Source of the DNA: Nitrospira sp.
GTDB lineage: Bacteria; Nitrospirota; Nitrospiria; Nitrospirales; Nitrospiraceae
Length of the DNA: 64,000 bases
Direction of reading: 5' to 3'
NCBI GenBank assembly: GCA_024998595.1
Contig: JACOEK010000001.1
Coordinates: 868,001-932,000 of the forward strand
Shown here: positions 1 to 64,000 of the stretch, in pieces
How positions within the stretch are numbered: the stretch's first letter is position 1
How the letters are laid out: each line of letters starts with the position of its first letter
The notes under the pieces: generated by a model
Database searches by the model: none
Told to the model about the DNA's origin: nothing
The model's input: only the letters and a program-made list of their open reading frames with translations
Position numbers and translations under genes: made by a program

Positions 1-572
1 ATCTGCGGGAGCTTCGAACGCATCCGAATTGCGAGCCTGTCGAGGACCAGATTGCGGATAGTTTGGAAATATTGGCGCAAGTACTTCAGCGCGTGCGCAG
101 CCTGGCCTTGGATTTACGGCCATCTTTGCTCGATGAACTAGGTTTGGTGCCCGCGCTCAGATGGTATGTCGGCAGGCAAGCAGAACGCGCGGGCTGGCAA
201 TTGAAATTTTCTGCAGAGGGAGTGACCGACAGGCCCTCGCCTGAGATCGAGATTGCCTGTTTTCGGCTTGCACAAGAGGCTTTGACCAATGTCGTGCGGC
301 ACTCTCAGGCAAACAAGGTGGAGGTGCTCCTGGAGCGGTCTCCGAAAGAGTTGACGTTGGTGATTCGCGACAATGGAATCGGGTTCGATCAAGAGGCGGT
401 CCGATCCGGGGCGAGAGTCGGTACCAGCGTCGGACTGTCCGGGATGGAAGAGCGGGTTCAGCTTGTCGGTGGAACGATCAGCATCGAATCAACTCAGTCC
501 GTAGGCACCGAAATTCGTGCTTCCTTTCCGGACGGTACCTCGTCCCAAGGCACCAAGGACTCATTGACATGA
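1..572 (+). CDS. NarL-family sensor histidine kinase, C-terminal part (cut by window edge)
   Basis: The reading frame is open to the left edge, so the sensor and most of the dimerisation domain lie outside. What remains is the end of the DHp domain (LRPSLLDELGLVPAL) and a HATPase_c domain with N box (EALTNVVRHS), G1 box (DNGIGF) and G2 box (VGLSGMEERV). This arrangement is typical of NarX/DegS/LiaS-type kinases, which phosphorylate NarL/LuxR-type regulators. The stop codon overlaps the start of the next gene (ATGA at 569-572), so the pair is translationally coupled and the downstream regulator is its likely partner. The signal sensed cannot be deduced from this fragment. Confidence 0.9.
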   Translation, partial: LRELRTHPNCEPVEDQIADSLEILAQVLQRVRSLALDLRPSLLDELGLVPALRWYVGRQAERAGWQLKFSAEGVTDRPSPEIEIACFRLAQEALTNVVRHSQANKVEVLLERSPKELTLVIRDNGIGFDQEAVRSGARVGTSVGLSGMEERVQLVGGTISIESTQSVGTEIRASFPDGTSSQGTKDSLT

Positions 573-1222
573 AGAAAATCAAAGTATTGCTGGCAGAGGA
601 TCATACATTGGTGCGGGCGGGATTCCGGGCTCTACTGGAGAAACTGGAGGGAATTCAGGTCATTGGGGAAGTGAGTGATGGTCGAGATGCGCTAAGGGTA
701 TCGAAGGAACTGGAGCCTGAAGTGGTCTTGATGGATATCGCCATGTCCGGCATGAACGGTCTTGAGGCCACGAGCCGAATGCGACAGGAGTGTCCGAGGA
801 CGAAGGTTCTGATGCTCACCATGTATACGAACGAAGAGTACCTGAAAGAAGCCCTGCGAGCCGGTGCGTCCGGGTACCTCCTCAAGGATGCGGATCGTTC
901 GGAATTGGAACTGGCAATCAAGGCTGTCTGTCGTGGAGAGACCTATTTGACTCCCGCCATGGCCAAATTCACCCTGGACGCATATTGTCGGCAGGATGAT
1001 GCATCGAGCAGTCCCCTAGGGAAGCTCACCGGACGTCAACGTGAAATCCTCCAATTGATCGCTGAGGGTTGTTCGACCAAACAAATTGCCCACCGCCTCG
1101 ATCTGAGCGTCAAAACTGTGGAAACCCATCGCGCCCAGCTGATGGAACGTCTGGAGATTCACGATGTGCCCGGCCTTGTGCGGCTGGCAATCAGAACGGG
1201 TTTAGTTCGGTCAGATACATGA
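569..1222 (+). CDS. NarL/LuxR-type response regulator
   Basis: 217 residues: an N-terminal receiver (acidic pocket AEDH near residue 10, phospho-acceptor Asp56 in VVLMDI, Lys in YLLKDAD) and a C-terminal LuxR-type helix-turn-helix (LTGRQREILQLIAEG, then KTVETHRAQLMERL). Family knowledge makes it a DNA-binding transcription regulator activated by phosphorylation. Its start overlaps the stop of the preceding kinase by four bases, which marks the two as a cognate pair in one operon. The 210 bases downstream contain no obvious partner gene, so its targets are unknown. Confidence 0.95.
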   Translation: MKKIKVLLAEDHTLVRAGFRALLEKLEGIQVIGEVSDGRDALRVSKELEPEVVLMDIAMSGMNGLEATSRMRQECPRTKVLMLTMYTNEEYLKEALRAGASGYLLKDADRSELELAIKAVCRGETYLTPAMAKFTLDAYCRQDDASSSPLGKLTGRQREILQLIAEGCSTKQIAHRLDLSVKTVETHRAQLMERLEIHDVPGLVRLAIRTGLVRSDT

Positions 1223-1433
1223 ATGATAACAAGTGGTTAGATTGATTCACCTGCCCCGTTTTTTAGCCTTCTGATCAGGAATAATATTCAAGGATTCAGG
1301 GAATCCCCTATTACCCCTAGACGTGCGGTATGCGATAGTTGCGCTGCTTCACGGGGGTTCGTTCCTTGTCTATCATGGCTGAATATTCGCCATACCAAAC
1401 TCATCCGTTGATCCTTCCACATCGGGTCGTTCT

Positions 1434-2534
1434 ATGAAAAAAATTCGCCTGGGTGTCCTTGGCACAGGGGCATTTGCTGAAGCGTGTCACGTGCCGGGTT
1501 TGCAATCGCATCCTGACGCGGAGGTGGTCGTCCTGTGCGGACGAAACTTGGCACGCACTCGAGCCATGGCCGAGCGACTCGGGGTCCCGGAATTTTCGCT
1601 GGATTACGAACAGGTCTGTGCGCGGACAGACATCGACGCGATTACCATCGCGACTCCGAACGTTGCTCATGCCATTCAGTCAAAGGCCGCTTTTGCAGCA
1701 GGCAAACATGTCTTTTGTGAAAAGCCGCTGGCGATGAATGTGCATGAAGCTGTTGAAATGGTGCGGGACGCGGAGCGAAGTCATGCCATACACCAAGTGG
1801 CATTCACATACCGGTATCTGTATGGCGTGCAGGAGTTGAAACGCCGGCTGATGAAAGGCGACATCGGAGAACCGTACCACGTGCGAGTGCAGTACGCGTC
1901 CTGGGAAGGTGTGAAGCCGGATACGAAAATTGGCTTTCGCGAGAAACGAGACTGTGCGGGCGCCGGAATTTTGTATGACGTCGGGTCCCACCTGTTCGAC
2001 CTCATCGGATTTATTGTTGGGCCGATCGAAGCCGTAGCGGGCAGTACCTTATTGATCCCGCGCGAGCGGATCGATCACAGGACCGGTGTGCTGGCTCAGG
2101 TAGAAACCGATGATATCGCGTCGGCGTGGTTTGTGTGCCGGGACGGGATTCAGGGCCATCTATTCGCAAGCCGTGCAACGCCTAACTCAGGAGATAAAGC
2201 CTATATCGAGGTGGTGGGGCGGGAAGGGGCGTTGCGGGCCTCCTTGAGCCGTGGCTCGATAGACATGTTACGGGTCTCTCGTTCTACACATCCAGAGTGG
2301 GAGCTTGTGCCGTTGCCGGCGGAGGCCTCCACCGGGACACCCCATTGCCTTGGGGCGATGATGCGGAGTTTTGTGGATGCCTGCATACGAGGAAGATTGA
2401 ACAGCGACCTCGATGCTTCTTTTTACGACGGCCTCGCTGTGCAGAGGACAATGGATGCGGTGCAGGAATCCGCTTGTCGGCCCCACTGGATTCCCCTGGA
2501 AGCCGGCATCCGCTGTCATGTGTCGGACGAGTAA
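1434..2534 (+). CDS. Gfo/Idh/MocA-family NAD(P)-dependent oxidoreductase
   Basis: 366 residues. The N-terminal Rossmann fold begins GVLGTGAFAE, and the family's conserved EKP motif is present (FCEKPLAMN), its Lys being the usual catalytic residue. The C-terminal half matches the alpha/beta sugar-binding part of the family. Members oxidise or reduce sugars and sugar nucleotides, for example at C3 or C4 of UDP-sugars. It precedes glycosyltransferases and an O-antigen-type exporter on the same strand, so a role in making an unusual sugar for that glycan is likely, but the substrate is inference. ATG start; the region upstream has no gene for 210 bases. Confidence 0.88.
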   Translation: MKKIRLGVLGTGAFAEACHVPGLQSHPDAEVVVLCGRNLARTRAMAERLGVPEFSLDYEQVCARTDIDAITIATPNVAHAIQSKAAFAAGKHVFCEKPLAMNVHEAVEMVRDAERSHAIHQVAFTYRYLYGVQELKRRLMKGDIGEPYHVRVQYASWEGVKPDTKIGFREKRDCAGAGILYDVGSHLFDLIGFIVGPIEAVAGSTLLIPRERIDHRTGVLAQVETDDIASAWFVCRDGIQGHLFASRATPNSGDKAYIEVVGREGALRASLSRGSIDMLRVSRSTHPEWELVPLPAEASTGTPHCLGAMMRSFVDACIRGRLNSDLDASFYDGLAVQRTMDAVQESACRPHWIPLEAGIRCHVSDE

Positions 2535-2712
2535 GTGCCTAGATCGCGTACCCTCAGAATCTTTCTAGCTACACCGTGACGACATATATGATTCTTCAAT
2601 CAGGGAGAAACGTGAGTTGTAATTTTATCTCGAGTAGCGGGGTCCTGAGAGTATCACGCAGACGTTCAACAACGCCTTCAGGATGTCGAGATTTAGGGAG
2701 GTGAACGTCCTT

Positions 2713-4005
2713 ATGAATTACGATTCGGCTTCAGTTCATCAAGGACAGGGTTTGAATACCATGGAGAGTCCCTCTCCTGAGCGTCCGCTCGTAAGTGTGG
2801 TGATCCCGACCTACAAACGTGCGCATCTTCTCAGAAAGGCTATTCAGTCCGCCCTCGCACAAGAGCAGGCCGGGGAGCTATTTGAGATGGAGATTATCGT
2901 GGTCGATGATTGTTCTCCCGACGATACGGCCAAGGTCGTGGCTGAATTCCCGGGGGTTCAATATCTCAGACTGCCTGAGAATCGCGGTGCATCCGGGGCA
3001 CGGAATGCAGGAATTAAGCGCGCAAAAGGAAAGTATATTGCCCTGTTGGACGATGATGACGAGTTTCTCACCCACAAATTGATGGTGCAGGTCCCGCTCT
3101 TGGAAGCGCATCCGGAAATCGGCGTGTTGTATGGACAGAGCGTGGTGACGGGAGGAGAAACGCCGTTATTGCTCTGGCCTCAGTGGGGGCCGTCAGGCAA
3201 TGTGTTTGAGGAGTTTGTCACGACAACCGATGATTTTCTACATCCCCCGACCTGGCTGGTCCGACGCGAGCTGTTTGAGCAAGCAGGTTTTTTCGATGAG
3301 AGCAAGGCTGGAATGGAACACTATGACATGGCGCTTCGTATTGCCGCGCTTACTCAATGGATGTTTCTCCCAGGCGGACCAGTTGCCCGCGGTCGCTATT
3401 CTCAACAAGGGCTTTGGTATAGCACCATCGCAAATGGCACCAATGAACAGCAATTGCCGATGATTGTGGAAGCAGCCCTGTCACGCCTGCCTGCCACCGC
3501 CGATGCTGATCGTATTCGCAGGAAGGCAAGAGCGGCCGTCTGTGCCAGTATTGCCCATCAGCGTTGGTGGGCCGGCGGCGGCCTGGAACCGACCAAGGCT
3601 CATTTGCTGAAGGCCGTGCGCGAGGCCTCCTGGTTACTTCAGGAGGCAGTAGTTGTTGAATGGTTGAGACGTATTGCCAGTAGCCTCGCGCTGTCTTCGG
3701 CTCATCCTGTCTCAGCTGTGAAGACATTCTGGAGAGAGATCACGAATGCAGCTGCAGATGGAGAGGCGGCTCACACCGGTTCATCCCGTCGACTGTTGGG
3801 AGAATTGCTTGAGGCGGCTGCGATCAGTATGAAACGTGGTTCTCCAAGAATGGCCCCGCTCGTGGCCGTCAGTGCCCTGATGAATGATCCCGGCTACTGG
3901 GCGCAGCCCGCTCGCCTCTATTCGCTCTACCGCGCGTGGACTCAGGATCCCGCTACGACGGCAGACGAACGAGAAACTCCTTGCCGTGTTCGCCGAGGCC
4001 CTTGA
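2713..4005 (+). CDS. Family 2 glycosyltransferase
   Basis: About 430 residues from the ATG at 2713, which follows GGAGGTG at 2696-2702; an in-frame codon at 2683 is possible but has no better ribosome site. The GT-A fold is clear: VSVVIPTYKR at the start of the domain, VDDCSPDD, then a run of Asp (LLDDDDEF) serving as the metal/nucleotide-sugar DxD motif. The last roughly 200 residues are helical and lack a known domain. It acts in the cytoplasm, adding a sugar to a glycan acceptor; donor and acceptor are unknown. It is followed after 13 bases by a second GT2 gene, so both probably work on the same exported polysaccharide. Confidence 0.9.
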   Translation: MNYDSASVHQGQGLNTMESPSPERPLVSVVIPTYKRAHLLRKAIQSALAQEQAGELFEMEIIVVDDCSPDDTAKVVAEFPGVQYLRLPENRGASGARNAGIKRAKGKYIALLDDDDEFLTHKLMVQVPLLEAHPEIGVLYGQSVVTGGETPLLLWPQWGPSGNVFEEFVTTTDDFLHPPTWLVRRELFEQAGFFDESKAGMEHYDMALRIAALTQWMFLPGGPVARGRYSQQGLWYSTIANGTNEQQLPMIVEAALSRLPATADADRIRRKARAAVCASIAHQRWWAGGGLEPTKAHLLKAVREASWLLQEAVVVEWLRRIASSLALSSAHPVSAVKTFWREITNAAADGEAAHTGSSRRLLGELLEAAAISMKRGSPRMAPLVAVSALMNDPGYWAQPARLYSLYRAWTQDPATTADERETPCRVRRGP

Positions 4006-4018
4006 AGTCGGAAGAGCC

Positions 4019-4894
4019 ATGACACTCAGCATTATCATTCCATGCCGGAATGCAGCCCGTACGATCGACGAGACGCTCCAGGCGCTCGCTGCCCAGACCT
4101 GGCCAGGGGCCTGGGAAGTCATTGTCGCGGACAATGGCTCAACCGACGACCTGGCGAAGGTCGTTGCCAGGCATATTCCTCGGATGCCAGGTCTTCGCCT
4201 CATTGACGCCTCAGGACGACGAGGCGCGTCCTATGCACGAAATGTAGGGGTCAGGGCGGCAACCGGTGAGGGAATTCTATTTTGTGATGCGGACGATGTT
4301 CCGGCCCCCGGATGGGCGGTCTCAATGGAAGCGGCATTACGGGTGCATGGGTTCGTCGCTTCCCGTCTGGAGTTCGAAAAACTCAATAGCCAGGCAGTTC
4401 GATCGGCACGCGGCTGCACGCAGGTCACTGGACTCCAACAGTTCCGGTTTTTGCCCTACCCGCATGCAGGTTCGGGAACCCTTGGCATCACAAGAGCGTT
4501 GCATGATGCTGTGGCTGGATTTGATGAAACCATTCCGATTTGTGAAGACATCGATTACTGTATGCGAGTGCAGCAAAAAGGGGTGAGGCTGGAATTTGTT
4601 CCGGACGCAGTACTTCATTGCCGTCTTCGAGCAAGTAAGAAGGGTGTCTATGCGCAAGCCTCGCAGTACGCGGAGTACGAGGTATACCTCTATAAAAAAT
4701 ATGGGGCCGGCTATCTGTGGGAATGGTGGCGCTGGCGTAAGTACGGGCAGGCTTGGCGTGCCCTTCTAGGACGCATGTTGGAGTTGCTTCGTACGCCAGA
4801 AGGCAAGACGATGTTGGCCTGGCGCCTGGGCCGTTTGATGGGCCTGCTTAAGGGAAGTGTCCGATTCGGGGCACCCCCAGTGATGGTTGAATAA
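4019..4894 (+). CDS. Family 2 glycosyltransferase
   Basis: 291 residues starting at the ATG at 4019 (MTLSIIIPCRN), which places the start right at the GT-A fold; longer in-frame starts overlap the preceding gene and are rejected. Motifs: SIIIPCRNAA, ADNGSTDD and the DxD region FCDADDVPAP, followed by a GT2-type acceptor segment (ICEDIDYCMRVQQKG). It probably transfers one sugar in the same surface glycan as its neighbour. The next gene begins 1 base after this stop. The C-terminal tail is Arg/Lys/Trp-rich (WEWWRWRKYGQAW), which may hold it to the membrane face. Confidence 0.9.
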   Translation: MTLSIIIPCRNAARTIDETLQALAAQTWPGAWEVIVADNGSTDDLAKVVARHIPRMPGLRLIDASGRRGASYARNVGVRAATGEGILFCDADDVPAPGWAVSMEAALRVHGFVASRLEFEKLNSQAVRSARGCTQVTGLQQFRFLPYPHAGSGTLGITRALHDAVAGFDETIPICEDIDYCMRVQQKGVRLEFVPDAVLHCRLRASKKGVYAQASQYAEYEVYLYKKYGAGYLWEWWRWRKYGQAWRALLGRMLELLRTPEGKTMLAWRLGRLMGLLKGSVRFGAPPVMVE

Positions 4895-4895
4895 C

Positions 4896-5642
4896 ATGGA
4901 AATCCGTTCCATGAATCCTCAATCTCTTCTGTCTGCCTCAGTGAGAAAGGTGTTGGGGAGCCTGACTCATGTCGTCACCACTCAAACGGTCTTGTCTCTG
5001 ACGTTCGACGACGGACCGGATCCCGAAAACACTCCTCAAGTGTTGACTCTCCTGGAAAAGTACCAGGCTCGCGGCACATTTTTTATGGTGGGGCGAGCCG
5101 CTGCAACCCACCCCGACCTGGTGCGACGGATTGCAGCAGGAGGACACGCAATCGGTATTCACTCCTGGGATCATCGGGCATTTCCCGGACTGTCGAGCCG
5201 AGAACGCCGCTGGCAAATCCGAGAATGCGAACGTGCGCTCCAGCCATATGTGAGCCCATTGTTTCGTCCCCCTTATGGTGAACAAACCGTCATGTCTCGC
5301 CTGGAGGCGTTCGTGATGGGCTACGAGGTTGTGGGATGGAATTTGAACAGCGGGGATTGGTACGAATCCCAGCCCTCGGTCATGAGCAAATACCTCTTGG
5401 AAATGGTGGCGCCAGGCGGAATCGTCCTCTTCCACGACACGCTGTACGACAAGGGAGCGCCTGCTCACGGGGTCGACCCGGAACATACCTCGTGGCCGGA
5501 CCGTCAAGCCATGCTCGGCGCATTGGAGATGGTACTTGATCGGTTGTGCGGGACCTATCAGTTTGTGACTGTGCCGGAATTGCTCCAGGCTGGAAGGCCC
5601 AGGCGCTCATTTTGGTTTAAACCGTCCCTGGCGACTGCCTGA
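4896..5642 (+). CDS. NodB-type polysaccharide deacetylase
   Basis: 248 residues from the ATG at 4896; ATG 4911 is an alternative. NodB homology motifs are all visible: motif 1 LTFDDGPDP (catalytic base and metal Asp), motif 2 HSWDH (zinc His pair), motif 3 FRPPYGE, and a later LFHDT segment with the His of motif 5. Such enzymes remove N- or O-acetyl groups from sugars in carbohydrate polymers. No signal peptide is evident, so it may act in the cytoplasm on lipid-linked sugars before export. It sits tightly between glycosyltransferase genes and the ABC exporter, consistent with tailoring of the same glycan. Confidence 0.92.
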   Translation: MEIRSMNPQSLLSASVRKVLGSLTHVVTTQTVLSLTFDDGPDPENTPQVLTLLEKYQARGTFFMVGRAAATHPDLVRRIAAGGHAIGIHSWDHRAFPGLSSRERRWQIRECERALQPYVSPLFRPPYGEQTVMSRLEAFVMGYEVVGWNLNSGDWYESQPSVMSKYLLEMVAPGGIVLFHDTLYDKGAPAHGVDPEHTSWPDRQAMLGALEMVLDRLCGTYQFVTVPELLQAGRPRRSFWFKPSLATA

Positions 5643-5683
5643 AGATCCATCCAATAACGGCACCACATGAAAGAGACCTGGTT

Positions 5684-6499
5684 ATGAGTAGTGTGGCGGT
5701 GGTTGTGCCGGGATACAACCGAGCGGAGTTTACCGAGGATGAGGACATTTCCTTCCGGCATTTGGAGCATTACCTCGGCCGGTATGACAAATTCCTCGTC
5801 GTCCCGCAAAGCCTGTCAATTGAGCGGCCCGGCTTTCATCTTCAGCGATTTTCGGATTCATATTTTGGGAGTGCCATCGCGAATGCGAGATTGATGCTGT
5901 CGCCGGCGTTTTATGAGGCATTTAAAGCGTATCGATATGTTTTGATCTATCAACTCGATGCGTTGGTATTTTCCGATCGATTGATGGAATGGTGCGCGAT
6001 GGATTGGGATTATGTGGGAGCCCCTTGGTTGCAGTGTGCCGATAGCCCGTGGGTCGGCGCTCCACGTGTAGGGAACGGCGGTTTCTCTCTGCGAAAGGTC
6101 TCCAGTTTTCTACGCGTCCTCTCCTCGGACGCCTATTGGGTGGACCCTGAAGTGTATTGGCAGCGGATTATCGCCGGGCGGTCCTGGTATGTGCGATCTG
6201 TCAACTTGCCGAGGAAATGGTATAAGCAAATCAAGCGGTTTAATAATGTGAAGCGGGAATTGGAAAGTTGGCATCTTCGGCCTGACGGAACAAAAAACGA
6301 AGATCATTTTTGGGCCGACGAGGCGGTGCGATATGATTCCCAGTTCAAGGTGGCGCCCTTTAATGTCGGATTAGATTTTGCTTTTGAAGTAGTCCCACGG
6401 CAGTGTTTTGAGCTCAATCAGCATCGCTTGCCGTTCGGCTGTCATGCATGGCCGCGATATGATCGGTCCTTCTGGGAGCCCTATCTCCTCAAATCGTGA
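5684..6499 (+). CDS. DUF5672-family protein (probable glycosyltransferase-like)
   Basis: 271 residues. The sequence has the DUF5672 pattern: VAVVVPGYN at the N terminus, YVLIYQLDALVF, WDYVGAPW and the hallmark GNGGFSLRK, then NEDHFW. These proteins occur in polysaccharide clusters and resemble GT-A glycosyltransferases, with the LDALV segment in the DxD position; activity of the family is inferred from context. The codons look AT-richer than those of its neighbours, which may mean later acquisition. GTG/ATG choice: ATG at 5684 directly follows the operon without a strong ribosome site. Confidence 0.75.
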   Translation: MSSVAVVVPGYNRAEFTEDEDISFRHLEHYLGRYDKFLVVPQSLSIERPGFHLQRFSDSYFGSAIANARLMLSPAFYEAFKAYRYVLIYQLDALVFSDRLMEWCAMDWDYVGAPWLQCADSPWVGAPRVGNGGFSLRKVSSFLRVLSSDAYWVDPEVYWQRIIAGRSWYVRSVNLPRKWYKQIKRFNNVKRELESWHLRPDGTKNEDHFWADEAVRYDSQFKVAPFNVGLDFAFEVVPRQCFELNQHRLPFGCHAWPRYDRSFWEPYLLKS

Positions 6500-6509
6500 G
6501 TGGATCCTG

Positions 6510-7400
6510 ATGACGATGAATGAGTTAGAAGCACCCCGTGCTTCGCGGTTGCCGGCGGGTACTCTCACGCCGGCCGCTCGAACGCCGACGGTTAAAATTC
6601 GCCCCAGTCGAGGACTGTTTCATCTGGATCTGCAGTCTGTCTGGCTGTATCGAGAATTGCTGGTATTTTTGGTCTGGCGGGATACAAAAGTCCGCTACAA
6701 ACAGGCCGTGATCGGGGCGGGATGGGCGGTGTTCCAGCCCCTCATTTCAATGCTGTTATTCACTCTGCTGTTCAGCTACTTAGCGAAGCTGCCGTCTGAT
6801 GGGATGCCGTATCCGCTGTTCGCCTACGCAGGCCTGCTTCCATGGAATTTCATCGCTCAGGCGACAAGCCGAAGTGGCACCAGTCTAGTGGGAGAATCCC
6901 ATCTCATCAGCAAGGTGTATTTTCCCCGCCTGATTATTCCGCTTGCCGCTGCATCGGCGCCTGCGGTTGATTTACTGTGCGCATTGATGATGATGATTCC
7001 GCTCATGCTGTGGTTCGGGGTCACGCCAGGCTGGCAGATCCTGTTCTTCCCGATTTTTCTTGTGATAGCGTTGCTCGCTGCTCTGGCCGTCAGCCTCTGG
7101 TTTTCGGCCTTACATGTCAAGTTTCGCGATGTCGGACATATCATCCCCTTCTTCGTACAGTTTTGGATGTTTGCTTCACCCGTGGTGTATCCCGTGAGTC
7201 TTATTCCGGAACGATGGCGGACCCTCTACAGCTTGAATCCCGCGGTTGGAGTCGTAGAGGGATTTCGCTGGAGCTTGCTGGGCCAACGTGCACCGTCGCT
7301 CGAGACGATTCTTCCGAGCGTGGGCATCGTCCTGATTCTGTTCGTGAGCGGGGTCGTCTATTTTAAGCGCATGGAACGCACCTTCGCGGACGTGATTTGA
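6510..7400 (+). CDS. wzm: ABC-2 type polysaccharide export permease (Wzm-like)
   Basis: 296 residues from the ATG at 6510; the longer frame upstream overlaps the preceding gene and is rejected. The protein has a cytoplasmic N terminus, then six hydrophobic segments typical of ABC2_membrane permeases (for example VIGAGWAVFQPLISMLLFTL region, and the final GIVLILFVSGVVYF). The WRDTKVRYKQ segment before the first helix is typical of O-antigen and teichoic-acid exporters of the Wzm/TagG/KpsM group. Its stop codon overlaps the ATPase gene start, so the two form one transporter moving a lipid-linked glycan across the inner membrane. Confidence 0.93.
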   Translation: MTMNELEAPRASRLPAGTLTPAARTPTVKIRPSRGLFHLDLQSVWLYRELLVFLVWRDTKVRYKQAVIGAGWAVFQPLISMLLFTLLFSYLAKLPSDGMPYPLFAYAGLLPWNFIAQATSRSGTSLVGESHLISKVYFPRLIIPLAAASAPAVDLLCALMMMIPLMLWFGVTPGWQILFFPIFLVIALLAALAVSLWFSALHVKFRDVGHIIPFFVQFWMFASPVVYPVSLIPERWRTLYSLNPAVGVVEGFRWSLLGQRAPSLETILPSVGIVLILFVSGVVYFKRMERTFADVI

Positions 7401-8659
7401 TGGCTGACATAGCAATTTCCGCACGACACGTCAGCAAAGAATATGTCATCGCAGGGATCAACCATGACACCCTGCGGGATCGGATCGCCTATACGTGCCG
7501 ATCTCTCCTGGGGCGACAGACCGAGAGAGGTGTCGTCCCACGAGCCTTTCAAGCCTTGAACGATGTCTCGTTCGATGTCATGGAAGGAGAGGTGCTAGGC
7601 GTGATCGGGCACAACGGGGCCGGGAAAAGCACCCTATTGAAGATTTTGTCCCGCATTACGGAACCAACAGGCGGAGAAGTGGATCTCTACGGGCGCGTGA
7701 CCTCGCTGTTGGAAGTGGGCACAGGATTTCATGCAGAACTCACGGGGCGCGAAAACGTGTACCTCAATGCCGCCATGCTGGGTATGCGCAAGGTGGATAT
7801 CGACAAGCGGTTCGACGCCATCGTGGAGTTTTCCGGCACCCAGCAATTTATCGATACCCCAGTGAAACGATATTCAAGCGGCATGTACGTGCGACTGGCT
7901 TTTTCGGTGGCGGCGCACCTTGATCCCGAAATTCTGATCGTGGATGAGGTGTTGTCGGTCGGCGACGGAGCCTTCCAGAAGAAGTGTTTGGGGAAAATGG
8001 ATGAGGTGCGGCGGGACGGACGTACCGTTATTCTTGTCAGTCACGATTTGCCGGTGGTGGCCAGCTTGTGCCAGCGGGCGATTTTGCTGCGCCAAGGACA
8101 GGTCGTGGGCGACGGGCAACCACAACAGATTATCGAGCAATACATGAGCGAGGCATTCACGGACTCTGGCATCTCGCTGGCTGATCGCACCGACCGCTAC
8201 ACCAAGGGCGAGCTTATGGTGCAGGCGATCGCCTTTTTGGACGAGAAGCTCAATCCGGTCCAGCCGGTGGTGTCAGGGCAGCATCTTGTCATTCGCGTCC
8301 ATTATCAGTGCCACGTCCGAAAAGTCTTCAAGGATATGCGGGTCATGATCGTGGTCAATCGAGATGAGCGCGCAGCATGTATTTTTTCAACGGATCTCGT
8401 GAGTCGAACGCCGTTAGATTTGGAAGGCAGCGGCTATGTGGATTTTCATGTTCCCCATCTGCCGTTATGCGGTGGGCGATACTTCCTCCATGCCGCCATT
8501 GAGAACAATACCCTGACGCAAGACTGGGTTCAGTATGCAGCCGAGCTGCAGGTGTTGGACGGAGACTATTACGGGACCGGCCGAATGTATCCGCATGATG
8601 GTTGGCGAGGAAAGGGCATGTTCGTCGATCACAGCTGGCGGTTCGAAAGAACATCCTGA
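7400..8659 (+). CDS. wzt: Polysaccharide export ATPase with C-terminal carbohydrate-binding domain (Wzt-like)
   Basis: 419 residues. ATPase motifs: Walker A GHNGAGKST, signature YSSGMYVRL, Walker B ILIVDEVLSVGD and the switch His in LVSHD. After about residue 250 there is an extra beta-rich domain of the Wzt_C type, which in family members binds the modified non-reducing end of the O-antigen and gives substrate selectivity. This suggests chain length is set by a terminal cap, and that an enzyme of the cluster may add it. ATG at 7400 overlaps the permease stop by one base, so production of both subunits is coupled. Confidence 0.94.
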   Translation: MADIAISARHVSKEYVIAGINHDTLRDRIAYTCRSLLGRQTERGVVPRAFQALNDVSFDVMEGEVLGVIGHNGAGKSTLLKILSRITEPTGGEVDLYGRVTSLLEVGTGFHAELTGRENVYLNAAMLGMRKVDIDKRFDAIVEFSGTQQFIDTPVKRYSSGMYVRLAFSVAAHLDPEILIVDEVLSVGDGAFQKKCLGKMDEVRRDGRTVILVSHDLPVVASLCQRAILLRQGQVVGDGQPQQIIEQYMSEAFTDSGISLADRTDRYTKGELMVQAIAFLDEKLNPVQPVVSGQHLVIRVHYQCHVRKVFKDMRVMIVVNRDERAACIFSTDLVSRTPLDLEGSGYVDFHVPHLPLCGGRYFLHAAIENNTLTQDWVQYAAELQVLDGDYYGTGRMYPHDGWRGKGMFVDHSWRFERTS

Positions 8660-8948
8660 ACAGGATCGTATGGTTGTCCCCCACAGCATCCTGCCACCTC
8701 GGTGATTTCATCCGGGTGAGATTTGTTTTCCCTACCAGGTTCAAGCCTCTTCCCTCGATCAGCGTTCCTCCACAAGCAGCACAATCTCTTAGCCGGCAGC
8801 CCTCGCCCTGAACCTTTCAAGTAGGGCCATAATAGGGCCGATTGTCAGGGGTTTACCTGATTTGTTCGGGGCGGTATCTTACGCCTGTTGTTCGACGACC
8901 GGATCGCGGAACGGTTGTCGATGTGAGGTATGAGAGGACGACTCGAGC
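8660..8948. other. Intergenic region between polysaccharide and signalling blocks
   Basis: No convincing reading frame, tRNA or transposon remnant is visible in these 289 bases. They contain two copies of the short phrase AGGGCC near 8823 and 8832 but no clear terminator. The promoter of the hybrid kinase should lie at the right end; I could not identify it. Confidence 0.4.
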
Positions 8949-11900
8949 ATGCTTGTCACCATATGCCTGCTGACCGCCGGAGTCTTTGCCCTTGATGTGA
9001 CCATTCCACTGGGGCATGTCACGTGGCTCCTGTATTGGCTGCCGCTCTGGTTAAGCGCGCGTTTAGCCTTGCCTGCAGCGTCCGTGCGCTACGCATCGTT
9101 GTGTACGCTCCTGTTGGGAGTTGGCCTGTGGTTTGCGCCTCCCGGTGTCGACGTGACGACGGCGTTCTTCAATCGTGCATTGGGAGTGGGGTTGCTCTGG
9201 GCCACGGCCTATCTGCTCACTCAGCGACGCGAAGCAGAAATGGGGCTTCGCTCAGCGAATGGCCGATTGGAGCAGCGCGTGGCAGAACAGACGCAAGATC
9301 TCATCGTTGCCAATGATCGTTTGTCGAGGCAACTGACCCAACAGCGACAGGTCGAGGCGGCATTACGTGAGAGTCGCCAACGGTTTGAATTGGCGGCGGA
9401 GTGCGCGGATGTGGGCGTGTGGGAATGGGATTTGGCAACCAAGTCGGCCTATTACTCTCCTCGATGGAAAAGTCAGCTGGGCTGCGCAGAATCGGATATT
9501 GGTGACACGGTTGCTGATTGGGAGTCACGTCTCCACCCGGATGAACGGGCGGAGGTTCTGGCGACCGTGACGTTGTTTCAGCAGGGGTATACCAAACAGT
9601 ATCGCTTGGATCATCGCCTCCGGCATCAGGATGGGTCGTACCGCTGGATGGCGGCGTTGGGCTCAGGGATCTGGGACGAGCAGGGCCGGATGATTCGGAT
9701 GACAGGTATCCATCTGGATTTTACAGCGAGGAAACAAGCCGAAGACGACAGGAGGGAGAGCGAGGAGCGTTACCGCGACTTAGTCGAGCACGTCGGGGAT
9801 ATCATTTATCGCACCGATGCCGCTGGACGGTTCACCTACTGCAACCCTACCTCGCTCCGGATTCTCGGCTACCTTCCGGAGGAACTTCTCGGGCGCCATT
9901 ACCTGGAGATTATTCAGCCGAATTGTCGTGCTCAGGCCGAGCGGTTTTATGGCCGGCAGTTTATCCGTAAAACGCCGCGGACCGTGTACGAGTTGCCCGT
10001 GGCGACCAAAGACGGGCGGGAAGTATGGCTGGGGCAACACACGCAATTGTTGATGGAAGGGGACGACGTCAACGGATTCCAGGTGGTGGCGCGTGAGATT
10101 ACCGAACGGAAGAGGGTGGAGCAGGAATTGCGGGAGAGTGAGGAGCGTTTTTCAAAGGCCTTTCATAGCAGTCCGGCGGGAATGGCCATCAGCCGCCTTG
10201 AGGACGGACGGGTACTCGACGTCAATGAAGCGTTCGTGCGCGTCTCCGGTTTTTCTCGGGACGAGCTGATCGGCATGTCCTCGCTCGATATCGGCATCTG
10301 GGTCAATTCCGACGACCGCCGACAGCTGGCCGAAACGTTACGGCGGGACGGCTTTCTCCGGCATTTGGAGAAAGAGTTTCGCACGAAATCCGGCGAGCTC
10401 CGGCACGGTCTCTTTAATGTGGAACCGGTCTGTATCGGTCAGGAAAACTGTGTGCTGACGCTGGTCCTGGACATCACGAGGCGCACCGAGGCGGAAGCGG
10501 CATTGCGTCGCAGTCAATCGGTGCTCCAAACGTATCAGCATGCGTTGATGCGTTTGACAAAAAGCCAGCATATCGGTTCGGGGGACTGGCCGTCCGCGCT
10601 GAAGGAGCTTATGCACACCTCGGCGGAGGCCATGGTTGTGGATCGTGCCAGCGTCTGGTTATTGGACCGTAGCGGGGCGGTGCTGGAATGCGCAGAACTC
10701 TATGAACGGGCCCAGGCGCGCCACTCGCGCGGGGCGCGTCTGGATGTCGCGCAGTGTCCCCGGTACTTTGCCCAATTGCTGGAAGAGCAAGTGGTCGATG
10801 CGCATGATGTGGCCAGCGATCTCCGTACCGCTGAATTACTGCAGCCCTATCTCCAGACCTTAGGGATTGCCTCGTTGTTGGATGTGCCGATTTTCTTCGG
10901 CGGTCGTCTGGCCGGAGTCGTCTGTCACGAACGAATCGGATCTGCGCGTAAGTGGAGTAATGAAGAAGCGCAGTTTGCGACGTCCGTCGGGAATTTGGTC
11001 ACGTTGGCCTACGAGGCGAAGCAACGGCGAGAGGCGGAAAATGCCTTAGTCACGGCGAAGGAGGCTGCCGAATTTGCAAATCGAGCCAAGAGTGACTTCC
11101 TGGCCACCATGAGCCATGAGATCCGGACGCCCATGAATGCGATCATCGGCATGGCCGATCTGCTGTCGGAAACGCCCCTGAACGAGGACCAACGAGAGTA
11201 CGTCCAGATTTTTCGTGACGCGGGTAGTAACTTGCTGAGTTTGATCAACGATGTACTCGATCTCTCAAAGATCGAAGCCGGCCATTTGGATTTGGATCTC
11301 ACGGACTTCGATCTCTGTGATCTCGTGCAACGCGCGGCCGAACTGGTCGCCGTTCGGGCGAGTGAAAAGAATCTGGAGTTGGCCTATCAGATCCAGCCTG
11401 ATGTGCCGACCTCGCTCGTGGGCGATCCGAATCGTCTCCGGCAGGTGTTGCTGAATCTGTTGGGCAATGCCATCAAGTTCACGGATCACGGTGAGGTCGT
11501 GTTGCGCGTGGAATGCGACCCGCATGCGGACGGTCCAGGCAATCTGCTGTTCACGGTTCGAGACACCGGCATTGGAATTCCTCACGACAAGTTAGCCGTC
11601 ATTTTTGAACGATTCACCCAAGTGGATTCTTCGATGACGCGGCCATACAGCGGCACGGGTCTCGGCCTCACAATATCCCGCCGTCTGGTTGAGCGGATGG
11701 GCGGAAGAATATGGGTGGATAGTGAACCGGGCCGGGGCAGCACCTTTAGTTTCACGGCCAAGTTTGCCGCGCATGCTCAGCCGGCGCCCGCAGTCCCTGC
11801 TGCGCATTGGGAACAACTCGCGGGTTTGCGCACGTTGATCATCGACGACAATGCCACCAATCGTCTGATTGTGCGAGAAACTCTGACGGGCTGGGGTATC

Positions 11901-12977
11901 CCTTCGGCGGAGGCGGCCGGGGGCGAAGAGGCCGTGAGGGAGTTGCGTCGTGCGCTCACGGACGGCGTACCCTATCGTTTGGTGATTCTGGATGTGCGCA
12001 TGCCGAAACTCAGCGGCTGGCAGGTAGCCGAGACCATTGCTCGTTCGCCTGGTCTGGCCGGAATGTCCATTATCATGCTGACATCGGAACGGCGTGCCGG
12101 CGACCAGGCTCGGGCCCGCGAACATGGGGTTGTGCGGTATCTCACCAAACCCTTTCGACGCTCGGATTTGTTCAATGCCATGATGGCGGTGATGAACAAG
12201 ACGGCGTCGGCCGTGATTCCTGGAACCATCACTCAACCCCAACCAGAGGATCCTGGAGAGGAAGGGGCAGGCCTCAAGATTCTTCTGGCTGAAGATTTTG
12301 TCGACAATCGTCGCATGATGGAATTTTACTTCAAAGCGACGCCGCACCGGATAGAGACGGCGGCAAATGGTCAGATTGCCCTCGAGATGTTCATGCACGG
12401 ATCCTATGATCTTGTCTTGATGGATATTCAGATGCCCGTGCTGGATGGTTATGCTGCGACGAGGGCGATCCGGGCATGGGAAAAAGATCAGGGCCGCCAC
12501 CCCACACCGATCCTGGCTCTCACGGCCAATGCGTTGCAGAGTGAAGTGCAGCGCAGTCTTGATGCGGGGTGTACGGCGCATCTCACGAAACCCATCCGCA
12601 AAGCCCGGCTCTTGGAAGCGATTCAACTATATTTCCAGTCCGCGCCCTCCTCCGCGCCGCTTGCGCCAGCTTTTCAGGAAGAGCTCGCCGTCCTCCATGT
12701 CAGCATGGAGCTTGAGACGCTCATGCCTGGTTTTCTGGAACATCGACGCCAGGATGTGATTCAGCTGACGGAGGCATTGAGGCGTGAAGACTTTGAGATG
12801 GTGCGGGAGATTGGCCACGGCCTCAAGGGGGCCGGCGGAACGTATGGGCTTGAAGCCATTACGGCCTATGGACGGTCTTTGGAAGAGACAGCGTCTCGGC
12901 ATGATGGTCCTGCTGTGCGCGAGATCCTGGAACGGCTCAGACGGTTTCTGGATCGGATTCAGCTGATCTATGTGTAG
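8949..12977 (+). CDS. Hybrid sensor histidine kinase (PAS-PAS-PAS-GAF-HisKA-HATPase-REC-REC-HPt)
   Basis: 1342 residues. Order: two or three membrane segments (residues 1-90), a coiled coil, three PAS domains (about 138-255, 275-390, 400-510), a GAF domain (about 530-690), HisKA with His723 in [10 protein letters not shown], HATPase ([23 protein letters not shown]), two receivers with Asp1015 (ILDVRMP) and Asp1159 (LMDIQMP), and a C-terminal HPt domain with His1290 (GHGLKGAGG). All residues for a full His-Asp-His relay are present. It is followed 13 bases later by an NtrC-type regulator, its likely output. Multiple PAS and a GAF domain suggest sensing of redox, gas or a small ligand, but no cofactor site can be assigned. 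Confidence 0.95.
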
Positions 12978-12990
12978 AGGGTAGAACGGC

Positions 12991-14385
12991 ATGCGTGTCC
13001 TGCTCGTGGAAGATCATCCCGATGTCCGGCGCTTGTTCGAGCAGGTGATCGGGGCGCGGGGGCATGAGGTGACGGCCTGCGCGGATGGCGAATCGGCATG
13101 GGAGGCGTATGGCAAGCGGTCGTATGAACTCGTGTTGCTCGATTGGGAATTGCGCGGGGATGGAATGGACGGACTGCAGCTCTGCCGGAACATTCGGTCC
13201 GGCCCCGGTGGAGACCGCTGCGTCATTGTCATGATCACCGGGCACGATTCTCCGGAATCACTGCGCGCGGCGCTTCAGGCTGGGGTCAACGACTATTTGA
13301 CCAAGCCCGTCGGTGTCGAATTCCTACGATTGCGGTTGACGATTGCCGAGCAGTGGGTGGAAAGCGTGCGGCGCCGATTCGCGGCTGAGGATCAGGCGCA
13401 AGCGCTTCAGTCGCAGCTGGCGGATCACGGCAAGTTTCATGACCTGATCGGTCGAAGTCCGTCTATGGTGGTGTTGTATGAAGAGATTCAACGGATTGCG
13501 GCAGTGGATGCCACGGTGTTGATCGAGGGGGAAACCGGTACGGGGAAGGAATTGGTGGCTCGTGCGATCCATCTTTCCAGCCGCCGCGCGCCGCACACCT
13601 TTCTCGCCGTCAATTGTGCAGGGTTCACCGACTCGATTTTGGGCAGCCAACTATTCGGTCACAAAAAGGGGGCCTTCACAGGCGCCATCGAAAACCAGGA
13701 GGGGGTATTTGAGGCCGCGCAGGGGGGCACCATATTTCTGGACGAGATCGGCGATATTTCCCCTGCAGTGCAAACCAGCCTGTTGCGCGTGTTGCAGGAA
13801 AGGGAAGTTACGAGATTGGGCGAATCGAAGCCTCGCAGGGTCGACGTTCGGGTGGTGGTGGCGACCCATCACAACCTTGCGGAGGACGTAGAGAAAGGCA
13901 CGTTCCGGCGGGATCTGCTGTATCGGATCAAGGTGGCGCGCCTCCAACTCACGCCGCTTCGTGAACGCCCGACGGATATTCCCCTTCTGGTCCATGCGTT
14001 TCTTGGACAGTTTCGCTCGGTGATGGAAAAGCCGGTGCTCCAGGTGAGTTCTGAGGCGCTGCGGGTCCTGACCAGCCATTCCTGGCCCGGGAATGTTCGC
14101 GAGTTAAAGAGCGCCGTGGAGTCAGCATTGATTCATTGCAAAGGGACCGTGGTGCGGCCGGAAGATCTCCCGCCGGAAGTCCGCAGTCCGGAGCCACAGG
14201 CGACCTATGTTCCGCTGCAGCGTCAGGACGAGCGATCCCGCATGCTGGGGGCACTGCAGCAGACGGGGGGCAATCGTTCCGAGGCTGCTCGCTTGCTGGG
14301 CATGAGCCGGCGAACCTTCTACCGTCGCCTGGCTGAATACGATGTGCTGGCCTCGGCCGAGTTTGGTGCGGATTCCTTTCAGTAA
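12991..14385 (+). CDS. NtrC-family sigma-54-dependent response regulator
   Basis: 464 residues with the full NtrC layout: receiver with Asp51 (LLDWEL), AAA+ domain with Walker A GETGTGKE (about residues 180-187), the sigma-54 contact loop GAFTGA (227-232), Walker B IFLDEIGD, the arginine-finger region, and a C-terminal Fis-type HTH (GNRSEAARLLGMSRRTFYRR). It therefore remodels RNA polymerase-sigma-54 from an upstream enhancer when phosphorylated. It directly follows the hybrid kinase. A sigma-54-like promoter with an inverted repeat upstream lies in the very next intergenic region, which makes the adjacent modules its probable targets. Confidence 0.96.
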   Translation: MRVLLVEDHPDVRRLFEQVIGARGHEVTACADGESAWEAYGKRSYELVLLDWELRGDGMDGLQLCRNIRSGPGGDRCVIVMITGHDSPESLRAALQAGVNDYLTKPVGVEFLRLRLTIAEQWVESVRRRFAAEDQAQALQSQLADHGKFHDLIGRSPSMVVLYEEIQRIAAVDATVLIEGETGTGKELVARAIHLSSRRAPHTFLAVNCAGFTDSILGSQLFGHKKGAFTGAIENQEGVFEAAQGGTIFLDEIGDISPAVQTSLLRVLQEREVTRLGESKPRRVDVRVVVATHHNLAEDVEKGTFRRDLLYRIKVARLQLTPLRERPTDIPLLVHAFLGQFRSVMEKPVLQVSSEALRVLTSHSWPGNVRELKSAVESALIHCKGTVVRPEDLPPEVRSPEPQATYVPLQRQDERSRMLGALQQTGGNRSEAARLLGMSRRTFYRRLAEYDVLASAEFGADSFQ

Positions 14386-14534
14386 ACCGGCGCGTGTGAA
14401 GGATGCCTCGCGCCAGTTCTCGTTTCTTCACAATTGGAAGTATTCTTGGGACTATTCCGCTCAGTTAGGCGTTCCCATTTTTGTCTGACATCGCATCCCC
14501 CTTCCATACTTTCTCCTCCCGTCTCAGCACGTTA

Positions 14535-14569
14535 GTCACATGACACACATGTGACACAGCACAGTGTGC
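14535..14569. promoter_or_regulatory. Inverted repeats, candidate enhancer (UAS) for the NtrC-type activator
   Basis: A perfect 8-base inverted repeat with a 5-base spacer (GTCACATG/CATGTGAC, 14535-14555) is followed at once by an 11-base palindrome GCACAGTGTGC (14559-14569). They lie about 115-145 bases upstream of the start point predicted from the -24/-12 element at 14657, the usual place for sigma-54 enhancer sites. The phrase GTGACACAGCA inside this block (14551-14561) recurs at 16608-16618 ahead of the second module. Binding by the adjacent regulator is inference. Confidence 0.55.
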
Positions 14570-14615
14570 CATCTCATTGACGCACCGACCCGTTTGGTGA
14601 GGTGGTCTTCGGTCT

Positions 14616-14640
14616 AAGCCCCTAATATTTTATGGGGCTT
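14616..14640. other. Hairpin with AT-rich loop upstream of the sigma-54-like promoter
   Basis: AAGCCCC at 14616-14622 pairs with GGGGCTT at 14634-14640 around an AT-rich loop. It may end transcription of the NtrC-type gene, although only a weak pyrimidine run follows, or mark a bendable segment between enhancer and promoter. The rest of the 14386-14744 gap holds no gene that I can support. Confidence 0.35.
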
Positions 14641-14656
14641 CTTCTCCAGTCACTGA

Positions 14657-14672
14657 TGGCACGATCCTTGAT
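14657..14672 (+). promoter_or_regulatory. Sigma-54-like promoter of module 1
   Basis: TGGCACG at 14657-14663 is a perfect -24 element; TTGAT at 14668-14672 stands in the -12 position with the required ten bases between the GG and the G of the -12 box. The consensus -12 GC is GA here. The same sequence with the same deviation occurs before the second module, which supports function. The predicted start point is near 14683, about 60 bases before the first gene. Confidence 0.6.
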
Positions 14673-14744
14673 ACATGCACTCCATGAAAACAGTGTAGAA
14701 GAGGATCGGTGGAACATTTAGGGCTTCGAGACAAAGAGGGCAAC

Positions 14745-14990
14745 ATGGATGTCGAAGGATTCCTCATCTCAAACGGCGTGGATGGCGATGTATTAGTGAC
14801 TATTCCGCCCTCGTCCCTTGGACCATTCGATCAGCCGGATGTCAGAGAGCACATAGATGGATATTGGGTCGATATGTCTCGATTGCCGAACAGGACATGG
14901 TCGGACCGGACACGGGCGGTCGGGGCCGTGCTGACGTACCTGCGCCGATTGTCGGCCATTTCGGCAGGGTTTTCTGCCCAGACGAGATGA
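14745..14990 (+). CDS. Unknown 81-residue protein, module 1
   Basis: I do not recognise this family. The ATG at 14745 follows AGAGGG at 14735-14740; a longer in-frame start at 14709 is less likely because the 81-residue form matches exactly the length of its paralogue at 16832-17077. Hand alignment without gaps gives about 31 of 81 identical residues, with conserved GFL near residue 5, DG-WV at 38-42, TW--RT-A at 51-58 and AVL-YL-RL at 61-69. It has no signal peptide or membrane segment and looks like a small soluble alpha/beta protein. The LuxR-type gene follows 42 bases later, so the two probably act together under the sigma-54-like promoter. Confidence 0.75.
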   Translation: MDVEGFLISNGVDGDVLVTIPPSSLGPFDQPDVREHIDGYWVDMSRLPNRTWSDRTRAVGAVLTYLRRLSAISAGFSAQTR

Positions 14991-15032
14991 CGTGGATGAT
15001 AAGTCGGAACCAGAACCAAAGGAGAACACACC

Positions 15033-15350
15033 ATGTGGAATAATCAGCAGGAGATATTGCGCAGTGCCCGGGAAGACAATGCACGAGAAGGATCCGGACT
15101 GAGTCTGGTGTCGGGCGTGACCATGGCCGTGAAGCGTCGCCCTGAGGATTTGACTCCGCGCGAGCAGGAAATCCTGCAACTGGTCTGGGCAGGATTGACC
15201 AATCGCACGATTGCGGAGCAATTGCATATCAGTATCAAGACTGCGGAGGCGCATCGGGCCAACATGATGAAGAAACTTCGGGTCTCCAACATCGCCCAGC
15301 TGTTAAAAACGGCGCTGGAAGAGGGGCTGCTCGCCACCCATGCGGGCTAA
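15033..15350 (+). CDS. Receiver-less LuxR-type HTH regulator, module 1
   Basis: 105 residues; ATG preceded by AAAGGAG at 15019-15025. Only the C-terminal LuxR/GerE helix-turn-helix is present (LTPREQEILQLVWAG, then KTAEAHRANMMKKLRVSN); the first 35 residues have no receiver or ligand domain. It should bind DNA constitutively or be controlled by a partner or by its own level. Its HTH is roughly 70 percent identical to that of the gene at 17134-17484 and clearly related to the one at 43766-44101. Each of the first two copies follows an 81-residue unknown protein, suggesting that protein may modulate it. The target genes are unknown. Confidence 0.88.
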   Translation: MWNNQQEILRSAREDNAREGSGLSLVSGVTMAVKRRPEDLTPREQEILQLVWAGLTNRTIAEQLHISIKTAEAHRANMMKKLRVSNIAQLLKTALEEGLLATHAG

Positions 15351-15499
15351 AGGGATTCGCGGCGGCCCGCGCTCTCGGAAGAAGTCCCACTTCCGGCAGT
15401 GCGGCGACTCCCCGCGAGTCCGCCCCCCTGCAGCATAAATCATGCTCGCACCGGCGACGGCGTTTGCAGTAAAATGCCGAACCGTCGCAGGAGCGAGCC

Positions 15500-15892
15500 G
15501 TGGTCGAACAACGTATCGAAGAAATCACCCGCGCAAACCTAGCCTTTTACGCCGCCTTTGAAAGTCTGGATATGCTCCAGATGGACAAGGTCTGGGCACA
15601 TCTCGAGTACGTCACCTGCATTCACCCCGGCTGGAGTCTCCGAAGCGACTGGCCCGCCGTGCGCGATTCCTGGGTGCTGATCTTCAACAACACCTTCTCC
15701 ATGAAATTCGAGCTATCCGACGTGCAGATCCAGGTTGCAGGGGATTTGGGGTGGGTGATTTGTACCGAGCACCTCACCAGTCGGCAGGACGACCAGCCGG
15801 TTGAAACCCGCGTTCTCGCCACCAACCTCTTTGAACGGATCGGTGATGAGTGGTTGATGATTCATCACCACGGCAGTCCCGTGATGGGGTAG
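15500..15892 (+). CDS. SnoaL/NTF2-like fold protein
   Basis: 130 residues from a GTG at 15500 with AGGAG 8 bases upstream. The pattern of an N-terminal helix (ITRANLAFYAAFESLD), W-H-----CIHPGW, VRDSWVLIF and a final WLMIHHHGSP strand fits the SnoaL-like_3 / DUF4440 group of the NTF2 superfamily. Members are small cone-shaped proteins that bind or act on varied small molecules; many have no known activity. No catalytic assignment can be made. It lies alone between the LuxR-type gene and a lipoprotein gene, so context gives little. Confidence 0.75.
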   Translation: MVEQRIEEITRANLAFYAAFESLDMLQMDKVWAHLEYVTCIHPGWSLRSDWPAVRDSWVLIFNNTFSMKFELSDVQIQVAGDLGWVICTEHLTSRQDDQPVETRVLATNLFERIGDEWLMIHHHGSPVMG

Positions 15893-16039
15893 GGGATCCC
15901 AGAGCGAGCCGTCGGATCCCGTCACTATCGACCAAGCATGTCTGAGCGGACGATGACGTGCCGGATAGGACACCCAGGCCGGTCGAGCTACCGCTGTGAG
16001 TACCAATTCCCGTACGATTTCGATGGGGAGCTGTCCGAC

Positions 16040-16438
16040 ATGAAACGAATATCTCCTGCCGTGAGGTGGGCGGGGTTGTGGACCGTGCTGTTGTCCGGAT
16101 GTACCACCGTGGCTCAGATCACCACGCTGTCGGATGAATCCTGTCGTGAGAGGGTGCGCGGCCAGCTTGAATCCGTTCTCGTAGAGGAGGGTGAACAACC
16201 CGAGATGGCCAATCGTCTCGCCGTGAATACCACTCTGGTGTTGGCGACCGGCTCGCTTGGGCCTCGTCCCTTTGGAGTGTCTTCGCCCTCCGGCACCGAT
16301 TACAGTTTCTTTGTTCAACGTAAAGGCGAGACCTGCCTCCTGCGACTCTATGGTCGCCAAAAGGGGTTTACGCGTTACACCAACAATCTTAGCTATATTT
16401 CCACTCGCGCTCTTGAAGGGTGCGCCTGCGCCGAATAA
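16040..16438 (+). CDS. Small lipoprotein of unknown function
   Basis: 132 residues from the ATG at 16040, which has GGGAG just upstream; the in-frame start at 15938 would bury the signal sequence and is rejected. Residues 1-22 form a lipoprotein signal ending in the lipobox LLSGC, so the mature protein should be lipid-anchored at Cys17-20 and exported. The mature part has two further Cys pairs (CRERV, CLLRL and a C-terminal CAC) and no family I recognise. It may be an outer-membrane-anchored periplasmic protein. Confidence 0.7.
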   Translation: MKRISPAVRWAGLWTVLLSGCTTVAQITTLSDESCRERVRGQLESVLVEEGEQPEMANRLAVNTTLVLATGSLGPRPFGVSSPSGTDYSFFVQRKGETCLLRLYGRQKGFTRYTNNLSYISTRALEGCACAE

Positions 16439-16831
16439 CCGGTGTGTGGCGATAGTCATTCCCTCCCGTCTTTTCTCCGTTTCTCAACTGAGTCAATCGA
16501 GCACGTGCCTTGAAGCGGTCTGTCGCTTTCGGCGAGCGGCAGCGCACCATCGTATGTTGTCGCTCAACCATGTCTCATGGCGACGCTTTGGCACAGCTTC
16601 GTTGATCGTGACACAGCAGCGTACCGCCCGGTTTTAACCGGCTGAAAGCCGCAAGCCGTTGTTTCTTCTGGGATGCGACGTATTGCGGGCTCATGGCACG
16701 TCCTTTGATGTAGTGGCTGATAGACGGCGTAGGGCAAACACCTTGCGGAATTCAAGGGAGGTGGCGAGATGGAACTGAAGGAAGGGCCACGGTTGGGCCA
16801 ATGGTGCCGGAGCACAAAGGAGGAACGATCC
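16439..16831. other. Intergenic region with the control sequences of module 2
   Basis: These 393 bases have short overlapping frames on both strands but none with a convincing start, ribosome site or recognisable protein. The right part carries GTGACACAGCA at 16608-16618, shared with the enhancer-like block of module 1, and the sigma-54-like element at 16694. The left part shows nothing I can name. Confidence 0.5.
16694..16709 (+). promoter_or_regulatory. Sigma-54-like promoter of module 2
   Basis: TGGCACG at 16694-16700 and TTGAT at 16705-16709 repeat the -24/-12 arrangement seen at 14657, again with ten bases between GG and the -12 G and again GA in place of GC. The predicted start point is about 16720, some 110 bases before the first gene of the module. 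Confidence 0.58.
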
Positions 16832-17077
16832 ATGACTGTGAAGGGGTTTTTGCTGAAAGATCGGGAAGACCAGGAATATCTGCTGGCCATTCAACCAGCG
16901 ACGCATGGCATGTTCGAACGACTCATCGTGCGTCAAAAGGTCGATGGGTGTTGGGTTGAATTAAACGGGAACACGCAGGGTACCTGGCAACCTCGTACCC
17001 AAGCCATCACGGCCGTGTTGGGGTATCTCCAACGCCTGTGGGATACGTCCAAACCTGTCGCGGCACGGGAACATTAG
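16832..17077 (+). CDS. Unknown 81-residue protein, module 2 (paralogue of 14745-14990)
   Basis: The ATG at 16832 has a near-perfect ribosome site, AAAGGAGG at 16816-16824, and gives 81 residues, the same length as the module 1 protein; an upstream in-frame ATG at 16769 is therefore unlikely. The two copies align end to end without gaps, sharing GFL, D-G-WV, TW--RT-A and AVL-YL-RL. No known domain is recognised. It is followed 56 bases later by the second LuxR-type gene. Conservation of both the pair and the promoter type through duplication argues that protein and regulator function together. Confidence 0.78.
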   Translation: MTVKGFLLKDREDQEYLLAIQPATHGMFERLIVRQKVDGCWVELNGNTQGTWQPRTQAITAVLGYLQRLWDTSKPVAAREH

Positions 17078-17133
17078 CGAGCGGGATCTCGTGGGACCGT
17101 GGGTGGGGGTGATAGACTATGAGGAGGGGTACC

Positions 17134-17484
17134 ATGCTGGCCGAAAAACAAGACAGGGGCGGGGACAATCAAGACTCGGCGGGAAGCAGATCGTCCGCGA
17201 AGAACCGGGAGGGGTCTGCCGATCTTGACATGTCTGTCCCGAAGCGCAAGCCGGAGGATCTCACGCCTCGGGAGTTGGAAATTCTCCGTCTGATCTGGGA
17301 TGGTCATACCAACCGCAGCATTGCGGAACTTCTGAGCATCAGCATGAAGACTGCCGATACCCATCGGGCCAATATCATGAAGAAACTGCGAGTTTCCAAT
17401 ACCGCTCAGTTGTTAAAGGCGGCGCTAGAGGGGAAGCTGTTACATACCCATGACGGAACTCGGAGCCCAGACGGGAATAAGTAA
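17134..17484 (+). CDS. Receiver-less LuxR-type HTH regulator, module 2
   Basis: 116 residues from the ATG at 17134, which follows GAGGAGGGG; the ATG at 17119 overlaps that ribosome site. A charged, Ser/Gly-rich N-terminal tail of about 40 residues precedes a LuxR-type HTH (LTPRELEILRLIWDG, then KTADTHRANIMKKLRVSN). There is no receiver or autoinducer domain. It is the close paralogue of 15033-15350 and forms the second gene of the duplicated module. The tail differs completely between the two copies, so they may answer to different inputs while binding similar DNA. Confidence 0.88.
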   Translation: MLAEKQDRGGDNQDSAGSRSSAKNREGSADLDMSVPKRKPEDLTPRELEILRLIWDGHTNRSIAELLSISMKTADTHRANIMKKLRVSNTAQLLKAALEGKLLHTHDGTRSPDGNK

Positions 17485-17568
17485 CCGCTGATGTTCGGTC
17501 TGAAGACTCCGCGATCTCGCCTGGTGCGCAGGATGTATGGATGGAACGCTCGAGTCAGTACGAAGAAG

Positions 17569-17805
17569 TCACAAACCAGGGATGGGGTGAGCAAGGTCTT
17601 TGGTGCCGAGCGTTTGGAGCCACTCACCGACAATGACATCACGCTCATCCATCGTCATGCCGGCGTATTTGCGGAACATCTGAGGGCCTCGTCGCCGGCG
17701 CCAAGTCAAAAATCCCAGGAAGTGGTCCTTGCAGACAGAACGCGTGCCTGCCGGCGCATACACTCTCGCCTGACACCCATCGATTAAACAAATCTGTCCG
17801 CTCAT
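17569..17805 (-). CDS. Small Cys/His-rich protein, possible zinc binder
   Basis: 78 residues from the ATG at 17803-17805, preceded on the minus strand by GGGAGG five bases away; a much longer in-frame start at 18096 is not supported by any ribosome site. The N-terminal third reads C-x4-C-x12-C-x2-H (residues of CLIDGC and CKDH), a plausible single zinc site. The basic patch WRRRRG follows, then a helical end. I do not recognise the family. The basic segment next to a metal site would fit nucleic-acid binding, but this is only inference. Confidence 0.55.
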   Translation of the reverse strand: MSGQICLIDGCQARVYAPAGTRSVCKDHFLGFLTWRRRRGPQMFRKYAGMTMDERDVIVGEWLQTLGTKDLAHPIPGL

Positions 17806-18034
17806 CTGTGCCTCCCGGTGATTCCGGCAAAGTATGCCGGAGATGACCCCGCAAATGCAATGCAGCCTCCCCCCATTCGATAAGTGGGTGGGAGGTGGTG
17901 AACAACATGCCGCCAATCCGCTTTCATTGATGGCTCGTTCCGCGCGGAGGGAATTTCGCTTGCAATCCTGTCGAGTCGCCAGGTACCGTACCCCGTTCTG
18001 CAGTAAGTTTCGGGCCACGTGCGCGAGCATACCC

Positions 18035-18289
18035 ATGGTCATGCAGGTCATATCGGTGGTTGGAGCCCTCATGGTGCTCATCGCGTATGGCCTCATTCAG
18101 GCCGGCACCTGGCGCGAGTTGGATGCGGGCTATTTGGCCTTGAACATCATCGGGTCCTTGCTTCTTGGGATCGTGGCGATAGAAGATCGACGAGTGGGGT
18201 TTGTTCTGCTGGAATTTGCGTGGGCGGGGATTGCGCTGGTCGGGGTGGCCCGCTCGATACGAGCGAGGCGCGCCGCGCGCAGCCTCTGA
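18035..18289 (+). CDS. Small integral membrane protein (CBU_0592-like)
   Basis: 84 residues from the ATG at 18035 (ATG 18041 is equally possible). Three hydrophobic segments are visible: MQVISVVGALMVLIAYGLI, YLALNIIGSLLLGIVAIE and VGFVLLEFAWAGIALVGV. The pattern LIAYGL, then YLALNIIGS and a third helix containing LEFAWAGIAL resembles the small CBU_0592-type membrane proteins of unknown function. A longer frame back to 17834 lacks hydrophobic character and is probably untranslated. No ribosome site is strong. Confidence 0.6.
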   Translation: MVMQVISVVGALMVLIAYGLIQAGTWRELDAGYLALNIIGSLLLGIVAIEDRRVGFVLLEFAWAGIALVGVARSIRARRAARSL

Positions 18290-18344
18290 TCGTCGTACGA
18301 CACAATAAACATCAGGCAGTCTTGTAATGAAGGAGTAAGGCGCT

Positions 18345-18827
18345 ATGGCAGGGTTGTTGTCAGCGGATGAAGTGTTTGAAAAGGCGAAGGATACGGCGGT
18401 CGGGGCGACCAATGCGGACGAGAAGGCGCTCCAGATCGATTACGAGGCCTTGCAGCTCAAGTTTCGGGCCGCCCTGGGCGATCGCAAGGTGGCCCGATGC
18501 CATATCAATAAGTTTTTACCGGAAGGGTACGAAGACCAGGGCCGGTTCAATATTGTCCTGTTGACGGTCGGCAACGTGATCTTTGATATCGTGATCGGGG
18601 ATTCCTACTTCCGTTACGATGTTGTATCGGTCGGGCAGTTGGACAAGGTGCAGGTCATCGATGCGATGTGGGACAACCGGGAGAAGCGCCGTGAAGAGCC
18701 CTTCTTGAGCCTCCGGCTGATGCATGCCGAAGAGACCCACCTGTTGTTGGCGTTGGACGATGAAGAGCGGAAAAGTCTGCTCGGGTTCGCGTCAGCCGTA
18801 TCGGCCGTGCGGAATCCTGAAAAGTAG
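18345..18827 (+). CDS. Hypothetical protein, 160 residues
   Basis: Not recognised. ATG with AAGGAG about ten bases upstream. The protein is soluble and acidic to neutral: an N-terminal helical part (residues 1-45), a beta-rich centre (NIVLLTVGNVIFDIVIGDSY) and a C-terminal helix (DDEERKSLLGFASAV). The centre, with alternating hydrophobics ending in LSLRLMHAEETHLLLAL, could be a PH-like beta barrel, but that is a guess. It converges with ygfZ, whose stop is only 8 bases away, so its neighbours give no functional clue. Confidence 0.6.
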   Translation: MAGLLSADEVFEKAKDTAVGATNADEKALQIDYEALQLKFRAALGDRKVARCHINKFLPEGYEDQGRFNIVLLTVGNVIFDIVIGDSYFRYDVVSVGQLDKVQVIDAMWDNREKRREEPFLSLRLMHAEETHLLLALDDEERKSLLGFASAVSAVRNPEK

Positions 18828-18834
18828 CCCTCGG

Positions 18835-19926
18835 TTAGGGGCGGTGGTAGAACGGAAGGGCATGGACGATGGCCTGGTGGCGCGTCCCTGCCGCTTCCAC
18901 CGTCAGTTCGGTGTTCGGGGCAGAGAAGTCGCGCAGCGGAAACGCGAACGCCAGTACGGCATTGCGTTGCGGCGAAAAGACCGCGCTGCTCACCCATCCT
19001 ACCTCGCGATCTCCGCTGAATAACTTGGATCCCCGCGCCGGAACTGTGTGATCCTGAATCGTTAAGCCGACCAGGTGCCGACGAACGTTCCCGTAGGTGT
19101 CCATCCGTGCCACCACTTCCTGTCCGGGGTAACACCCCTTCGAGAGGCTGAAGGCTTTCCCTTCCAAGTTCGCTTCCGGCGGAACGATTTCTTCATTGAG
19201 ATCGGGCCCGGCCTTGGGTAGCCCCGCCTCGATCCGCAACAGTTCCCGAGCCTGCGCACCGATCGGCTTGATGTCGAACGGCACTCCGGCAGTCATGAGC
19301 TGGCTCCACGCGGCAGTCAATGCATCAGCGGGCAGTAAAATTTCCAGATCCTGTTCGCCGGTTTCTTCTGTCCGCATGATCAGCGCCGATTGGCCGCTGA
19401 TCGTGGCGGGTATGGTCTGTAAAAGCTCCAATGTACGGGCCTCGACACCGAACGCGGCCGACACCACTTCCGCGGATTTGGGTCCGCTCACCAGAAGTAA
19501 CCCCCAGCTCTCCGCGCAATTCTCCATCTTGGCCTTGGTGCCGTATAGCAGGAACTTCCGCAAGGCCTGAAAGGTGGTCTCACCGACCTCGCCGACGTCT
19601 TCAATCCATACCGCATCGCTCTGAATGTGGACCCGGAAATAGCCCAGCATTTTGCCCTTGTGGGTCAGGAAGCTGGAGTAGCGGCCTTGTCCCGGCTTGA
19701 GCGGCAGGATATCGTTGCTGATGATGCTTTGGAGCCACTTTGTACGGTCGTCGCCGGTCACCCGCAACTTCCCTCGGTGGGACAGGTCCGAAATTCCGAC
19801 ACGATTCCGCACGGCGGCATATTCCGCAGTGACATCGCCATAATGCGCCGGCACAGACCATCCGGTGACTTCTTCGAAGGTTGCGCCGAGTTGCTGGTGC
19901 TGATCGTGGATTCGAGATTGTTTCAT
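18835..19926 (-). CDS. ygfZ: Folate-binding YgfZ/GcvT-like protein
   Basis: 363 residues. It has the GcvT (aminomethyltransferase) fold and the YgfZ signature KGCYPGQE near the centre-right of the protein; the Cys of this motif is essential in the family. YgfZ supports assembly or repair of certain iron-sulphur proteins, such as radical SAM enzymes, in a tetrahydrofolate-dependent way. The presence here of radical SAM and Fe-S enzymes (thiC, bioB, nadA) fits such a role. It lacks the active-site set and glycine cleavage neighbours expected of a true GcvT. It ends 8 bases from the convergent gene at 18827. Confidence 0.88.
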   Translation of the reverse strand: MKQSRIHDQHQQLGATFEEVTGWSVPAHYGDVTAEYAAVRNRVGISDLSHRGKLRVTGDDRTKWLQSIISNDILPLKPGQGRYSSFLTHKGKMLGYFRVHIQSDAVWIEDVGEVGETTFQALRKFLLYGTKAKMENCAESWGLLLVSGPKSAEVVSAAFGVEARTLELLQTIPATISGQSALIMRTEETGEQDLEILLPADALTAAWSQLMTAGVPFDIKPIGAQARELLRIEAGLPKAGPDLNEEIVPPEANLEGKAFSLSKGCYPGQEVVARMDTYGNVRRHLVGLTIQDHTVPARGSKLFSGDREVGWVSSAVFSPQRNAVLAFAFPLRDFSAPNTELTVEAAGTRHQAIVHALPFYHRP

Positions 19927-19960
19927 TGGGGAACTGGGTATCCTTTATCTTGCGCAGCCC

Positions 19961-20347
19961 TCACGGCTGTATGGACGGCTGAGGATGAATGAGTTCTTCA
20001 ACGAGATCTTTGGTGCGAGCCGAAAACTCGTTCCTGGACACGACTTTGGTCACGCCGAGTTCCTTGGCGCGGCGCCAGGTGTCGACTTCTTCGTGGTTGG
20101 CGAAGGCGAGGATGGGAAGCGAACGCAGTGCGGGGTTGCCTTGAATAGTTTCCAGCGCCTTGAAGGCATCGACCGCCAGGTCGTTCATGTTCAGGATCAG
20201 CGCAGCCGGGTTCGTCGAGGTGGTTTTCTCCGCCACCTCATCCTGATTGCGGATTCGCTCCAGAGTATAACCCTGCGGGCGTAAGGCATCGCGCACCTTC
20301 GTGTAAAAGAAGATGTCAGTGACGGCGACTAGAATCGTGTTGTTCAT
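19961..20347 (-). CDS. Receiver-like protein lacking the phospho-acceptor Asp
   Basis: 128 residues from the ATG at 20345-20347. The fold follows the CheY plan: ILVAVTDIFF (beta1), YTLERIR (beta2), AALILNMND (beta3), LPILAFANH (beta4) and GVTKVVSR (beta5). At the end of beta3, where receivers have the phosphorylated Asp, there is Asn (LILNMN), the beta1 acidic pair is reduced to one Asp, and the beta5 Lys is displaced. It is therefore likely a pseudo-receiver used for protein contacts. It is alone in having no output domain and lies just after a TPR gene on the same strand, so they may be co-expressed. Confidence 0.7.
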   Translation of the reverse strand: MNNTILVAVTDIFFYTKVRDALRPQGYTLERIRNQDEVAEKTTSTNPAALILNMNDLAVDAFKALETIQGNPALRSLPILAFANHEEVDTWRRAKELGVTKVVSRNEFSARTKDLVEELIHPQPSIQP

Positions 20348-20358
20348 CGTGTGCAAGC

Positions 20359-20874
20359 TTAATTCAGTGAGCTGATGAGGCGTCCCAGGGCCTTCTTGGC
20401 CAAGGCATAATCCGGATTGAGCGCAAGGGCTTGCTTGTAACAGTCGATGGCCTCGCTCCACTTCCCTTGGCGTTCATAGACCCGCCCCAGATTCAGGTGC
20501 GGGAAGGCCGGGCTTTCATAACGTGTGGCTTGCATCGCCTTTTGAAACCAGGGAATGGCCTCGTCCAAGTCGCCCTTTTCAATCAAATAGGCGCCGATGT
20601 CGTTGTAAGGGTTGCCGAAGTGCGGATCGCAGGCGATAGCCTTATGGCATTCCTCGATCGCCTCGTCCAGCTTCCCCATGAAACTGTAGGTCCAGCCGAG
20701 AAATGTATAGGCTTCGGCCGTCTGATGCGTCGCGAGCGACAACTTGTACAGACTGACCGCTTCTTCCAGCTGCCCCTTCATCTGCTGTTCGTAGGCTTGC
20801 TGAAACAGTTGCCAGGCTTCGCGCTTGTCTTCCTCGCTGCCGTCGCCCTGTATGAGAAAATCTTGTACATCCAT
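20359..20874 (-). CDS. Tetratricopeptide repeat protein
   Basis: 171 residues from the ATG at 20872-20874; a longer frame to 20961 runs into a palindromic repeat and is rejected. At least four TPR units are visible, with the usual W/L-G-Y-A-F-A-P pattern: AEAYTFLGWTYSFMGKLDEA, PYNDIGAYLIEKGDLDEA, PHLNLGRVYERQGKWSEA and the partial YALAKKALGRL. TPR proteins act as scaffolds. No signal peptide, so cytoplasmic. It ends 11 bases before the pseudo-receiver gene and is probably in the same transcript. Confidence 0.88.
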   Translation of the reverse strand: MDVQDFLIQGDGSEEDKREAWQLFQQAYEQQMKGQLEEAVSLYKLSLATHQTAEAYTFLGWTYSFMGKLDEAIEECHKAIACDPHFGNPYNDIGAYLIEKGDLDEAIPWFQKAMQATRYESPAFPHLNLGRVYERQGKWSEAIDCYKQALALNPDYALAKKALGRLISSLN

Positions 20875-20880
20875 GGTGGT

Positions 20881-21000
20881 CAGGCTGATGAAAAGGCCCC
20901 CAGCTTCGTGCTCAATCGTGTGAACTCCTCCACGTACTGAAGCACGCCTGCGGGTTCGCACTTTCTGCGGCCTCGCTGGATGACCCTTTTGATCAGCCTG
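20881..21000. repeat. Palindromic intergenic repeat, copy A
   Basis: A 120-base element bounded by CAGGCTGATGAAAAGG and, inverted, CCTTTTGATCAGCCTG. The inner part also has the phrase GGCCTCGCTGGATGACC, matching copy B (28707) in inverted form. It lies between the TPR gene and thi4. Ends, length and internal phrases agree with copy B, defining one family. Small non-coding size and inverted ends fit a REP- or MITE-like element; folded RNA would form a long hairpin and may end transcription. Confidence 0.75.
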
Positions 21001-21028
21001 CAGGCCGGAGGGCCTTGTTTGCTCCGCG

Positions 21029-21829
21029 TTATTGGTGCTTCAGCTTTTTTTGAATCAACTCTGCTCCGTACCGGCCCGAGAGCAACATGGAGCCGAAGGC
21101 TGGGCCCATGCGCGGCGTACCAAACACGGCCGCAACCGCCAGGCCGATCACGAAGCAATTGGGAGAAACTTCTCCGGTTCGATCCATGACCTCTTCTTCC
21201 GACCGCGATACCCACATGGCGCCATTGCCCGGGACCTGCTGATACAGACCGCGCTTGTGCAAGAGGTTGACCACCACAGCGTCATGTCCGGTGGCGTCCA
21301 CGACGATTTTACTCTCTAACGCGATCGGATCGACATGGATAATATCGTGCCCCGCCATTTCGGCGGTGGTGCTGTTGACAACGACGCCTTCGAGTACACC
21401 TTCGCGGCGCAGAATCAGATCGACGACCCGCGTCAGGTTCATGATCTTCGCGCCCCCGTCGTACGCGGCGGCGATCAACGCGCCCGTCGCATGCGGAGGA
21501 TCCACCATGTACATGCCGGGGCATTCCTTGATCGGCTTGCAGGGCACGCCCACTTCTTTGAGGATCTTGTGCGCCGGAGCACAGATGGTGGCCTTGTTCA
21601 TCAGGTAGCCACCGGACCAAAATCCTCCGCCCAAGGCAAGACTTTGTTCGACGATCAACGTTTTGATCCCCATTCGACTCAAATCATGGGCGCAGATCAG
21701 GCCGGAGGGGCCGGCGCCGACGATGATGACGTCGCTCTCGATGAGCTGATCGAACTCTTTATAATACTCCCGCGCGATCTGGCGGGTAATGTCGCGCTCG
21801 CGTAATGGTGCCGGCTTCGGCTTTCCCAT
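21029..21829 (-). CDS. thi4: Thiazole synthase Thi4, probable sulphide-dependent type
   Basis: 266 residues. An NAD/FAD-type dinucleotide fold starts at VIIVGAGPSG, with the Thi4-specific segments GGGFWSGGYLMN, MYMVDPPHA, VDATGHDA and the C-terminal GMAV-like loop (VIGLAVAAVFGTPRMGPAFGSM). Thi4 converts NAD, glycine and sulphur into the thiazole precursor of thiamine. The yeast suicide enzyme uses a Cys in a TCMDP context; here the matching position is His165 (IIHVDP), as in archaeal Thi4 proteins that use free sulphide catalytically. It follows thiC on the same strand, in the TPP-controlled operon. Confidence 0.9.
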   Translation of the reverse strand: MGKPKPAPLRERDITRQIAREYYKEFDQLIESDVIIVGAGPSGLICAHDLSRMGIKTLIVEQSLALGGGFWSGGYLMNKATICAPAHKILKEVGVPCKPIKECPGMYMVDPPHATGALIAAAYDGGAKIMNLTRVVDLILRREGVLEGVVVNSTTAEMAGHDIIHVDPIALESKIVVDATGHDAVVVNLLHKRGLYQQVPGNGAMWVSRSEEEVMDRTGEVSPNCFVIGLAVAAVFGTPRMGPAFGSMLLSGRYGAELIQKKLKHQ

Positions 21830-21894
21830 GCTACCTTCCCTCTCAGCGGCTGCTGAACATGATTCCAGGCTTCATTCTAGGCTCCATCAAATCC

Positions 21895-21968
21895 TCAACG
21901 TACCCCGGAGGGTACGCTTCCGGTTTGAGTTCGCCTGTGGCCTTGTCGGATAGCCATGTTGATCAGCC

Positions 21969-21969
<1 letters not shown>
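21895..21969. repeat. Palindromic intergenic repeat, partial copy C
   Basis: Read on the minus strand this starts AAGGCTGATCAACATGG, continues with ATCCGACAAGGCCACAGG and ends in a GTACC/GGTAC hairpin near 21903. The first half matches copies A and B; the other half is missing. It lies between thiC and thi4 and touches the thiC stop, so the copy may be a decayed or shortened element within the operon. Confidence 0.55.
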
Positions 21970-24076
<2,107 letters not shown>

Positions 24077-24083
24077 GGTGGTG

Positions 24084-24112
24084 ATCGTACCCACCTGTCC
24101 GGGCGAAGTCAA
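24084..24112 (-). promoter_or_regulatory. Sigma-70 promoter of thiC-thi4
   Basis: On the minus strand TTGACT (24112-24107), a 17-base spacer and TACGAT (24089-24084). The predicted start, near 24077, is exactly ahead of the TPP aptamer. Confidence 0.7.
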
Positions 24113-24233
24113 TCTTCTGGAAGGCCTAGTGGCGTGGGTCCACTTGGCCTTATGGAGGAGCTATGCTCTGAGAACGTCAGGGCTACACAGCAATCCAATT
24201 GCCTCGCAGTCTGCGGCAAGACGAGCGGGAAGC

Positions 24234-24788
24234 TCAGTCCGCAATGCCTGCGCAGCTCGTCCCGAGCCAGCGGCCCTTGATGTCGATGTGTGTCTTGCCT
24301 GATCCCGCCCGGTCCATGTCGATACTCGCGACAAGGGTCTCCGGCGTCTTGGCTTCCATGGCCATGCGTGAAGTGTAGGCGCGCGGAGAGGGGCAGGCCC
24401 GTTCGAGTACCATTTTGCTGGAAGACTTCGAGAGGACTTTGGTTGTGCAACCTGGCTCGTCCTCTGCTTCCTCTTTGATGATGCGGTTCTGATCCAAATC
24501 TTCCTTTGTGATGCAGGACTTGGTGGCATGGGTGCCCGGGGTCGCTGAGCGTGCGTGCATCGATTGCTCGATTCTGGCGCGTTGTTCCGGTGGCATTTTG
24601 GCGAGCACCTCCGGCGGCATCATCATGCCGCTCGATAGCCCGGTATAGGTCATTTCCCAAGCGCCGGGTTTTGCATTGAATGATTCGGCCAGCGCCTCAG
24701 ATGCGTGCCAGGGAAAGATCGGGTTCGACAGAAATCCAAGTCCGAGGATGAATACAAAGCGGGCAAGCGTTAATGGCGTTGTTTTCAT
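24234..24788 (-). CDS. DUF3617-family exported protein
   Basis: 184 residues. Residues 1-35 form a signal peptide (hydrophobic FVFILGLGFLSNPIF, cleavage near ALAES). The mature part begins with the DUF3617 phrase KPGAWEMTYTG and has the family's paired cysteines (SCITKEDL, GCTTKV, ACPSP, TSCAGIAD). The segment MPPEVLAKMPPEQRARIEQSM is also typical. Function is unknown; members are periplasmic. It runs toward the plus-strand reading direction of no partner; the next gene is divergent, about 175 bases away. Confidence 0.85.
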   Translation of the reverse strand: MKTTPLTLARFVFILGLGFLSNPIFPWHASEALAESFNAKPGAWEMTYTGLSSGMMMPPEVLAKMPPEQRARIEQSMHARSATPGTHATKSCITKEDLDQNRIIKEEAEDEPGCTTKVLSKSSSKMVLERACPSPRAYTSRMAMEAKTPETLVASIDMDRAGSGKTHIDIKGRWLGTSCAGIAD

Positions 24789-24964
24789 GGGACGTTCACT
24801 CCTGTGCCAGGGTGACGGTGATTTCTACTGTGCCCGATCATACGCAGTTCTACACGAGAAATCACGCGATGCATGACGGGGCGGCTCGCTTTATCATGCC
24901 CGCGGGCGTAAGCTTTTCTTAATATGAGGGTGGACTGCGCTCGGAGAAGAAAGGGAGGCACTTC

Positions 24965-25561
24965 ATGAACTTCAGAGGTTTTTGGATCGGGCTCGTGTTG
25001 GGAGCGGTCGGAATGGGAATTCTAGGACAGTGGGGGTCTGCCGTCGCCAGCAAGGACGCCAATTCCTCCGCCTGTATCCCTGCCGGGGCAGTGGCCGAGT
25101 ACCTGCATAGCGTGATTCAGGCTGATCGTACCTTTTACACCACGGATGTCGTCGAGCGGATGCAGATGCGCGGGATTGCCTTTGCCGCGGAAAATTGGCG
25201 AGAGACGTCTCGGCTTCCTCTTCCGGCTCAATACCTGCTGGAAACGGGGCGGCTCGTGGCAGCGGGGCGAAGCGGCCTGCAATACCGGTTGATCAGCAAT
25301 TGGGCGATCAATGTCAAGAACCGGCCGATGACCGACTTTGAGCGGGCCGGGCTCACAGAAATTCTCGTGAACCCCGACCAGCCCTATTCCGCCGTGACGA
25401 ACGAGGGCGGGACGCCTGTGTTTCAAACTCTCTATGCCGACAAAGCCGTGTCGCAGTCTTGCGTCGGATGCCACAATGCCCATCCCAATAGTCCCAAGAA
25501 AGACTTCAAGACGCAGGATGTGATGGGCGGGATTCTGCTGACGATTCCGCTGCCGCAATAG
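24965..25561 (+). CDS. Tll0287-like (DUF3365) c-type haem protein
   Basis: 198 residues with an N-terminal signal/anchor (FWIGLVLGAVGMGILG). The DUF3365 domain follows, with conserved segments FYTTDVVERMQMRG, YRLISNWAINVKN and FERAGL, and one c-type haem site CVGCH near residue 161. Tll0287-like proteins are periplasmic haem proteins thought to sense redox state or small ligands. As a stand-alone protein here it may act as a redox carrier or as the sensor for a partner elsewhere. ATG at 24965 follows GGGAGG (24952-24957). Confidence 0.9.
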   Translation: MNFRGFWIGLVLGAVGMGILGQWGSAVASKDANSSACIPAGAVAEYLHSVIQADRTFYTTDVVERMQMRGIAFAAENWRETSRLPLPAQYLLETGRLVAAGRSGLQYRLISNWAINVKNRPMTDFERAGLTEILVNPDQPYSAVTNEGGTPVFQTLYADKAVSQSCVGCHNAHPNSPKKDFKTQDVMGGILLTIPLPQ

Positions 25562-25813
25562 TTCCGTTAACTGACTATTGGTGCAAAAGGGGTCGTCCGG
25601 TCGATACGGTGTAGCGGTCATTCGGCTGCCGGCCGATGAATTCAATTATTTAATATGCATGTTTTGAAACAGGTGACCGAATCGAAGCCGAAAGGTCCGG
25701 TGCGCTTCAAGATCAACAGGTGGAGTTGATGGTTGTGCTGGGCGGGTCCTCGACAGGAAATTGTCGCTTTCCTTCATCCGCTCTGAGATCTGTTCTATTC
25801 CGCCGCAGCCTTT

Positions 25814-27338
25814 CTAGAAAGGAGGCGTAGGCGAGCCCGTACTCGGCCGAGACGATTCCGAGTCGGGATTCTGGGGAGAAAGGTTCTCCGCATCCTCAGC
25901 CGCCAAGTCGCGCATGAGCCGCTGAAACTCCTTGTCATTTCGAAGCAACTGGGAACCAGCCTGGATCAGATGGTCGACCTGCTCACCGGTCAAGGCGAGG
26001 TTCGTGGGGATATTCATAAGCCGGATCTGCTCCTCCAGGTTTTCCATCTCTGTGAAGCTGGCATTGATAATGTAAATGTCTGCATCGGGTGTGAACGCAC
26101 TTTCGACGCCCTGGGGTCGATCGAGAAGTTGAGTCCGCCATTGTTCGACAGATTGTTTCATGAACTCCAAGGTGTCGGTGGAATAGCGATTGATGGGAAT
26201 ATCAACAAGTGCCCTGCTCACGCGCATCAGGCCGGGGATTTCGTTCAGGATATATTGGTCCGGATCCGGCGAGGTCTCCGCGCTCACCATCAGGTAGACC
26301 AGTTTTCTGATCTGTTTCGCGCCCAATGACACAAAAGTCGACTCAATATCCCCGTAGAAGGCCGTGTTTTCCAGCACTTCTCGCATGCCGATGTTGTCAG
26401 AGAGTCCGCCGTCCAGCAGATAGATGTACGGACGCTTTTTCGCGTCAAGGTATGTCCGCAGCTGAGTCGCCCGCAGCCGTCCCCACGAGGTTTTTCGGAG
26501 CTCCTTCAGTTGGGGCGGCAGCACATACCCGCATTGCCCGGCATAGTTGGTCATAGAGATCGGACTGAGCAGCAGAGGCAAAGCGCTGGAGGCGGCAGTG
26601 GCTACCGACAGCGGCAACTGATTCAGATCGGAGCAAATCAAATCGAACTGGCGTTGATTGAATTCGAATCGCGAGAGGCTGGCCATGTTGGAGGCATGGA
26701 TAAATATCATTGGCCGCCTGGGGTCTGCCATGAGATCGCCGAACGTGTGTCCGTCGAACAGGGCTTCGTCCAGCAGTTCAGCAAAAATATGCGCGCGGCC
26801 GAAGAAGGGAGACCACAAGCGGAACCAATTGATCGGGGAACGAAAAATTCGCCCGCGCAGTTCGCTTTCCCAATTTTTCCGGAGAAAGCGAGTTTCAAAG
26901 TCGTCGAAGATGCGATCGCCGTACAGGGCGTAGTAGGCCGCGGTGAAGCTGCCGCCCGATAAGGCATTGATGATGTTCAGTTCATCCACCAGCCGCTTGC
27001 GTTGGCCTTCCCAAACAATGTGTCCGCGCCAGCTCCCGTAGAACGCCGTAGGAGAGGGCCGAGGCTCGTGTGCCACCGCCCGAGAACGAGGCTACGATAA
27101 AGAGGCTGTCGGAGCTGCCGGTTTTCGATGGAGGGAGATTGGTGGAGCGATAGCCGTACGTTTCATCCCACTGCGTCAGCGGCGCATTCATAGTCGGACG
27201 CACATATTCGCAGCCGAACGTCAGCCCGAAGACGCTAAGACAGAGCCAGCCGCTGAAGTGCCGCCCGAGTGTTCCTAACCCGCGCATTACGCAGCTCATC
27301 TCGCGGCGGAGAATACGCAGGAGCGTGAAAGGTGTCAA
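25814..27338 (-). pseudogene. Patatin-like phospholipase lipoprotein split by a frameshift
   Basis: Two minus-strand frames together make one patatin. The first (27338-26982; likely start at 27287, MRGLGTLGRH) has a lipoprotein signal with lipobox LTFGC and the oxyanion motif SFSGGGTRA. The second (27076-25814) continues with the nucleophile elbow ALSGGSF, its Ser in the catalytic G-x-S, and the catalytic Asp in LLDGGLSDN. The shared phrase VLRELART ends frame 1 and VWEGQRKRLVDELNII begins frame 2; one extra base near 27010-27030 separates them. Without it the gene would encode about 500 residues of an outer-membrane acyl hydrolase. Pseudogene, sequencing error or recoding cannot be told apart from sequence alone. 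Confidence 0.8.
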
Positions 27339-27516
27339 TTGACTACGGTACGGTTGGCGGCGAGTTGACAGGTTTCAAGCAGGCAACACTTAGCCTGGAC
27401 CTCAGTCAGGCATCGGTGGTGGAACACTCCCCTCTCACGCGCTACGCTGTTCCCAACTCTGGTCCCTTCGACCCATCCCACGGCTTCTCCTAGGCCATCT
27501 GCTCCGACTCATTTCA

Positions 27517-27546
27517 TTGCGTAGCCGCGAGAGGGTGTCGTAGAAT
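27517..27546 (+). promoter_or_regulatory. Possible sigma-70 promoter of nadA
   Basis: TTGCGT at 27517-27522 and TAGAAT at 27541-27546 with an 18-base spacer, about 55 bases before the nadA start. The match is moderate. Confidence 0.35.
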
Positions 27547-27602
27547 CACAGAGTGTAAGTTCCCTCGTGGTATAGTTTTTTCAATCAACCGAAAGGCTGC
27601 AG

Positions 27603-28706
27603 GTGAAAACGGTCGCCACGCTTCCCCGTCCTATTACCGACTATCAATCCTTGTCTGCCGAAGAACTCTTCGAACGGACCCGCGCGGCCAAACGGACGCT
27701 CGGCGACCGGGTGATGATTCTCGGCCATAATTATCAGCGCGACGAAGTGATTCAGCATGCGGATTTCCGGGGCGATTCGCTGATCCTTGCGCAGGTCGCC
27801 GAGCAGCGTTCTGATCGGCCGTATGTGGTGTTTTGCGGCGTGCACTTCATGGCGGAAACCGCCGATGTGTTGAGTCGGTCCAACCAAACGGTGATTCTCC
27901 CCGACATGGCGGCAGGCTGTTCCATGGCCGACATGGCCGCGATCGAGCAGGTGGAGCAGTGCTGGGATGCGCTCGGGCGGGTGGTGCCGGTCGAGGAGGC
28001 CGTCATGCCGGCGGTCTACGTGAACTCTGCGGCGATCTTGAAGGCCTTCTGCGGCGAACATGGCGGGCTGACCTGCACCTCGTCGAATGCCCGTAAAGTC
28101 ATCGAATGGAGCTGGGCGCGTCGCGAGAAGATCCTGTTTTTTCCCGACGAACACCTGGGTCGCAATACGGCAAACAAGATGGGCATTCCCCGCGAGCAGA
28201 TGATTGTCTGGGATCCCTACATGCCGCGTGGCGGCAATTCGGTTGAGGCCATTCAGCGGGCGAAGTTAATCCTTTGGAAGGGCCATTGCAGCGTGCACCA
28301 GATGTTTCAGCCGTCGCACGTGGACTATTTTCGCAAGCAGTACCCGGACGCGAAGGTCATCGTGCATCCCGAATGCCATGAGGATGTCGTCAACAAGGCC
28401 GATCTGGTCGGTTCGACGGAATACATCATTCGTACCATCACGGCAGCACCTGCGGGCACTACCTGGGCAGTGGGGACGGAATTGAATCTGGTGAACCGGC
28501 TGAAGCACGAGCAGACCGACAAGAAGGTATTTTTCCTCTCCTCCACAGTCTGCCAATGCGCCACCATGTATCGCATTGACGCCCCGCACCTCTGCTGGGC
28601 GCTGGAAAACCTGGTCGATGGCCATGTGGTCAATCACATCGTCGTGCCGGACGACGAAAAGCAATTGGCGAAGGTGGCGCTTGACCGCATGATGGCCCTC
28701 AGTTAG
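27603..28706 (+). CDS. nadA: Quinolinate synthase NadA
   Basis: 367 residues from a GTG at 27603 with GAAAGG just upstream. NadA condenses iminoaspartate with dihydroxyacetone phosphate to quinolinate, the first ring of NAD. The three cysteines of its [4Fe-4S] cluster are seen: Cys158 (TCTSSNA), Cys258 (PECHEDV) and Cys317 (STVCQCA, with an extra Cys319). Also conserved are GHNYQRDEV, FCGVHFMAE and DEHLGRNT. nadB is not in the window; nadD is, at 49792. A palindromic repeat begins on the base after its stop. Confidence 0.97.
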   Translation: MKTVATLPRPITDYQSLSAEELFERTRAAKRTLGDRVMILGHNYQRDEVIQHADFRGDSLILAQVAEQRSDRPYVVFCGVHFMAETADVLSRSNQTVILPDMAAGCSMADMAAIEQVEQCWDALGRVVPVEEAVMPAVYVNSAAILKAFCGEHGGLTCTSSNARKVIEWSWARREKILFFPDEHLGRNTANKMGIPREQMIVWDPYMPRGGNSVEAIQRAKLILWKGHCSVHQMFQPSHVDYFRKQYPDAKVIVHPECHEDVVNKADLVGSTEYIIRTITAAPAGTTWAVGTELNLVNRLKHEQTDKKVFFLSSTVCQCATMYRIDAPHLCWALENLVDGHVVNHIVVPDDEKQLAKVALDRMMALS

Positions 28707-28830
28707 CAGGCTGTTGAGAAAGTCCGCCAGCGGCGTTCTCGCGTCGCTCAGAGGCTCACCGTACGGCACCGAGTACGATTCGCCTCTTCGCTCGCTGCGG
28801 CCTTGCTGGACGGTCTTTCTGAACAGCCTG
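28707..28830. repeat. Palindromic intergenic repeat, copy B
   Basis: A 124-base element with inverted ends CAGGCTGTTGAGAAAG and CTTTCTGAACAGCCTG, continuing inward as TCCGCCAGC and GCTGGACGG, and GAGGCTCACCGTACGG against CGAGTACGATTCGCCTC in the centre. It starts one base after the nadA stop. The ends and the phrase GCGGCCTTGCTGGA match copies A and C. A strong hairpin would form in RNA, so it may serve as a terminator. The next 185 bases before ileS show no gene. Confidence 0.78.
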
Positions 28831-29015
28831 CGTGGTATCCAGATCCGACCCTCCCATTGCACTCTCATCCTTTCCTGAAGGTGGTGTGAGGGTTGTCAAC
28901 GCACTGCTAGGCGGCTCATGTTCTAACAAACCACTGGTTCCTCTCGCCTCGATTCGGTATAGTCCTCTCTTTACGCGCACTTCATGACTTTGTTGTTCCT
29001 CAGATAGATCATCCT

Positions 29016-31835
29016 ATGGATTATAAATCGACCCTCAATTTACCGAAGACCGACTTCCCCATGAAGGCGAATCTGCCGCAGCGGGAGCCGGAGATGCTGG
29101 CCCGTTGGGCGCAGGAACGGCTCTACGAGCAGATCCAGGAATCTCGTCAGGGTTGTGAGCAGTACATTCTCCATGACGGGCCGCCCTATGCGAACGGGCG
29201 GATTCATATCGGCCACGCCCTGAACAAGATTCTGAAAGACATCATCGTCAAGTCGAAGACGATGGCCGGCTATCAGGTGCCGTACGTGCCGGGCTGGGAT
29301 TGCCACGGCCTGCCGATCGAGCATCAGGTCTTGAAGGAACTGGGCGACAAGAAGCGCGACCTGGATGCGCTCGCGATCCGCAAGCTCTGTAAGGAGTATG
29401 CGGAAAAGTACGTCGCGATTCAGCGGGAGGAATTTCAGCGGCTGGGTGTTTTGGGGGAATGGCAGCAGCCCTATCTCACGTTGAACCCGGCTTATGAGGG
29501 CACCATCATCCGCGAGTTCGGCCGGTTTGTGGAGCGGGGCGGGGTCTACAAAGGTTTGAAGCCGGTCTTGTGGTGTACGCAAGACCAGACGGCCTTGGCC
29601 GAGGCGGAGGTGGAATACGACGATCACACGTCGCCCTCGGTCTATGTGAAATTTCCGTTGGTGAGTCCGCCCTCTGTGTTGAGCAAGAGGTTTGGGCCGG
29701 TGTCGTTTCCTGTCGAAGCGGCACGCGCGTCGGTGTTGATTTGGACGACCACGCCTTGGACCTTGCCGGCCAATCAGGCGGTCTGCTTGCACGCCGACAT
29801 TGACTATGCCTTTGTGCAGGTCGGGGACGAATTGCTGGTCATTGCCGAGAAGCTGGTCGAGTCGGTCGCCAAGGCCTGCAATCTGCCGGCCTACACGATC
29901 GTCGCGGTGAAAAAAGGCCGCGAGGGATTTGAAGGGCTGGAAACTCAGCGCCCCCTGACCACGGGCCTGTCTCCGCTGCTGCTGGGAGATTTTGTCACGT
30001 TGGAGCAGGGAACCGGTTGTGTCCACATCGCGCCGGGCCACGGCATGGAAGACTACCTGCTGGTGCTGGATCACAATGCCAAGGCCAGCGTCGGAGAGCG
30101 GCTCGAAATCCTGGCGCCGGTGGATAACGGCGGGAAGTTTACCGATGCAGTTCCCGAGTTTGCCGGACAGCATGTGTTCAAGGCCAATCCGAAAATCGTT
30201 GAGCGTCTCAAGGAAAACGGCCGATTACTCGGCCATGGGTCGCTCAATCACTCCTACCCCCATTGCTGGCGGTGCAAGCAGCCGGTGATCTTTCGCGCGA
30301 CCGAGCAGTGGTTCGTCTCCATGGAGACGAATGAGCTGCGGAAAGAAGCGCTCGCGGAGATCGAACGGGTCCGCTGGATTCCGGCCTATGGCCGTGATCG
30401 CATCAACGGCATGATCGAGAATCGTCCCGACTGGTGCCTGTCACGTCAACGGGTGTGGGGCACACCGATTCCCGGTTTTACCTGCGTGAAATGCGGCAAG
30501 GTGCTGGCCCATCCCCGGGTCATCGACCATGTGGCGGATCTCATCGGGCAACATGGGACCGACTACTGGTTTGCTAATCAGGCCAGCGCATTGCTCCCTG
30601 CCGGGACGCAGTGCGAAGGCTGCGGAGGGGCCGAGTTCGAGAAGGAACGCGACATTCTGGACGTGTGGTTCGAATCCGGGGTGAGTTATGCGGCGGTGCT
30701 GAAGAGTCGCCACTGGTATCCGGCTGATCTGTACCTGGAAGGATCTGACCAGCATCGCGGCTGGTTCCACAGCGCGTTATTGGCGGGCGTGATCACCGAC
30801 CGGCAGGCGCCCTACAAGGCGGTGCTGACCCATGGCTTCGTATTGGACGGGGCCGGGCGAAAGATGTCGAAATCGGCGGGGAACGTCGTGGCGCCGCAGG
30901 ATGTCATCAAGCAATCCGGTGCGGAGATTCTTCGTCTCTGGGTGTCGGCCCAGGACTACCGTGAAGACCTTCGAATTTCACCGGAGATCCTGACTCACCT
31001 GATCGAAGCCTATCGGAAGATCCGCAATACCTGCCGCTTCCTGCTAAGCAATCTCTACGACTTCGATCCGACGCAGCACCGTGTGCCGTTCGAGCAGTTG
31101 CCTGAGTTGGATCGCTGGGCGTTGATGCGATTGGGCGACCTGATTCCGCGTGTGCGGAAAGGGTATGACGAATTCGAGTTCCATACCATCTTCCATGCGC
31201 TGAATAACTTTTGTTCCGTCGATTTGAGCGCGGTCTATTTGGATATTCTGAAAGACCGGCTCTATACCTTCCGGAAGGATTCTCCGTTGAGGCGTGGCTC
31301 GCAGACGGTGCTGTTCGATATTCTGGTGGCCCTGACGAAGCTGATGGCGCCGGTCTTGAGTTTTACGGCGGAAGAGATCTGGCGGATGTTGCCCGCGTCG
31401 GTGCGGGCGGATTCGAAGGCGGAGAGTGTGCACATCGCCATGTTTCCCGAGATAGATCCCCGTTGGGCTGATCCGAAGCTCGCGGAGCGGTGGGAACAGG
31501 TGCTTGAGGTCAGGGTCGCCGTTCAGGCTGCTTTGGAAATCAAGCGTCGAGATAAGGTGATCGGTGCGCCATTGGAAGCGCGGGTGGTGATCGAGGCAAA
31601 TACGGACCGATACGAATTTCTAAAACCCTATCTCCAGGATCTTGCCGCCTTTTTCATTGTATCTGACGTGGAACTGAGGCTCGTGCATCATCTTCCGCTC
31701 AAGCCTGATTTTGCGATCACCGTGGAGAAGGCGACCGGCTCGAAGTGCGAGCGCTGCTGGAACTACCGCCCGGCCGTGGGAACCTCAGCCGACCATCCCA
31801 CCCTCTGCGATCGTTGCATCGAGGCTGTCCAGTGA
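29016..31835 (+). CDS. ileS: Isoleucine-tRNA ligase
   Basis: 939 residues. The class I synthetase motifs are HIGH (RIHIGHALN, about residue 65) and KMSKS (KMSKSAGN). Between them lies the editing domain with WTTTPWTLPANQA and the Rossmann parts DVWFESGVSY and GSDQHRGWF. The C terminus keeps the zinc-binding segment C-x2-C-W and C-x2-C (CERCWN, CDRC), the bacterial type. It charges tRNA-Ile with isoleucine and edits valine. Its stop overlaps the lspA start (GTGA), a pairing common in bacteria. Confidence 0.98.
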   Translation: MDYKSTLNLPKTDFPMKANLPQREPEMLARWAQERLYEQIQESRQGCEQYILHDGPPYANGRIHIGHALNKILKDIIVKSKTMAGYQVPYVPGWDCHGLPIEHQVLKELGDKKRDLDALAIRKLCKEYAEKYVAIQREEFQRLGVLGEWQQPYLTLNPAYEGTIIREFGRFVERGGVYKGLKPVLWCTQDQTALAEAEVEYDDHTSPSVYVKFPLVSPPSVLSKRFGPVSFPVEAARASVLIWTTTPWTLPANQAVCLHADIDYAFVQVGDELLVIAEKLVESVAKACNLPAYTIVAVKKGREGFEGLETQRPLTTGLSPLLLGDFVTLEQGTGCVHIAPGHGMEDYLLVLDHNAKASVGERLEILAPVDNGGKFTDAVPEFAGQHVFKANPKIVERLKENGRLLGHGSLNHSYPHCWRCKQPVIFRATEQWFVSMETNELRKEALAEIERVRWIPAYGRDRINGMIENRPDWCLSRQRVWGTPIPGFTCVKCGKVLAHPRVIDHVADLIGQHGTDYWFANQASALLPAGTQCEGCGGAEFEKERDILDVWFESGVSYAAVLKSRHWYPADLYLEGSDQHRGWFHSALLAGVITDRQAPYKAVLTHGFVLDGAGRKMSKSAGNVVAPQDVIKQSGAEILRLWVSAQDYREDLRISPEILTHLIEAYRKIRNTCRFLLSNLYDFDPTQHRVPFEQLPELDRWALMRLGDLIPRVRKGYDEFEFHTIFHALNNFCSVDLSAVYLDILKDRLYTFRKDSPLRRGSQTVLFDILVALTKLMAPVLSFTAEEIWRMLPASVRADSKAESVHIAMFPEIDPRWADPKLAERWEQVLEVRVAVQAALEIKRRDKVIGAPLEARVVIEANTDRYEFLKPYLQDLAAFFIVSDVELRLVHHLPLKPDFAITVEKATGSKCERCWNYRPAVGTSADHPTLCDRCIEAVQ

Positions 31836-32353
31836 GCCCATCCATCCGTTATCTGCTGCTCGGATTGCTCAGCCTGGCAATCGTGGTCTTGGATCAAGTC
31901 ACGAAGGTCTACGTCATGGAGACCATGCGGCTCCATGAGTCCATTCCCGTCATCGCCAATCTGTTCAGCATCACCTATATCCGCAATCCCGGCGCGGCGT
32001 TCGGCTTTCTGTCGTCCAGCAGCAGCTCATTCCGGTTTGTCTTTTTCGGCCTGACCTCGGTCTTCGCTGTGGGCTTACTGGGAATGATTCTGGTGCGTAT
32101 GCCGAAGGATGACTGGATGGGGAGACTGAGTGTGGCGGGGATTCTGGGCGGGGCAATCGGGAACTTATTGGACCGGCTGCGCTACGGAGAAGTAATCGAC
32201 TTTCTAGATTTCTATATCAACGGCTACCACTGGCCGGCGTTTAATGTCGCTGATTCGGCCATTACAGTCGGCGTGGTGTTTCTGATCCTGCACTTTGCAT
32301 TGGAGAAAGAGCCTGAGCCCAGTCCGGTGGTGTCCGAGAATCCTCCATCCTGA
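31832..32353 (+). CDS. lspA: Signal peptidase II (prolipoprotein)
   Basis: 173 residues from the GTG at 31832, overlapping the ileS stop by four bases; an in-frame start at 31745 lies inside ileS and is rejected. Four membrane segments and both catalytic Asp motifs are visible: GNLLDRLRYGEVIDFLDF and FNVADSAI, plus YIRNPGAAFGF. LspA cleaves lipoprotein signals before the lipidated Cys; several lipoproteins in this window are its substrates. Confidence 0.97.
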   Translation: MSPSIRYLLLGLLSLAIVVLDQVTKVYVMETMRLHESIPVIANLFSITYIRNPGAAFGFLSSSSSSFRFVFFGLTSVFAVGLLGMILVRMPKDDWMGRLSVAGILGGAIGNLLDRLRYGEVIDFLDFYINGYHWPAFNVADSAITVGVVFLILHFALEKEPEPSPVVSENPPS

Positions 32354-32390
32354 AGCCCCCGCTCTTTTGGAAGACTGCCTGTTGTTCTCA

Positions 32391-32657
32391 TCACACCGGG
32401 AGGGTGATGATGAATCCACCTTGCTCCCGAAACTGCCGTTGCTGCTCGACCGAAAACATCGCGAGCGGTTCCGTATGGCAGAATTGGCATTCCTTGAGCG
32501 TGATGACGGCTGCCGGTTCGCCGATGCCCACCAAATACTGCTTGGCCAGCGTCAAAGCCTTCTCCTGGCTCGTGGTCATCACGTCGAAGTGGAGTTTGCC
32601 GTTCTTGCCTTTAACCCACGTATCGTAGACGTGGACGCTGTCCATCTGGTTTCCCAT
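32391..32657 (-). CDS. DUF2024-family protein
   Basis: 88 residues. It shows the DUF2024 pattern: VHVYDTWVKGKNGKLHFDV at the N terminus, a central helix with ALTLAKQYLVGIGE, the C-x2-CH motif KECQFCH and a final GGFIITLP strand. The function is unknown; the CxxCH phrase resembles a metal or redox site rather than a haem site, as there is no signal peptide. ATG at 32657 follows GAGGAG. It runs toward the uppP gene on the same strand, 33 bases away. Confidence 0.85.
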   Translation of the reverse strand: MGNQMDSVHVYDTWVKGKNGKLHFDVMTTSQEKALTLAKQYLVGIGEPAAVITLKECQFCHTEPLAMFSVEQQRQFREQGGFIITLPV

Positions 32658-32690
32658 ACCGACTCTGCTCCTCGCTTCTAATGGATTGTC

Positions 32691-33566
32691 TTAGCGGACG
32701 ACTAACAGGACGATTACGCCCAGCACCATGCGATAGTAGGCGAACACACTCAAGCTGTGGCGTTGCACGTAGGTGAGAAAGGCGGCGATGACGGCCCATG
32801 CCACTGCGAAGGACACTACCAGGCCGATGCCGAGAGCCACGTAGTCATCCTGGGAAAACGAAGCCTGGGACTTCAGCATCTGATAAATGGTGGCGATGAT
32901 CATTGTCGGCAAGGCCAGGAAAAAGGAGTATTCCGTGGCGACGCGCCGGTCCAGCCCGGCCAGCAACCCTCCGACAATCGTCGATCCCGAGCGGGACATG
33001 CCGGGGATCAAGGAGACGCATTGTGCCAGGCCCACCCACAGGGCCGATCGTGGCGTCACCTGCAACAGTTCTTTGACACGTACGCGGTTCTGCATTCGCT
33101 CAACCACCAGAATGATGATGCCTCCCACGATCAACGAAATGGCGACGGTGGTTGGGGAGAAGAGGTAGGCCTTGATCGACTTGTGCGCGAGAAATCCCAC
33201 CAGCGCGGCAGGCAAAAAGGCCAGGCCCAGTCCGATCACGAACCAGAGATTGGGTTGGGCGTTGATCGATTCTTGAATGGTCGCCGCCCAGGATTTTGCG
33301 CCCCGGTTGGCGATCAACGAGCGAAAGTCTTGCTGCTCGCGTAACGCATGCGAGGCCAGCGAGGCAAGTTTGGCGCGCTCGTAGGCAATGATCGCGAGAA
33401 TCGAGCCCAGCTGAATGGAAATTTCCACGTTAGAGGCGATGTCACCCGTAAAACCCAGGGCATGTCCCACGAGGATGAGATGGCCTGTGGAGGAGACGGG
33501 AAGAAATTCCGTCAGACCTTCGATGATGCCGAGAATGACGGCGAGCTCCGGGCCCCAGTTCATCAT
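32691..33566 (-). CDS. uppP: Undecaprenyl-diphosphatase UppP/BacA
   Basis: 291 residues from one of two adjacent ATG codons (33566 or 33563); the longer frame to 33650 has an unsuitable polar start. An integral membrane enzyme with about eight helices and the two family motifs EGLTEFLPVSSTGHLIL and the GMSRSGSTI segment, carrying the catalytic Ser, Glu, His and Arg. It regenerates undecaprenyl phosphate, the carrier for peptidoglycan and surface glycans such as those of the 1434-8659 cluster. Confidence 0.96.
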   Translation of the reverse strand: MMNWGPELAVILGIIEGLTEFLPVSSTGHLILVGHALGFTGDIASNVEISIQLGSILAIIAYERAKLASLASHALREQQDFRSLIANRGAKSWAATIQESINAQPNLWFVIGLGLAFLPAALVGFLAHKSIKAYLFSPTTVAISLIVGGIIILVVERMQNRVRVKELLQVTPRSALWVGLAQCVSLIPGMSRSGSTIVGGLLAGLDRRVATEYSFFLALPTMIIATIYQMLKSQASFSQDDYVALGIGLVVSFAVAWAVIAAFLTYVQRHSLSVFAYYRMVLGVIVLLVVR

Positions 33567-33728
33567 AGTGTGTGCGAGATGGTGTGTGGGATGCTGCGGT
33601 TGGTTGCGTGGTCGTCCTGAACAGTCGCTGCATAATCCCAGACTGGTCACCGGCAGTCAAGCGTTGTTGAAATTTGCGTCGCCTCTTCTTGATGGCGTGC
33701 TGCCGGCGCTGCGCAATCGGCAAACTTG

Positions 33729-33757
33729 TTGACAAAGTTGAGGTGATGGCATACACA
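33729..33757 (+). promoter_or_regulatory. Sigma-70 promoter of the coiled-coil lipoprotein gene
   Basis: TTGACA (33729-33734), a 17-base spacer and TACACA (33752-33757), 50 bases before the start. The -35 is perfect, the -10 moderate. Confidence 0.5.
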
Positions 33758-33807
33758 CAACAAGAGAGAAGAGGTCCGATCGGTCCAGATCGAACAGGGA
33801 GGGTCGC

Positions 33808-34530
33808 ATGAGGCATGTGTGGATGGCTGGGCTCGCGCTCATGAGCGTGATGGCCGTCAGCGGGTGCGTAAGTGACAAGAAATATCATGAGGCGCTTGCC
33901 GATGCCGATGCCACCAGGGGGGAACTGGAGCGTGCGCGAGCGCAGAAGAATGCCCTGGAGCAACAGGTCAAGACCTTAAAGGATCTGAACGCGAAGTTCG
34001 GGTCTGAAAGCCAGATCGCCCGCGATGAACTTCAACGGATCCAGCACGGGCGCGACAAAGAGCGTGATACCATCGATGTCAGGACCAAGGAACTGGAAGA
34101 TAAGGTCAAGCAGCTGAGCGCACAAAATCGAAGCGTCAAACAAGAATATGAAGAAGCCCGTCGGCACAATGAGCAATTGAAGTCATTGGTTGCGCGGTAT
34201 CAGAAAGAGATGAAGGAGCGGTCGCGATCCCTGTCATCCGGCATGGAGTCTCCGGCCTTGACCGCGCCGCTTGGAGGCGCCGGTTCGTCTTCACCGAAGA
34301 CCGCCCCTGCGCCGTCCCTCCTGGACGCGCCTGCACCGGCTGCGTCGCTGCTCAATATCAACAAGGCGCCGTCGACCGATCTCGTGCTCACGCTCGGCAT
34401 TACGCAGGATGTGGCAGACCGCATCGTGAGCAATCGGCCGTACAGAGTGAAGGGCGAGCTCGTCGCCAAGAACGTGGTGACAAAGGACGTGTTCGACGAC
34501 ATCAAGGATCGAATTACCGTCAGCCCCTAG
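33808..34530 (+). CDS. Lipoprotein with coiled coil and helix-hairpin-helix domain
   Basis: 240 residues. A lipoprotein signal ends in the lipobox AVSGC (Cys20). Residues 25-140 form a charged coiled coil (ELERARAQKNALEQQVKTL and following). A Pro/Ala/Ser-rich linker precedes a C-terminal ComEA-like helix-hairpin-helix unit (LLNINKAPSTDLVLTLGIT, then YRVKGEL). HhH units often bind DNA, yet here the protein is exported, so a role at the cell surface (for example scaffold or DNA contact) is possible but unproven. It is a single gene ending in a strong terminator. Confidence 0.8.
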   Translation: MRHVWMAGLALMSVMAVSGCVSDKKYHEALADADATRGELERARAQKNALEQQVKTLKDLNAKFGSESQIARDELQRIQHGRDKERDTIDVRTKELEDKVKQLSAQNRSVKQEYEEARRHNEQLKSLVARYQKEMKERSRSLSSGMESPALTAPLGGAGSSSPKTAPAPSLLDAPAPAASLLNINKAPSTDLVLTLGITQDVADRIVSNRPYRVKGELVAKNVVTKDVFDDIKDRITVSP

Positions 34531-34572
34531 TTACCTGCGCGTAGGTCCACCGCCGGTGGACACCGTGATATG

Positions 34573-34614
34573 AACGGCCGTTTGCCATCACTGGCAAACG
34601 GCCGTTCTCTTTTG
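34573..34614. terminator. Rho-independent terminator
   Basis: A perfect 15-base stem (AACGGCCGTTTGCCA, inverted at 34592-34606) with a four-base loop, followed by CTCTTTT on the plus strand. It ends the lipoprotein gene, about 40 bases after its stop, and insulates the efflux operon downstream. Confidence 0.88.
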
Positions 34615-34710
34615 TGTCGCCGCACTTCGCGAAGCGTCCCTCTGCCTGACATCGTCAAATTGTTTTCTGTTAGAATGCCCGCAGTACGAGGCGAAGAGGG
34701 ACGCCTGTTC

Positions 34711-35970
34711 ATGCGCCGTGTCAGTATCATCTTCGGGGTGCTTGCGCTCGGTCTGGCAATCGCCGGGTACGTATTTTTCAACGGCGAGCGGAAGGTCCCC
34801 GTGCGCTATCGCACGGTTCCCATCGAGCGAGGAACGGTCATTTCTCTAGTGACCGCCACCGGCACGATCAATCCCATTACCACAGTCCAGGTCGGAAGCC
34901 AGGTCTCGGGCATGATCGAGAGCCTGCATGCCGATTTCAATTCCAAGGTCAAAGCGAATCAAGTCGTCGCGCGCATTGATCCCTTCCCCTACCAGGCCCG
35001 GCGCGATCAGGCCATCGCCAGTCTCGCCAATGCCAAGGCCGCGTTGGAAAAGGCGCGGATCGATCTTGCTCAGCGGCGGCGAGAACTGGATCGAGCTAAG
35101 TCGCTCATCGGCCAACAGTTTATTTCGCAGAATGAAGTCGATGTGGCGCTGACCGCCTCCGAGGGGGCGGTCGCGCAATTGAAGGTGACGGAAGCCGCCG
35201 TCAAGCAGGCGGAAGCCATGCTGCAGGCGGCAGAATTGGATTTGAAGTATACGGTGATCCGTTCACCGGTCGACGGAGTGGTCATTTCGCGCCTCGTTGA
35301 GGTCGGGCAGCGCATCGCGGCCAGCTTCACTATCCCCATGTTGTTCTTGATCGCCGAAGATGTGACCAAAATGCAGGTGGATACCAATGTCAGCGAAGCC
35401 GATATCGGCGGGATTGTCGATGGGAAAGCCGCATCCTTTACGGTGGATGCCTATCCGGGAGAAGCCTTTCAGGGGCGGGTCCGTCAGGTTCGCAATGCGC
35501 CCATCAATATTCAGAACGTCGTGACCTATGACGTCGTGGTGGAGTTTGAGAATCCTGAGTTTCGTCTGAAGCCTGGTATGACCGCGAATGTCTCTATTGT
35601 CGTCAACAAGCGCGAGAATGTGCTGAAGGTGCCGAATGCGGCTCTTCGCTTCGTTCCTCCCAAGGCAGTTCGAGAAGAGAGGGGAGAGGCCGGATCGAAG
35701 AAGACTGGAGCCGGAAGTGTTTCTCCTCAAACGGTGGACCGGCAATGGGGCGTGTGGAGGCTGGATTCTACAGGGGAACTGGAGCGTATTGCTGTCGAGA
35801 TGGGCATATCAGACCGGTCGTATGTCGAAATTACGGCGGCGGAAATCCAGGAGGGGGACCAGGTCGTGACCGGGATTGAGTCTCCACGAGGCGAGCGCAA
35901 GGGCGGAGAACTTCCACCGGGTTTCGGGGGCGGACAACAGCGAGGCGGCCGGCGCGATCGAGGAATGTAG
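34711..35970 (+). CDS. macA: MacA-type periplasmic adaptor (HlyD family)
   Basis: 419 residues from the ATG at 34711; upstream in-frame starts reach into the terminator and are rejected. An N-terminal membrane anchor (IIFGVLALGLAIAGYVFF) is followed by the barrel-sandwich part (GTINPITTVQVGSQVSGMIE), a helical hairpin (residues about 95-170) and the beta-barrel (IRSPVDGVVISRLVEVGQ; LKPGMTANVSIVV). It joins an inner-membrane pump to an outer-membrane channel. The gene is followed by an ATPase and a MacB-type permease. A 7-base stem at 35973-35994 follows but the operon probably continues. The outer-membrane channel is not in the window. Confidence 0.92.
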   Translation: MRRVSIIFGVLALGLAIAGYVFFNGERKVPVRYRTVPIERGTVISLVTATGTINPITTVQVGSQVSGMIESLHADFNSKVKANQVVARIDPFPYQARRDQAIASLANAKAALEKARIDLAQRRRELDRAKSLIGQQFISQNEVDVALTASEGAVAQLKVTEAAVKQAEAMLQAAELDLKYTVIRSPVDGVVISRLVEVGQRIAASFTIPMLFLIAEDVTKMQVDTNVSEADIGGIVDGKAASFTVDAYPGEAFQGRVRQVRNAPINIQNVVTYDVVVEFENPEFRLKPGMTANVSIVVNKRENVLKVPNAALRFVPPKAVREERGEAGSKKTGAGSVSPQTVDRQWGVWRLDSTGELERIAVEMGISDRSYVEITAAEIQEGDQVVTGIESPRGERKGGELPPGFGGGQQRGGRRDRGM

Positions 35971-36122
35971 CCTTGCTGGAAAAACGGCCAGCAATCTTCC
36001 TGTTGCCGACTCAAGTCTGTGATTCATGCGAGCCGTACGCATCGTATGACGCGGTTTCATCTTGGAAAGGCGGCACGTTCATCTGGTGAGTCTGTCCAGC
36101 GACATCTGCATGTGAGGGCACT

Positions 36123-36833
36123 GTGGTTCCCTTGATCGTCTGCGAAGACCTCTGGAAGATTTATCGCATCGGTGATGTCGATGTGCAGGCGTTGCGCGGC
36201 ATCAATCTGACAATCGACCGCGGCGAGTTTGTCGCTGTGATGGGTACGTCGGGATCGGGTAAGTCCACTCTGATGAACCTGCTTGGTTGCCTGGACCAGC
36301 CCACGAGGGGCCGCTATGAGTTGGATGGGTTGGATGTCAGTACCGCCAAGCCGGACGTATTGGCGGAGCTGCGCAATCGGCAGATCGGGTTCGTGTTTCA
36401 GAACTTCAACCTCATCCCCAGAACCAGCGCTTTGGAAAATGCGCAATTGCCGTTGTTTTATCGCGGTGTCTCGATCAAGGAACAACGGAGGCAGGCGGCC
36501 GCCGCGCTACAGCGTGTCGGGTTGGCCGGACGGGAACAGCATTATCCGGCGCAGCTTTCCGGTGGACAACAACAGCGCGTCGCCATTGCCAGGGCATTGG
36601 TCGGCGCCCCGTCGATCCTATTTGCGGACGAACCGACCGGCAATCTCGATACCGCCTCAAGTCGTGAAATTATGGACATCCTCGAGCATCTGAACCGGGA
36701 GGACGGCATCACGATTATTCTCGTGACGCACGAACCCGATATTGCCGCGTATGCTTCTCGCGAACTCATTATGAAAGACGGGCAGATCGTGCAGGATGTC
36801 CGGCGCGCGTCCCATCTGTCCGTTGTGACCTAA
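36123..36833 (+). CDS. ABC transporter ATPase of a MacAB/LolCDE-type system
   Basis: 236 residues from a GTG at 36123 with GAGGG just upstream. Motifs: Walker A GTSGSGKST, Q-loop VFQNFNLIP, signature LSGGQQQRVAIARAL, Walker B ILFADEPTG and the switch VTHEP. This is the MacB/LolD group, whose members drive mechanotransmission rather than direct substrate passage. It sits 8 bases before the permease gene. In E. coli MacB the ATPase and permease are fused; here they are two proteins. Confidence 0.93.
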   Translation: MVPLIVCEDLWKIYRIGDVDVQALRGINLTIDRGEFVAVMGTSGSGKSTLMNLLGCLDQPTRGRYELDGLDVSTAKPDVLAELRNRQIGFVFQNFNLIPRTSALENAQLPLFYRGVSIKEQRRQAAAALQRVGLAGREQHYPAQLSGGQQQRVAIARALVGAPSILFADEPTGNLDTASSREIMDILEHLNREDGITIILVTHEPDIAAYASRELIMKDGQIVQDVRRASHLSVVT

Positions 36834-36841
36834 GGCCACCC

Positions 36842-38077
36842 ATGTCGGCATTCGTGCTCCTCACCGTCATGACCGCCTTGCGGATCCTGAGCCGGAACCG
36901 GCTGCGGGCCGGTCTCACCATGCTCGGCATCGTCATCGGCGTGGGGGCGGTGATTGCCATGGTCAGTATCGGGCAGGGCGCCCGTGCGGCGGTTCAGGCG
37001 CAGGTGGCGAGCATGGGGACGAATGTCATTGTCATCATGCCTGGTTCCACGACTGTCAGTGGTGTCCGTGGCGGGCAAGGCGGGGCGGTGACGTTGACGA
37101 TCAACGACGCGGCAGACTTGAAAAAACGAAGCCCGCTGTTATCCGACACCGGATGGGCGAGGCGCGACGTGATGCAAATCGTGAACGGGAACCGTAATTG
37201 GAACGGACCCGTCAACGGGGTGTCGCCGAGTTATCTCACGATTCGCGATTGGTCGTTCATGAGCGGAGGGCCCTTTACCCAGGCCGATATGGAGAGTGCG
37301 GCTCGCGTGGCGTTGATCGGCCAGACCACGTTGGAAAACCTCTTTGATCCCGGCGAGGAGGCAATGGGAGCGACGATTCGTATCAAGAATGTGCCGTTTC
37401 AGGTGGTCGGGGTGTTGGCCCCGAAAGGGCAATCGGCGCAGGGGACTGATCAGGATGACGTCATCTTCATTCCTTTCACAACGGCGGAACGGAAGGTGTT
37501 CGGCAGCCAGTTTCTCGGTTCGGTAGGCGCCCTCTTTGCGTCCACCGAAGAGAGCGCCGACCTGCCTGAGGCCGTGGAGCATATTCGCGAGACGCTACGG
37601 GCCCGGCATCGACTGGAGCCGGACCAGGCGGATGATTTTACGATCAGGACGCAGGTCGATATCGGGAAGGTGCAAGAGAGTACGAGTCAAACCTTGACGG
37701 TCATGCTGTTTGCAATCGCGTCCGTGTCACTTCTGGTGGGTGGCATCGGGATCATGAACATTCTTCTGGTGTCGGTCACCGAGCGGACGAAGGAAATCGG
37801 CATCCGTATGGCCGTGGGCGCTAAACGCATGCATATTCTGACTCAGTTCCTGATCGAAGCCATCACACTGAGTCTGTTCGGCGGCATGATCGGTGTCCTC
37901 GTCGGCATCGTCGGCGCTCGACTGACGACAGTGATTGCAGGCTGGCCGACCATGATATCACTGGATGCGATCCTGACGGCGTTTCTGTTTTCCCTGGCTG
38001 TCGGTCTGTTTTTCGGACTCTACCCTGCCAATAAAGCTGCGCGACTCAACCCCATCGAAGCACTCCGCTACGAATAG
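36842..38077 (+). CDS. MacB-type ABC permease (FtsX family)
   Basis: 411 residues: helix 1 (MLGIVIGVGAVIAMVSIG), a large periplasmic MacB_PCD domain (about residues 45-270), and three C-terminal helices containing the FtsX phrase GGIGIMNILLVSVTERTKEIGIRMA and ending NPIEALRYE. With the adaptor and ATPase just upstream it forms a tripartite efflux system, likely for a peptide, lipid or macrolide-like compound; the substrate is unknown. It ends the operon. Confidence 0.93.
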   Translation: MSAFVLLTVMTALRILSRNRLRAGLTMLGIVIGVGAVIAMVSIGQGARAAVQAQVASMGTNVIVIMPGSTTVSGVRGGQGGAVTLTINDAADLKKRSPLLSDTGWARRDVMQIVNGNRNWNGPVNGVSPSYLTIRDWSFMSGGPFTQADMESAARVALIGQTTLENLFDPGEEAMGATIRIKNVPFQVVGVLAPKGQSAQGTDQDDVIFIPFTTAERKVFGSQFLGSVGALFASTEESADLPEAVEHIRETLRARHRLEPDQADDFTIRTQVDIGKVQESTSQTLTVMLFAIASVSLLVGGIGIMNILLVSVTERTKEIGIRMAVGAKRMHILTQFLIEAITLSLFGGMIGVLVGIVGARLTTVIAGWPTMISLDAILTAFLFSLAVGLFFGLYPANKAARLNPIEALRYE

Positions 38078-38149
38078 GTCTCTACGCCGAAGGGGCTGGT
38101 TTGAACTGTCCGGTCTTCTCGATGAGGGGGCGGACGGTTGGGGCCGCCG

Positions 38150-39391
38150 TCAGTGATAGGCTCGTTGGAATTCTTCCGGAATCGTGCCTAATACCGAACG
38201 GACTCCACGAGCAGGAGCCTGCTCATCCTGGTTGCCCAGGTCAATGACGAGCGGGACGATATACCGTTCTCCAGAAGGATCGTGCGTGATCGTGACGATG
38301 GGTTGGTGGAGTTTTTTTGAATTGATGACCGATACGATCGCCCGCTCTCCGGTCGTCAGCAGGACGTAACTGTACACCGGGTAGATACCCATGACTTTCA
38401 CGAACAGTGAGATCAGCCGGCTCTCATACCGGCCCTCCTGTCCTTCCTGATAAAGCCGCTGGAGCGATTGATGCGGAGTCAGCGGCGAGGCCCCGCCGAA
38501 GCCCGTCAACAATTCATCATAACGATCCGTCACCATCACGATCCGGGTCATGTCCGAGGTGTACGCGCCGCCCGTTTCCGGGGGAAAGCCGCTGCCGTTC
38601 AGGTAGGCATGATGTTCCGCCACAATTTGTTCCACTGCTTTGGTAAACCCGCCCCGGCGCTCCAAGAGAATGGCGCCTGCGCGCGCGTGGGCTTCATAGG
38701 TCCGGCGGTTTTGTTCCGAGAGCGTAGTCGAAGTGTCGTGCACGCGCTGGAGAATTGCCGGCGGCACGTTCAGGAGGCCGATGTCATGAAGGAGCGCGCC
38801 CGTGGCCAACTCGTGGATAGCCAGCAAATTGTACTCGGCTGCATGGGCGAGGATCATCGAAAAGCTGCAGGTGGCGAGCGCGTGCTGACTCAGGGGCGCG
38901 TTGGCCTCGCGGCCTTGGCTGAACACCATGAACAACGCATGGGTATTGAGCGCCTGAGCCACGGCGCTAATGGCGTGGACGGTGTGGCTGGCCTCTTCCG
39001 GATCGACGATACCGGTCTTGGCGATGCGGGAGAAGGCCGTATGAACGGATTCTTCGAGTTTGGCGCGCGCGGACCTGGCAGTCAGCAATTCTTGCGTCAT
39101 GGCGGCAAGGGAGCGGATCTCCGGTGCCTTCCCTGCCTGCGAAGGTGCAGCCTGTTGCGGCGTGAGAGGGACCGGGTGTTGGGAGGGGAGTGCTGGGTCC
39201 TGGAGGTCGAGGCCTCGGGCGGGATCGATGCTCAAGTGCGTGACTCCTGCGCGGCGCAGTTTCTCGATTTGCTCGTCGGTTCGAATCAAAAACGAGTGAC
39301 GCATGAAGGGCGATCGAAACCAGGCCACGTCGAGTTTGGCGACATGCATGCCGATTCGAAGCTTGTCAATTGTAATGGGTCGGTATGCCAT
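38150..39391 (-). CDS. DUF3391 plus HD-GYP-like protein (variant active site)
   Basis: 413 residues from the ATG at 39389-39391. The N terminus is DUF3391 (KLRIGMHVAKLDVAWF through FMRHSFLI), commonly joined to HD-GYP domains. The HD-GYP part shows the metal-binding HD pair (GALLHDIG), a later His (YEAHARAG), HH (EHHAYLNGSGFP) and Asp (MVTDRYDE). The canonical HDxGK is HDIGL and HHExxDGSGYP is HHAYLNGSGFP, so Lys, Asp and Tyr are changed. It may still degrade cyclic di-GMP or only bind it. It lies behind rusA and mraZ on the same strand. Confidence 0.85.
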   Translation of the reverse strand: MAYRPITIDKLRIGMHVAKLDVAWFRSPFMRHSFLIRTDEQIEKLRRAGVTHLSIDPARGLDLQDPALPSQHPVPLTPQQAAPSQAGKAPEIRSLAAMTQELLTARSARAKLEESVHTAFSRIAKTGIVDPEEASHTVHAISAVAQALNTHALFMVFSQGREANAPLSQHALATCSFSMILAHAAEYNLLAIHELATGALLHDIGLLNVPPAILQRVHDTSTTLSEQNRRTYEAHARAGAILLERRGGFTKAVEQIVAEHHAYLNGSGFPPETGGAYTSDMTRIVMVTDRYDELLTGFGGASPLTPHQSLQRLYQEGQEGRYESRLISLFVKVMGIYPVYSYVLLTTGERAIVSVINSKKLHQPIVTITHDPSGERYIVPLVIDLGNQDEQAPARGVRSVLGTIPEEFQRAYH

Positions 39392-39444
39392 AACGTGTGC
39401 TGGTCGCCGGCAGGCGACATTCAAGCGGGGATCATCCAGCCATC

Positions 39445-40014
39445 CTATCGGCTTCGCCCATAGTCGGATGGCGAACTGGGGGACACCGCGACCTGTGCCT
39501 TGAGTGAGGCAGGAAAAAGCGGATCAGGCTCCGACGAGGACGCCACCGACAACTGGATTTCCATGCGAGGATTGTCGCGATCCTGGTGCTTATAGAGATG
39601 TGTTTCGACTACCCGATTGTCGTTCAGTCCCAGCCCCTCGCATAATGCGTCCTGTGCGATCTTGAGTCCGCCGTCCGTATCCCGTCGCAGCGCGGAGGCG
39701 AAGAAAAAATGGATCGAGAGAGAAAGGCGCGCCTGCTGCAAGGTCTGTCTTAGAGTAGCACGATGAGGCGATTGGGCAAGCGCAACCAGAATTTGTTGCC
39801 CCACGAAGTGCTTATACGTACGGCCTTTGGCGGAGAGCAGCCGGCGCCCGTTGACGGTGGCGTACTGGTGATTCACGCTGGGCGGAACGGGCAAGGTGAG
39901 CGTGATGGAGTCGATGGTGATGCGCAGACCGGTGCCTGTCGGAAGCGGGGAAGGCAGCGTTCTGCGGTTTGGGGTCGACTGCGTCGGGATGAGAAGTTCT
40001 CGTTCCGTAGGCAT
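39445..40014 (-). CDS. rusA: RusA-family Holliday junction resolvase
   Basis: 189 residues from the ATG at 40012-40014. The RusA core is seen in PPSVNHQYATVNGRR and in the catalytic region RRDTDGGLKIAQDALCEGLGLND, with the Asp, Asp, Lys and the final Asp all present as in E. coli RusA; one Asn of the usual DxDN phrase is Gly. RusA resolves Holliday junctions and is normally carried by prophages. No phage genes are nearby, so it is either a domesticated copy or a native resolvase. It is 87 bases downstream of mraZ and 53 bases upstream of the HD-GYP-like gene, suggesting one transcript. Confidence 0.85.
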   Translation of the reverse strand: MPTERELLIPTQSTPNRRTLPSPLPTGTGLRITIDSITLTLPVPPSVNHQYATVNGRRLLSAKGRTYKHFVGQQILVALAQSPHRATLRQTLQQARLSLSIHFFFASALRRDTDGGLKIAQDALCEGLGLNDNRVVETHLYKHQDRDNPRMEIQLSVASSSEPDPLFPASLKAQVAVSPSSPSDYGRSR

Positions 40015-40100
40015 GGCCTGCTGTGGCAGGGACCTAAAGGACGTCGATCGGATGGTAATGGGGGATTGTCGAGGACGGGACACGCGGCGCAAGGGCCTGC

Positions 40101-40541
40101 CTATAGAAGATTTTGAATCTTAGCCATGTCCTGCTCGGCCCGGTCTTCGTTTTTAGTGAGGTACCGTCGCCATTCAGACGGGCCCCAGATCTCCAGCCGA
40201 TGATACATGCCCACGAGAACGAGTTCCTGATCCTCATCCATCGGGACGAGTTTGCGGAGGCGGCTTGGAATCAGCACCCGGCCGGCCTTGTCAATGTCGG
40301 AGGAGCCGGCTTGAGCCATCACATGGTGCATGAACAGGCGGGTTTGATCCTCATCCAGCGTCGCTCTGGTGCGCTCCAGGACCTGTTCCCATTCCTTGGC
40401 GGAATACATCCAGAGCGTCTGCTCGGTGTTCTTCAGGAACATGACCTGATTGCCCTCAGCTTGGAATCGTTCCCGAAGCGGAGAGGGGATCAGGAAGCGT
40501 CCCTTTTCATCAACTTTACAGAGATGTTCACCGGCAAACAT
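40101..40541 (-). CDS. mraZ: MraZ transcription regulator
   Basis: 146 residues from the ATG at 40539-40541 (MFAGEHLCKVDEKGRF), the usual MraZ N terminus, with GGAAGG upstream. A GTG at 40562 lies at the predicted transcription start and is rejected. Two SpoVT/AbrB-like swapped-hairpin repeats each carry the D-GR motif (VDEKGRFLIP and IDKAGRVLIP). MraZ normally opens the division/cell wall cluster (mraW, ftsL and so on); here it stands apart, ahead of rusA. Family members bind TGGG repeats, often at their own promoter; I saw none clearly placed here. Confidence 0.95.
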   Translation of the reverse strand: MFAGEHLCKVDEKGRFLIPSPLRERFQAEGNQVMFLKNTEQTLWMYSAKEWEQVLERTRATLDEDQTRLFMHHVMAQAGSSDIDKAGRVLIPSRLRKLVPMDEDQELVLVGMYHRLEIWGPSEWRRYLTKNEDRAEQDMAKIQNLL

Positions 40542-40567
40542 GAGCGGTTTCCTTCCCTTCACTGCCG

Positions 40568-40596
40568 ATGGTAGGAGACATGGACAATCCTGTCAA
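40568..40596 (-). promoter_or_regulatory. Sigma-70 promoter of mraZ
   Basis: On the minus strand TTGACA (40596-40591), a 17-base spacer and TACCAT (40573-40568). The start point is about 40560, some 20 bases before the mraZ ATG. Confidence 0.7.
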
Positions 40597-40618
40597 GAGA
40601 ATATTCTGACAGCGTGCG

Positions 40619-40963
40619 TCAATCAAAGTCGGTGCTGTCCATACCTGGCGGGGACGATTGACCGTCTTCCATCGCGGCATCGAGGTCGTCACCCATGTCT
40701 TCACCCATTTCCTGGCCCATTTTCTTCATGAACCGGGCCATGCTCTGGGGATCGTTTTCATCCAGTCCTCCCAGATTGCTTGGATCGGACAAGGCTTCGA
40801 GTCGCGCTTCCTCCGACTTGGGTGAGGAGAATCGAGACAGGAGCCGCTCCATGTCGGTACTGTGGCAATGGGCGCAGGTCTGCTGGGGAACAGCGTGCGC
40901 GCTGAGAACCAATCGGGTGGTGCGTGTTCCGCATGATCGGCAACGATACTCGTAGATCGGCAT
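40619..40963 (-). CDS. FmdB-family zinc-ribbon protein
   Basis: 114 residues. The N-terminal 40 residues are the FmdB-type zinc ribbon: MPIYEYRCRSCG and CAHCHS, giving a C-x2-C pair of pairs. The rest is an acidic, Met-rich tail. Members of this small family are proposed regulatory proteins of unknown target. It begins 3 bases after the comF-like gene stop and so is probably co-transcribed with it. Confidence 0.9.
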   Translation of the reverse strand: MPIYEYRCRSCGTRTTRLVLSAHAVPQQTCAHCHSTDMERLLSRFSSPKSEEARLEALSDPSNLGGLDENDPQSMARFMKKMGQEMGEDMGDDLDAAMEDGQSSPPGMDSTDFD

Positions 40964-40966
40964 AGA

Positions 40967-41764
40967 TTAGGCTCGCTGGATGTGCTCTTGGTTGATGGTT
41001 GATGCAGGCAGCCATGTATCCGGTACCATCCCCGCATCTACCGAACGCGCCAGGGCAAGGACGGCGACCTGGTTGGCTCCGGCCTTGCGCAGGACTCTGG
41101 CGCATTCGCTCGCCGTGGTCCCGGTGGTGAACACGTCGTCGATGAGGAGAATGCGCGCTCCGGCGACCTCCTGCGGTGCGCGTACGGCGAACGCCTTTCG
41201 GAGGTTTTCCAGACGCGCGGCGCGAGGCAGTGAGATCTGCGGGTCGGTATCGACGGTACGAATCAAGTTTCGATAGGATATCGGTAGCCCAAGAGCCGGA
41301 CCGATGCGGTCAGCGAGGAGGAGTGACTGATTGAACTCTCGCTGCCGGAGTCGGTTGGGATGAAGAGGAATCGGCATGAGGACATCGAGATCCAGTCGTT
41401 CGGGGAGCGCCTTCGTGAGTAACGCGCCCAATGCGTCAGCCAGCGCCACCTTTCCTCGATATTTAAAGAGGGCAATGGCATCCTGGAGCGGCGAACAGTA
41501 GGCATAGGGGGCCCACACCTGAGAGTAGTGCGGTTCGCGAGTGCGGCAGTCATGGCACTCATGGGTCGGACTATAGGTAGTGGCCGAGGGTGAAGCGAAC
41601 GGGCGATGACACCGTGGGCAGGAGGGGCCGCGCAACGGTCGTATCAACTCCCAGCACTGGCGGCAGAAAAACGGCACTGTATCACCGGTGAGGGGCTGTG
41701 CACAGGTGGTGCAGTCCATCGGAAGCAGCAGCCGCGAAGCCTGCCTGAGAATATCCATGATCAT
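40967..41764 (-). CDS. ComF-family phosphoribosyltransferase-like protein
   Basis: 265 residues; the start is probably ATG 41764 or 41758, as the frame to 41845 lacks a ribosome site. An N-terminal double zinc finger (CTTCAQPL, CRQCW, CPRCHRPF, CHDCR) is followed by a phosphoribosyltransferase domain with the PRPP loop ILLIDDVFTTGTT and an N-terminal PIPLHPNRLRQREFNQS phrase. ComF proteins take part in DNA uptake in competent bacteria, but related proteins occur widely in non-competent species. No other competence gene is in the window. Confidence 0.9.
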   Translation of the reverse strand: MIMDILRQASRLLLPMDCTTCAQPLTGDTVPFFCRQCWELIRPLRGPSCPRCHRPFASPSATTYSPTHECHDCRTREPHYSQVWAPYAYCSPLQDAIALFKYRGKVALADALGALLTKALPERLDLDVLMPIPLHPNRLRQREFNQSLLLADRIGPALGLPISYRNLIRTVDTDPQISLPRAARLENLRKAFAVRAPQEVAGARILLIDDVFTTGTTASECARVLRKAGANQVAVLALARSVDAGMVPDTWLPASTINQEHIQRA

Positions 41765-41978
41765 TAGCGGGTACTCGTCGTCTACGTTCGAGATCAAGCC
41801 TGCTACCCTGCCGGGATTGTGAAAGGAAGCCTCCAGACCTGTCAAGGTTGTGGCCTATAAAGGGGGTGTGATATAGGTCCCCTTCGCCTGAATCAGGACG
41901 ATTCCACCGGCTCACTCCAGCTCGGCCGGCCTGCAATGACTCAAGATCTCGAGATACTCACGGTCATGGTATACCGGT

Positions 41979-42677
41979 ATGCGTGATTCTGCCAAAGCGC
42001 TCGTGAACGTCCAGAATTTGTCGAAAGAATATCGCCGTGGCGGAACGGTCCTATGCGCTGTACAGGACGTCACTCTTGAAGTAAAGGCTGGAGAATTCTG
42101 CGCGTTTGTGGGGCCAAGCGGCTGCGGGAAAAGCACGTTGCTCAATTTGATCGGAGGCCTGGATCAGCCCACCTCGGGGACGATCATGATCGAGGGCCGG
42201 CCTGTGACCGATGCCAGCGCCACCGAATGGACCCGTCTCCGGCGCGAGTTGATTGGAATTGTGTTTCAGGCCTTTCATTTGATTCCCGGTCTCACGGTTG
42301 CGGAGAATGTAGCCTTGCCGATGTTGCTCAAGGGCGAACAGGGGCGGACCGTCGCGGATCGCATCGATGAGGTCTTGCAGGCGGTGGGGATGGAGGCGCG
42401 CCGTTCACATCGACCTAGTGAGTTGTCCGGTGGAGAGCAGCAGCGGGTGGCAATCGCCCGAGCGATCGTGCATCGGCCCCGCCTGATCTTGGCGGACGAG
42501 CCGACGGGAAATCTAGATTCCAAGCAGGGCGCTGATATCGTCAGCCTCTTCCGCTCATTGCCACAACGGTACGGCCATTCTGTGTTATTGGTAACGCACA
42601 GCGAGAGTGCGGCGGAAGCAGCGGACTATGTCTGGCATATGCGTGATGGCCGCTTGGTCAACCGTGTTACGCATTGA
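41979..42677 (+). CDS. LolD-type ABC transporter ATPase
   Basis: 232 residues. Walker A GPSGCGKST, signature LSGGEQQRVAIARAI, Walker B LILADEPTG and the switch LVTHSES. The group is that of LolD/YbbA/MacB ATPases. The natural partner is the large FtsX-type permease at 44200-46854, which matches the YbbA/YbbP pairing, but pyrD and a LuxR-type gene now stand between. It is the start of a plus-strand run; pyrD begins about 120 bases after its stop. Confidence 0.9.
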   Translation: MRDSAKALVNVQNLSKEYRRGGTVLCAVQDVTLEVKAGEFCAFVGPSGCGKSTLLNLIGGLDQPTSGTIMIEGRPVTDASATEWTRLRRELIGIVFQAFHLIPGLTVAENVALPMLLKGEQGRTVADRIDEVLQAVGMEARRSHRPSELSGGEQQRVAIARAIVHRPRLILADEPTGNLDSKQGADIVSLFRSLPQRYGHSVLLVTHSESAAEAADYVWHMRDGRLVNRVTH

Positions 42678-42796
42678 TTGGGAAAAGCGAGGGGAATTCA
42701 GCGCTCGTCCGCCTAGCCCTGTTTTATGAGGGGCGCGTGCGCGTTCGGAATACGACCGTCGGAGTATGTCAGCCTCCTGCCGGAGAAAGGATCGGG

Positions 42797-43723
42797 ATGA
42801 ATCTCAGCACGACCATTGCGGGCGTAAAGTTTCCGAGCTGTTTCATGAACGCGTCCGGGGCGCTCTGTATGACGCGGGAAGAGTTGCTGGCCTTGGGACG
42901 TTCGCGGGCTGGCGCCATCGTGACCAAATCGATGACGGTAGAGCCGCGTAGCGGAAACCCTGAACCCCGATATTATGGATTTCCCGGCGGGTCGATTAAC
43001 TCCATGGGCCTTCCGAATCTCGGCTATCTGGCCTATGCGGAACTCATTCCCGAACTCAAGCAGTTCGGCAAGCCCGTCATCGCCAGTATCGCCGGCTTGT
43101 GCGAAGACGATTTTCTCACCATGGCGCGTGTGATCAATCAGGCGAACCCTGATCTCATCGAGGTGAACCTGTCCTGTCCGAACATCCCAGGCAAGCCGCA
43201 AATTGCCTATGACCCGGTCGATTCGGAACGGCTGCTGAAACGAGTGCGGCCGCTCATTAAGGTTCCCATGGGCGTCAAGCTGCCGCCATATTTTGACCCG
43301 GCTCACCATGCGGTCATGGCCGAGGTAATTGGCCGTTGCGGAGTGGACTACTTGAATTTGATCAATTCCGTCGGGAACGGCCTGGTGATTGATCCGAAGC
43401 GCGAAACCCCGGTCATTAAACCAAAGGGAGGGTTCGGCGGCTTGGGAGGTTCGTTGATCAAGCCCGTCGCTCTGGCCAATGTGCGGGCATTTTGGAAGCT
43501 GCTCGCCGGGCGCATTCCGATCATCGGGACCGGCGGAGTCGTGCAGGGAATCGATGCGTTTGAACATGTCCTCTGCGGGGCGTCAGCTGTTCAGGTGGGC
43601 ACGGTATTGGTCGAAGAAGGCGTCGGGGTGTTCGAACGAATGGAGCGTGAATTGGAGGCCGAGCTCTCGTCCCGCGGGGGACGACTGGTCGAGGACTATC
43701 GGGGCCGGTTGAAGGAGTTGTGA
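42797..43723 (+). CDS. pyrD: Dihydroorotate dehydrogenase, class 1A type
   Basis: 308 residues from the ATG at 42797, which follows GGAGAAAGG; a longer frame to 42674 is not supported. The FMN-binding TIM barrel carries Cys127 in the phrase NLSCPNIPGKPQIAYD, diagnostic of class 1A, the soluble homodimeric enzymes that use fumarate as electron acceptor in Lactococcus; class 2 enzymes have Ser there. GGVVQGIDA and VQVGTVLV complete the phosphate and FMN sites. It makes orotate for pyrimidines. Lack of a nearby pyrK supports class 1A over 1B. Confidence 0.9.
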   Translation: MNLSTTIAGVKFPSCFMNASGALCMTREELLALGRSRAGAIVTKSMTVEPRSGNPEPRYYGFPGGSINSMGLPNLGYLAYAELIPELKQFGKPVIASIAGLCEDDFLTMARVINQANPDLIEVNLSCPNIPGKPQIAYDPVDSERLLKRVRPLIKVPMGVKLPPYFDPAHHAVMAEVIGRCGVDYLNLINSVGNGLVIDPKRETPVIKPKGGFGGLGGSLIKPVALANVRAFWKLLAGRIPIIGTGGVVQGIDAFEHVLCGASAVQVGTVLVEEGVGVFERMERELEAELSSRGGRLVEDYRGRLKEL

Positions 43724-43765
43724 GGTGTGGCGCGGGATCTCCGCGCCACCAGCTGGTCAGTCTGC

Positions 43766-44101
43766 CTATCTGAAAGCAAAGTTCTTGGGAAGGAAACCCT
43801 GCTGCAGCGCCTGGCGAAGCAGTTGCGCCACGTTGCGGACCTTCAATCGCCGCATCAGGTTAAATCGATGCACCTCAACCGTGCGAACGCTGATATCCAG
43901 ACGGCGGGCGATATCGCGGTTGGTGTTCCCTTGCGACACTAGTTTGAGAATTTCTTTTTGTCGGGGAGTCAGACCGTCGGAGCGTTTGGCGCGCGCCGGC
44001 ACTGCCTTGGACAACTTCACGGGCTTTCGTTTCTTCGCTGCGGGAGCAGCTTTGGTGGCCTTCGAGGATTTTTTGGGTTGAGGTCGTTTGCGTAGTGCCA
44101 T
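43766..44101 (-). CDS. Receiver-less LuxR-type HTH regulator
   Basis: 111 residues from the ATG at 44099-44101; 44119 is possible but the basic tail begins at MALRKRPQPKK. The first 50 residues are Lys/Ala-rich (like a histone tail); the rest is a LuxR-type HTH (LTPRQKEILKLVSQG, then RTVEVHRFNLMRRLKVRN). It belongs with the two module regulators at 15033 and 17134 but has no 81-residue partner gene beside it. It is oriented away from the permease gene. The basic tail would favour DNA binding. Confidence 0.85.
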   Translation of the reverse strand: MALRKRPQPKKSSKATKAAPAAKKRKPVKLSKAVPARAKRSDGLTPRQKEILKLVSQGNTNRDIARRLDISVRTVEVHRFNLMRRLKVRNVAQLLRQALQQGFLPKNFAFR

Positions 44102-44199
44102 AAAGATTATGTACCCCAAATTCTACTGAACGTAATCTTAGCATACCTGGGTAAATCTGTAAAAACAATTACTGGACTGTCGGACGAGCGAGCGTACGG

Positions 44200-46854
44200 A
44201 TGTCGTTGATTCACTCCGCTTTATTCAAGGTCTGTGCGCACTTGGGGTGGACACATTTGTCCACTCATCCGGGTCGGACAGCGTTGACGATGTTCGGCGT
44301 CGGCCTTGGAGTCGCGGCCACCATCGCCGTGCAAACGGCCAACGTGGAGGTCCTGCGTTCATTTGAGGAGTCTGTCTTGACGGTTGCCGGCCCGGTGACG
44401 CTCGAAGTGTCGGGCGGAGAAACCGGTTTGGATGAGCGGCTGATCACCACGGTGCGGGCGGTTCCCGGCATCGTGTCGGCCAGGCCGGTACTGGATGTTG
44501 GCGTGCGAGTCGCGGAGGGTATGACCCCTGGGCAGTCATTTTCCATCCTTGGTCTGGACCTGTTGGAGGAGTTGAGCGCCGAGGGGGGGCGTGTCCTTCC
44601 TCCATCTGATGCGGGGGCGCGGAGAGGTACGCCAGTCGCGCTGGACGACCTCCTGGCGAATAATGGCCTGCTGGTGGGGGAGGCTCTTGCCTCGGAGCTG
44701 GGCCTCGCGCCGAGGGCTCACTTGGCGCTCCAGAGTGGTGATCAGCACGTATCTGTTTCTATTATCGGCATAATGGGCCATCGTCCGGGTGCGCCTTCTC
44801 CATGGGACCGCATGGCGGTGATGGATATTGCGGCGGTTCAGCGGACCTTCGGACTGATCGGTCGTCTCGATCGTATCGACATTGTCACCTCGTCGGCTTC
44901 CTCTGTCGAGCAGGTCAGGGAAGCGATTGGGCGGGTGTTGCCTCCGGCAATCACCGTGCGTCGTCCGATCCAGCGAAGCCAGCAAGTCGAGTCGATGGTC
45001 GGTGCCTTTCAACTCAATCTTTCGGTATTGAGTATGGTGGGCCTCCTCGTCGGGATCTTCCTGATCTACAACACCGTATCCTTTACGGTAGCGCAGCGAC
45101 GGCGGGAAGTGGGGATTTTGCGCGCGATCGGCATGTCGGAGCCGATGGTCGTCGGTCTGTTTCTGGCGGAAGCCGGGGTGTTCGGTGTGGTGGGCGGGCT
45201 GCTAGGGGGTCTGCTTGGTCTGTTGCTGGGGGATGTGCTGGTCGCTCTGGTCGGTCGAACGATTCATGATCTCTATACCCCGCTGTCTCATGCAACAGGA
45301 CCCGTCGGTTTTCCTCCCGGATCTGGCCGGCTGTTGATCGAGGCGGTATTGATCGGGAGTGGGGTTTCTGTTGTGGGCGCTCTCGGTCCGAGTGTCGATG
45401 CCGGACGCACTGTGGTGGTCGCTGCGCTGGCACCTGGTGAATACGATGTCGCTCAGGGCGTCCGCGCGGCTTCGTTGGGCCTGGCGGGAGGAGCGCTGTT
45501 ACTCACTGCCCTGGGATGCGCATTTGCCGGCCCGGTCGGTGGCGTGCCGGTCTTCGGGTACTTGGCGACCTTTTGTCTTCTCGCAGGATTGTCCTGCCTT
45601 GTTCCCAGTCTGATGCAACGCCTGTGTCGCACGCGGGAGTTAACCGTCCTGTCCCAGGCACCCACATTGGGAGGCGCTATCCGGCATATCGCCCGTGAAC
45701 AGACCAGCAGAGGGATGGGGAGAAATGCGGTGACGGTGTCTGCCTTTCTCGTGGGCGTCGCAATTATGGTTGGAGTGCTAGTGATGATTCGGAGCTTTCG
45801 CGACACGGTTGAAATTTGGATCGACCAGACCGTCATGGCCGATTTTATTGTCGCCCCAGCCGGGTGGCCACACGGATTGCGCAGCGGGACGTCAAGTCCG
45901 GTGCTTCCCGGCACCTTGCGAGCCCAGTTGGCACGTTCACCCCTCGTGTCGGCGGTGGACACGTATCGTGACGTGCGGATCGATCTGCAGGGCCGGACGG
46001 TGGCGCTAGTGTCGAGAGATCTCGCGCTTCATGCGGCTCGAAGCCGATATCTCTTCGTTGACGGAGAGTCTGCGGCAATCCTGGCTCGTGCCGCGGCCGG
46101 GGAAGGCGCGATTCTTTCGGAGGTGGTCGCGAATCATTTGGAGGTCGGCAAAGGGAGCCGCTTGTCCATTGTGACCCCGAAGGGCGAGCAGTCCTTGGAA
46201 GTATTGGGAGTCTTTTATGATTATGCGACCGACGGGGGCAAGATCGTCATTGACCGTTCCTTATATCAGCAATGGTGGAAGGATGAGGGGGTGACCGTCT
46301 TCCCTGTCTATATCGAATCCGGCGCTGATATGGGAAAGGCCAGAACGGCTATTCTAGAGACGCTTGCTGAGGCCTCGGGCGGAAATCTCATGCCGACCCT
46401 GTTGAGCAATGCAGAGTTGCGCCAAGAGATTCTTCGAATTTTTGACCGGACGTTTACCTTGACCTATGTGCTGGAGGCCATCGCTGTAATCATCGCAACG
46501 TTGGGGATCATCAACACGTTGGTCACGTCGGTGGTCGAGCGGCGCCGCGAATTGGCTACCTTGCAGGCGTTGGGCAGCAGCCGGGGGCAGGTGACGGCAT
46601 TAATTCTCTGGGAAGCCGGATATCTGGGATTGCTGGGAACAGCGATGGGATTAGTCGGGGGGTGCGCCCTCGCGCTCATTTTGATCCGGGTGATCAACCG
46701 GCAGTCATTCGGTTGGACGATCCAGATCTCCTGGCCATTCGGCCTGATGGCGGAGGTTGCCTCCTTGGCGATGGTGGCATCGCTCCTCGCCGGGTTCTGG
46801 CCGGCCCGCTGGGCCGCCAGGCAACCCTTGGTCGAGGGGCTACGTTATGAATGA
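44200..46854 (+). CDS. FtsX-family ABC permease with two FtsX units (YbbP-like)
   Basis: 884 residues. Helix 1 near residues 25-45, a periplasmic domain, then three helices with the phrase LLVGIFLIYNTVSFTVAQRRREVGILRAIG; a second anchor (FLVGVAIMVGVLVMI), another periplasmic domain and a last set of helices with GIINTLVTSVVERRRELATLQALG ending in VEGLRYE. This double FtsX plan is that of YbbP and related lipoprotein or lipid-handling permeases. The matching ATPase is probably 41979-42677. Its last 10 bases overlap the end of bioB on the other strand. Confidence 0.9.
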   Translation: MSLIHSALFKVCAHLGWTHLSTHPGRTALTMFGVGLGVAATIAVQTANVEVLRSFEESVLTVAGPVTLEVSGGETGLDERLITTVRAVPGIVSARPVLDVGVRVAEGMTPGQSFSILGLDLLEELSAEGGRVLPPSDAGARRGTPVALDDLLANNGLLVGEALASELGLAPRAHLALQSGDQHVSVSIIGIMGHRPGAPSPWDRMAVMDIAAVQRTFGLIGRLDRIDIVTSSASSVEQVREAIGRVLPPAITVRRPIQRSQQVESMVGAFQLNLSVLSMVGLLVGIFLIYNTVSFTVAQRRREVGILRAIGMSEPMVVGLFLAEAGVFGVVGGLLGGLLGLLLGDVLVALVGRTIHDLYTPLSHATGPVGFPPGSGRLLIEAVLIGSGVSVVGALGPSVDAGRTVVVAALAPGEYDVAQGVRAASLGLAGGALLLTALGCAFAGPVGGVPVFGYLATFCLLAGLSCLVPSLMQRLCRTRELTVLSQAPTLGGAIRHIAREQTSRGMGRNAVTVSAFLVGVAIMVGVLVMIRSFRDTVEIWIDQTVMADFIVAPAGWPHGLRSGTSSPVLPGTLRAQLARSPLVSAVDTYRDVRIDLQGRTVALVSRDLALHAARSRYLFVDGESAAILARAAAGEGAILSEVVANHLEVGKGSRLSIVTPKGEQSLEVLGVFYDYATDGGKIVIDRSLYQQWWKDEGVTVFPVYIESGADMGKARTAILETLAEASGGNLMPTLLSNAELRQEILRIFDRTFTLTYVLEAIAVIIATLGIINTLVTSVVERRRELATLQALGSSRGQVTALILWEAGYLGLLGTAMGLVGGCALALILIRVINRQSFGWTIQISWPFGLMAEVASLAMVASLLAGFWPARWAARQPLVEGLRYE

Positions 46855-47879
46855 AGGCCAACAGCCGGTTCAGCGGCTGGAGCTTGGCCTTGCGTGGTCG
46901 GGAGCGTGTCCACTTGAATGTCGAATCCCAGGTCTTCGATCATGCGCCAGACCTCTGCGGCCGGTTGTCCCGGCGTGGTGAGGTAGCCGTTCACAAAGAC
47001 TGAATCAGCCGGATAGAGTGCGAGCGGCTGCAGGCTGCGTAAATTGTGCTCTCGTCCTCCGGCGATGCGAAGCTCCGTCCGGGGGTGAAGGAAGCGGAAG
47101 AGGCAGAGCGCTTTCAGGCAGCGCTGCGGTGTCAGGGGGGTGCAATGCTCCAGCGGAGTGCCGGAGGCCGGATGTAGCATGTTGAGCGGAATCGAATCCG
47201 GTTTAACTTCCCGAAGGGCGAGGGCCAGATCGATCAAGTCCTCATCACCCTCTCCCATACCGACAATGCCGCCTGAGCAGATCTCCAGTCCGGCGGTCCT
47301 GGCATGGCGAATCGTAGCCAGCCGGTCTTGAAAGGTGTGAGTGCTACAGATTTCAGCGTGATAGGCTTCGCTCGTATTCAGGTTGTGATTGATTCGGTCA
47401 ACGCCGGCGGCTTTGAGGTCTTTCGCCTGGTGTTCGTTGAGTAGTCCCAAGGAACAGCAGATCTGGATCGGGACTTCCTGCTTGATGGACCGGACGGCCG
47501 AGGCGATATCGGCTATTTCCCGATCCAGCGGGCTGCGTCCGCTGATGACGATACAGTACCGCTGGGCTTTGGCGGCCGCCGCACGGCGCGCGCCGGTGAT
47601 CATTTGATCTTGCGGCAGCAGGCCATATCGTTCGATGGGGGCCGTTGAAACCGAGGATTGCGAGCAGTAGCCGCAGTCTTCCTGGCAGGCGCCGCTCTTG
47701 GCGTTCAGGAGCATTTGCAGGCGAACCGTCTTGCCGAAATACCGTTCACGGACCGTAAAGGCTGCCTGCAGAAGTTCGAGCAACCGGGCGTCCGGTGTGT
47801 GCAATACGGCGAGGCATTCCTCTCGGGTGAGCAATTCGTCCCGCAAGGCCTTGTCGGCCAGGATCGTGAAGTCAGTCAT
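46845..47879 (-). CDS. bioB: Biotin synthase BioB
   Basis: 344 residues from the ATG at 47877-47879 with GAGGAG upstream. Radical SAM cluster motif C-x3-C-x2-C is at Cys65, Cys69 and Cys72 (GACQEDCGYC); the second cluster residues lie in CIVISGR, CCSLGLL and GGIVGMGE. BioB inserts sulphur into dethiobiotin. No other bio genes are in the window. It converges on and overlaps the permease gene by 10 bases. A hairpin at 47901-47953 precedes its start. Confidence 0.97.
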   Translation of the reverse strand: MTDFTILADKALRDELLTREECLAVLHTPDARLLELLQAAFTVRERYFGKTVRLQMLLNAKSGACQEDCGYCSQSSVSTAPIERYGLLPQDQMITGARRAAAAKAQRYCIVISGRSPLDREIADIASAVRSIKQEVPIQICCSLGLLNEHQAKDLKAAGVDRINHNLNTSEAYHAEICSTHTFQDRLATIRHARTAGLEICSGGIVGMGEGDEDLIDLALALREVKPDSIPLNMLHPASGTPLEHCTPLTPQRCLKALCLFRFLHPRTELRIAGGREHNLRSLQPLALYPADSVFVNGYLTTPGQPAAEVWRMIEDLGFDIQVDTLPTTQGQAPAAEPAVGLHS

Positions 47880-47900
47880 GCACGCTACTCCTCGAAAAGA

Positions 47901-47953
47901 CAAACGGGACCTTGCCTCACGATCAATGAATCCGTGAACGGAGGTCCTGTTTG
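47901..47953 (-). terminator. Hairpin in the bioB leader, possible terminator
   Basis: A 12-base stem with one wobble pair (CAAACGGGACCT at 47901-47912 with AGGTCCTGTTTG at 47942-47953) around a 29-base loop, followed on the minus strand by TCTTTTC. It may end the transcript of the upstream lapB-like gene, or act in the bioB leader. Confidence 0.45.
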
Positions 47954-47980
47954 TGAAAAGAAAAAAGGGCGGTGGAAACC

Positions 47981-49381
47981 CTACACGGTTTCAAACGGAG
48001 ATGCAATGCCTTGGTAGGGGACGGCAGGGATTCGTGCAGTCTGCCCGTCTTGATCGGCACCGGGCTTGCTGCTGTCTCTCCAGGGAAGGGCGACGTAGGT
48101 ATTCCAGCGGCCGCACCGCCGGCATCGGCCTGACCATTCGGCCAACTCATGGTGGCATTGGGTGCATTGGTAGGGCACGACCACGCGTTTCTTGAACCCC
48201 AGGGCCTTCTTGAGTTCGCCCACCGCCTCGTCCATGTGTTGTTTCCGAAGGTACAGGTTGGCCATGATCTTATGATAATCGACGAGCTGTTCCTGCGTCC
48301 CGTCCAGGGTTGAAAGCACGTCGTAGGCCTCATCCACCATTTCGAGCCGGTAATACAACTTACCAAGGTAGAATTGAATCACGGCATTGTGCGGGTCCTG
48401 CTGGAGGGCTTCCTGGTAGACGCGGATGATCTCGTCGGGTTCGCCGAGTTCCAGAAACAGTTCCTCCAGGCGATGGAGGATAATGACGCTTCGCGTCTTG
48501 GCATAAATCTTCTTGAGGATTTCAACCGCGTTCTTGATTTTTCCCTCACGGACCAGGATTTCCCCAATGCCGATATAGGCCGGCAAGAACGTCCGATCTT
48601 TCTTGATCGCGCCTCTGAAATACCGTCTGGCCTTGTCCGGGTGTCCCCGCTCCAGCAGTTGCCGGCCGACTTCATACATACAGCCCAGCAGGAGATTGGC
48701 TTCGGCCCGGCGCTCGCTTTCGGCGAGGTTCGCTTTGACCAACCGGTGTTGGATTTCGAGCGCGTCGCTCCATTTTTCGAGTCTGATTTGCAAATCACGT
48801 TTGCGGATCAAGGCCATCAAGTTATCCGGCTCGATGCGGAGAATATTCTGCAGGGTCTGAAGCGCCTCTTCATAACGCCGGGCGCCTTCCAGGTCCTTGG
48901 CCAATTCGAGCAGCACCTCCACATTCCGTTCTTCGATGCGGTACGCCTGCTGGTGGAGTCGGATGGCTTCCGTGAAATTGCTTTCAGAGCGGTAGATATT
49001 TCCGAGCCACAGCAACGAATCGGTGCGATTGGGATCGATGACCAGAGCGCGCTCAAACAGGCTTACGGCATCGGCTGTTCGTTTGGACATGAAGGCATGC
49101 GTGCCATCACGGTGGAGCGCGTCAACCTTCTCTTTGCGTCGCACGAGGCGATTGGTGCGCCAATTCATGAAGACGTGCGAGGTTTCCTTGATCGTCACGA
49201 TGAGGGCGACCAGCGTGGCGCCCAAGGCCATGGAAAACAACACCAGGGAGACCGGGCTGAGTTCAAAAAGAGCATCCGGGCTGGTCCGGACCGTAATCGT
49301 GCCGGGGTTCAGTTCGCGGAAATAGCTGTAGAGAAAGATGCCGACACTGACGAGGAAGATCGTGGAGAGGAGCCGAAACAT
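47981..49381 (-). CDS. LapA-LapB-like membrane TPR protein with rubredoxin-type end
   Basis: 466 residues. Residues 1-75 form a hairpin of two membrane helices (LLSTIFLVSVGIFLYSYF and SLVLFSMALGATLVALIV), as in LapA (DUF1049). Then come about eight TPR units (ADAVSLFERALVIDP, FTEAIRLHQQAYRIEE and others). The C terminus has the LapB rubredoxin-like motif C-x2-C and C-x2-C (YQCTQCHHEL, GRCRRCGRWNTY). In E. coli LapA and LapB control LpxC breakdown and so lipopolysaccharide synthesis. Here the two parts seem to be one protein. It begins 1 base after the rsfS stop. Confidence 0.78.
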   Translation of the reverse strand: MFRLLSTIFLVSVGIFLYSYFRELNPGTITVRTSPDALFELSPVSLVLFSMALGATLVALIVTIKETSHVFMNWRTNRLVRRKEKVDALHRDGTHAFMSKRTADAVSLFERALVIDPNRTDSLLWLGNIYRSESNFTEAIRLHQQAYRIEERNVEVLLELAKDLEGARRYEEALQTLQNILRIEPDNLMALIRKRDLQIRLEKWSDALEIQHRLVKANLAESERRAEANLLLGCMYEVGRQLLERGHPDKARRYFRGAIKKDRTFLPAYIGIGEILVREGKIKNAVEILKKIYAKTRSVIILHRLEELFLELGEPDEIIRVYQEALQQDPHNAVIQFYLGKLYYRLEMVDEAYDVLSTLDGTQEQLVDYHKIMANLYLRKQHMDEAVGELKKALGFKKRVVVPYQCTQCHHELAEWSGRCRRCGRWNTYVALPWRDSSKPGADQDGQTARIPAVPYQGIASPFETV

Positions 49382-49382
49382 G

Positions 49383-49805
49383 CTAGACCCGTTTCCGGGA
49401 GCGAGCGGGTCGGGCCTTCGTTCGTGCCGGTGCGAGTGCCTTTACGGCTCGCTCTTCCGGCAGTTTGACCTGTCCTGCGTCGCCCCACAGTCGCTCGAGT
49501 GCGTAGTGTTCGCGAATATCCTTCTGAAAAATGTGGACGATGACGTCACCAAAGTCCATGACGACCCACTTGGCTGACGACGCCCCTTCGATGCTGAGCG
49601 GCGGGTGCCCCTGGGCCTTGAGGACGTCGCTCACATGGTCTGCGATCGCCCGTGCCTGACGTTCCGACTCTCCGGAGCCGATGACCAAATAGTCGGCGAT
49701 GGAGGTCAGTTTGGCGATGTGCAGGATCAGGACATCGGCGGCCTTCTTGTCCAGAATAGCGGCAGCCACCGCGAGAGCTTTGGCCTTTGTTTCAGATACG
49801 CTCAC
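49383..49805 (-). CDS. rsfS: Ribosomal silencing factor RsfS
   Basis: 140 residues from the GTG at 49803-49805, close after GGAGG; the frame to 49922 lies inside nadD. The Oligomerisation/RsfS domain is clear: ILDKKAADVLILHIAKLTSIADYLVIGSGES, IEGASSAKWVVMDFGDVIVHIF and EHYALERLWGDA. RsfS binds ribosomal protein L14 and blocks joining of subunits in starved cells. A Lys/Arg-rich tail follows. The start overlaps the end of nadD by 14 bases, a common gene pair. Confidence 0.94.
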   Translation of the reverse strand: MSVSETKAKALAVAAAILDKKAADVLILHIAKLTSIADYLVIGSGESERQARAIADHVSDVLKAQGHPPLSIEGASSAKWVVMDFGDVIVHIFQKDIREHYALERLWGDAGQVKLPEERAVKALAPARTKARPARSRKRV

Positions 49806-50472
49806 TGTCCTCCATGTATAACCCCTCGCGAAGTATATAGGATTCGACCAGGGGGGGCAACAGATTTGCCAGAGGTCGGCCATCGGAGACGCGTGTTCTG
49901 ATGTCTGAGGCAGAGCTTTCACAGGGTGGCAGTCTCAAGAATGTCAGCGACCGACCGTTTCTCAGAGGGACATCCGCTCGCTCCAGCCGCGCTGCATCCA
50001 GCTCTAGCAGTTCTGCTTTGGGGACTTCGGGAAAAAGAGGCATGGATGCCACGGCCAGAAACGTTGTGGAGGGCCTTGAAATGACCACGAAATGGCAGAG
50101 GGTGAGCAGGCATTCCGCTTCCTTCCAGGAGGGAAGGTCCAGAAACGCATCCAGGCCAATGATGAAAAAGATCGCGGTATTCGGCCCGTATTCCTGTTGC
50201 AGCGCACGGACCGTGTCGATCGAATAGGATTTGCCGGTGCGGCGGATTTCAATGTCCGTGAGGGCGAACGCGGGCTGATCTTGGATCGCCAGTTTAACCA
50301 TCTGGTAACGATGGCGTGCGGGAGCCAGGGTGCCCGGTTGTTTGTGCGGAGGGTCTCCGGTCGGGATGAACAGCACCCGATCCAGATGCAGGAGGCGCCG
50401 CGCCGACTCCGCAATCGAAAGATGGCACCGGTGAATCGGATTAAAACTGCCGCCCAAGAGACCCAGACGCAT
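49792..50472 (-). CDS. nadD: Nicotinate-nucleotide adenylyltransferase NadD
   Basis: 226 residues. The nucleotidyltransferase motifs GGSFNPIHRCHL (an H-x2-H variant, HRCH) and a C-terminal ISSTxxR-like segment (ESSASDIRTRVSDG) are present, with the nucleotide site FIPTGDPPHK. NadD adenylates nicotinate mononucleotide in NAD synthesis, serving the product line that starts with NadA here. It ends 14 bases into rsfS. proB ends about 90 bases upstream of its start. Confidence 0.96.
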   Translation of the reverse strand: MRLGLLGGSFNPIHRCHLSIAESARRLLHLDRVLFIPTGDPPHKQPGTLAPARHRYQMVKLAIQDQPAFALTDIEIRRTGKSYSIDTVRALQQEYGPNTAIFFIIGLDAFLDLPSWKEAECLLTLCHFVVISRPSTTFLAVASMPLFPEVPKAELLELDAARLERADVPLRNGRSLTFLRLPPCESSASDIRTRVSDGRPLANLLPPLVESYILREGLYMEDSERI

Positions 50473-50564
50473 GCGGGCTCCATCTCAATCGCGAATGTGG
50501 CACGTCACGGACGGACAGCCTTCCAGCGGGCCGACGCCTGACTTGGCGGGGCTGGATACGGCCG

Positions 50565-51686
50565 TTACAGGATCACCAGGTTGTCCCGGTGAATGACCTC
50601 TTCGTACTCCTGGAGACCAGGGATTTTTTGGATGTCGGCGGTTTTGAGGCCTTTGATACGGGTCAGAACCGTGGAGGAAAAATTGACCAGGCCTTTGGCG
50701 CATTCTTTGCCGTCAGGTCCGGCGCAGGTGACCGGGTCGCCCGCTTCGAAGTGGCCGGTGATATCACGGATACCTGAGGCCAGCAGGCTTTTGCCGTTTC
50801 GCACCAGCGCCTCAACGGCACCTTGGTCCAATTGCACGTGGCCACGGGGGCGCAACGTGAACGCAATCCAATGTTTTCGGCTGTTCATGCGCCGTTCGCG
50901 GCCGAGAAACAGGCTGCCGCCTGGTTGTCCGGACAGCACCTCTGGAAGCAGGCCTGCACGGGTCCCATTCAGGATCAAGGTCGCCACACCGTATTCGCCC
51001 ACTTTCTTGGCGGCGCGGACCTTCGTCGCCATGCCGCCTGTGCCTTCAAAGGTGGAGGACATGCCGGCACGTTGCTCGATGTCTTCCGTAATCTCCTGAA
51101 TCAGCGGAATCAGGGTGGCCTGTGAATCTTTACGGGGATCGGCGGTGAACAGTCCGTCCACGTCCGAGAGGATGATCAGCAGGTCGGCGTCCACGAGGTG
51201 GGCGACCTGGGCTGCCAGCGTATCATTATCTCCCACACGGATTTCTTCGACCGCGACGGTATCGTTCTCGTTAATGATGGGGACAACGCCGAATTTGATC
51301 AGCGTGGTGAGGGTGTGGCGGGCGTTCAGAAACCGTCGGCGATCCGCCAGGTCTTCATGAGTCAACAGCACTTGTGCGACCCGTAGCGAGAGGCGCTCGA
51401 AGGCCTTCTCGTAGGCCCACATCAGGAGGCTCTGGCCGACTGCGGCCGCAGCCTGTTTGACTGGCAAGCTTTTGGGGTACTCGCGTAACTCCAGCTTTTT
51501 GATGCCGGAGACGACCGCGCCGGACGAGACCACAAGCACTTCGCGTCCCTGGGCGCGCACCTGCGCAATTTCGGTGGCGAGTCGCTCGATGCGTTCGGTG
51601 CTCAGGCCGGATTCGCGTGACGCGACCAGACTGCTTCCGATCTTGATGACCACGCGTCTGGCTTGCTTTAGGAGTTCGTCTCGCAC
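50565..51686 (-). CDS. proB: Glutamate 5-kinase ProB
   Basis: 373 residues from the GTG at 51684-51686; a frame to 51734 overlaps obg more deeply and is less likely. The amino-acid kinase domain has VVIKIGSSLV, VVSSGAV, NENDTVAVEE and SDVDGLFTADP; a C-terminal PUA domain follows (GSLFLGRERRMNSRKHW on). It makes glutamyl phosphate for proline. The start lies 18 bases inside the obg end, so the two genes are coupled. proA is not in the window. Confidence 0.96.
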   Translation of the reverse strand: MRDELLKQARRVVIKIGSSLVASRESGLSTERIERLATEIAQVRAQGREVLVVSSGAVVSGIKKLELREYPKSLPVKQAAAAVGQSLLMWAYEKAFERLSLRVAQVLLTHEDLADRRRFLNARHTLTTLIKFGVVPIINENDTVAVEEIRVGDNDTLAAQVAHLVDADLLIILSDVDGLFTADPRKDSQATLIPLIQEITEDIEQRAGMSSTFEGTGGMATKVRAAKKVGEYGVATLILNGTRAGLLPEVLSGQPGGSLFLGRERRMNSRKHWIAFTLRPRGHVQLDQGAVEALVRNGKSLLASGIRDITGHFEAGDPVTCAGPDGKECAKGLVNFSSTVLTRIKGLKTADIQKIPGLQEYEEVIHRDNLVIL

Positions 51687-52699
51687 GGGGTTTTCCGGAG
51701 CAGTTCCACCTGCTGGCCCATGTACCGTATGCACTCGTCCAGCCCTTCTCGCGTGGCAGCCGAAATGGCGAAAAATGGAATCTTGCGCCGCTGGCAGTAC
51801 TTCCGCAGCTGTTCGAGCCGCTCCCCTTCGCCTTTGATGTCGAGTTTTGTGGCCACCACGGCAAATGGGCGCGCGGCGAGCGCCTCATCATAAGCAGTCA
51901 GTTCATGGCGCATGACCTTGAGGCTTGCGACCGGATCCTCAGTGGCCCAATCTGAAATATCGATCACATGAATCAAGAGGCTGGTGCGTTCGATGTGCCG
52001 GAGGAACTGAAAGCCGAGGCCTTTGCCTTCGTGGGCGCCTTCGATCAATCCGGGGATGTCTGCAATCACGAAGCTATGTTCGCCGGTCGATCGTACGACA
52101 CCCAGGTTGGGTGTGAGGGTTGTAAAAGGATAGTCGGCAATCTTGGGGCGTGCCGCAGAGACGGCGGCGATCAACGTCGATTTTCCGGCGTTAGGGTACC
52201 CGACCAATCCCACGTCAGCCAGGAGTTTCAGGTCGAGGCGAAGGAGTCGTTCCTCACCTGGCGTGCCCGGTTCAAACTGAGTCGGGACGCGGTTGGTTGA
52301 GGTGGCGAATCGCGAGTTGCCGCGGCCTCCAAGTCCTCCCTTGGCAATCACGCAGCTCTCGCCATCCACGGTCAGGTCAGCCAGGAGTTCCTGGGTATTC
52401 TCGTCGACCACGATGGTGCCGACCGGGACAGGAATGCGCACATCGGCGCCGCGGCGACCATGGCAGTTGCTGCCGCCGCCGACCTCGCCCTTTTCCGCCT
52501 CGTAATGTTTTTGGTACCGAAGATCCAGTAGGGTGCTAAGTCGAGTCGTGGCCTCGACAATGACGCTGCCGCCGTCCCCGCCGTCCCCGCCATCAGGGCC
52601 GCCGCGCGGAACAAACTTTTCGCGACGAAAGCTGCAGGCCCCGTTGCCGCCGTGCCCTGCTTTTACAAGGATTTGGACTTGATCGACAAATGTAGACAT
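51668..52699 (-). CDS. obg: Obg/CgtA ribosome-associated GTPase
   Basis: 343 residues. The glycine-rich Obg fold (GGPDGGDGGDGGSVIVEA) is followed by a G domain with G1 GYPNAGKST, G3 DIPGLIEGAHEGKGLG, G4 ATKLDI and the G2 switch TTLTPNLGV. Obg takes part in assembly of the 50S subunit and in stress control. As usual it follows rplU and rpmA. A 24-base perfect palindrome lies between it and rpmA. The C-terminal extension beyond the G domain is short. Confidence 0.97.
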   Translation of the reverse strand: MSTFVDQVQILVKAGHGGNGACSFRREKFVPRGGPDGGDGGDGGSVIVEATTRLSTLLDLRYQKHYEAEKGEVGGGSNCHGRRGADVRIPVPVGTIVVDENTQELLADLTVDGESCVIAKGGLGGRGNSRFATSTNRVPTQFEPGTPGEERLLRLDLKLLADVGLVGYPNAGKSTLIAAVSAARPKIADYPFTTLTPNLGVVRSTGEHSFVIADIPGLIEGAHEGKGLGFQFLRHIERTSLLIHVIDISDWATEDPVASLKVMRHELTAYDEALAARPFAVVATKLDIKGEGERLEQLRKYCQRRKIPFFAISAATREGLDECIRYMGQQVELLRKTPCETNS

Positions 52700-52787
52700 T
52701 GCAGCGAGCCCCCACCCGGCGTCATTTATTCAAAAAGCACAGTATAGCGTATTCGCCGGCTCATGGGGGATGCTGCGTGAGCGAAGG

Positions 52788-52811
52788 GCACGTGTTCCGC
52801 GGAACACGTGC
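52788..52811. repeat. 24-base perfect palindrome between rpmA and obg
   Basis: The sequence GCACGTGTTCCG is followed directly by its inverse complement, centred on CCGCGG. It lies in the short gap between the rpmA stop (52828) and the obg start (52699). In RNA it could form a hairpin of about ten pairs, but no T-run follows, so it is not a typical terminator; as DNA it is an ideal dimer site. Confidence 0.7.
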
Positions 52812-52827
52812 TAAGCACGAGGAAGGA

Positions 52828-53091
52828 TCAGGCCTTCGCCGTAACCGGATAGACGCTGACCTTCTGTCGGCCACGGCCACCTTCGAACTTGACGACACCG
52901 GCTACGTAGGCATAGAGGGTGTGGTCACGACCAAGGCCCACGTTAAAGCCCGGGAAAAACTTCGTCCCGCGCTGACGCACAATGATGGAACCAGCCTTGA
53001 TGGTCTCTCCGCCGTAGGCTTTGACGCCGAGGTATTGCGGGTTACTGTCACGGCCATTTCTTGTCGAACCGCCGCCTTTATTTGTTGCCAT
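52828..53091 (-). CDS. rpmA: 50S ribosomal protein L27
   Basis: 87 residues, the usual length. It starts [16 protein letters not shown], whose KGGGST-NGRDS phrase is universal in L27, followed by YLGVKAYGG and [16 protein letters not shown]27 lies at the peptidyl-transferase centre. It is 21 bases downstream of rplU and shares its transcript. No N-terminal extension of the kind processed in Firmicutes is present. Confidence 0.98.
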
Positions 53092-53112
53092 GGCAAACTC
53101 CCCTTCGAGTCG

Positions 53113-53427
53113 TTACTTCGTTGCGATCTCAGTGACCCGCAGCTGCGTAAAGCCCTGCCGGTGGCCCCTGGTTCGGCGATAATTCTTGCGGCGCTGCTTC
53201 TTGAAGACCGTGATTGATCTGGTGCGTCCCTGGCGGATGATTTCCGCCGTGACTCGGGCACCGGCCACGACCGGCTGGCCGACCACCAATCCATTGTCGC
53301 CATTCAGCAATCGAACCTTGTCGATCTGCACAGAATGGCCGACATCGCCCGGGAGTGACTCCACCTGGAGTACGGTCCCTGTTTCCACTCGGTACTGTTT
53401 TCCGCCTGTCTCGATAATAGCGTACAT
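53113..53427 (-). CDS. rplU: 50S ribosomal protein L21
   Basis: 104 residues from the ATG at 53425-53427, giving the standard MYAIIETGGKQY start; the longer frame to 53469 is rejected. Conserved KVRLLNGD and the C-terminal YRRTRGHRQGFTQLRVTEI show it is L21. It opens the rplU-rpmA-obg series behind a promoter at 53462-53489. On the plus strand, ilvE is divergent. Confidence 0.98.
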   Translation of the reverse strand: MYAIIETGGKQYRVETGTVLQVESLPGDVGHSVQIDKVRLLNGDNGLVVGQPVVAGARVTAEIIRQGRTRSITVFKKQRRKNYRRTRGHRQGFTQLRVTEIATK

Positions 53428-53461
53428 GTGCGTCTTTCTCCTCGTCAGCAGAACGTGGGTG

Positions 53462-53489
53462 TTTATCATAGCCTCGAAGAGAGTGTCAA
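53462..53489 (-). promoter_or_regulatory. Sigma-70 promoter of rplU-rpmA-obg
   Basis: On the minus strand TTGACA (53489-53484), a 16-base spacer and GATAAA (53467-53462). The -35 is perfect; start about 30 bases ahead of rplU. Confidence 0.55.
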
Positions 53490-53636
53490 GAATTAGTGTT
53501 GTGCTGGGTGAAGGGGTACGGGCAGAGCCGCAAGAAGGAGTGCCGGCGGACGCAGGAATTCAACCATACTGCAGGTCGGCGTGTGGCGCAGCTGCTGTCT
53601 TGACGCTCATCGCGAGCCGCTGGTAATATCCCGCGC

Positions 53637-54551
53637 ATGTTACAAACCAGCGAAAAAATATGGATGGATGGGAAGTTTGTGGCGTGGGCCGATGCGCAGG
53701 TTCATGTCCTCACGCACTCACTGCATTACGGATTGGCGGCGTTCGAGGGAATCCGGTGCTATAAGGGCACCAATGGGTCGGCTATTTTCAGGCTGCCTGA
53801 GCATGTGGATCGGCTGTTCGAGTCGGCGCACATCGGCATGATCGAGATGCCCTACGACCGAAAGCAAATCACCGACGCCATTGTCGAGACCGTCAGGGTG
53901 AACCGGTTAGAAGCTTGTTACATCCGCCCGCTCGTCTACATCGGGTACGGCGCCATGGGGCTGTATCCCGGTGAGAATCCAATCAAGGTGAGCATCGCCG
54001 CGTGGAAATGGGGGACCTACCTGGGGGATGAGGCGCTCCTGAAGGGGATTCGCGCCAGAGTCTCCTCATTTACGCGGCACCATGTGAATGTATCCATGAC
54101 CCGCGGGAAAATTTCCGGTTATTACGTGAATTCTATCCTTGCCAAGCGGGAAGTGAAAGCCGATGGGTACGATGAAGCCATCATGCTCGACCCCGAGGGA
54201 TATGTGGCTGAGGGGACGGGCGAGAATGTCTTCATCGTGCGTCGTGGTGTGTTGAAGACGACTCCGTTAACCTCGATTCTGGAAGGGATCACGCGCAATT
54301 CCATCATGCAATTGGCGAAAGAGCGCAACATTCCTGTGGTCGAGGAGCGATTCACCCGTGATGAGATGTATGTGGCGGAGGAAGTGTTTGTGACGGGGAC
54401 CGCAGCGGAACTCACGCCAGTGACGGAAATTGATCAACGGCGCATCGGAAGCGGAAAGCCGGGACCGATCACGCAGACCTTACAGAAGGCGTTTTTTGAT
54501 GTCGTGCGCGGAACCGATGCTGCTCACCGGCAATGGCTGACTCCCGTCTAG
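53637..54551 (+). CDS. ilvE: Branched-chain amino acid aminotransferase IlvE
   Basis: 304 residues. A fold-type IV PLP enzyme: SLHYGLAAFEGIRCY near the N terminus, catalytic Lys in the TRGKISGYY segment, the EGTGENVFIV phosphate phrase and the last-third TPLTSILEGITRN. It exchanges amino groups between glutamate and the oxo acids of Leu, Ile and Val. The gene stands alone; rplU is divergent and 210 bases away. The 220 bases after it hold no gene I can name. Confidence 0.95.
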   Translation: MLQTSEKIWMDGKFVAWADAQVHVLTHSLHYGLAAFEGIRCYKGTNGSAIFRLPEHVDRLFESAHIGMIEMPYDRKQITDAIVETVRVNRLEACYIRPLVYIGYGAMGLYPGENPIKVSIAAWKWGTYLGDEALLKGIRARVSSFTRHHVNVSMTRGKISGYYVNSILAKREVKADGYDEAIMLDPEGYVAEGTGENVFIVRRGVLKTTPLTSILEGITRNSIMQLAKERNIPVVEERFTRDEMYVAEEVFVTGTAAELTPVTEIDQRRIGSGKPGPITQTLQKAFFDVVRGTDAAHRQWLTPV

Positions 54552-54775
54552 CAGGCCACCTGCAAACCTCGCTCTACCTCTCGATCGGGACATTCGGCGC
54601 CTCGATGAGGTGTGGCCGACAACCGCTCTCACGCATTCCCTAGTTCTACCTCTCTTCCATTCTGTGGCCAGCGCAATCTCGCGGCGAGTAGCCGCAGAGC
54701 ATCACTCCGCATAGGGAGCGTCTCGAGCTGACTGAGTGGCTTGAGTTGATTCGGAAGCAGATGGAACCGAAAGGC

Positions 54776-55129
54776 TTAGTGGGAACCTTCGCCGGAAGAA
54801 TGCGAGTCCTTGGCCGGCGGCGTGGCGGTTTCCGACGGTGTGGCGCTGGGAGTTGTTGCGGCAGGTTTCTTATTCAGGTCAATGACCGTCGAAGAAAAAT
54901 TTCGGTCCTTCGCAATAATAGCCAGGGTCAATGACGTGAACATGAAAACAAACGCGGTGATGACAGTGAATTTGCTCAGGAAGTTCGCCGGCCCTCGGCT
55001 GCCGAACACGGTTTGGCTGGAGCCGCCGAAGGCCGCTCCGATTTCAGCGCCTTTCCCGGATTGCAGCAGAATGGCTCCAATCATGAGCAGGCAGACGATG
55101 ACATGAATGATGATCAGCAGTGTGTACAT
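54776..55129 (-). CDS. secG: Protein translocase subunit SecG
   Basis: 117 residues with two membrane helices (LLIIIHVIVCLLMIGAILL and FTVITAFVFMFTSLTLAII) and the SecG phrase LLQSGKGAEIGAAFGGSSQTVFGSRG between them. It joins SecYE in protein export. A Pro/Thr/Ser-rich tail follows helix 2. It lies 9 bases after tpiA, a frequent pairing, at the end of the gap operon. Confidence 0.95.
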   Translation of the reverse strand: MYTLLIIIHVIVCLLMIGAILLQSGKGAEIGAAFGGSSQTVFGSRGPANFLSKFTVITAFVFMFTSLTLAIIAKDRNFSSTVIDLNKKPAATTPSATPSETATPPAKDSHSSGEGSH

Positions 55130-55138
55130 GTTGAGTCT

Positions 55139-55918
55139 TTAAGCCGTGGTAGGTTTGGATCCGACAGCGACTTTGGCGAGTGTAGCAAAAGAGACCGGAT
55201 CTAAACAAGCCCCGCCGACCAATGCGCCGTCGATTTCTTCAGAGGCCAAGAAGTCGGCAATATTGTGCGGTGTGACGCTTCCTCCGTACAGGATGCGGAC
55301 TCGCCGCCCTGCCTCGGATCCGCTCAATTCGTTCAGGGTTTGGCGGATCAGTCGATGAACCGGCACCGCCTGGTCCGGCGAAGCGGCACGCCCCGTTCCG
55401 ATAGCCCATACCGGTTCGTAGGCGATGATCATGGTGTCGAGATGCGTTCCCTCAATGCCGGCCAGTCCGGCGCGAAGCTGTCGTCGGATGACTTGATCGG
55501 TCTGATCGGTATCCCGATCCTGAAGCGTTTCGCCGACACAAAGAACCGGTTGAAGTCCGTTCCGCAGGGCAGCCAGGACCTTTTTGTTCGTCCAGCCGTC
55601 TTGTTCTCCGAAATATTGTCGGCGTTCAGAATGGCCGACCAGAACAAATTGACAGCCAAGCTCCTTGAGCATGTTTCCCGACACCTCACCTGTGAAGGCG
55701 CCCTTATCTTTCCAGTAAAGATCTTGGGCACCGAGGAGATAGACCGGTGTGGGACCGAGTGCCTCACGGGCCGCATGCAGCGCGGTAAACGGCGGCGCAA
55801 AACCGACCTGGATTCCGTCAAGCGCAGGCAGTTCCTCTGTGAGACGGCGAACGAACGCCCCGGCTTCGGTTCCGGTCTTGTTCATTTTCCAGTTGCCGAT
55901 GATGAAGCGGGTTCTCAC
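55139..55918 (-). CDS. tpiA: Triosephosphate isomerase
   Basis: 259 residues. Catalytic residues are seen: Lys11 (GNWKMN), His96 (VGHSERR) and Glu168 (AYEPVWAIGTG); the phosphate loop is YGGSV. It interconverts dihydroxyacetone phosphate and glyceraldehyde-3-phosphate. It is the third gene of gap-pgk-tpiA-secG, 36 bases after pgk. Confidence 0.98.
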   Translation of the reverse strand: MRTRFIIGNWKMNKTGTEAGAFVRRLTEELPALDGIQVGFAPPFTALHAAREALGPTPVYLLGAQDLYWKDKGAFTGEVSGNMLKELGCQFVLVGHSERRQYFGEQDGWTNKKVLAALRNGLQPVLCVGETLQDRDTDQTDQVIRRQLRAGLAGIEGTHLDTMIIAYEPVWAIGTGRAASPDQAVPVHRLIRQTLNELSGSEAGRRVRILYGGSVTPHNIADFLASEEIDGALVGGACLDPVSFATLAKVAVGSKPTTA

Positions 55919-55954
55919 AAAGCCTCACACAGGTGGGAATAGCGGAGATTGTCG

Positions 55955-57154
55955 TTACGCTGCACGATTGGGCAGTGCGGCAAGTCCCGGGAGGGTTTTT
56001 CCCTCAAGCAGCTCCAGCGCGGCACCACCACCGGTAGAGATGAACGAAATGCTTTCGGATTCTCCGGCGCGGTGAATGGCAAGGGCCGTTTCGCCTCCTC
56101 CGACAATGGTCAGCGCGTAGGCGTTTGCGACGGAATGGGCCATGGCAAGGGTGCCTCTCGCGAAGGCGTCTACTTCGAACATGCCCATGGGACCATTCCA
56201 CAGAATGGTTTTGGCATCCTGGACTGCTTCGGAGAACAATTTTACGGACGCGGGACCGATGTCCAGTCCATACCATCCCTTGGGAATCTCCTGAACCGGA
56301 ACGATTTTCGTTTCGGCCCCCGGCTCCCGGCTGGCTGCGACGACGCAGTCCACGGGAAGATAAAATTTGACGCCGCTGGCAAAGGCGTGGTCCTGCACTC
56401 CCTTGGCGAAATCGAGCATATCGTTTTCAACCAGTGACTGGCCGATCTCAAGGCCCATGGCTTTCAGGAAGGTGAACGCCATGCCTCCGCCGATAATGAC
56501 CTTGTCGACCTTCTTCCCCAGATTTTCGATCACACCGATTTTCCCGGATACCTTGGCGCCCCCTAAGATGGCCACAAACGGTCGTACCGGGTTCTCGACG
56601 GCTCCTTCCAGGTATTCGATTTCCTTCTTGAGCAGATACCCGGCTGCCGCTTCTGGAATATATTTGGTGATGCCGACCGTGGAGGCATGGGCCCGATGGG
56701 CGGCACCGAAGGCGTCATTGATATAGACGTCGGCGAGTGCCGCCAGCGCTTTGGAAAATCCTTCGTCGTTCTTCTCCTCCTCGGGATGAAAGCGGAGGTT
56801 TTCCAATAACATGACATCGCCAGGCTGCATCTTGGCCACGAGCCCTTCAACGGCGGAACCAATGCAGTCCGGCGCAAAAATCACTTCCTTGCCGAGTAGG
56901 CGCTGGAGGCGCTTGGCAACCGGAGCCAGGCTGAATTTCGGATCGAATTTTCCCTTCGGGCGGCCGAGGTGTGAGCAGAGGATAACCTTGGCTCCCTCAT
57001 CGACGGCCCGGTTGATGGTAGGGAGGGTCGATCGAATTCTGGTGTCGTCGGTAATCTGCAAGGAATCATCGAGGGGAACGTTGTAGTCGGCGCGAATAAT
57101 CACGCGCTTCCCTCGAAGCTGCACATCCTCGATAATTCGTTTGCGAATATTCAT
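55955..57154 (-). CDS. pgk: Phosphoglycerate kinase
   Basis: 399 residues. Substrate segments RADYNVPLDD, CSHLGRPKG and LENLRFHPEE are at the N-terminal lobe; nucleotide segments GGAKVSGKI, WNGPMGMFE and IVGGGETA at the C-terminal lobe. With Gap and TpiA it forms the triose part of glycolysis, gluconeogenesis or carbon fixation; in an autotroph the last direction would dominate. It begins about 100 bases after gap. Confidence 0.98.
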   Translation of the reverse strand: MNIRKRIIEDVQLRGKRVIIRADYNVPLDDSLQITDDTRIRSTLPTINRAVDEGAKVILCSHLGRPKGKFDPKFSLAPVAKRLQRLLGKEVIFAPDCIGSAVEGLVAKMQPGDVMLLENLRFHPEEEKNDEGFSKALAALADVYINDAFGAAHRAHASTVGITKYIPEAAAGYLLKKEIEYLEGAVENPVRPFVAILGGAKVSGKIGVIENLGKKVDKVIIGGGMAFTFLKAMGLEIGQSLVENDMLDFAKGVQDHAFASGVKFYLPVDCVVAASREPGAETKIVPVQEIPKGWYGLDIGPASVKLFSEAVQDAKTILWNGPMGMFEVDAFARGTLAMAHSVANAYALTIVGGGETALAIHRAGESESISFISTGGGAALELLEGKTLPGLAALPNRAA

Positions 57155-57251
57155 GGCAGATCCTCAGTCCTCATCTGGTGCGTACCATGCCGGTCGTGGA
57201 CAGCCCCGGCCGGTGCTGCACATCAGAAAAGCGTGTCGTGCGCTATGCACG

Positions 57252-58271
<1,020 letters not shown>

Positions 58272-58310
58272 TCAAGAATTAAACGGGTTGAACAGAGTAA
58301 GTCTGGGGCG

Positions 58311-58339
58311 ATAGTACTGACCGACTTTCTGCGTGTCAA
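58311..58339 (-). promoter_or_regulatory. Sigma-70 promoter of gap-pgk-tpiA-secG
   Basis: On the minus strand TTGACA (58339-58334), a 17-base spacer and TACTAT (58316-58311). Both boxes are near consensus; start about 45 bases ahead of gap. Confidence 0.75.
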
Positions 58340-58475
58340 GCCTACCAAAAGAGGAAATGGCGCTGGATATCGGCAGCAGGCTCCTCGCGATTCCTGAGAC
58401 TGCCGACCTGCCTTGCCTGGGCTCCGGTGGTCGGGTAGAGTCTGGTTTTTTTGAACATCAACCGGCGGTCGGAGC

Positions 58476-60911
58476 GTGATGCAATCTGAAAAGCTGCAGT
58501 CCGAGGCGTGTAAGGTCTTGGAATGGGCCAAGCTGTTGGACCTGGTAGCCGCCCATGCCCAGTCGACAATCGGCGCGGAGCAATGCCGGTCCATGGAATT
58601 GGCGCGGGACGTGGCGCAAGCCCGCGTCCGGCAGGAGGAAACGTCCGACATGCTGCGCCTGCGTGCTGGCATCGACCCCTTTCCCATTCTGCGATTTCCC
58701 AATGTGACGGAGTGGCTGGGGCGAGTGGCGAAAGGCGCCTGTCTGGAGGCGCACGAGCTGCGGGACATCGCGCTGGTGTTGGAATTGATCGTGGACGTGC
58801 AACGATACCTTCTGCGGCACCAGGCCGACGCCCCGACGGTCAGCGCGATGGCCGATCAGCTGGGACCGGTGCTGGACTACCGCCGGCTGACTGTCGCGCT
58901 GAACGGTGCCATCGATCCCGATGGGTCCATACGCGAATCGGCCAGCCCGGAATTACATCGGTTGATCCAGCGGGCCACTGATTTCAAACAACAGATGCGG
59001 CACCGGCTCGAACAAATCCTGCATTCGCGGCGGTATGAAGAAGTGTTGCAGGAACGTTATTTTGCGCAACGTGAGGGGCGTTATGTGGTCCCGATCAAGG
59101 CCGAGATGCAGGGACGGATGCCCGGCATCGTGCATGACGTATCGTCCAGCGGAGCCACGCTGTTTTTAGAGCCGCGGGAACTCGTGGACCTCAATAACTC
59201 CATCAAGGTGGTGGACCTGGATGTCGAACGCGAGGTGCGCAGAATTTTGCGAGAATTGTCGGCGCTTGTAGCTCCTCACCAACCGGCCCTCGCCGGAAGT
59301 GTGGCCCTGCTCGGTCGATTGGACGCCATTTCGGCAAAGGCTGCTCTGAGTCAACGTCTGCAGGCCTCTCCACCGCGCCTCAATGACCAGGGACGCATTC
59401 TCCTCACGCAGGCGCGGCACCCATTCCTGGTGGTGAGCAAGGACCAGGTGGTGCCGAATGATCTCGCGTTCGATGAAACGGTGCGGGTGCTCATCATTTC
59501 AGGCCCCAACACGGGTGGGAAAACCGTCATCTTGAAGTTGCTGGGACTGTTCTCTCTGATGGTCCGTTGCGGCCTGCATCTTCCTTGCTCCCCTGAGTCA
59601 GAGATGGCGATTTTCCCATCGGTGTACGCGGACATCGGCGATGCACAGGATCTGGCGCGGGATCTCTCCAGTTTTTCAGCCCACATCACCCAAATGGTGC
59701 AGTTACTGAATGAGGTGTCGGCTGGAGCGGGGCTCGGCCTCGACAGCGTGCCGCCGCCTCCAGGTCGAGCCCTGGTTTTGCTCGATGAACCGGTGACGTC
59801 CACCGATCCGGCAGAGGGCGCGGCGCTCGCAAGTGCGTTGTTATGCCGGCTGGCGGCGGCGGGGGTGAAAGTCGTGGCCACCACCCATTACAGCTTGTTG
59901 AAAGGCCTGGCCCAGGACAGGCCGGGCTTCGCCAATGCGAGCGTCGAATTTAATCTTGATACCCTTTCGCCGACCTATCGCCTGATTCAGGGGCAACCAG
60001 GCGGCTCGGCCGCCATTGAAATAGCAGGGCGTCTCGGGATGGATCAGTCCCTCTTGGAGGATGCCCGTGCTCGGCTGCAGGGAGACAACCGTGTGCTGGA
60101 GACGCTGCTGAGTGATCTGCAGGACAAACAACGACGACTGAACGACGACCTGACGAGGGCCACGGTGGCCAGGCAGGCCGCGGAACAGTCCTCTCGCGAG
60201 GCGCAGGAGTTGCTGACGTTCCTCCAAGAATCCGAACAGGATGAGCGACAGGGGTTGAAGAAAAAATTGTCGCAGGAGTTTCAACGAGCCCGCGCCGCGG
60301 TGCAGGCGACGATGGACGACCTGAAGCGCGATCAAAAACTGCTCAAGGCCAAGGAGGCCAAAGCTCGGTTGGTCGAATTGGAACAGGCGGTCCGGCGCGA
60401 GGTGGGAGAGTCCGAAGCGCCGATTCCCGTGGATCAGCTCACCGTCGGAGATGCGGTCGAAGTGGTCGGGCTGGGCATGACAGGAAGGTTACTTGAAAAT
60501 CCTCAAGGTAAGAAGCGCGTGCGTCTGAAAGTCGGGGAAGGAGAGATTCTGGCCACCGTGGCGAGTCTGGTGGGAGTTGCCAGGAGCCAGCAATCAGGAC
60601 GCCCCGAGCCTGCCAAACCAGCAGCCGTCTCGCCCAGGCGAACCAGCCAGACACTGGCACCTGAAGACATTCAGGAAACCTTGGACGTGCGCGGCCACGC
60701 AGCCGACGAGGCGTTGGATGTCGTGGTGGCTGGGCTCGATCGCGCCATTCTCGGCGGAAGCCCGTTTGTGCGTATCATCCACGGGCATGGGACCGGCCGC
60801 TTGAGAAGCGCATTGCGGGAGTACTTGAAAGCATCTCCCTATGTGGTGGCCTTCCGAGCGGGTGACCGCGCGGAAGGAGGCGACGGCGTGACGATTGTGG
60901 AGTTGCGGTAA
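58476..60911 (+). CDS. mutS2: Endonuclease MutS2
   Basis: 811 residues. It has no MutS mismatch-reading domain. The core is a MutS clamp (KQQMRHRLEQILHSRRY on), an ATPase with Walker A GPNTGGKT (near residue 343) and Walker B LVLLDEPVTSTDP, a long charged coiled coil (about 530-640), and a C-terminal Smr endonuclease domain (LDVRGHAADEAL, IIHGHGTGRLR). MutS2 has been linked to suppression of recombination and, more recently, to collided ribosomes. It is divergent from gap. Confidence 0.96.
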   Translation: MMQSEKLQSEACKVLEWAKLLDLVAAHAQSTIGAEQCRSMELARDVAQARVRQEETSDMLRLRAGIDPFPILRFPNVTEWLGRVAKGACLEAHELRDIALVLELIVDVQRYLLRHQADAPTVSAMADQLGPVLDYRRLTVALNGAIDPDGSIRESASPELHRLIQRATDFKQQMRHRLEQILHSRRYEEVLQERYFAQREGRYVVPIKAEMQGRMPGIVHDVSSSGATLFLEPRELVDLNNSIKVVDLDVEREVRRILRELSALVAPHQPALAGSVALLGRLDAISAKAALSQRLQASPPRLNDQGRILLTQARHPFLVVSKDQVVPNDLAFDETVRVLIISGPNTGGKTVILKLLGLFSLMVRCGLHLPCSPESEMAIFPSVYADIGDAQDLARDLSSFSAHITQMVQLLNEVSAGAGLGLDSVPPPPGRALVLLDEPVTSTDPAEGAALASALLCRLAAAGVKVVATTHYSLLKGLAQDRPGFANASVEFNLDTLSPTYRLIQGQPGGSAAIEIAGRLGMDQSLLEDARARLQGDNRVLETLLSDLQDKQRRLNDDLTRATVARQAAEQSSREAQELLTFLQESEQDERQGLKKKLSQEFQRARAAVQATMDDLKRDQKLLKAKEAKARLVELEQAVRREVGESEAPIPVDQLTVGDAVEVVGLGMTGRLLENPQGKKRVRLKVGEGEILATVASLVGVARSQQSGRPEPAKPAAVSPRRTSQTLAPEDIQETLDVRGHAADEALDVVVAGLDRAILGGSPFVRIIHGHGTGRLRSALREYLKASPYVVAFRAGDRAEGGDGVTIVELR

Positions 60912-61120
60912 CGTTGATATTTGGCCGGTGACTCCACACCGCAAAAGGGGACCACGCGTTCCAATCGTAACGATCCACCGTCTGTCGCGTGCCACATGGC
61001 ATGCTGCAGCCCACTCGGTTGATGCGGTCGCTCACCTCCTTGTCTCCCTCTTTCCCTCCTTGTCGTTCTACAGTACGATAGCCCGCCGGTAGCAGGCCTT
61101 GGATTTGGTCAGTCAGCTTC

Positions 61121-63262
61121 ATGCCAACTTCTGTAGGTGTAAAAAAACTCCTCTCTGCGCTTGCGGTCGGCCTGGCGGTGTTCGGCCTCGTGGCAGGACT
61201 ACGCATGACCCGGTGGGTTGAGATCGTGGAACTGAACGCGTTCGATCATCTCGTCCGGCGTTATGCCGATCCTGCCAAGGCCGATTCGAATCTTGTGTTG
61301 CTCGCCATCGATGAATCGAGCCTGGAAGCGTTTGGCCGCTGGCCCTGGCCGCGTGACCGATACGGGTATGTCGTCCGCTACCTCAAACGGGCGGGAGCCA
61401 AGGCGGTCGTCTTCGACGTGATGTTTTTCGAGCCGGACGACAACGCCGAAGAGTTCGATCAATCTTTTGCCGACGACCTGAAGGCGGCGAACAATGTCTT
61501 CCTGCCGATGTTGTTTCAATCCGAGCCCGCTTCGATTCCAGCCGAGCTGCAAGCTCATGCCACGGTGAAGGTCGAGCGATCGGATGGAGAACAGGTGCAG
61601 GCCGACAGGCACGCGGGCGTGAAACTGCCGATTCCTGTGTTGGCGCAACAGGCGCGTGGGCTGGGCGTCATCAATCTGTCCGCCGACGCGGATGGACCGA
61701 CGAGACGTCTTCCGTTGTTGGGACAGGTGAATGAAACCCTGGTGCCGCATCTGCCCGTGGCGGTGGCCCAATACGTGATGGGGTCAGGCGAACTCGCGAT
61801 GCGGGACGGCCGCATGCAGATCGGCGGCAGCAGCGTTCCGTTCGATGCTGATGGCAAGTTGTTGATCGAATGGCATGGTTCCTTGGAGCAGACCTACCAC
61901 GCCAGGAAATATTCGATCGGACGGGTGCTGCGTGCATTTGCGCAAGAAGAGAAAGGCGAACGTCCGGATCTGGATGCCTCGCTGTTCAAGGATAAAATCG
62001 TCTTTATCGCCGGCACGGCCGCGGGCCTGTATGATCTTCGCGTCACGCCATTCTCGTCCGCCACACCCGGCGTGCTCATTCACATGGCAGCGCTGGACAA
62101 TCTGCTTCACGGTCATGGGCTGCAGGCGGCTCCTTCCTGGTTCTCGCTCTCGACCCTTCTCCTGCTCTGCCTCGCCTCAGCCGGGGCTTTCATGTTGTTT
62201 CCTTCCTATCCGGTGAAATTCGGCGTCACGATCGGCCTGGCCGTCGCCTACTACAGGTTAGTGGGGCATGCCTTCGCGGCGCACGAGCGGTGGCTGGAGC
62301 TTGTGTTTCCGGAGGTGGCGCTGGCATTGACGTTCGGCACGGCCGCCACGGTCGAGTATGTGACGGAAGGCAAGCAGCGCCGGCTCATGCGAGCGGCCTT
62401 TGACAAGTACATGTCATCGGAAGTCGTCGAAGAAATCATGCGAAATCCCGAGGCCATTAAGCTCGGCGGGGAGAAGAAGGAAATCTCGATCCTCTTCTCA
62501 GACATCGCCGGCTTCACGACGATCTCGGAAAAGATGTCGCCTGAGGATCTCGTGGCGCTGCTCAACCGGTATCTGTCGGCGATGACGACCATCATCAAGA
62601 CCACGCATCGCGGCAATGTGAATAAGTATCTCGGCGACGGAATCATGGCGCTGTTCGGCGCGCCGCTGAACGATCCCAAGCATGCGTCGCTGGCCTGTTA
62701 TGCCGCGTTGGACTGCCAGGTCGAATTGGCCCGGCTTCGCCGGATCTGGGCGCAGGAGGGACTTCCTGAGATCGGGGCGAGAATCGGCATCAATTCCGGT
62801 CCCTGCATCGTCGGCAACATGGGGTCCGAGGAGCGGATGGAGTACACGGTGACGGGGGATAGCGTGAACCTGGCGTCGCGCTTAGAGGGTGCCAGCAAGT
62901 ACTACGACACGTTGATTTTGATCGGCCAGCGCACGGCCGAATTGGCCAAGAACGACGTTGAAGTGCGAGAGATCGATCTGCTACGAGTGAAGGGAAAAAA
63001 AGACCCGGTCGTCGTCTTTGAGTTGCTGGCCCGCAAGGGGCAGGTGGATGAGAAAAAACAACGTGTCATCGCTGTGTACCTCGAAGGATTGGCGGCATAT
63101 AAGGTACGGGATTTCTCAACCGCCTGCGTCAGGTTTTCAGACGCCGTGACATTGGATCCGTCGGATGGCCCGTCGCGGGTCTATTTGGAACGTTCGACCA
63201 ACTATCAGACTACGCCTCCGTCCGCGGATTGGGACGGCGTCTATGAAATGACGTCCAAGTGA
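61121..63262 (+). CDS. CHASE2-domain adenylate cyclase, class III
   Basis: 713 residues. Helix 1 (SALAVGLAVFGLVAGL), an extracytoplasmic CHASE2 domain (about 30-340, with DESSLEAFGRWPWPRDRYG), then three helices (about 350-420) and a class III cyclase domain. Metal Asp461 (FSDIAGFT) and Asp506 (YLGDGIMALFG) are present, with the base-selecting Lys in NKYLGDG and the GDSVNLASRLE segment, consistent with ATP as substrate. A short TPR-like C terminus follows. It senses an outside signal and makes cAMP. No cAMP-binding regulator is in the window. The SH3 protein follows 25 bases later. Confidence 0.94.
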   Translation: MPTSVGVKKLLSALAVGLAVFGLVAGLRMTRWVEIVELNAFDHLVRRYADPAKADSNLVLLAIDESSLEAFGRWPWPRDRYGYVVRYLKRAGAKAVVFDVMFFEPDDNAEEFDQSFADDLKAANNVFLPMLFQSEPASIPAELQAHATVKVERSDGEQVQADRHAGVKLPIPVLAQQARGLGVINLSADADGPTRRLPLLGQVNETLVPHLPVAVAQYVMGSGELAMRDGRMQIGGSSVPFDADGKLLIEWHGSLEQTYHARKYSIGRVLRAFAQEEKGERPDLDASLFKDKIVFIAGTAAGLYDLRVTPFSSATPGVLIHMAALDNLLHGHGLQAAPSWFSLSTLLLLCLASAGAFMLFPSYPVKFGVTIGLAVAYYRLVGHAFAAHERWLELVFPEVALALTFGTAATVEYVTEGKQRRLMRAAFDKYMSSEVVEEIMRNPEAIKLGGEKKEISILFSDIAGFTTISEKMSPEDLVALLNRYLSAMTTIIKTTHRGNVNKYLGDGIMALFGAPLNDPKHASLACYAALDCQVELARLRRIWAQEGLPEIGARIGINSGPCIVGNMGSEERMEYTVTGDSVNLASRLEGASKYYDTLILIGQRTAELAKNDVEVREIDLLRVKGKKDPVVVFELLARKGQVDEKKQRVIAVYLEGLAAYKVRDFSTACVRFSDAVTLDPSDGPSRVYLERSTNYQTTPPSADWDGVYEMTSK

Positions 63263-63287
63263 GCAGCGGTGTTGAAGGGAGGAAGTT

Positions 63288-63800
63288 GTGACGCCACCAC
63301 GATTGCTTCGAGTGCTACTGATTGCTCTGTGGATCGGTCTGTTCGTCTGGGGGACCGAGGCCTGGGCCGAAACCGTTTATGTTCAAGCCAAGACGGCGCA
63401 ACTGCGCGCCGGCAAAACCTCGTTGGATGCCGTGGTCGGGAACGTGAAGTTCGGCGACGCGTTGGAGGTTGTCGGGCGTGACGGCAGTTGGATAGAGGTT
63501 AAGACCACCTCCGGCGCCAAAGGATGGATCTTCGCCAACAAGACGTCGTCCTCCAAACCGTCCGGCACCAACGATACCCTGGCTAAACTCGGGCAGAGTA
63601 TGCGTGGGAGTGATGCCTCGGCGACGACGGCTTCGGCCGGCGCCAGAGGACTGGATAAAGCCTCCGAAGGCTATGCCAATCGCGCCGGCGTGTCCGCGCG
63701 TGATCGCGACGCGGTGGACCGGATGACGGCGTATCAGATTCCCGATCAGGAGGTCGAAGAGTTTCTGCGGGAGGGAGGTCTCGGTGAATATGCGAAGTAA
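63288..63800 (+). CDS. Exported SH3-domain protein
   Basis: 170 residues from a GTG at 63288 with GGGAGGAAG upstream. A signal peptide (LLIALWIGLFVWGTEAWAE) precedes one bacterial SH3 domain (VYVQAKTAQLRAGKTS, GDALEVVGRDGSWIEVKT, GWIFANKTS). The C-terminal half is low in complexity, then helical. Such domains bind peptidoglycan or cell-surface ligands in the periplasm. It is close behind the cyclase and overlaps the start of the next gene, so the three may form one operon. Confidence 0.88.
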   Translation: MTPPRLLRVLLIALWIGLFVWGTEAWAETVYVQAKTAQLRAGKTSLDAVVGNVKFGDALEVVGRDGSWIEVKTTSGAKGWIFANKTSSSKPSGTNDTLAKLGQSMRGSDASATTASAGARGLDKASEGYANRAGVSARDRDAVDRMTAYQIPDQEVEEFLREGGLGEYAK

Positions 63801-64000
63801 TCATGGCCTGGCAGCAACTCTGATCGTACTCTCGCTGACTGTGGCCGGTTGCGCGGAGGTGCAACGAGCCGGCGAAGATATCGCGCGGCAATCCGGCAAT
63901 CCGCGGCTGGCCGGTGCCATTCACGGTGTCGGCAATGTGGTCGGGAGTTTGTTCCCCATCGGGTATGAGGAGGAATCGTCGATCGGTCAGGCGATGGCCT
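63784..64000 (+). CDS. Lipoprotein, N-terminal part (cut by window edge)
   Basis: The frame runs off the right edge; about 72 residues are seen. The start is GTG 63784, five bases after GGGAGG, or ATG 63790, both overlapping the SH3-protein gene end. A lipoprotein signal ends in the lipobox LTVAGC. The visible mature part (GVGNVVGSLFPIGYEEESSIG) resembles the region before the peptidase domain in some M48-type lipoproteins, which often follow an SH3 protein, but too little is present to decide. Confidence 0.7.
   Translation, partial: MNMRSNHGLAATLIVLSLTVAGCAEVQRAGEDIARQSGNPRLAGAIHGVGNVVGSLFPIGYEEESSIGQAMA

Follow-up and report, generated by a model that had tools for sequence, protein, structure and literature searches.

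Two orphan-protein/LuxR gene pairs as probable sigma-54 output operons of an adjacent two-component system in Nitrospira

In the NtrC-Nac relay of enteric bacteria, an NtrC-type activator works through a sigma-54 promoter on a second DNA-binding regulator, which spreads the signal. The Nitrospira locus described here is alike in that, as predicted from sequence, an activator and sigma-54 promoters would lead to a second regulator; in contrast to Nac, however, this regulator (L) is a receiver-less LuxR/GerE protein present in two copies, each encoded after an orphan small gene (S). L1 and L2 resemble Bacillus GerE and PedR (NF052366) in having one LuxR-type HTH and no receiver or autoinducer domain, but they differ from PedR in score (48 and 46 bits against a cut-off of 120), and from stand-alone GerE-type regulators in their variable N-terminal tails of 30–40 residues and their sigma-54 promoters. 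For the HrpRS-HrpV-HrpL system of Pseudomonas syringae, one account (PMC4145663) describes sigma-54 activators driving HrpL, and HrpV acting on the activator; HrpL is a sigma factor, whereas L is a LuxR-type protein. HrpV serves here as a model for a possible role of S rather than as a homologue: S2 matched the HrpV family (NF041531) with 12.3 bits (E 0.12) against a cut-off of 150, which we treated as chance. Within Nitrospira, sigma-54 regulators adjoin nxrAB, the genes they are thought to control (PMC6606698, PMC7522533); those loci differ from the present one, since nxr encodes nitrite oxidoreductase and not regulators. The kinds of parts at the locus are known, sigma-54-activator-to-regulator relays included; what is new is the way they are combined, and S itself, and a literature search (titles, open-licence literature) did not find the S-L locus.

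We propose that S1-L1 and S2-L2 are, quite probably, twin output operons of the adjacent two-component system. From the genes, domains, promoters, sites, conservation and losses read in the sequence, we infer a circuit with binding by NtrC, targets of L and, as discussed below, a role for S. A membrane hybrid kinase would sense a signal and phosphorylate the NtrC-type activator; the activator would bind TGRCACA half-sites approximately 85–120 bp upstream of two sigma-54 promoters, and once bound would switch on S1-L1 and S2-L2. L1 and L2, single-domain proteins with no sensing domain, would then pass the signal to further promoters, in the way that Nac acts downstream of NtrC; judged from the family of L, such a relay is likely. 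L looks like the lasting conserved output, and S like an accessory, optional first gene. This circuit predicts that the activator and rpoN are needed for both operons. The locus would provide a compact signalling unit (sensor, activator, two promoters with sites, and two output regulators) in Nitrospira, nitrite oxidisers whose regulation is poorly understood, and it points to an orphan protein family with losses already mapped.

Table 1 Features of the two-component system and the two S-L modules (positions within the window).
Feature	Position	Strand	Basis or description
Hybrid histidine kinase	8949..12977	+	Pfam; membrane-spanning N-terminus, PAS, GAF, HisKA, HATPase, two receivers, Hpt
NtrC-type sigma-54 activator	12991..14385	+	Receiver, sigma-54 interaction domain with GAFTGA, HTH_8
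Candidate activator sites, promoter 1: TGACACA (14541), TGACACA (14552), TGTGCCA (14565)	14541..14571	+	
Promoter 1, sigma-54 -24/-12 element TGGCACGATCCTTGAT	14657..14672	+	Motif match, conservation
S1, orphan protein, 81 aa	14745..14990	+	81 aa counted from conserved ATG
L1, receiver-less LuxR/GerE HTH protein, 105 aa	15033..15350	+	GerE HTH; conserved at every locus
SnoaL_3 protein	15500..15892	+	PF13474 (1.5e-28); between modules
Predicted lipoprotein, lipobox LSGC	16040..16438	+	Start judged from lipobox and orthologues; between modules
Candidate activator sites, promoter 2: TGTCTCA (16571), TGGCACA (16589), TGACACA (16609)	16571..16615	+	
Promoter 2, sigma-54 -24/-12 element TGGCACGTCCTTTGAT	16694..16709	+	Motif match, conservation
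S2, orphan protein, 81 aa	16832..17077	+	81 aa counted from conserved ATG
L2, receiver-less LuxR/GerE HTH protein, 116 aa	17134..17484	+	Domain match, conservation

The two copies of the S-then-L pair lie on the + strand of a 64-kb Nitrospira window (the whole stretch of DNA that was analysed), at 14745–15350 and 16832–17484, with the coordinates and gene order reported in an initial annotation of the same DNA. S1 and S2 exhibited 39% identity over 79 residues (ungapped, E = 5e-20), close to the approximately 38% obtained earlier by hand alignment, and L1 and L2 exhibited 66% identity over 89 residues, HTH included. The start of L2 was placed at the codon of MLAEK... (17134) and not at the ATG at 17119, the choice being made by conservation. 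The exact 81-residue length originally noted for S was invariant among S2 orthologues, whereas intact S1 orthologues ranged from 81 to 98 residues. Orthologous loci were taken from 28 other Nitrospira genomes, and the median dN/dS (with synonymous sites partly saturated) was 0.17 for S1, 0.04 for S2, 0.13 for L1, 0.18 for L2 and 0.015 for SnoaL. These values indicate that S1, S2, L1 and L2 are real genes under purifying selection, with S2 the more constrained S copy; the pairs stand beyond chance because each of the S copies is found again at orthologous positions, with a low dN/dS.

Phylogenetic analyses placed the S2 sequences in one clade (support 100) and the L2 sequences in one clade (support 98). 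Their distinctness indicates that the two modules were already separate, and the pair already duplicated, before most of the diversification of the genus, in keeping with the proposal of the initial annotation that a conserved pair had been kept after a genuine duplication. The L2-like gene of genome G004 grouped with L2, with weak support (61). The two conserved sigma-54 promoters together with the kinase/NtrC pair, none of which the initial annotation had included, would explain why the S-L pair was duplicated as a unit.

The activator gene starts 13 nt past the kinase gene, and the S-L modules lie just downstream; this adjacency of kinase, NtrC and modules is kept in nearly all loci. Syntenic orthologues of the kinase are 71–90% identical, and the activator matches PF00072, PF00158 and PF02954, with GAFTGA seen in its sequence. 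The genome carries one sigma-54 gene (PF04552, 3e-56). A full-length NtrC orthologue was found in 23 of 29 Nitrospira genomes; G011, G016, G028 and G024 lack the gene, G013 has a truncated copy, and in G010 the contig breaks.

The pattern TGGCAC-N5-TTGAT, which had been spotted by eye in the same sequence before counting, occurs twice in the window (14657 and 16694; 0.02 expected), each time preceding an S gene. In alignments of the upstream regions both elements were conserved, that of promoter 1 in 27 of 28 loci; promoter 1 was not found in G028. Conserved half-sites (TGRCACA/TGTGYCA) are located at -116, -105 and -92 from the -24 element of promoter 1; at promoter 2, TGRCACA-type sites lie around -105 and -85, with TGTCTCA further up at about -124, and the half-site spacings are near-constant across genomes. 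Paired half-sites (TGRCACA-N3-14-TGRCACA) occurred four times genome-wide, compared with none for the reversed control: one each at promoters 1 and 2, a third where the coding sequence of a peptidyl-prolyl isomerase begins, and a fourth behind another NtrC-type gene. Elsewhere in the genome TGGCACNNNNNTTGA occurs at eleven other sites, and the five of these whose context was read had no half-sites within 250 bp. Between promoter 2 and its activator sites, a sequence fitting the IHF-type pattern (CAANNNNTTR) lies at -42/-43 in slightly more than half of the genomes; we do not propose it as a site.

Two side observations concern regulatory DNA. At L179:2122-2138, TGACACA-N3-TGGCACA directly follows another NtrC-type gene and precedes a receiver/HD-domain gene, and is perhaps a related activator site. 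The S2 leader (16726–16752; CGTAGGGCAAACACCTTG...) carries a block that has stayed largely the same in the 22 S2-containing genomes and that also precedes the L2-like gene of G004, where S2 and a clear sigma-54 site are missing; this block may be an RNA element, a remnant or a site for L, and an Rfam search at E up to 1, covering the block, gave no structured-RNA match.

We then compared the retention of S with that of its neighbours. L follows every intact S (41 of 41: 16 S1, 22 S2, and three single-copy S0 in G001, G004 and G007), with a gap of about 30–70 bp throughout; the initial annotation had taken S homologues mostly lacking a LuxR-type neighbour as what would speak against its reading, which is the opposite of what was found. 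In G021, the G006/G015/G025 group and G024, S1 has been frameshifted, has decayed or has been deleted; an insertion interrupts it in G013; and no intact S is present in G011, G016 or G028. L1 persists in these nine genomes, which have no intact S beside it, and its HTH there is 94–100% identical to the copy in the window; four of the nine (G011, G013, G016 and G028) lack any intact S, and in G004 the L2-like gene stands without S2. In G013 (L063:4560-5145, the reverse complement of G013:C85), the insertion splits S and NtrC is truncated, with promoter 1, its half-sites and L1 still in place.

Each of the 23 genomes whose NtrC is intact carries at least one intact S, while four of the five genomes without an intact NtrC have no intact S and the fifth, G024, keeps S2 (Fisher 0.0002, a value that ignores relatedness). 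The four S-less genomes form one group in the locus tree (support 83), so the association corresponds to approximately one deep event and not four. These results suggest, on few independent events, that S retention goes with the neighbouring NtrC rather than with L.

Could the two promoters be driven by a different sigma-54 activator, such as the 62% identical paralogue described below, leaving the adjacent two-component system unrelated to them? NtrC-type matches number about eleven in the genome, another NtrC gene is followed by a similar pair of half-sites, and G024 retains both promoters, the half-sites and S2 in the absence of this NtrC, a pattern that fits either a recent loss of NtrC or another activator. 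Furthermore, promoter 1 is kept in G011 and G016 despite the missing NtrC, and another activator may act there. However, in nearly all loci the kinase and NtrC genes have stayed next to the modules, and the half-sites are gone in G011 and reduced to one in G016, both lacking this NtrC, though other NtrC genes remain; together with the missing promoter 1 of G028, this loss fits the loss of a cognate activator. We therefore regard a different activator as unlikely, and regulation by the adjacent NtrC as the preferred reading.

The role of S is a separate matter. S could be a dedicated partner of L, as the initial annotation had suggested—a co-activator or anti-regulator that binds L and controls its DNA binding. 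S invariably precedes L at close distance, the two were duplicated together, and the faster evolution of S1 is paralleled by the N-terminal tails of L; the adjacency, however, would be explained by a shared promoter alone, and the persistence of L1 without an adjacent S in nine genomes, four of them S-less, with its HTH intact, and of the L2-like gene in G004, speaks against S being required. Since S2 could serve L1 where S2 is kept, the evidence from L1 just weakens this proposal; the constant association of S with L stood, the dependence of L on S did not, and we consider a dedicated partnership rather doubtful. A toxin-antitoxin pair, with S as toxin and L as DNA-binding antitoxin, would match two small genes in one operon and the observation that genomes lose S and keep L but never lose L and keep S, the pattern to be expected were L to protect against S. 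This reading is nonetheless highly improbable: the locus has a fixed chromosomal position with vertical inheritance across the genus, S has no plasmid or viral homologue and no PADLOC match, the conservation of L far exceeds that of typical antitoxins, and sigma-54 promoters with activator sites are unusual for toxin-antitoxin pairs. Feedback of S on the kinase or the activator is more likely than obligate partnership with L, although we put it forward as a tentative suggestion, and some role other than feedback, partnership or toxicity is at least as probable. Equally tentatively, S may be the founder of a genus-restricted small-protein family from NtrC target operons, which would feed back on the kinase or activator and tune a sigma-54 relay to LuxR outputs.

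Database searches are consistent with S being an orphan family restricted to the genus Nitrospira. Of the 396 phylum genomes searched with an S profile (20 members), 21 contained S, and these belong to a single genus out of 169, which includes Ca. Nitrospira defluvii (FP929003); no homologue outside Nitrospira was found in the 396 phylum genomes, plasmids or viral contigs, and a broad scan of genome contigs, which detects close relatives only, found S in Nitrospira/Nitrospiraceae alone. Matches outside the genus in G036 and G041 (E 0.002) were absent with the profile and were dropped as chance. The initial annotation placed the small protein outside known families, and indeed searches of Pfam, NCBIfam, PHROGs, PADLOC and the PDB sequences returned nothing significant for S. 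S1 is acidic (pI 5.1). AlphaFold2 predicted four strands and a helix (beta4-alpha; pLDDT 63 for S2 and 76 for S1), a topology that is also that of PUR and PC4 domains. The resemblance to the PUR/PC4-like ssDNA-binding fold is one of predicted topology, with search scores below support for membership; fold searches of the PDB with two models gave nothing significant (Foldseek E-values from 0.66 upwards; the top Z, 4.8, belonged to an unrelated chain).

The genes separating the two modules are, as initially described, a SnoaL-like gene and a lipoprotein gene. SnoaL_3 orthologues are 95–100% identical within the genus, and across the order the protein occurs in 24 of the 25 genomes examined, a constraint that appears unusually strong for an uncharacterised protein. 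A conserved TAMAAT-like element lies ahead of the SnoaL_3 gene, which is probably its own transcription unit.

A paralogous arrangement was found in the same genome at C6:79,815, where a stand-alone LuxR gene comes after a sigma-54 activator (62% identical in the central domain) and no S gene lies between the two. The gap between these genes contains AGGCACGGAGCTTGTA, a possible weaker -24/-12 element. This activator-LuxR pair suggests that the activator-to-LuxR arrangement is the core and S an addition. In the wider locus (L161, G000:C6:76500-82500), a small GTPase, a PAS-containing sigma-54 activator and the stand-alone LuxR gene lie in a row.

L1 and L2 contain one GerE HTH each (PF00196; 8e-20 and 4e-18), with no Pfam match to a receiver or autoinducer-binding family and with tails of just 30–40 residues, and the L1 HTH is 89–100% identical across all loci. 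The genome carries several single-domain LuxR genes; within the window, the minus strand at 43766–44119 encodes one more stand-alone LuxR HTH protein, whose N-terminal tail is rich in lysine.
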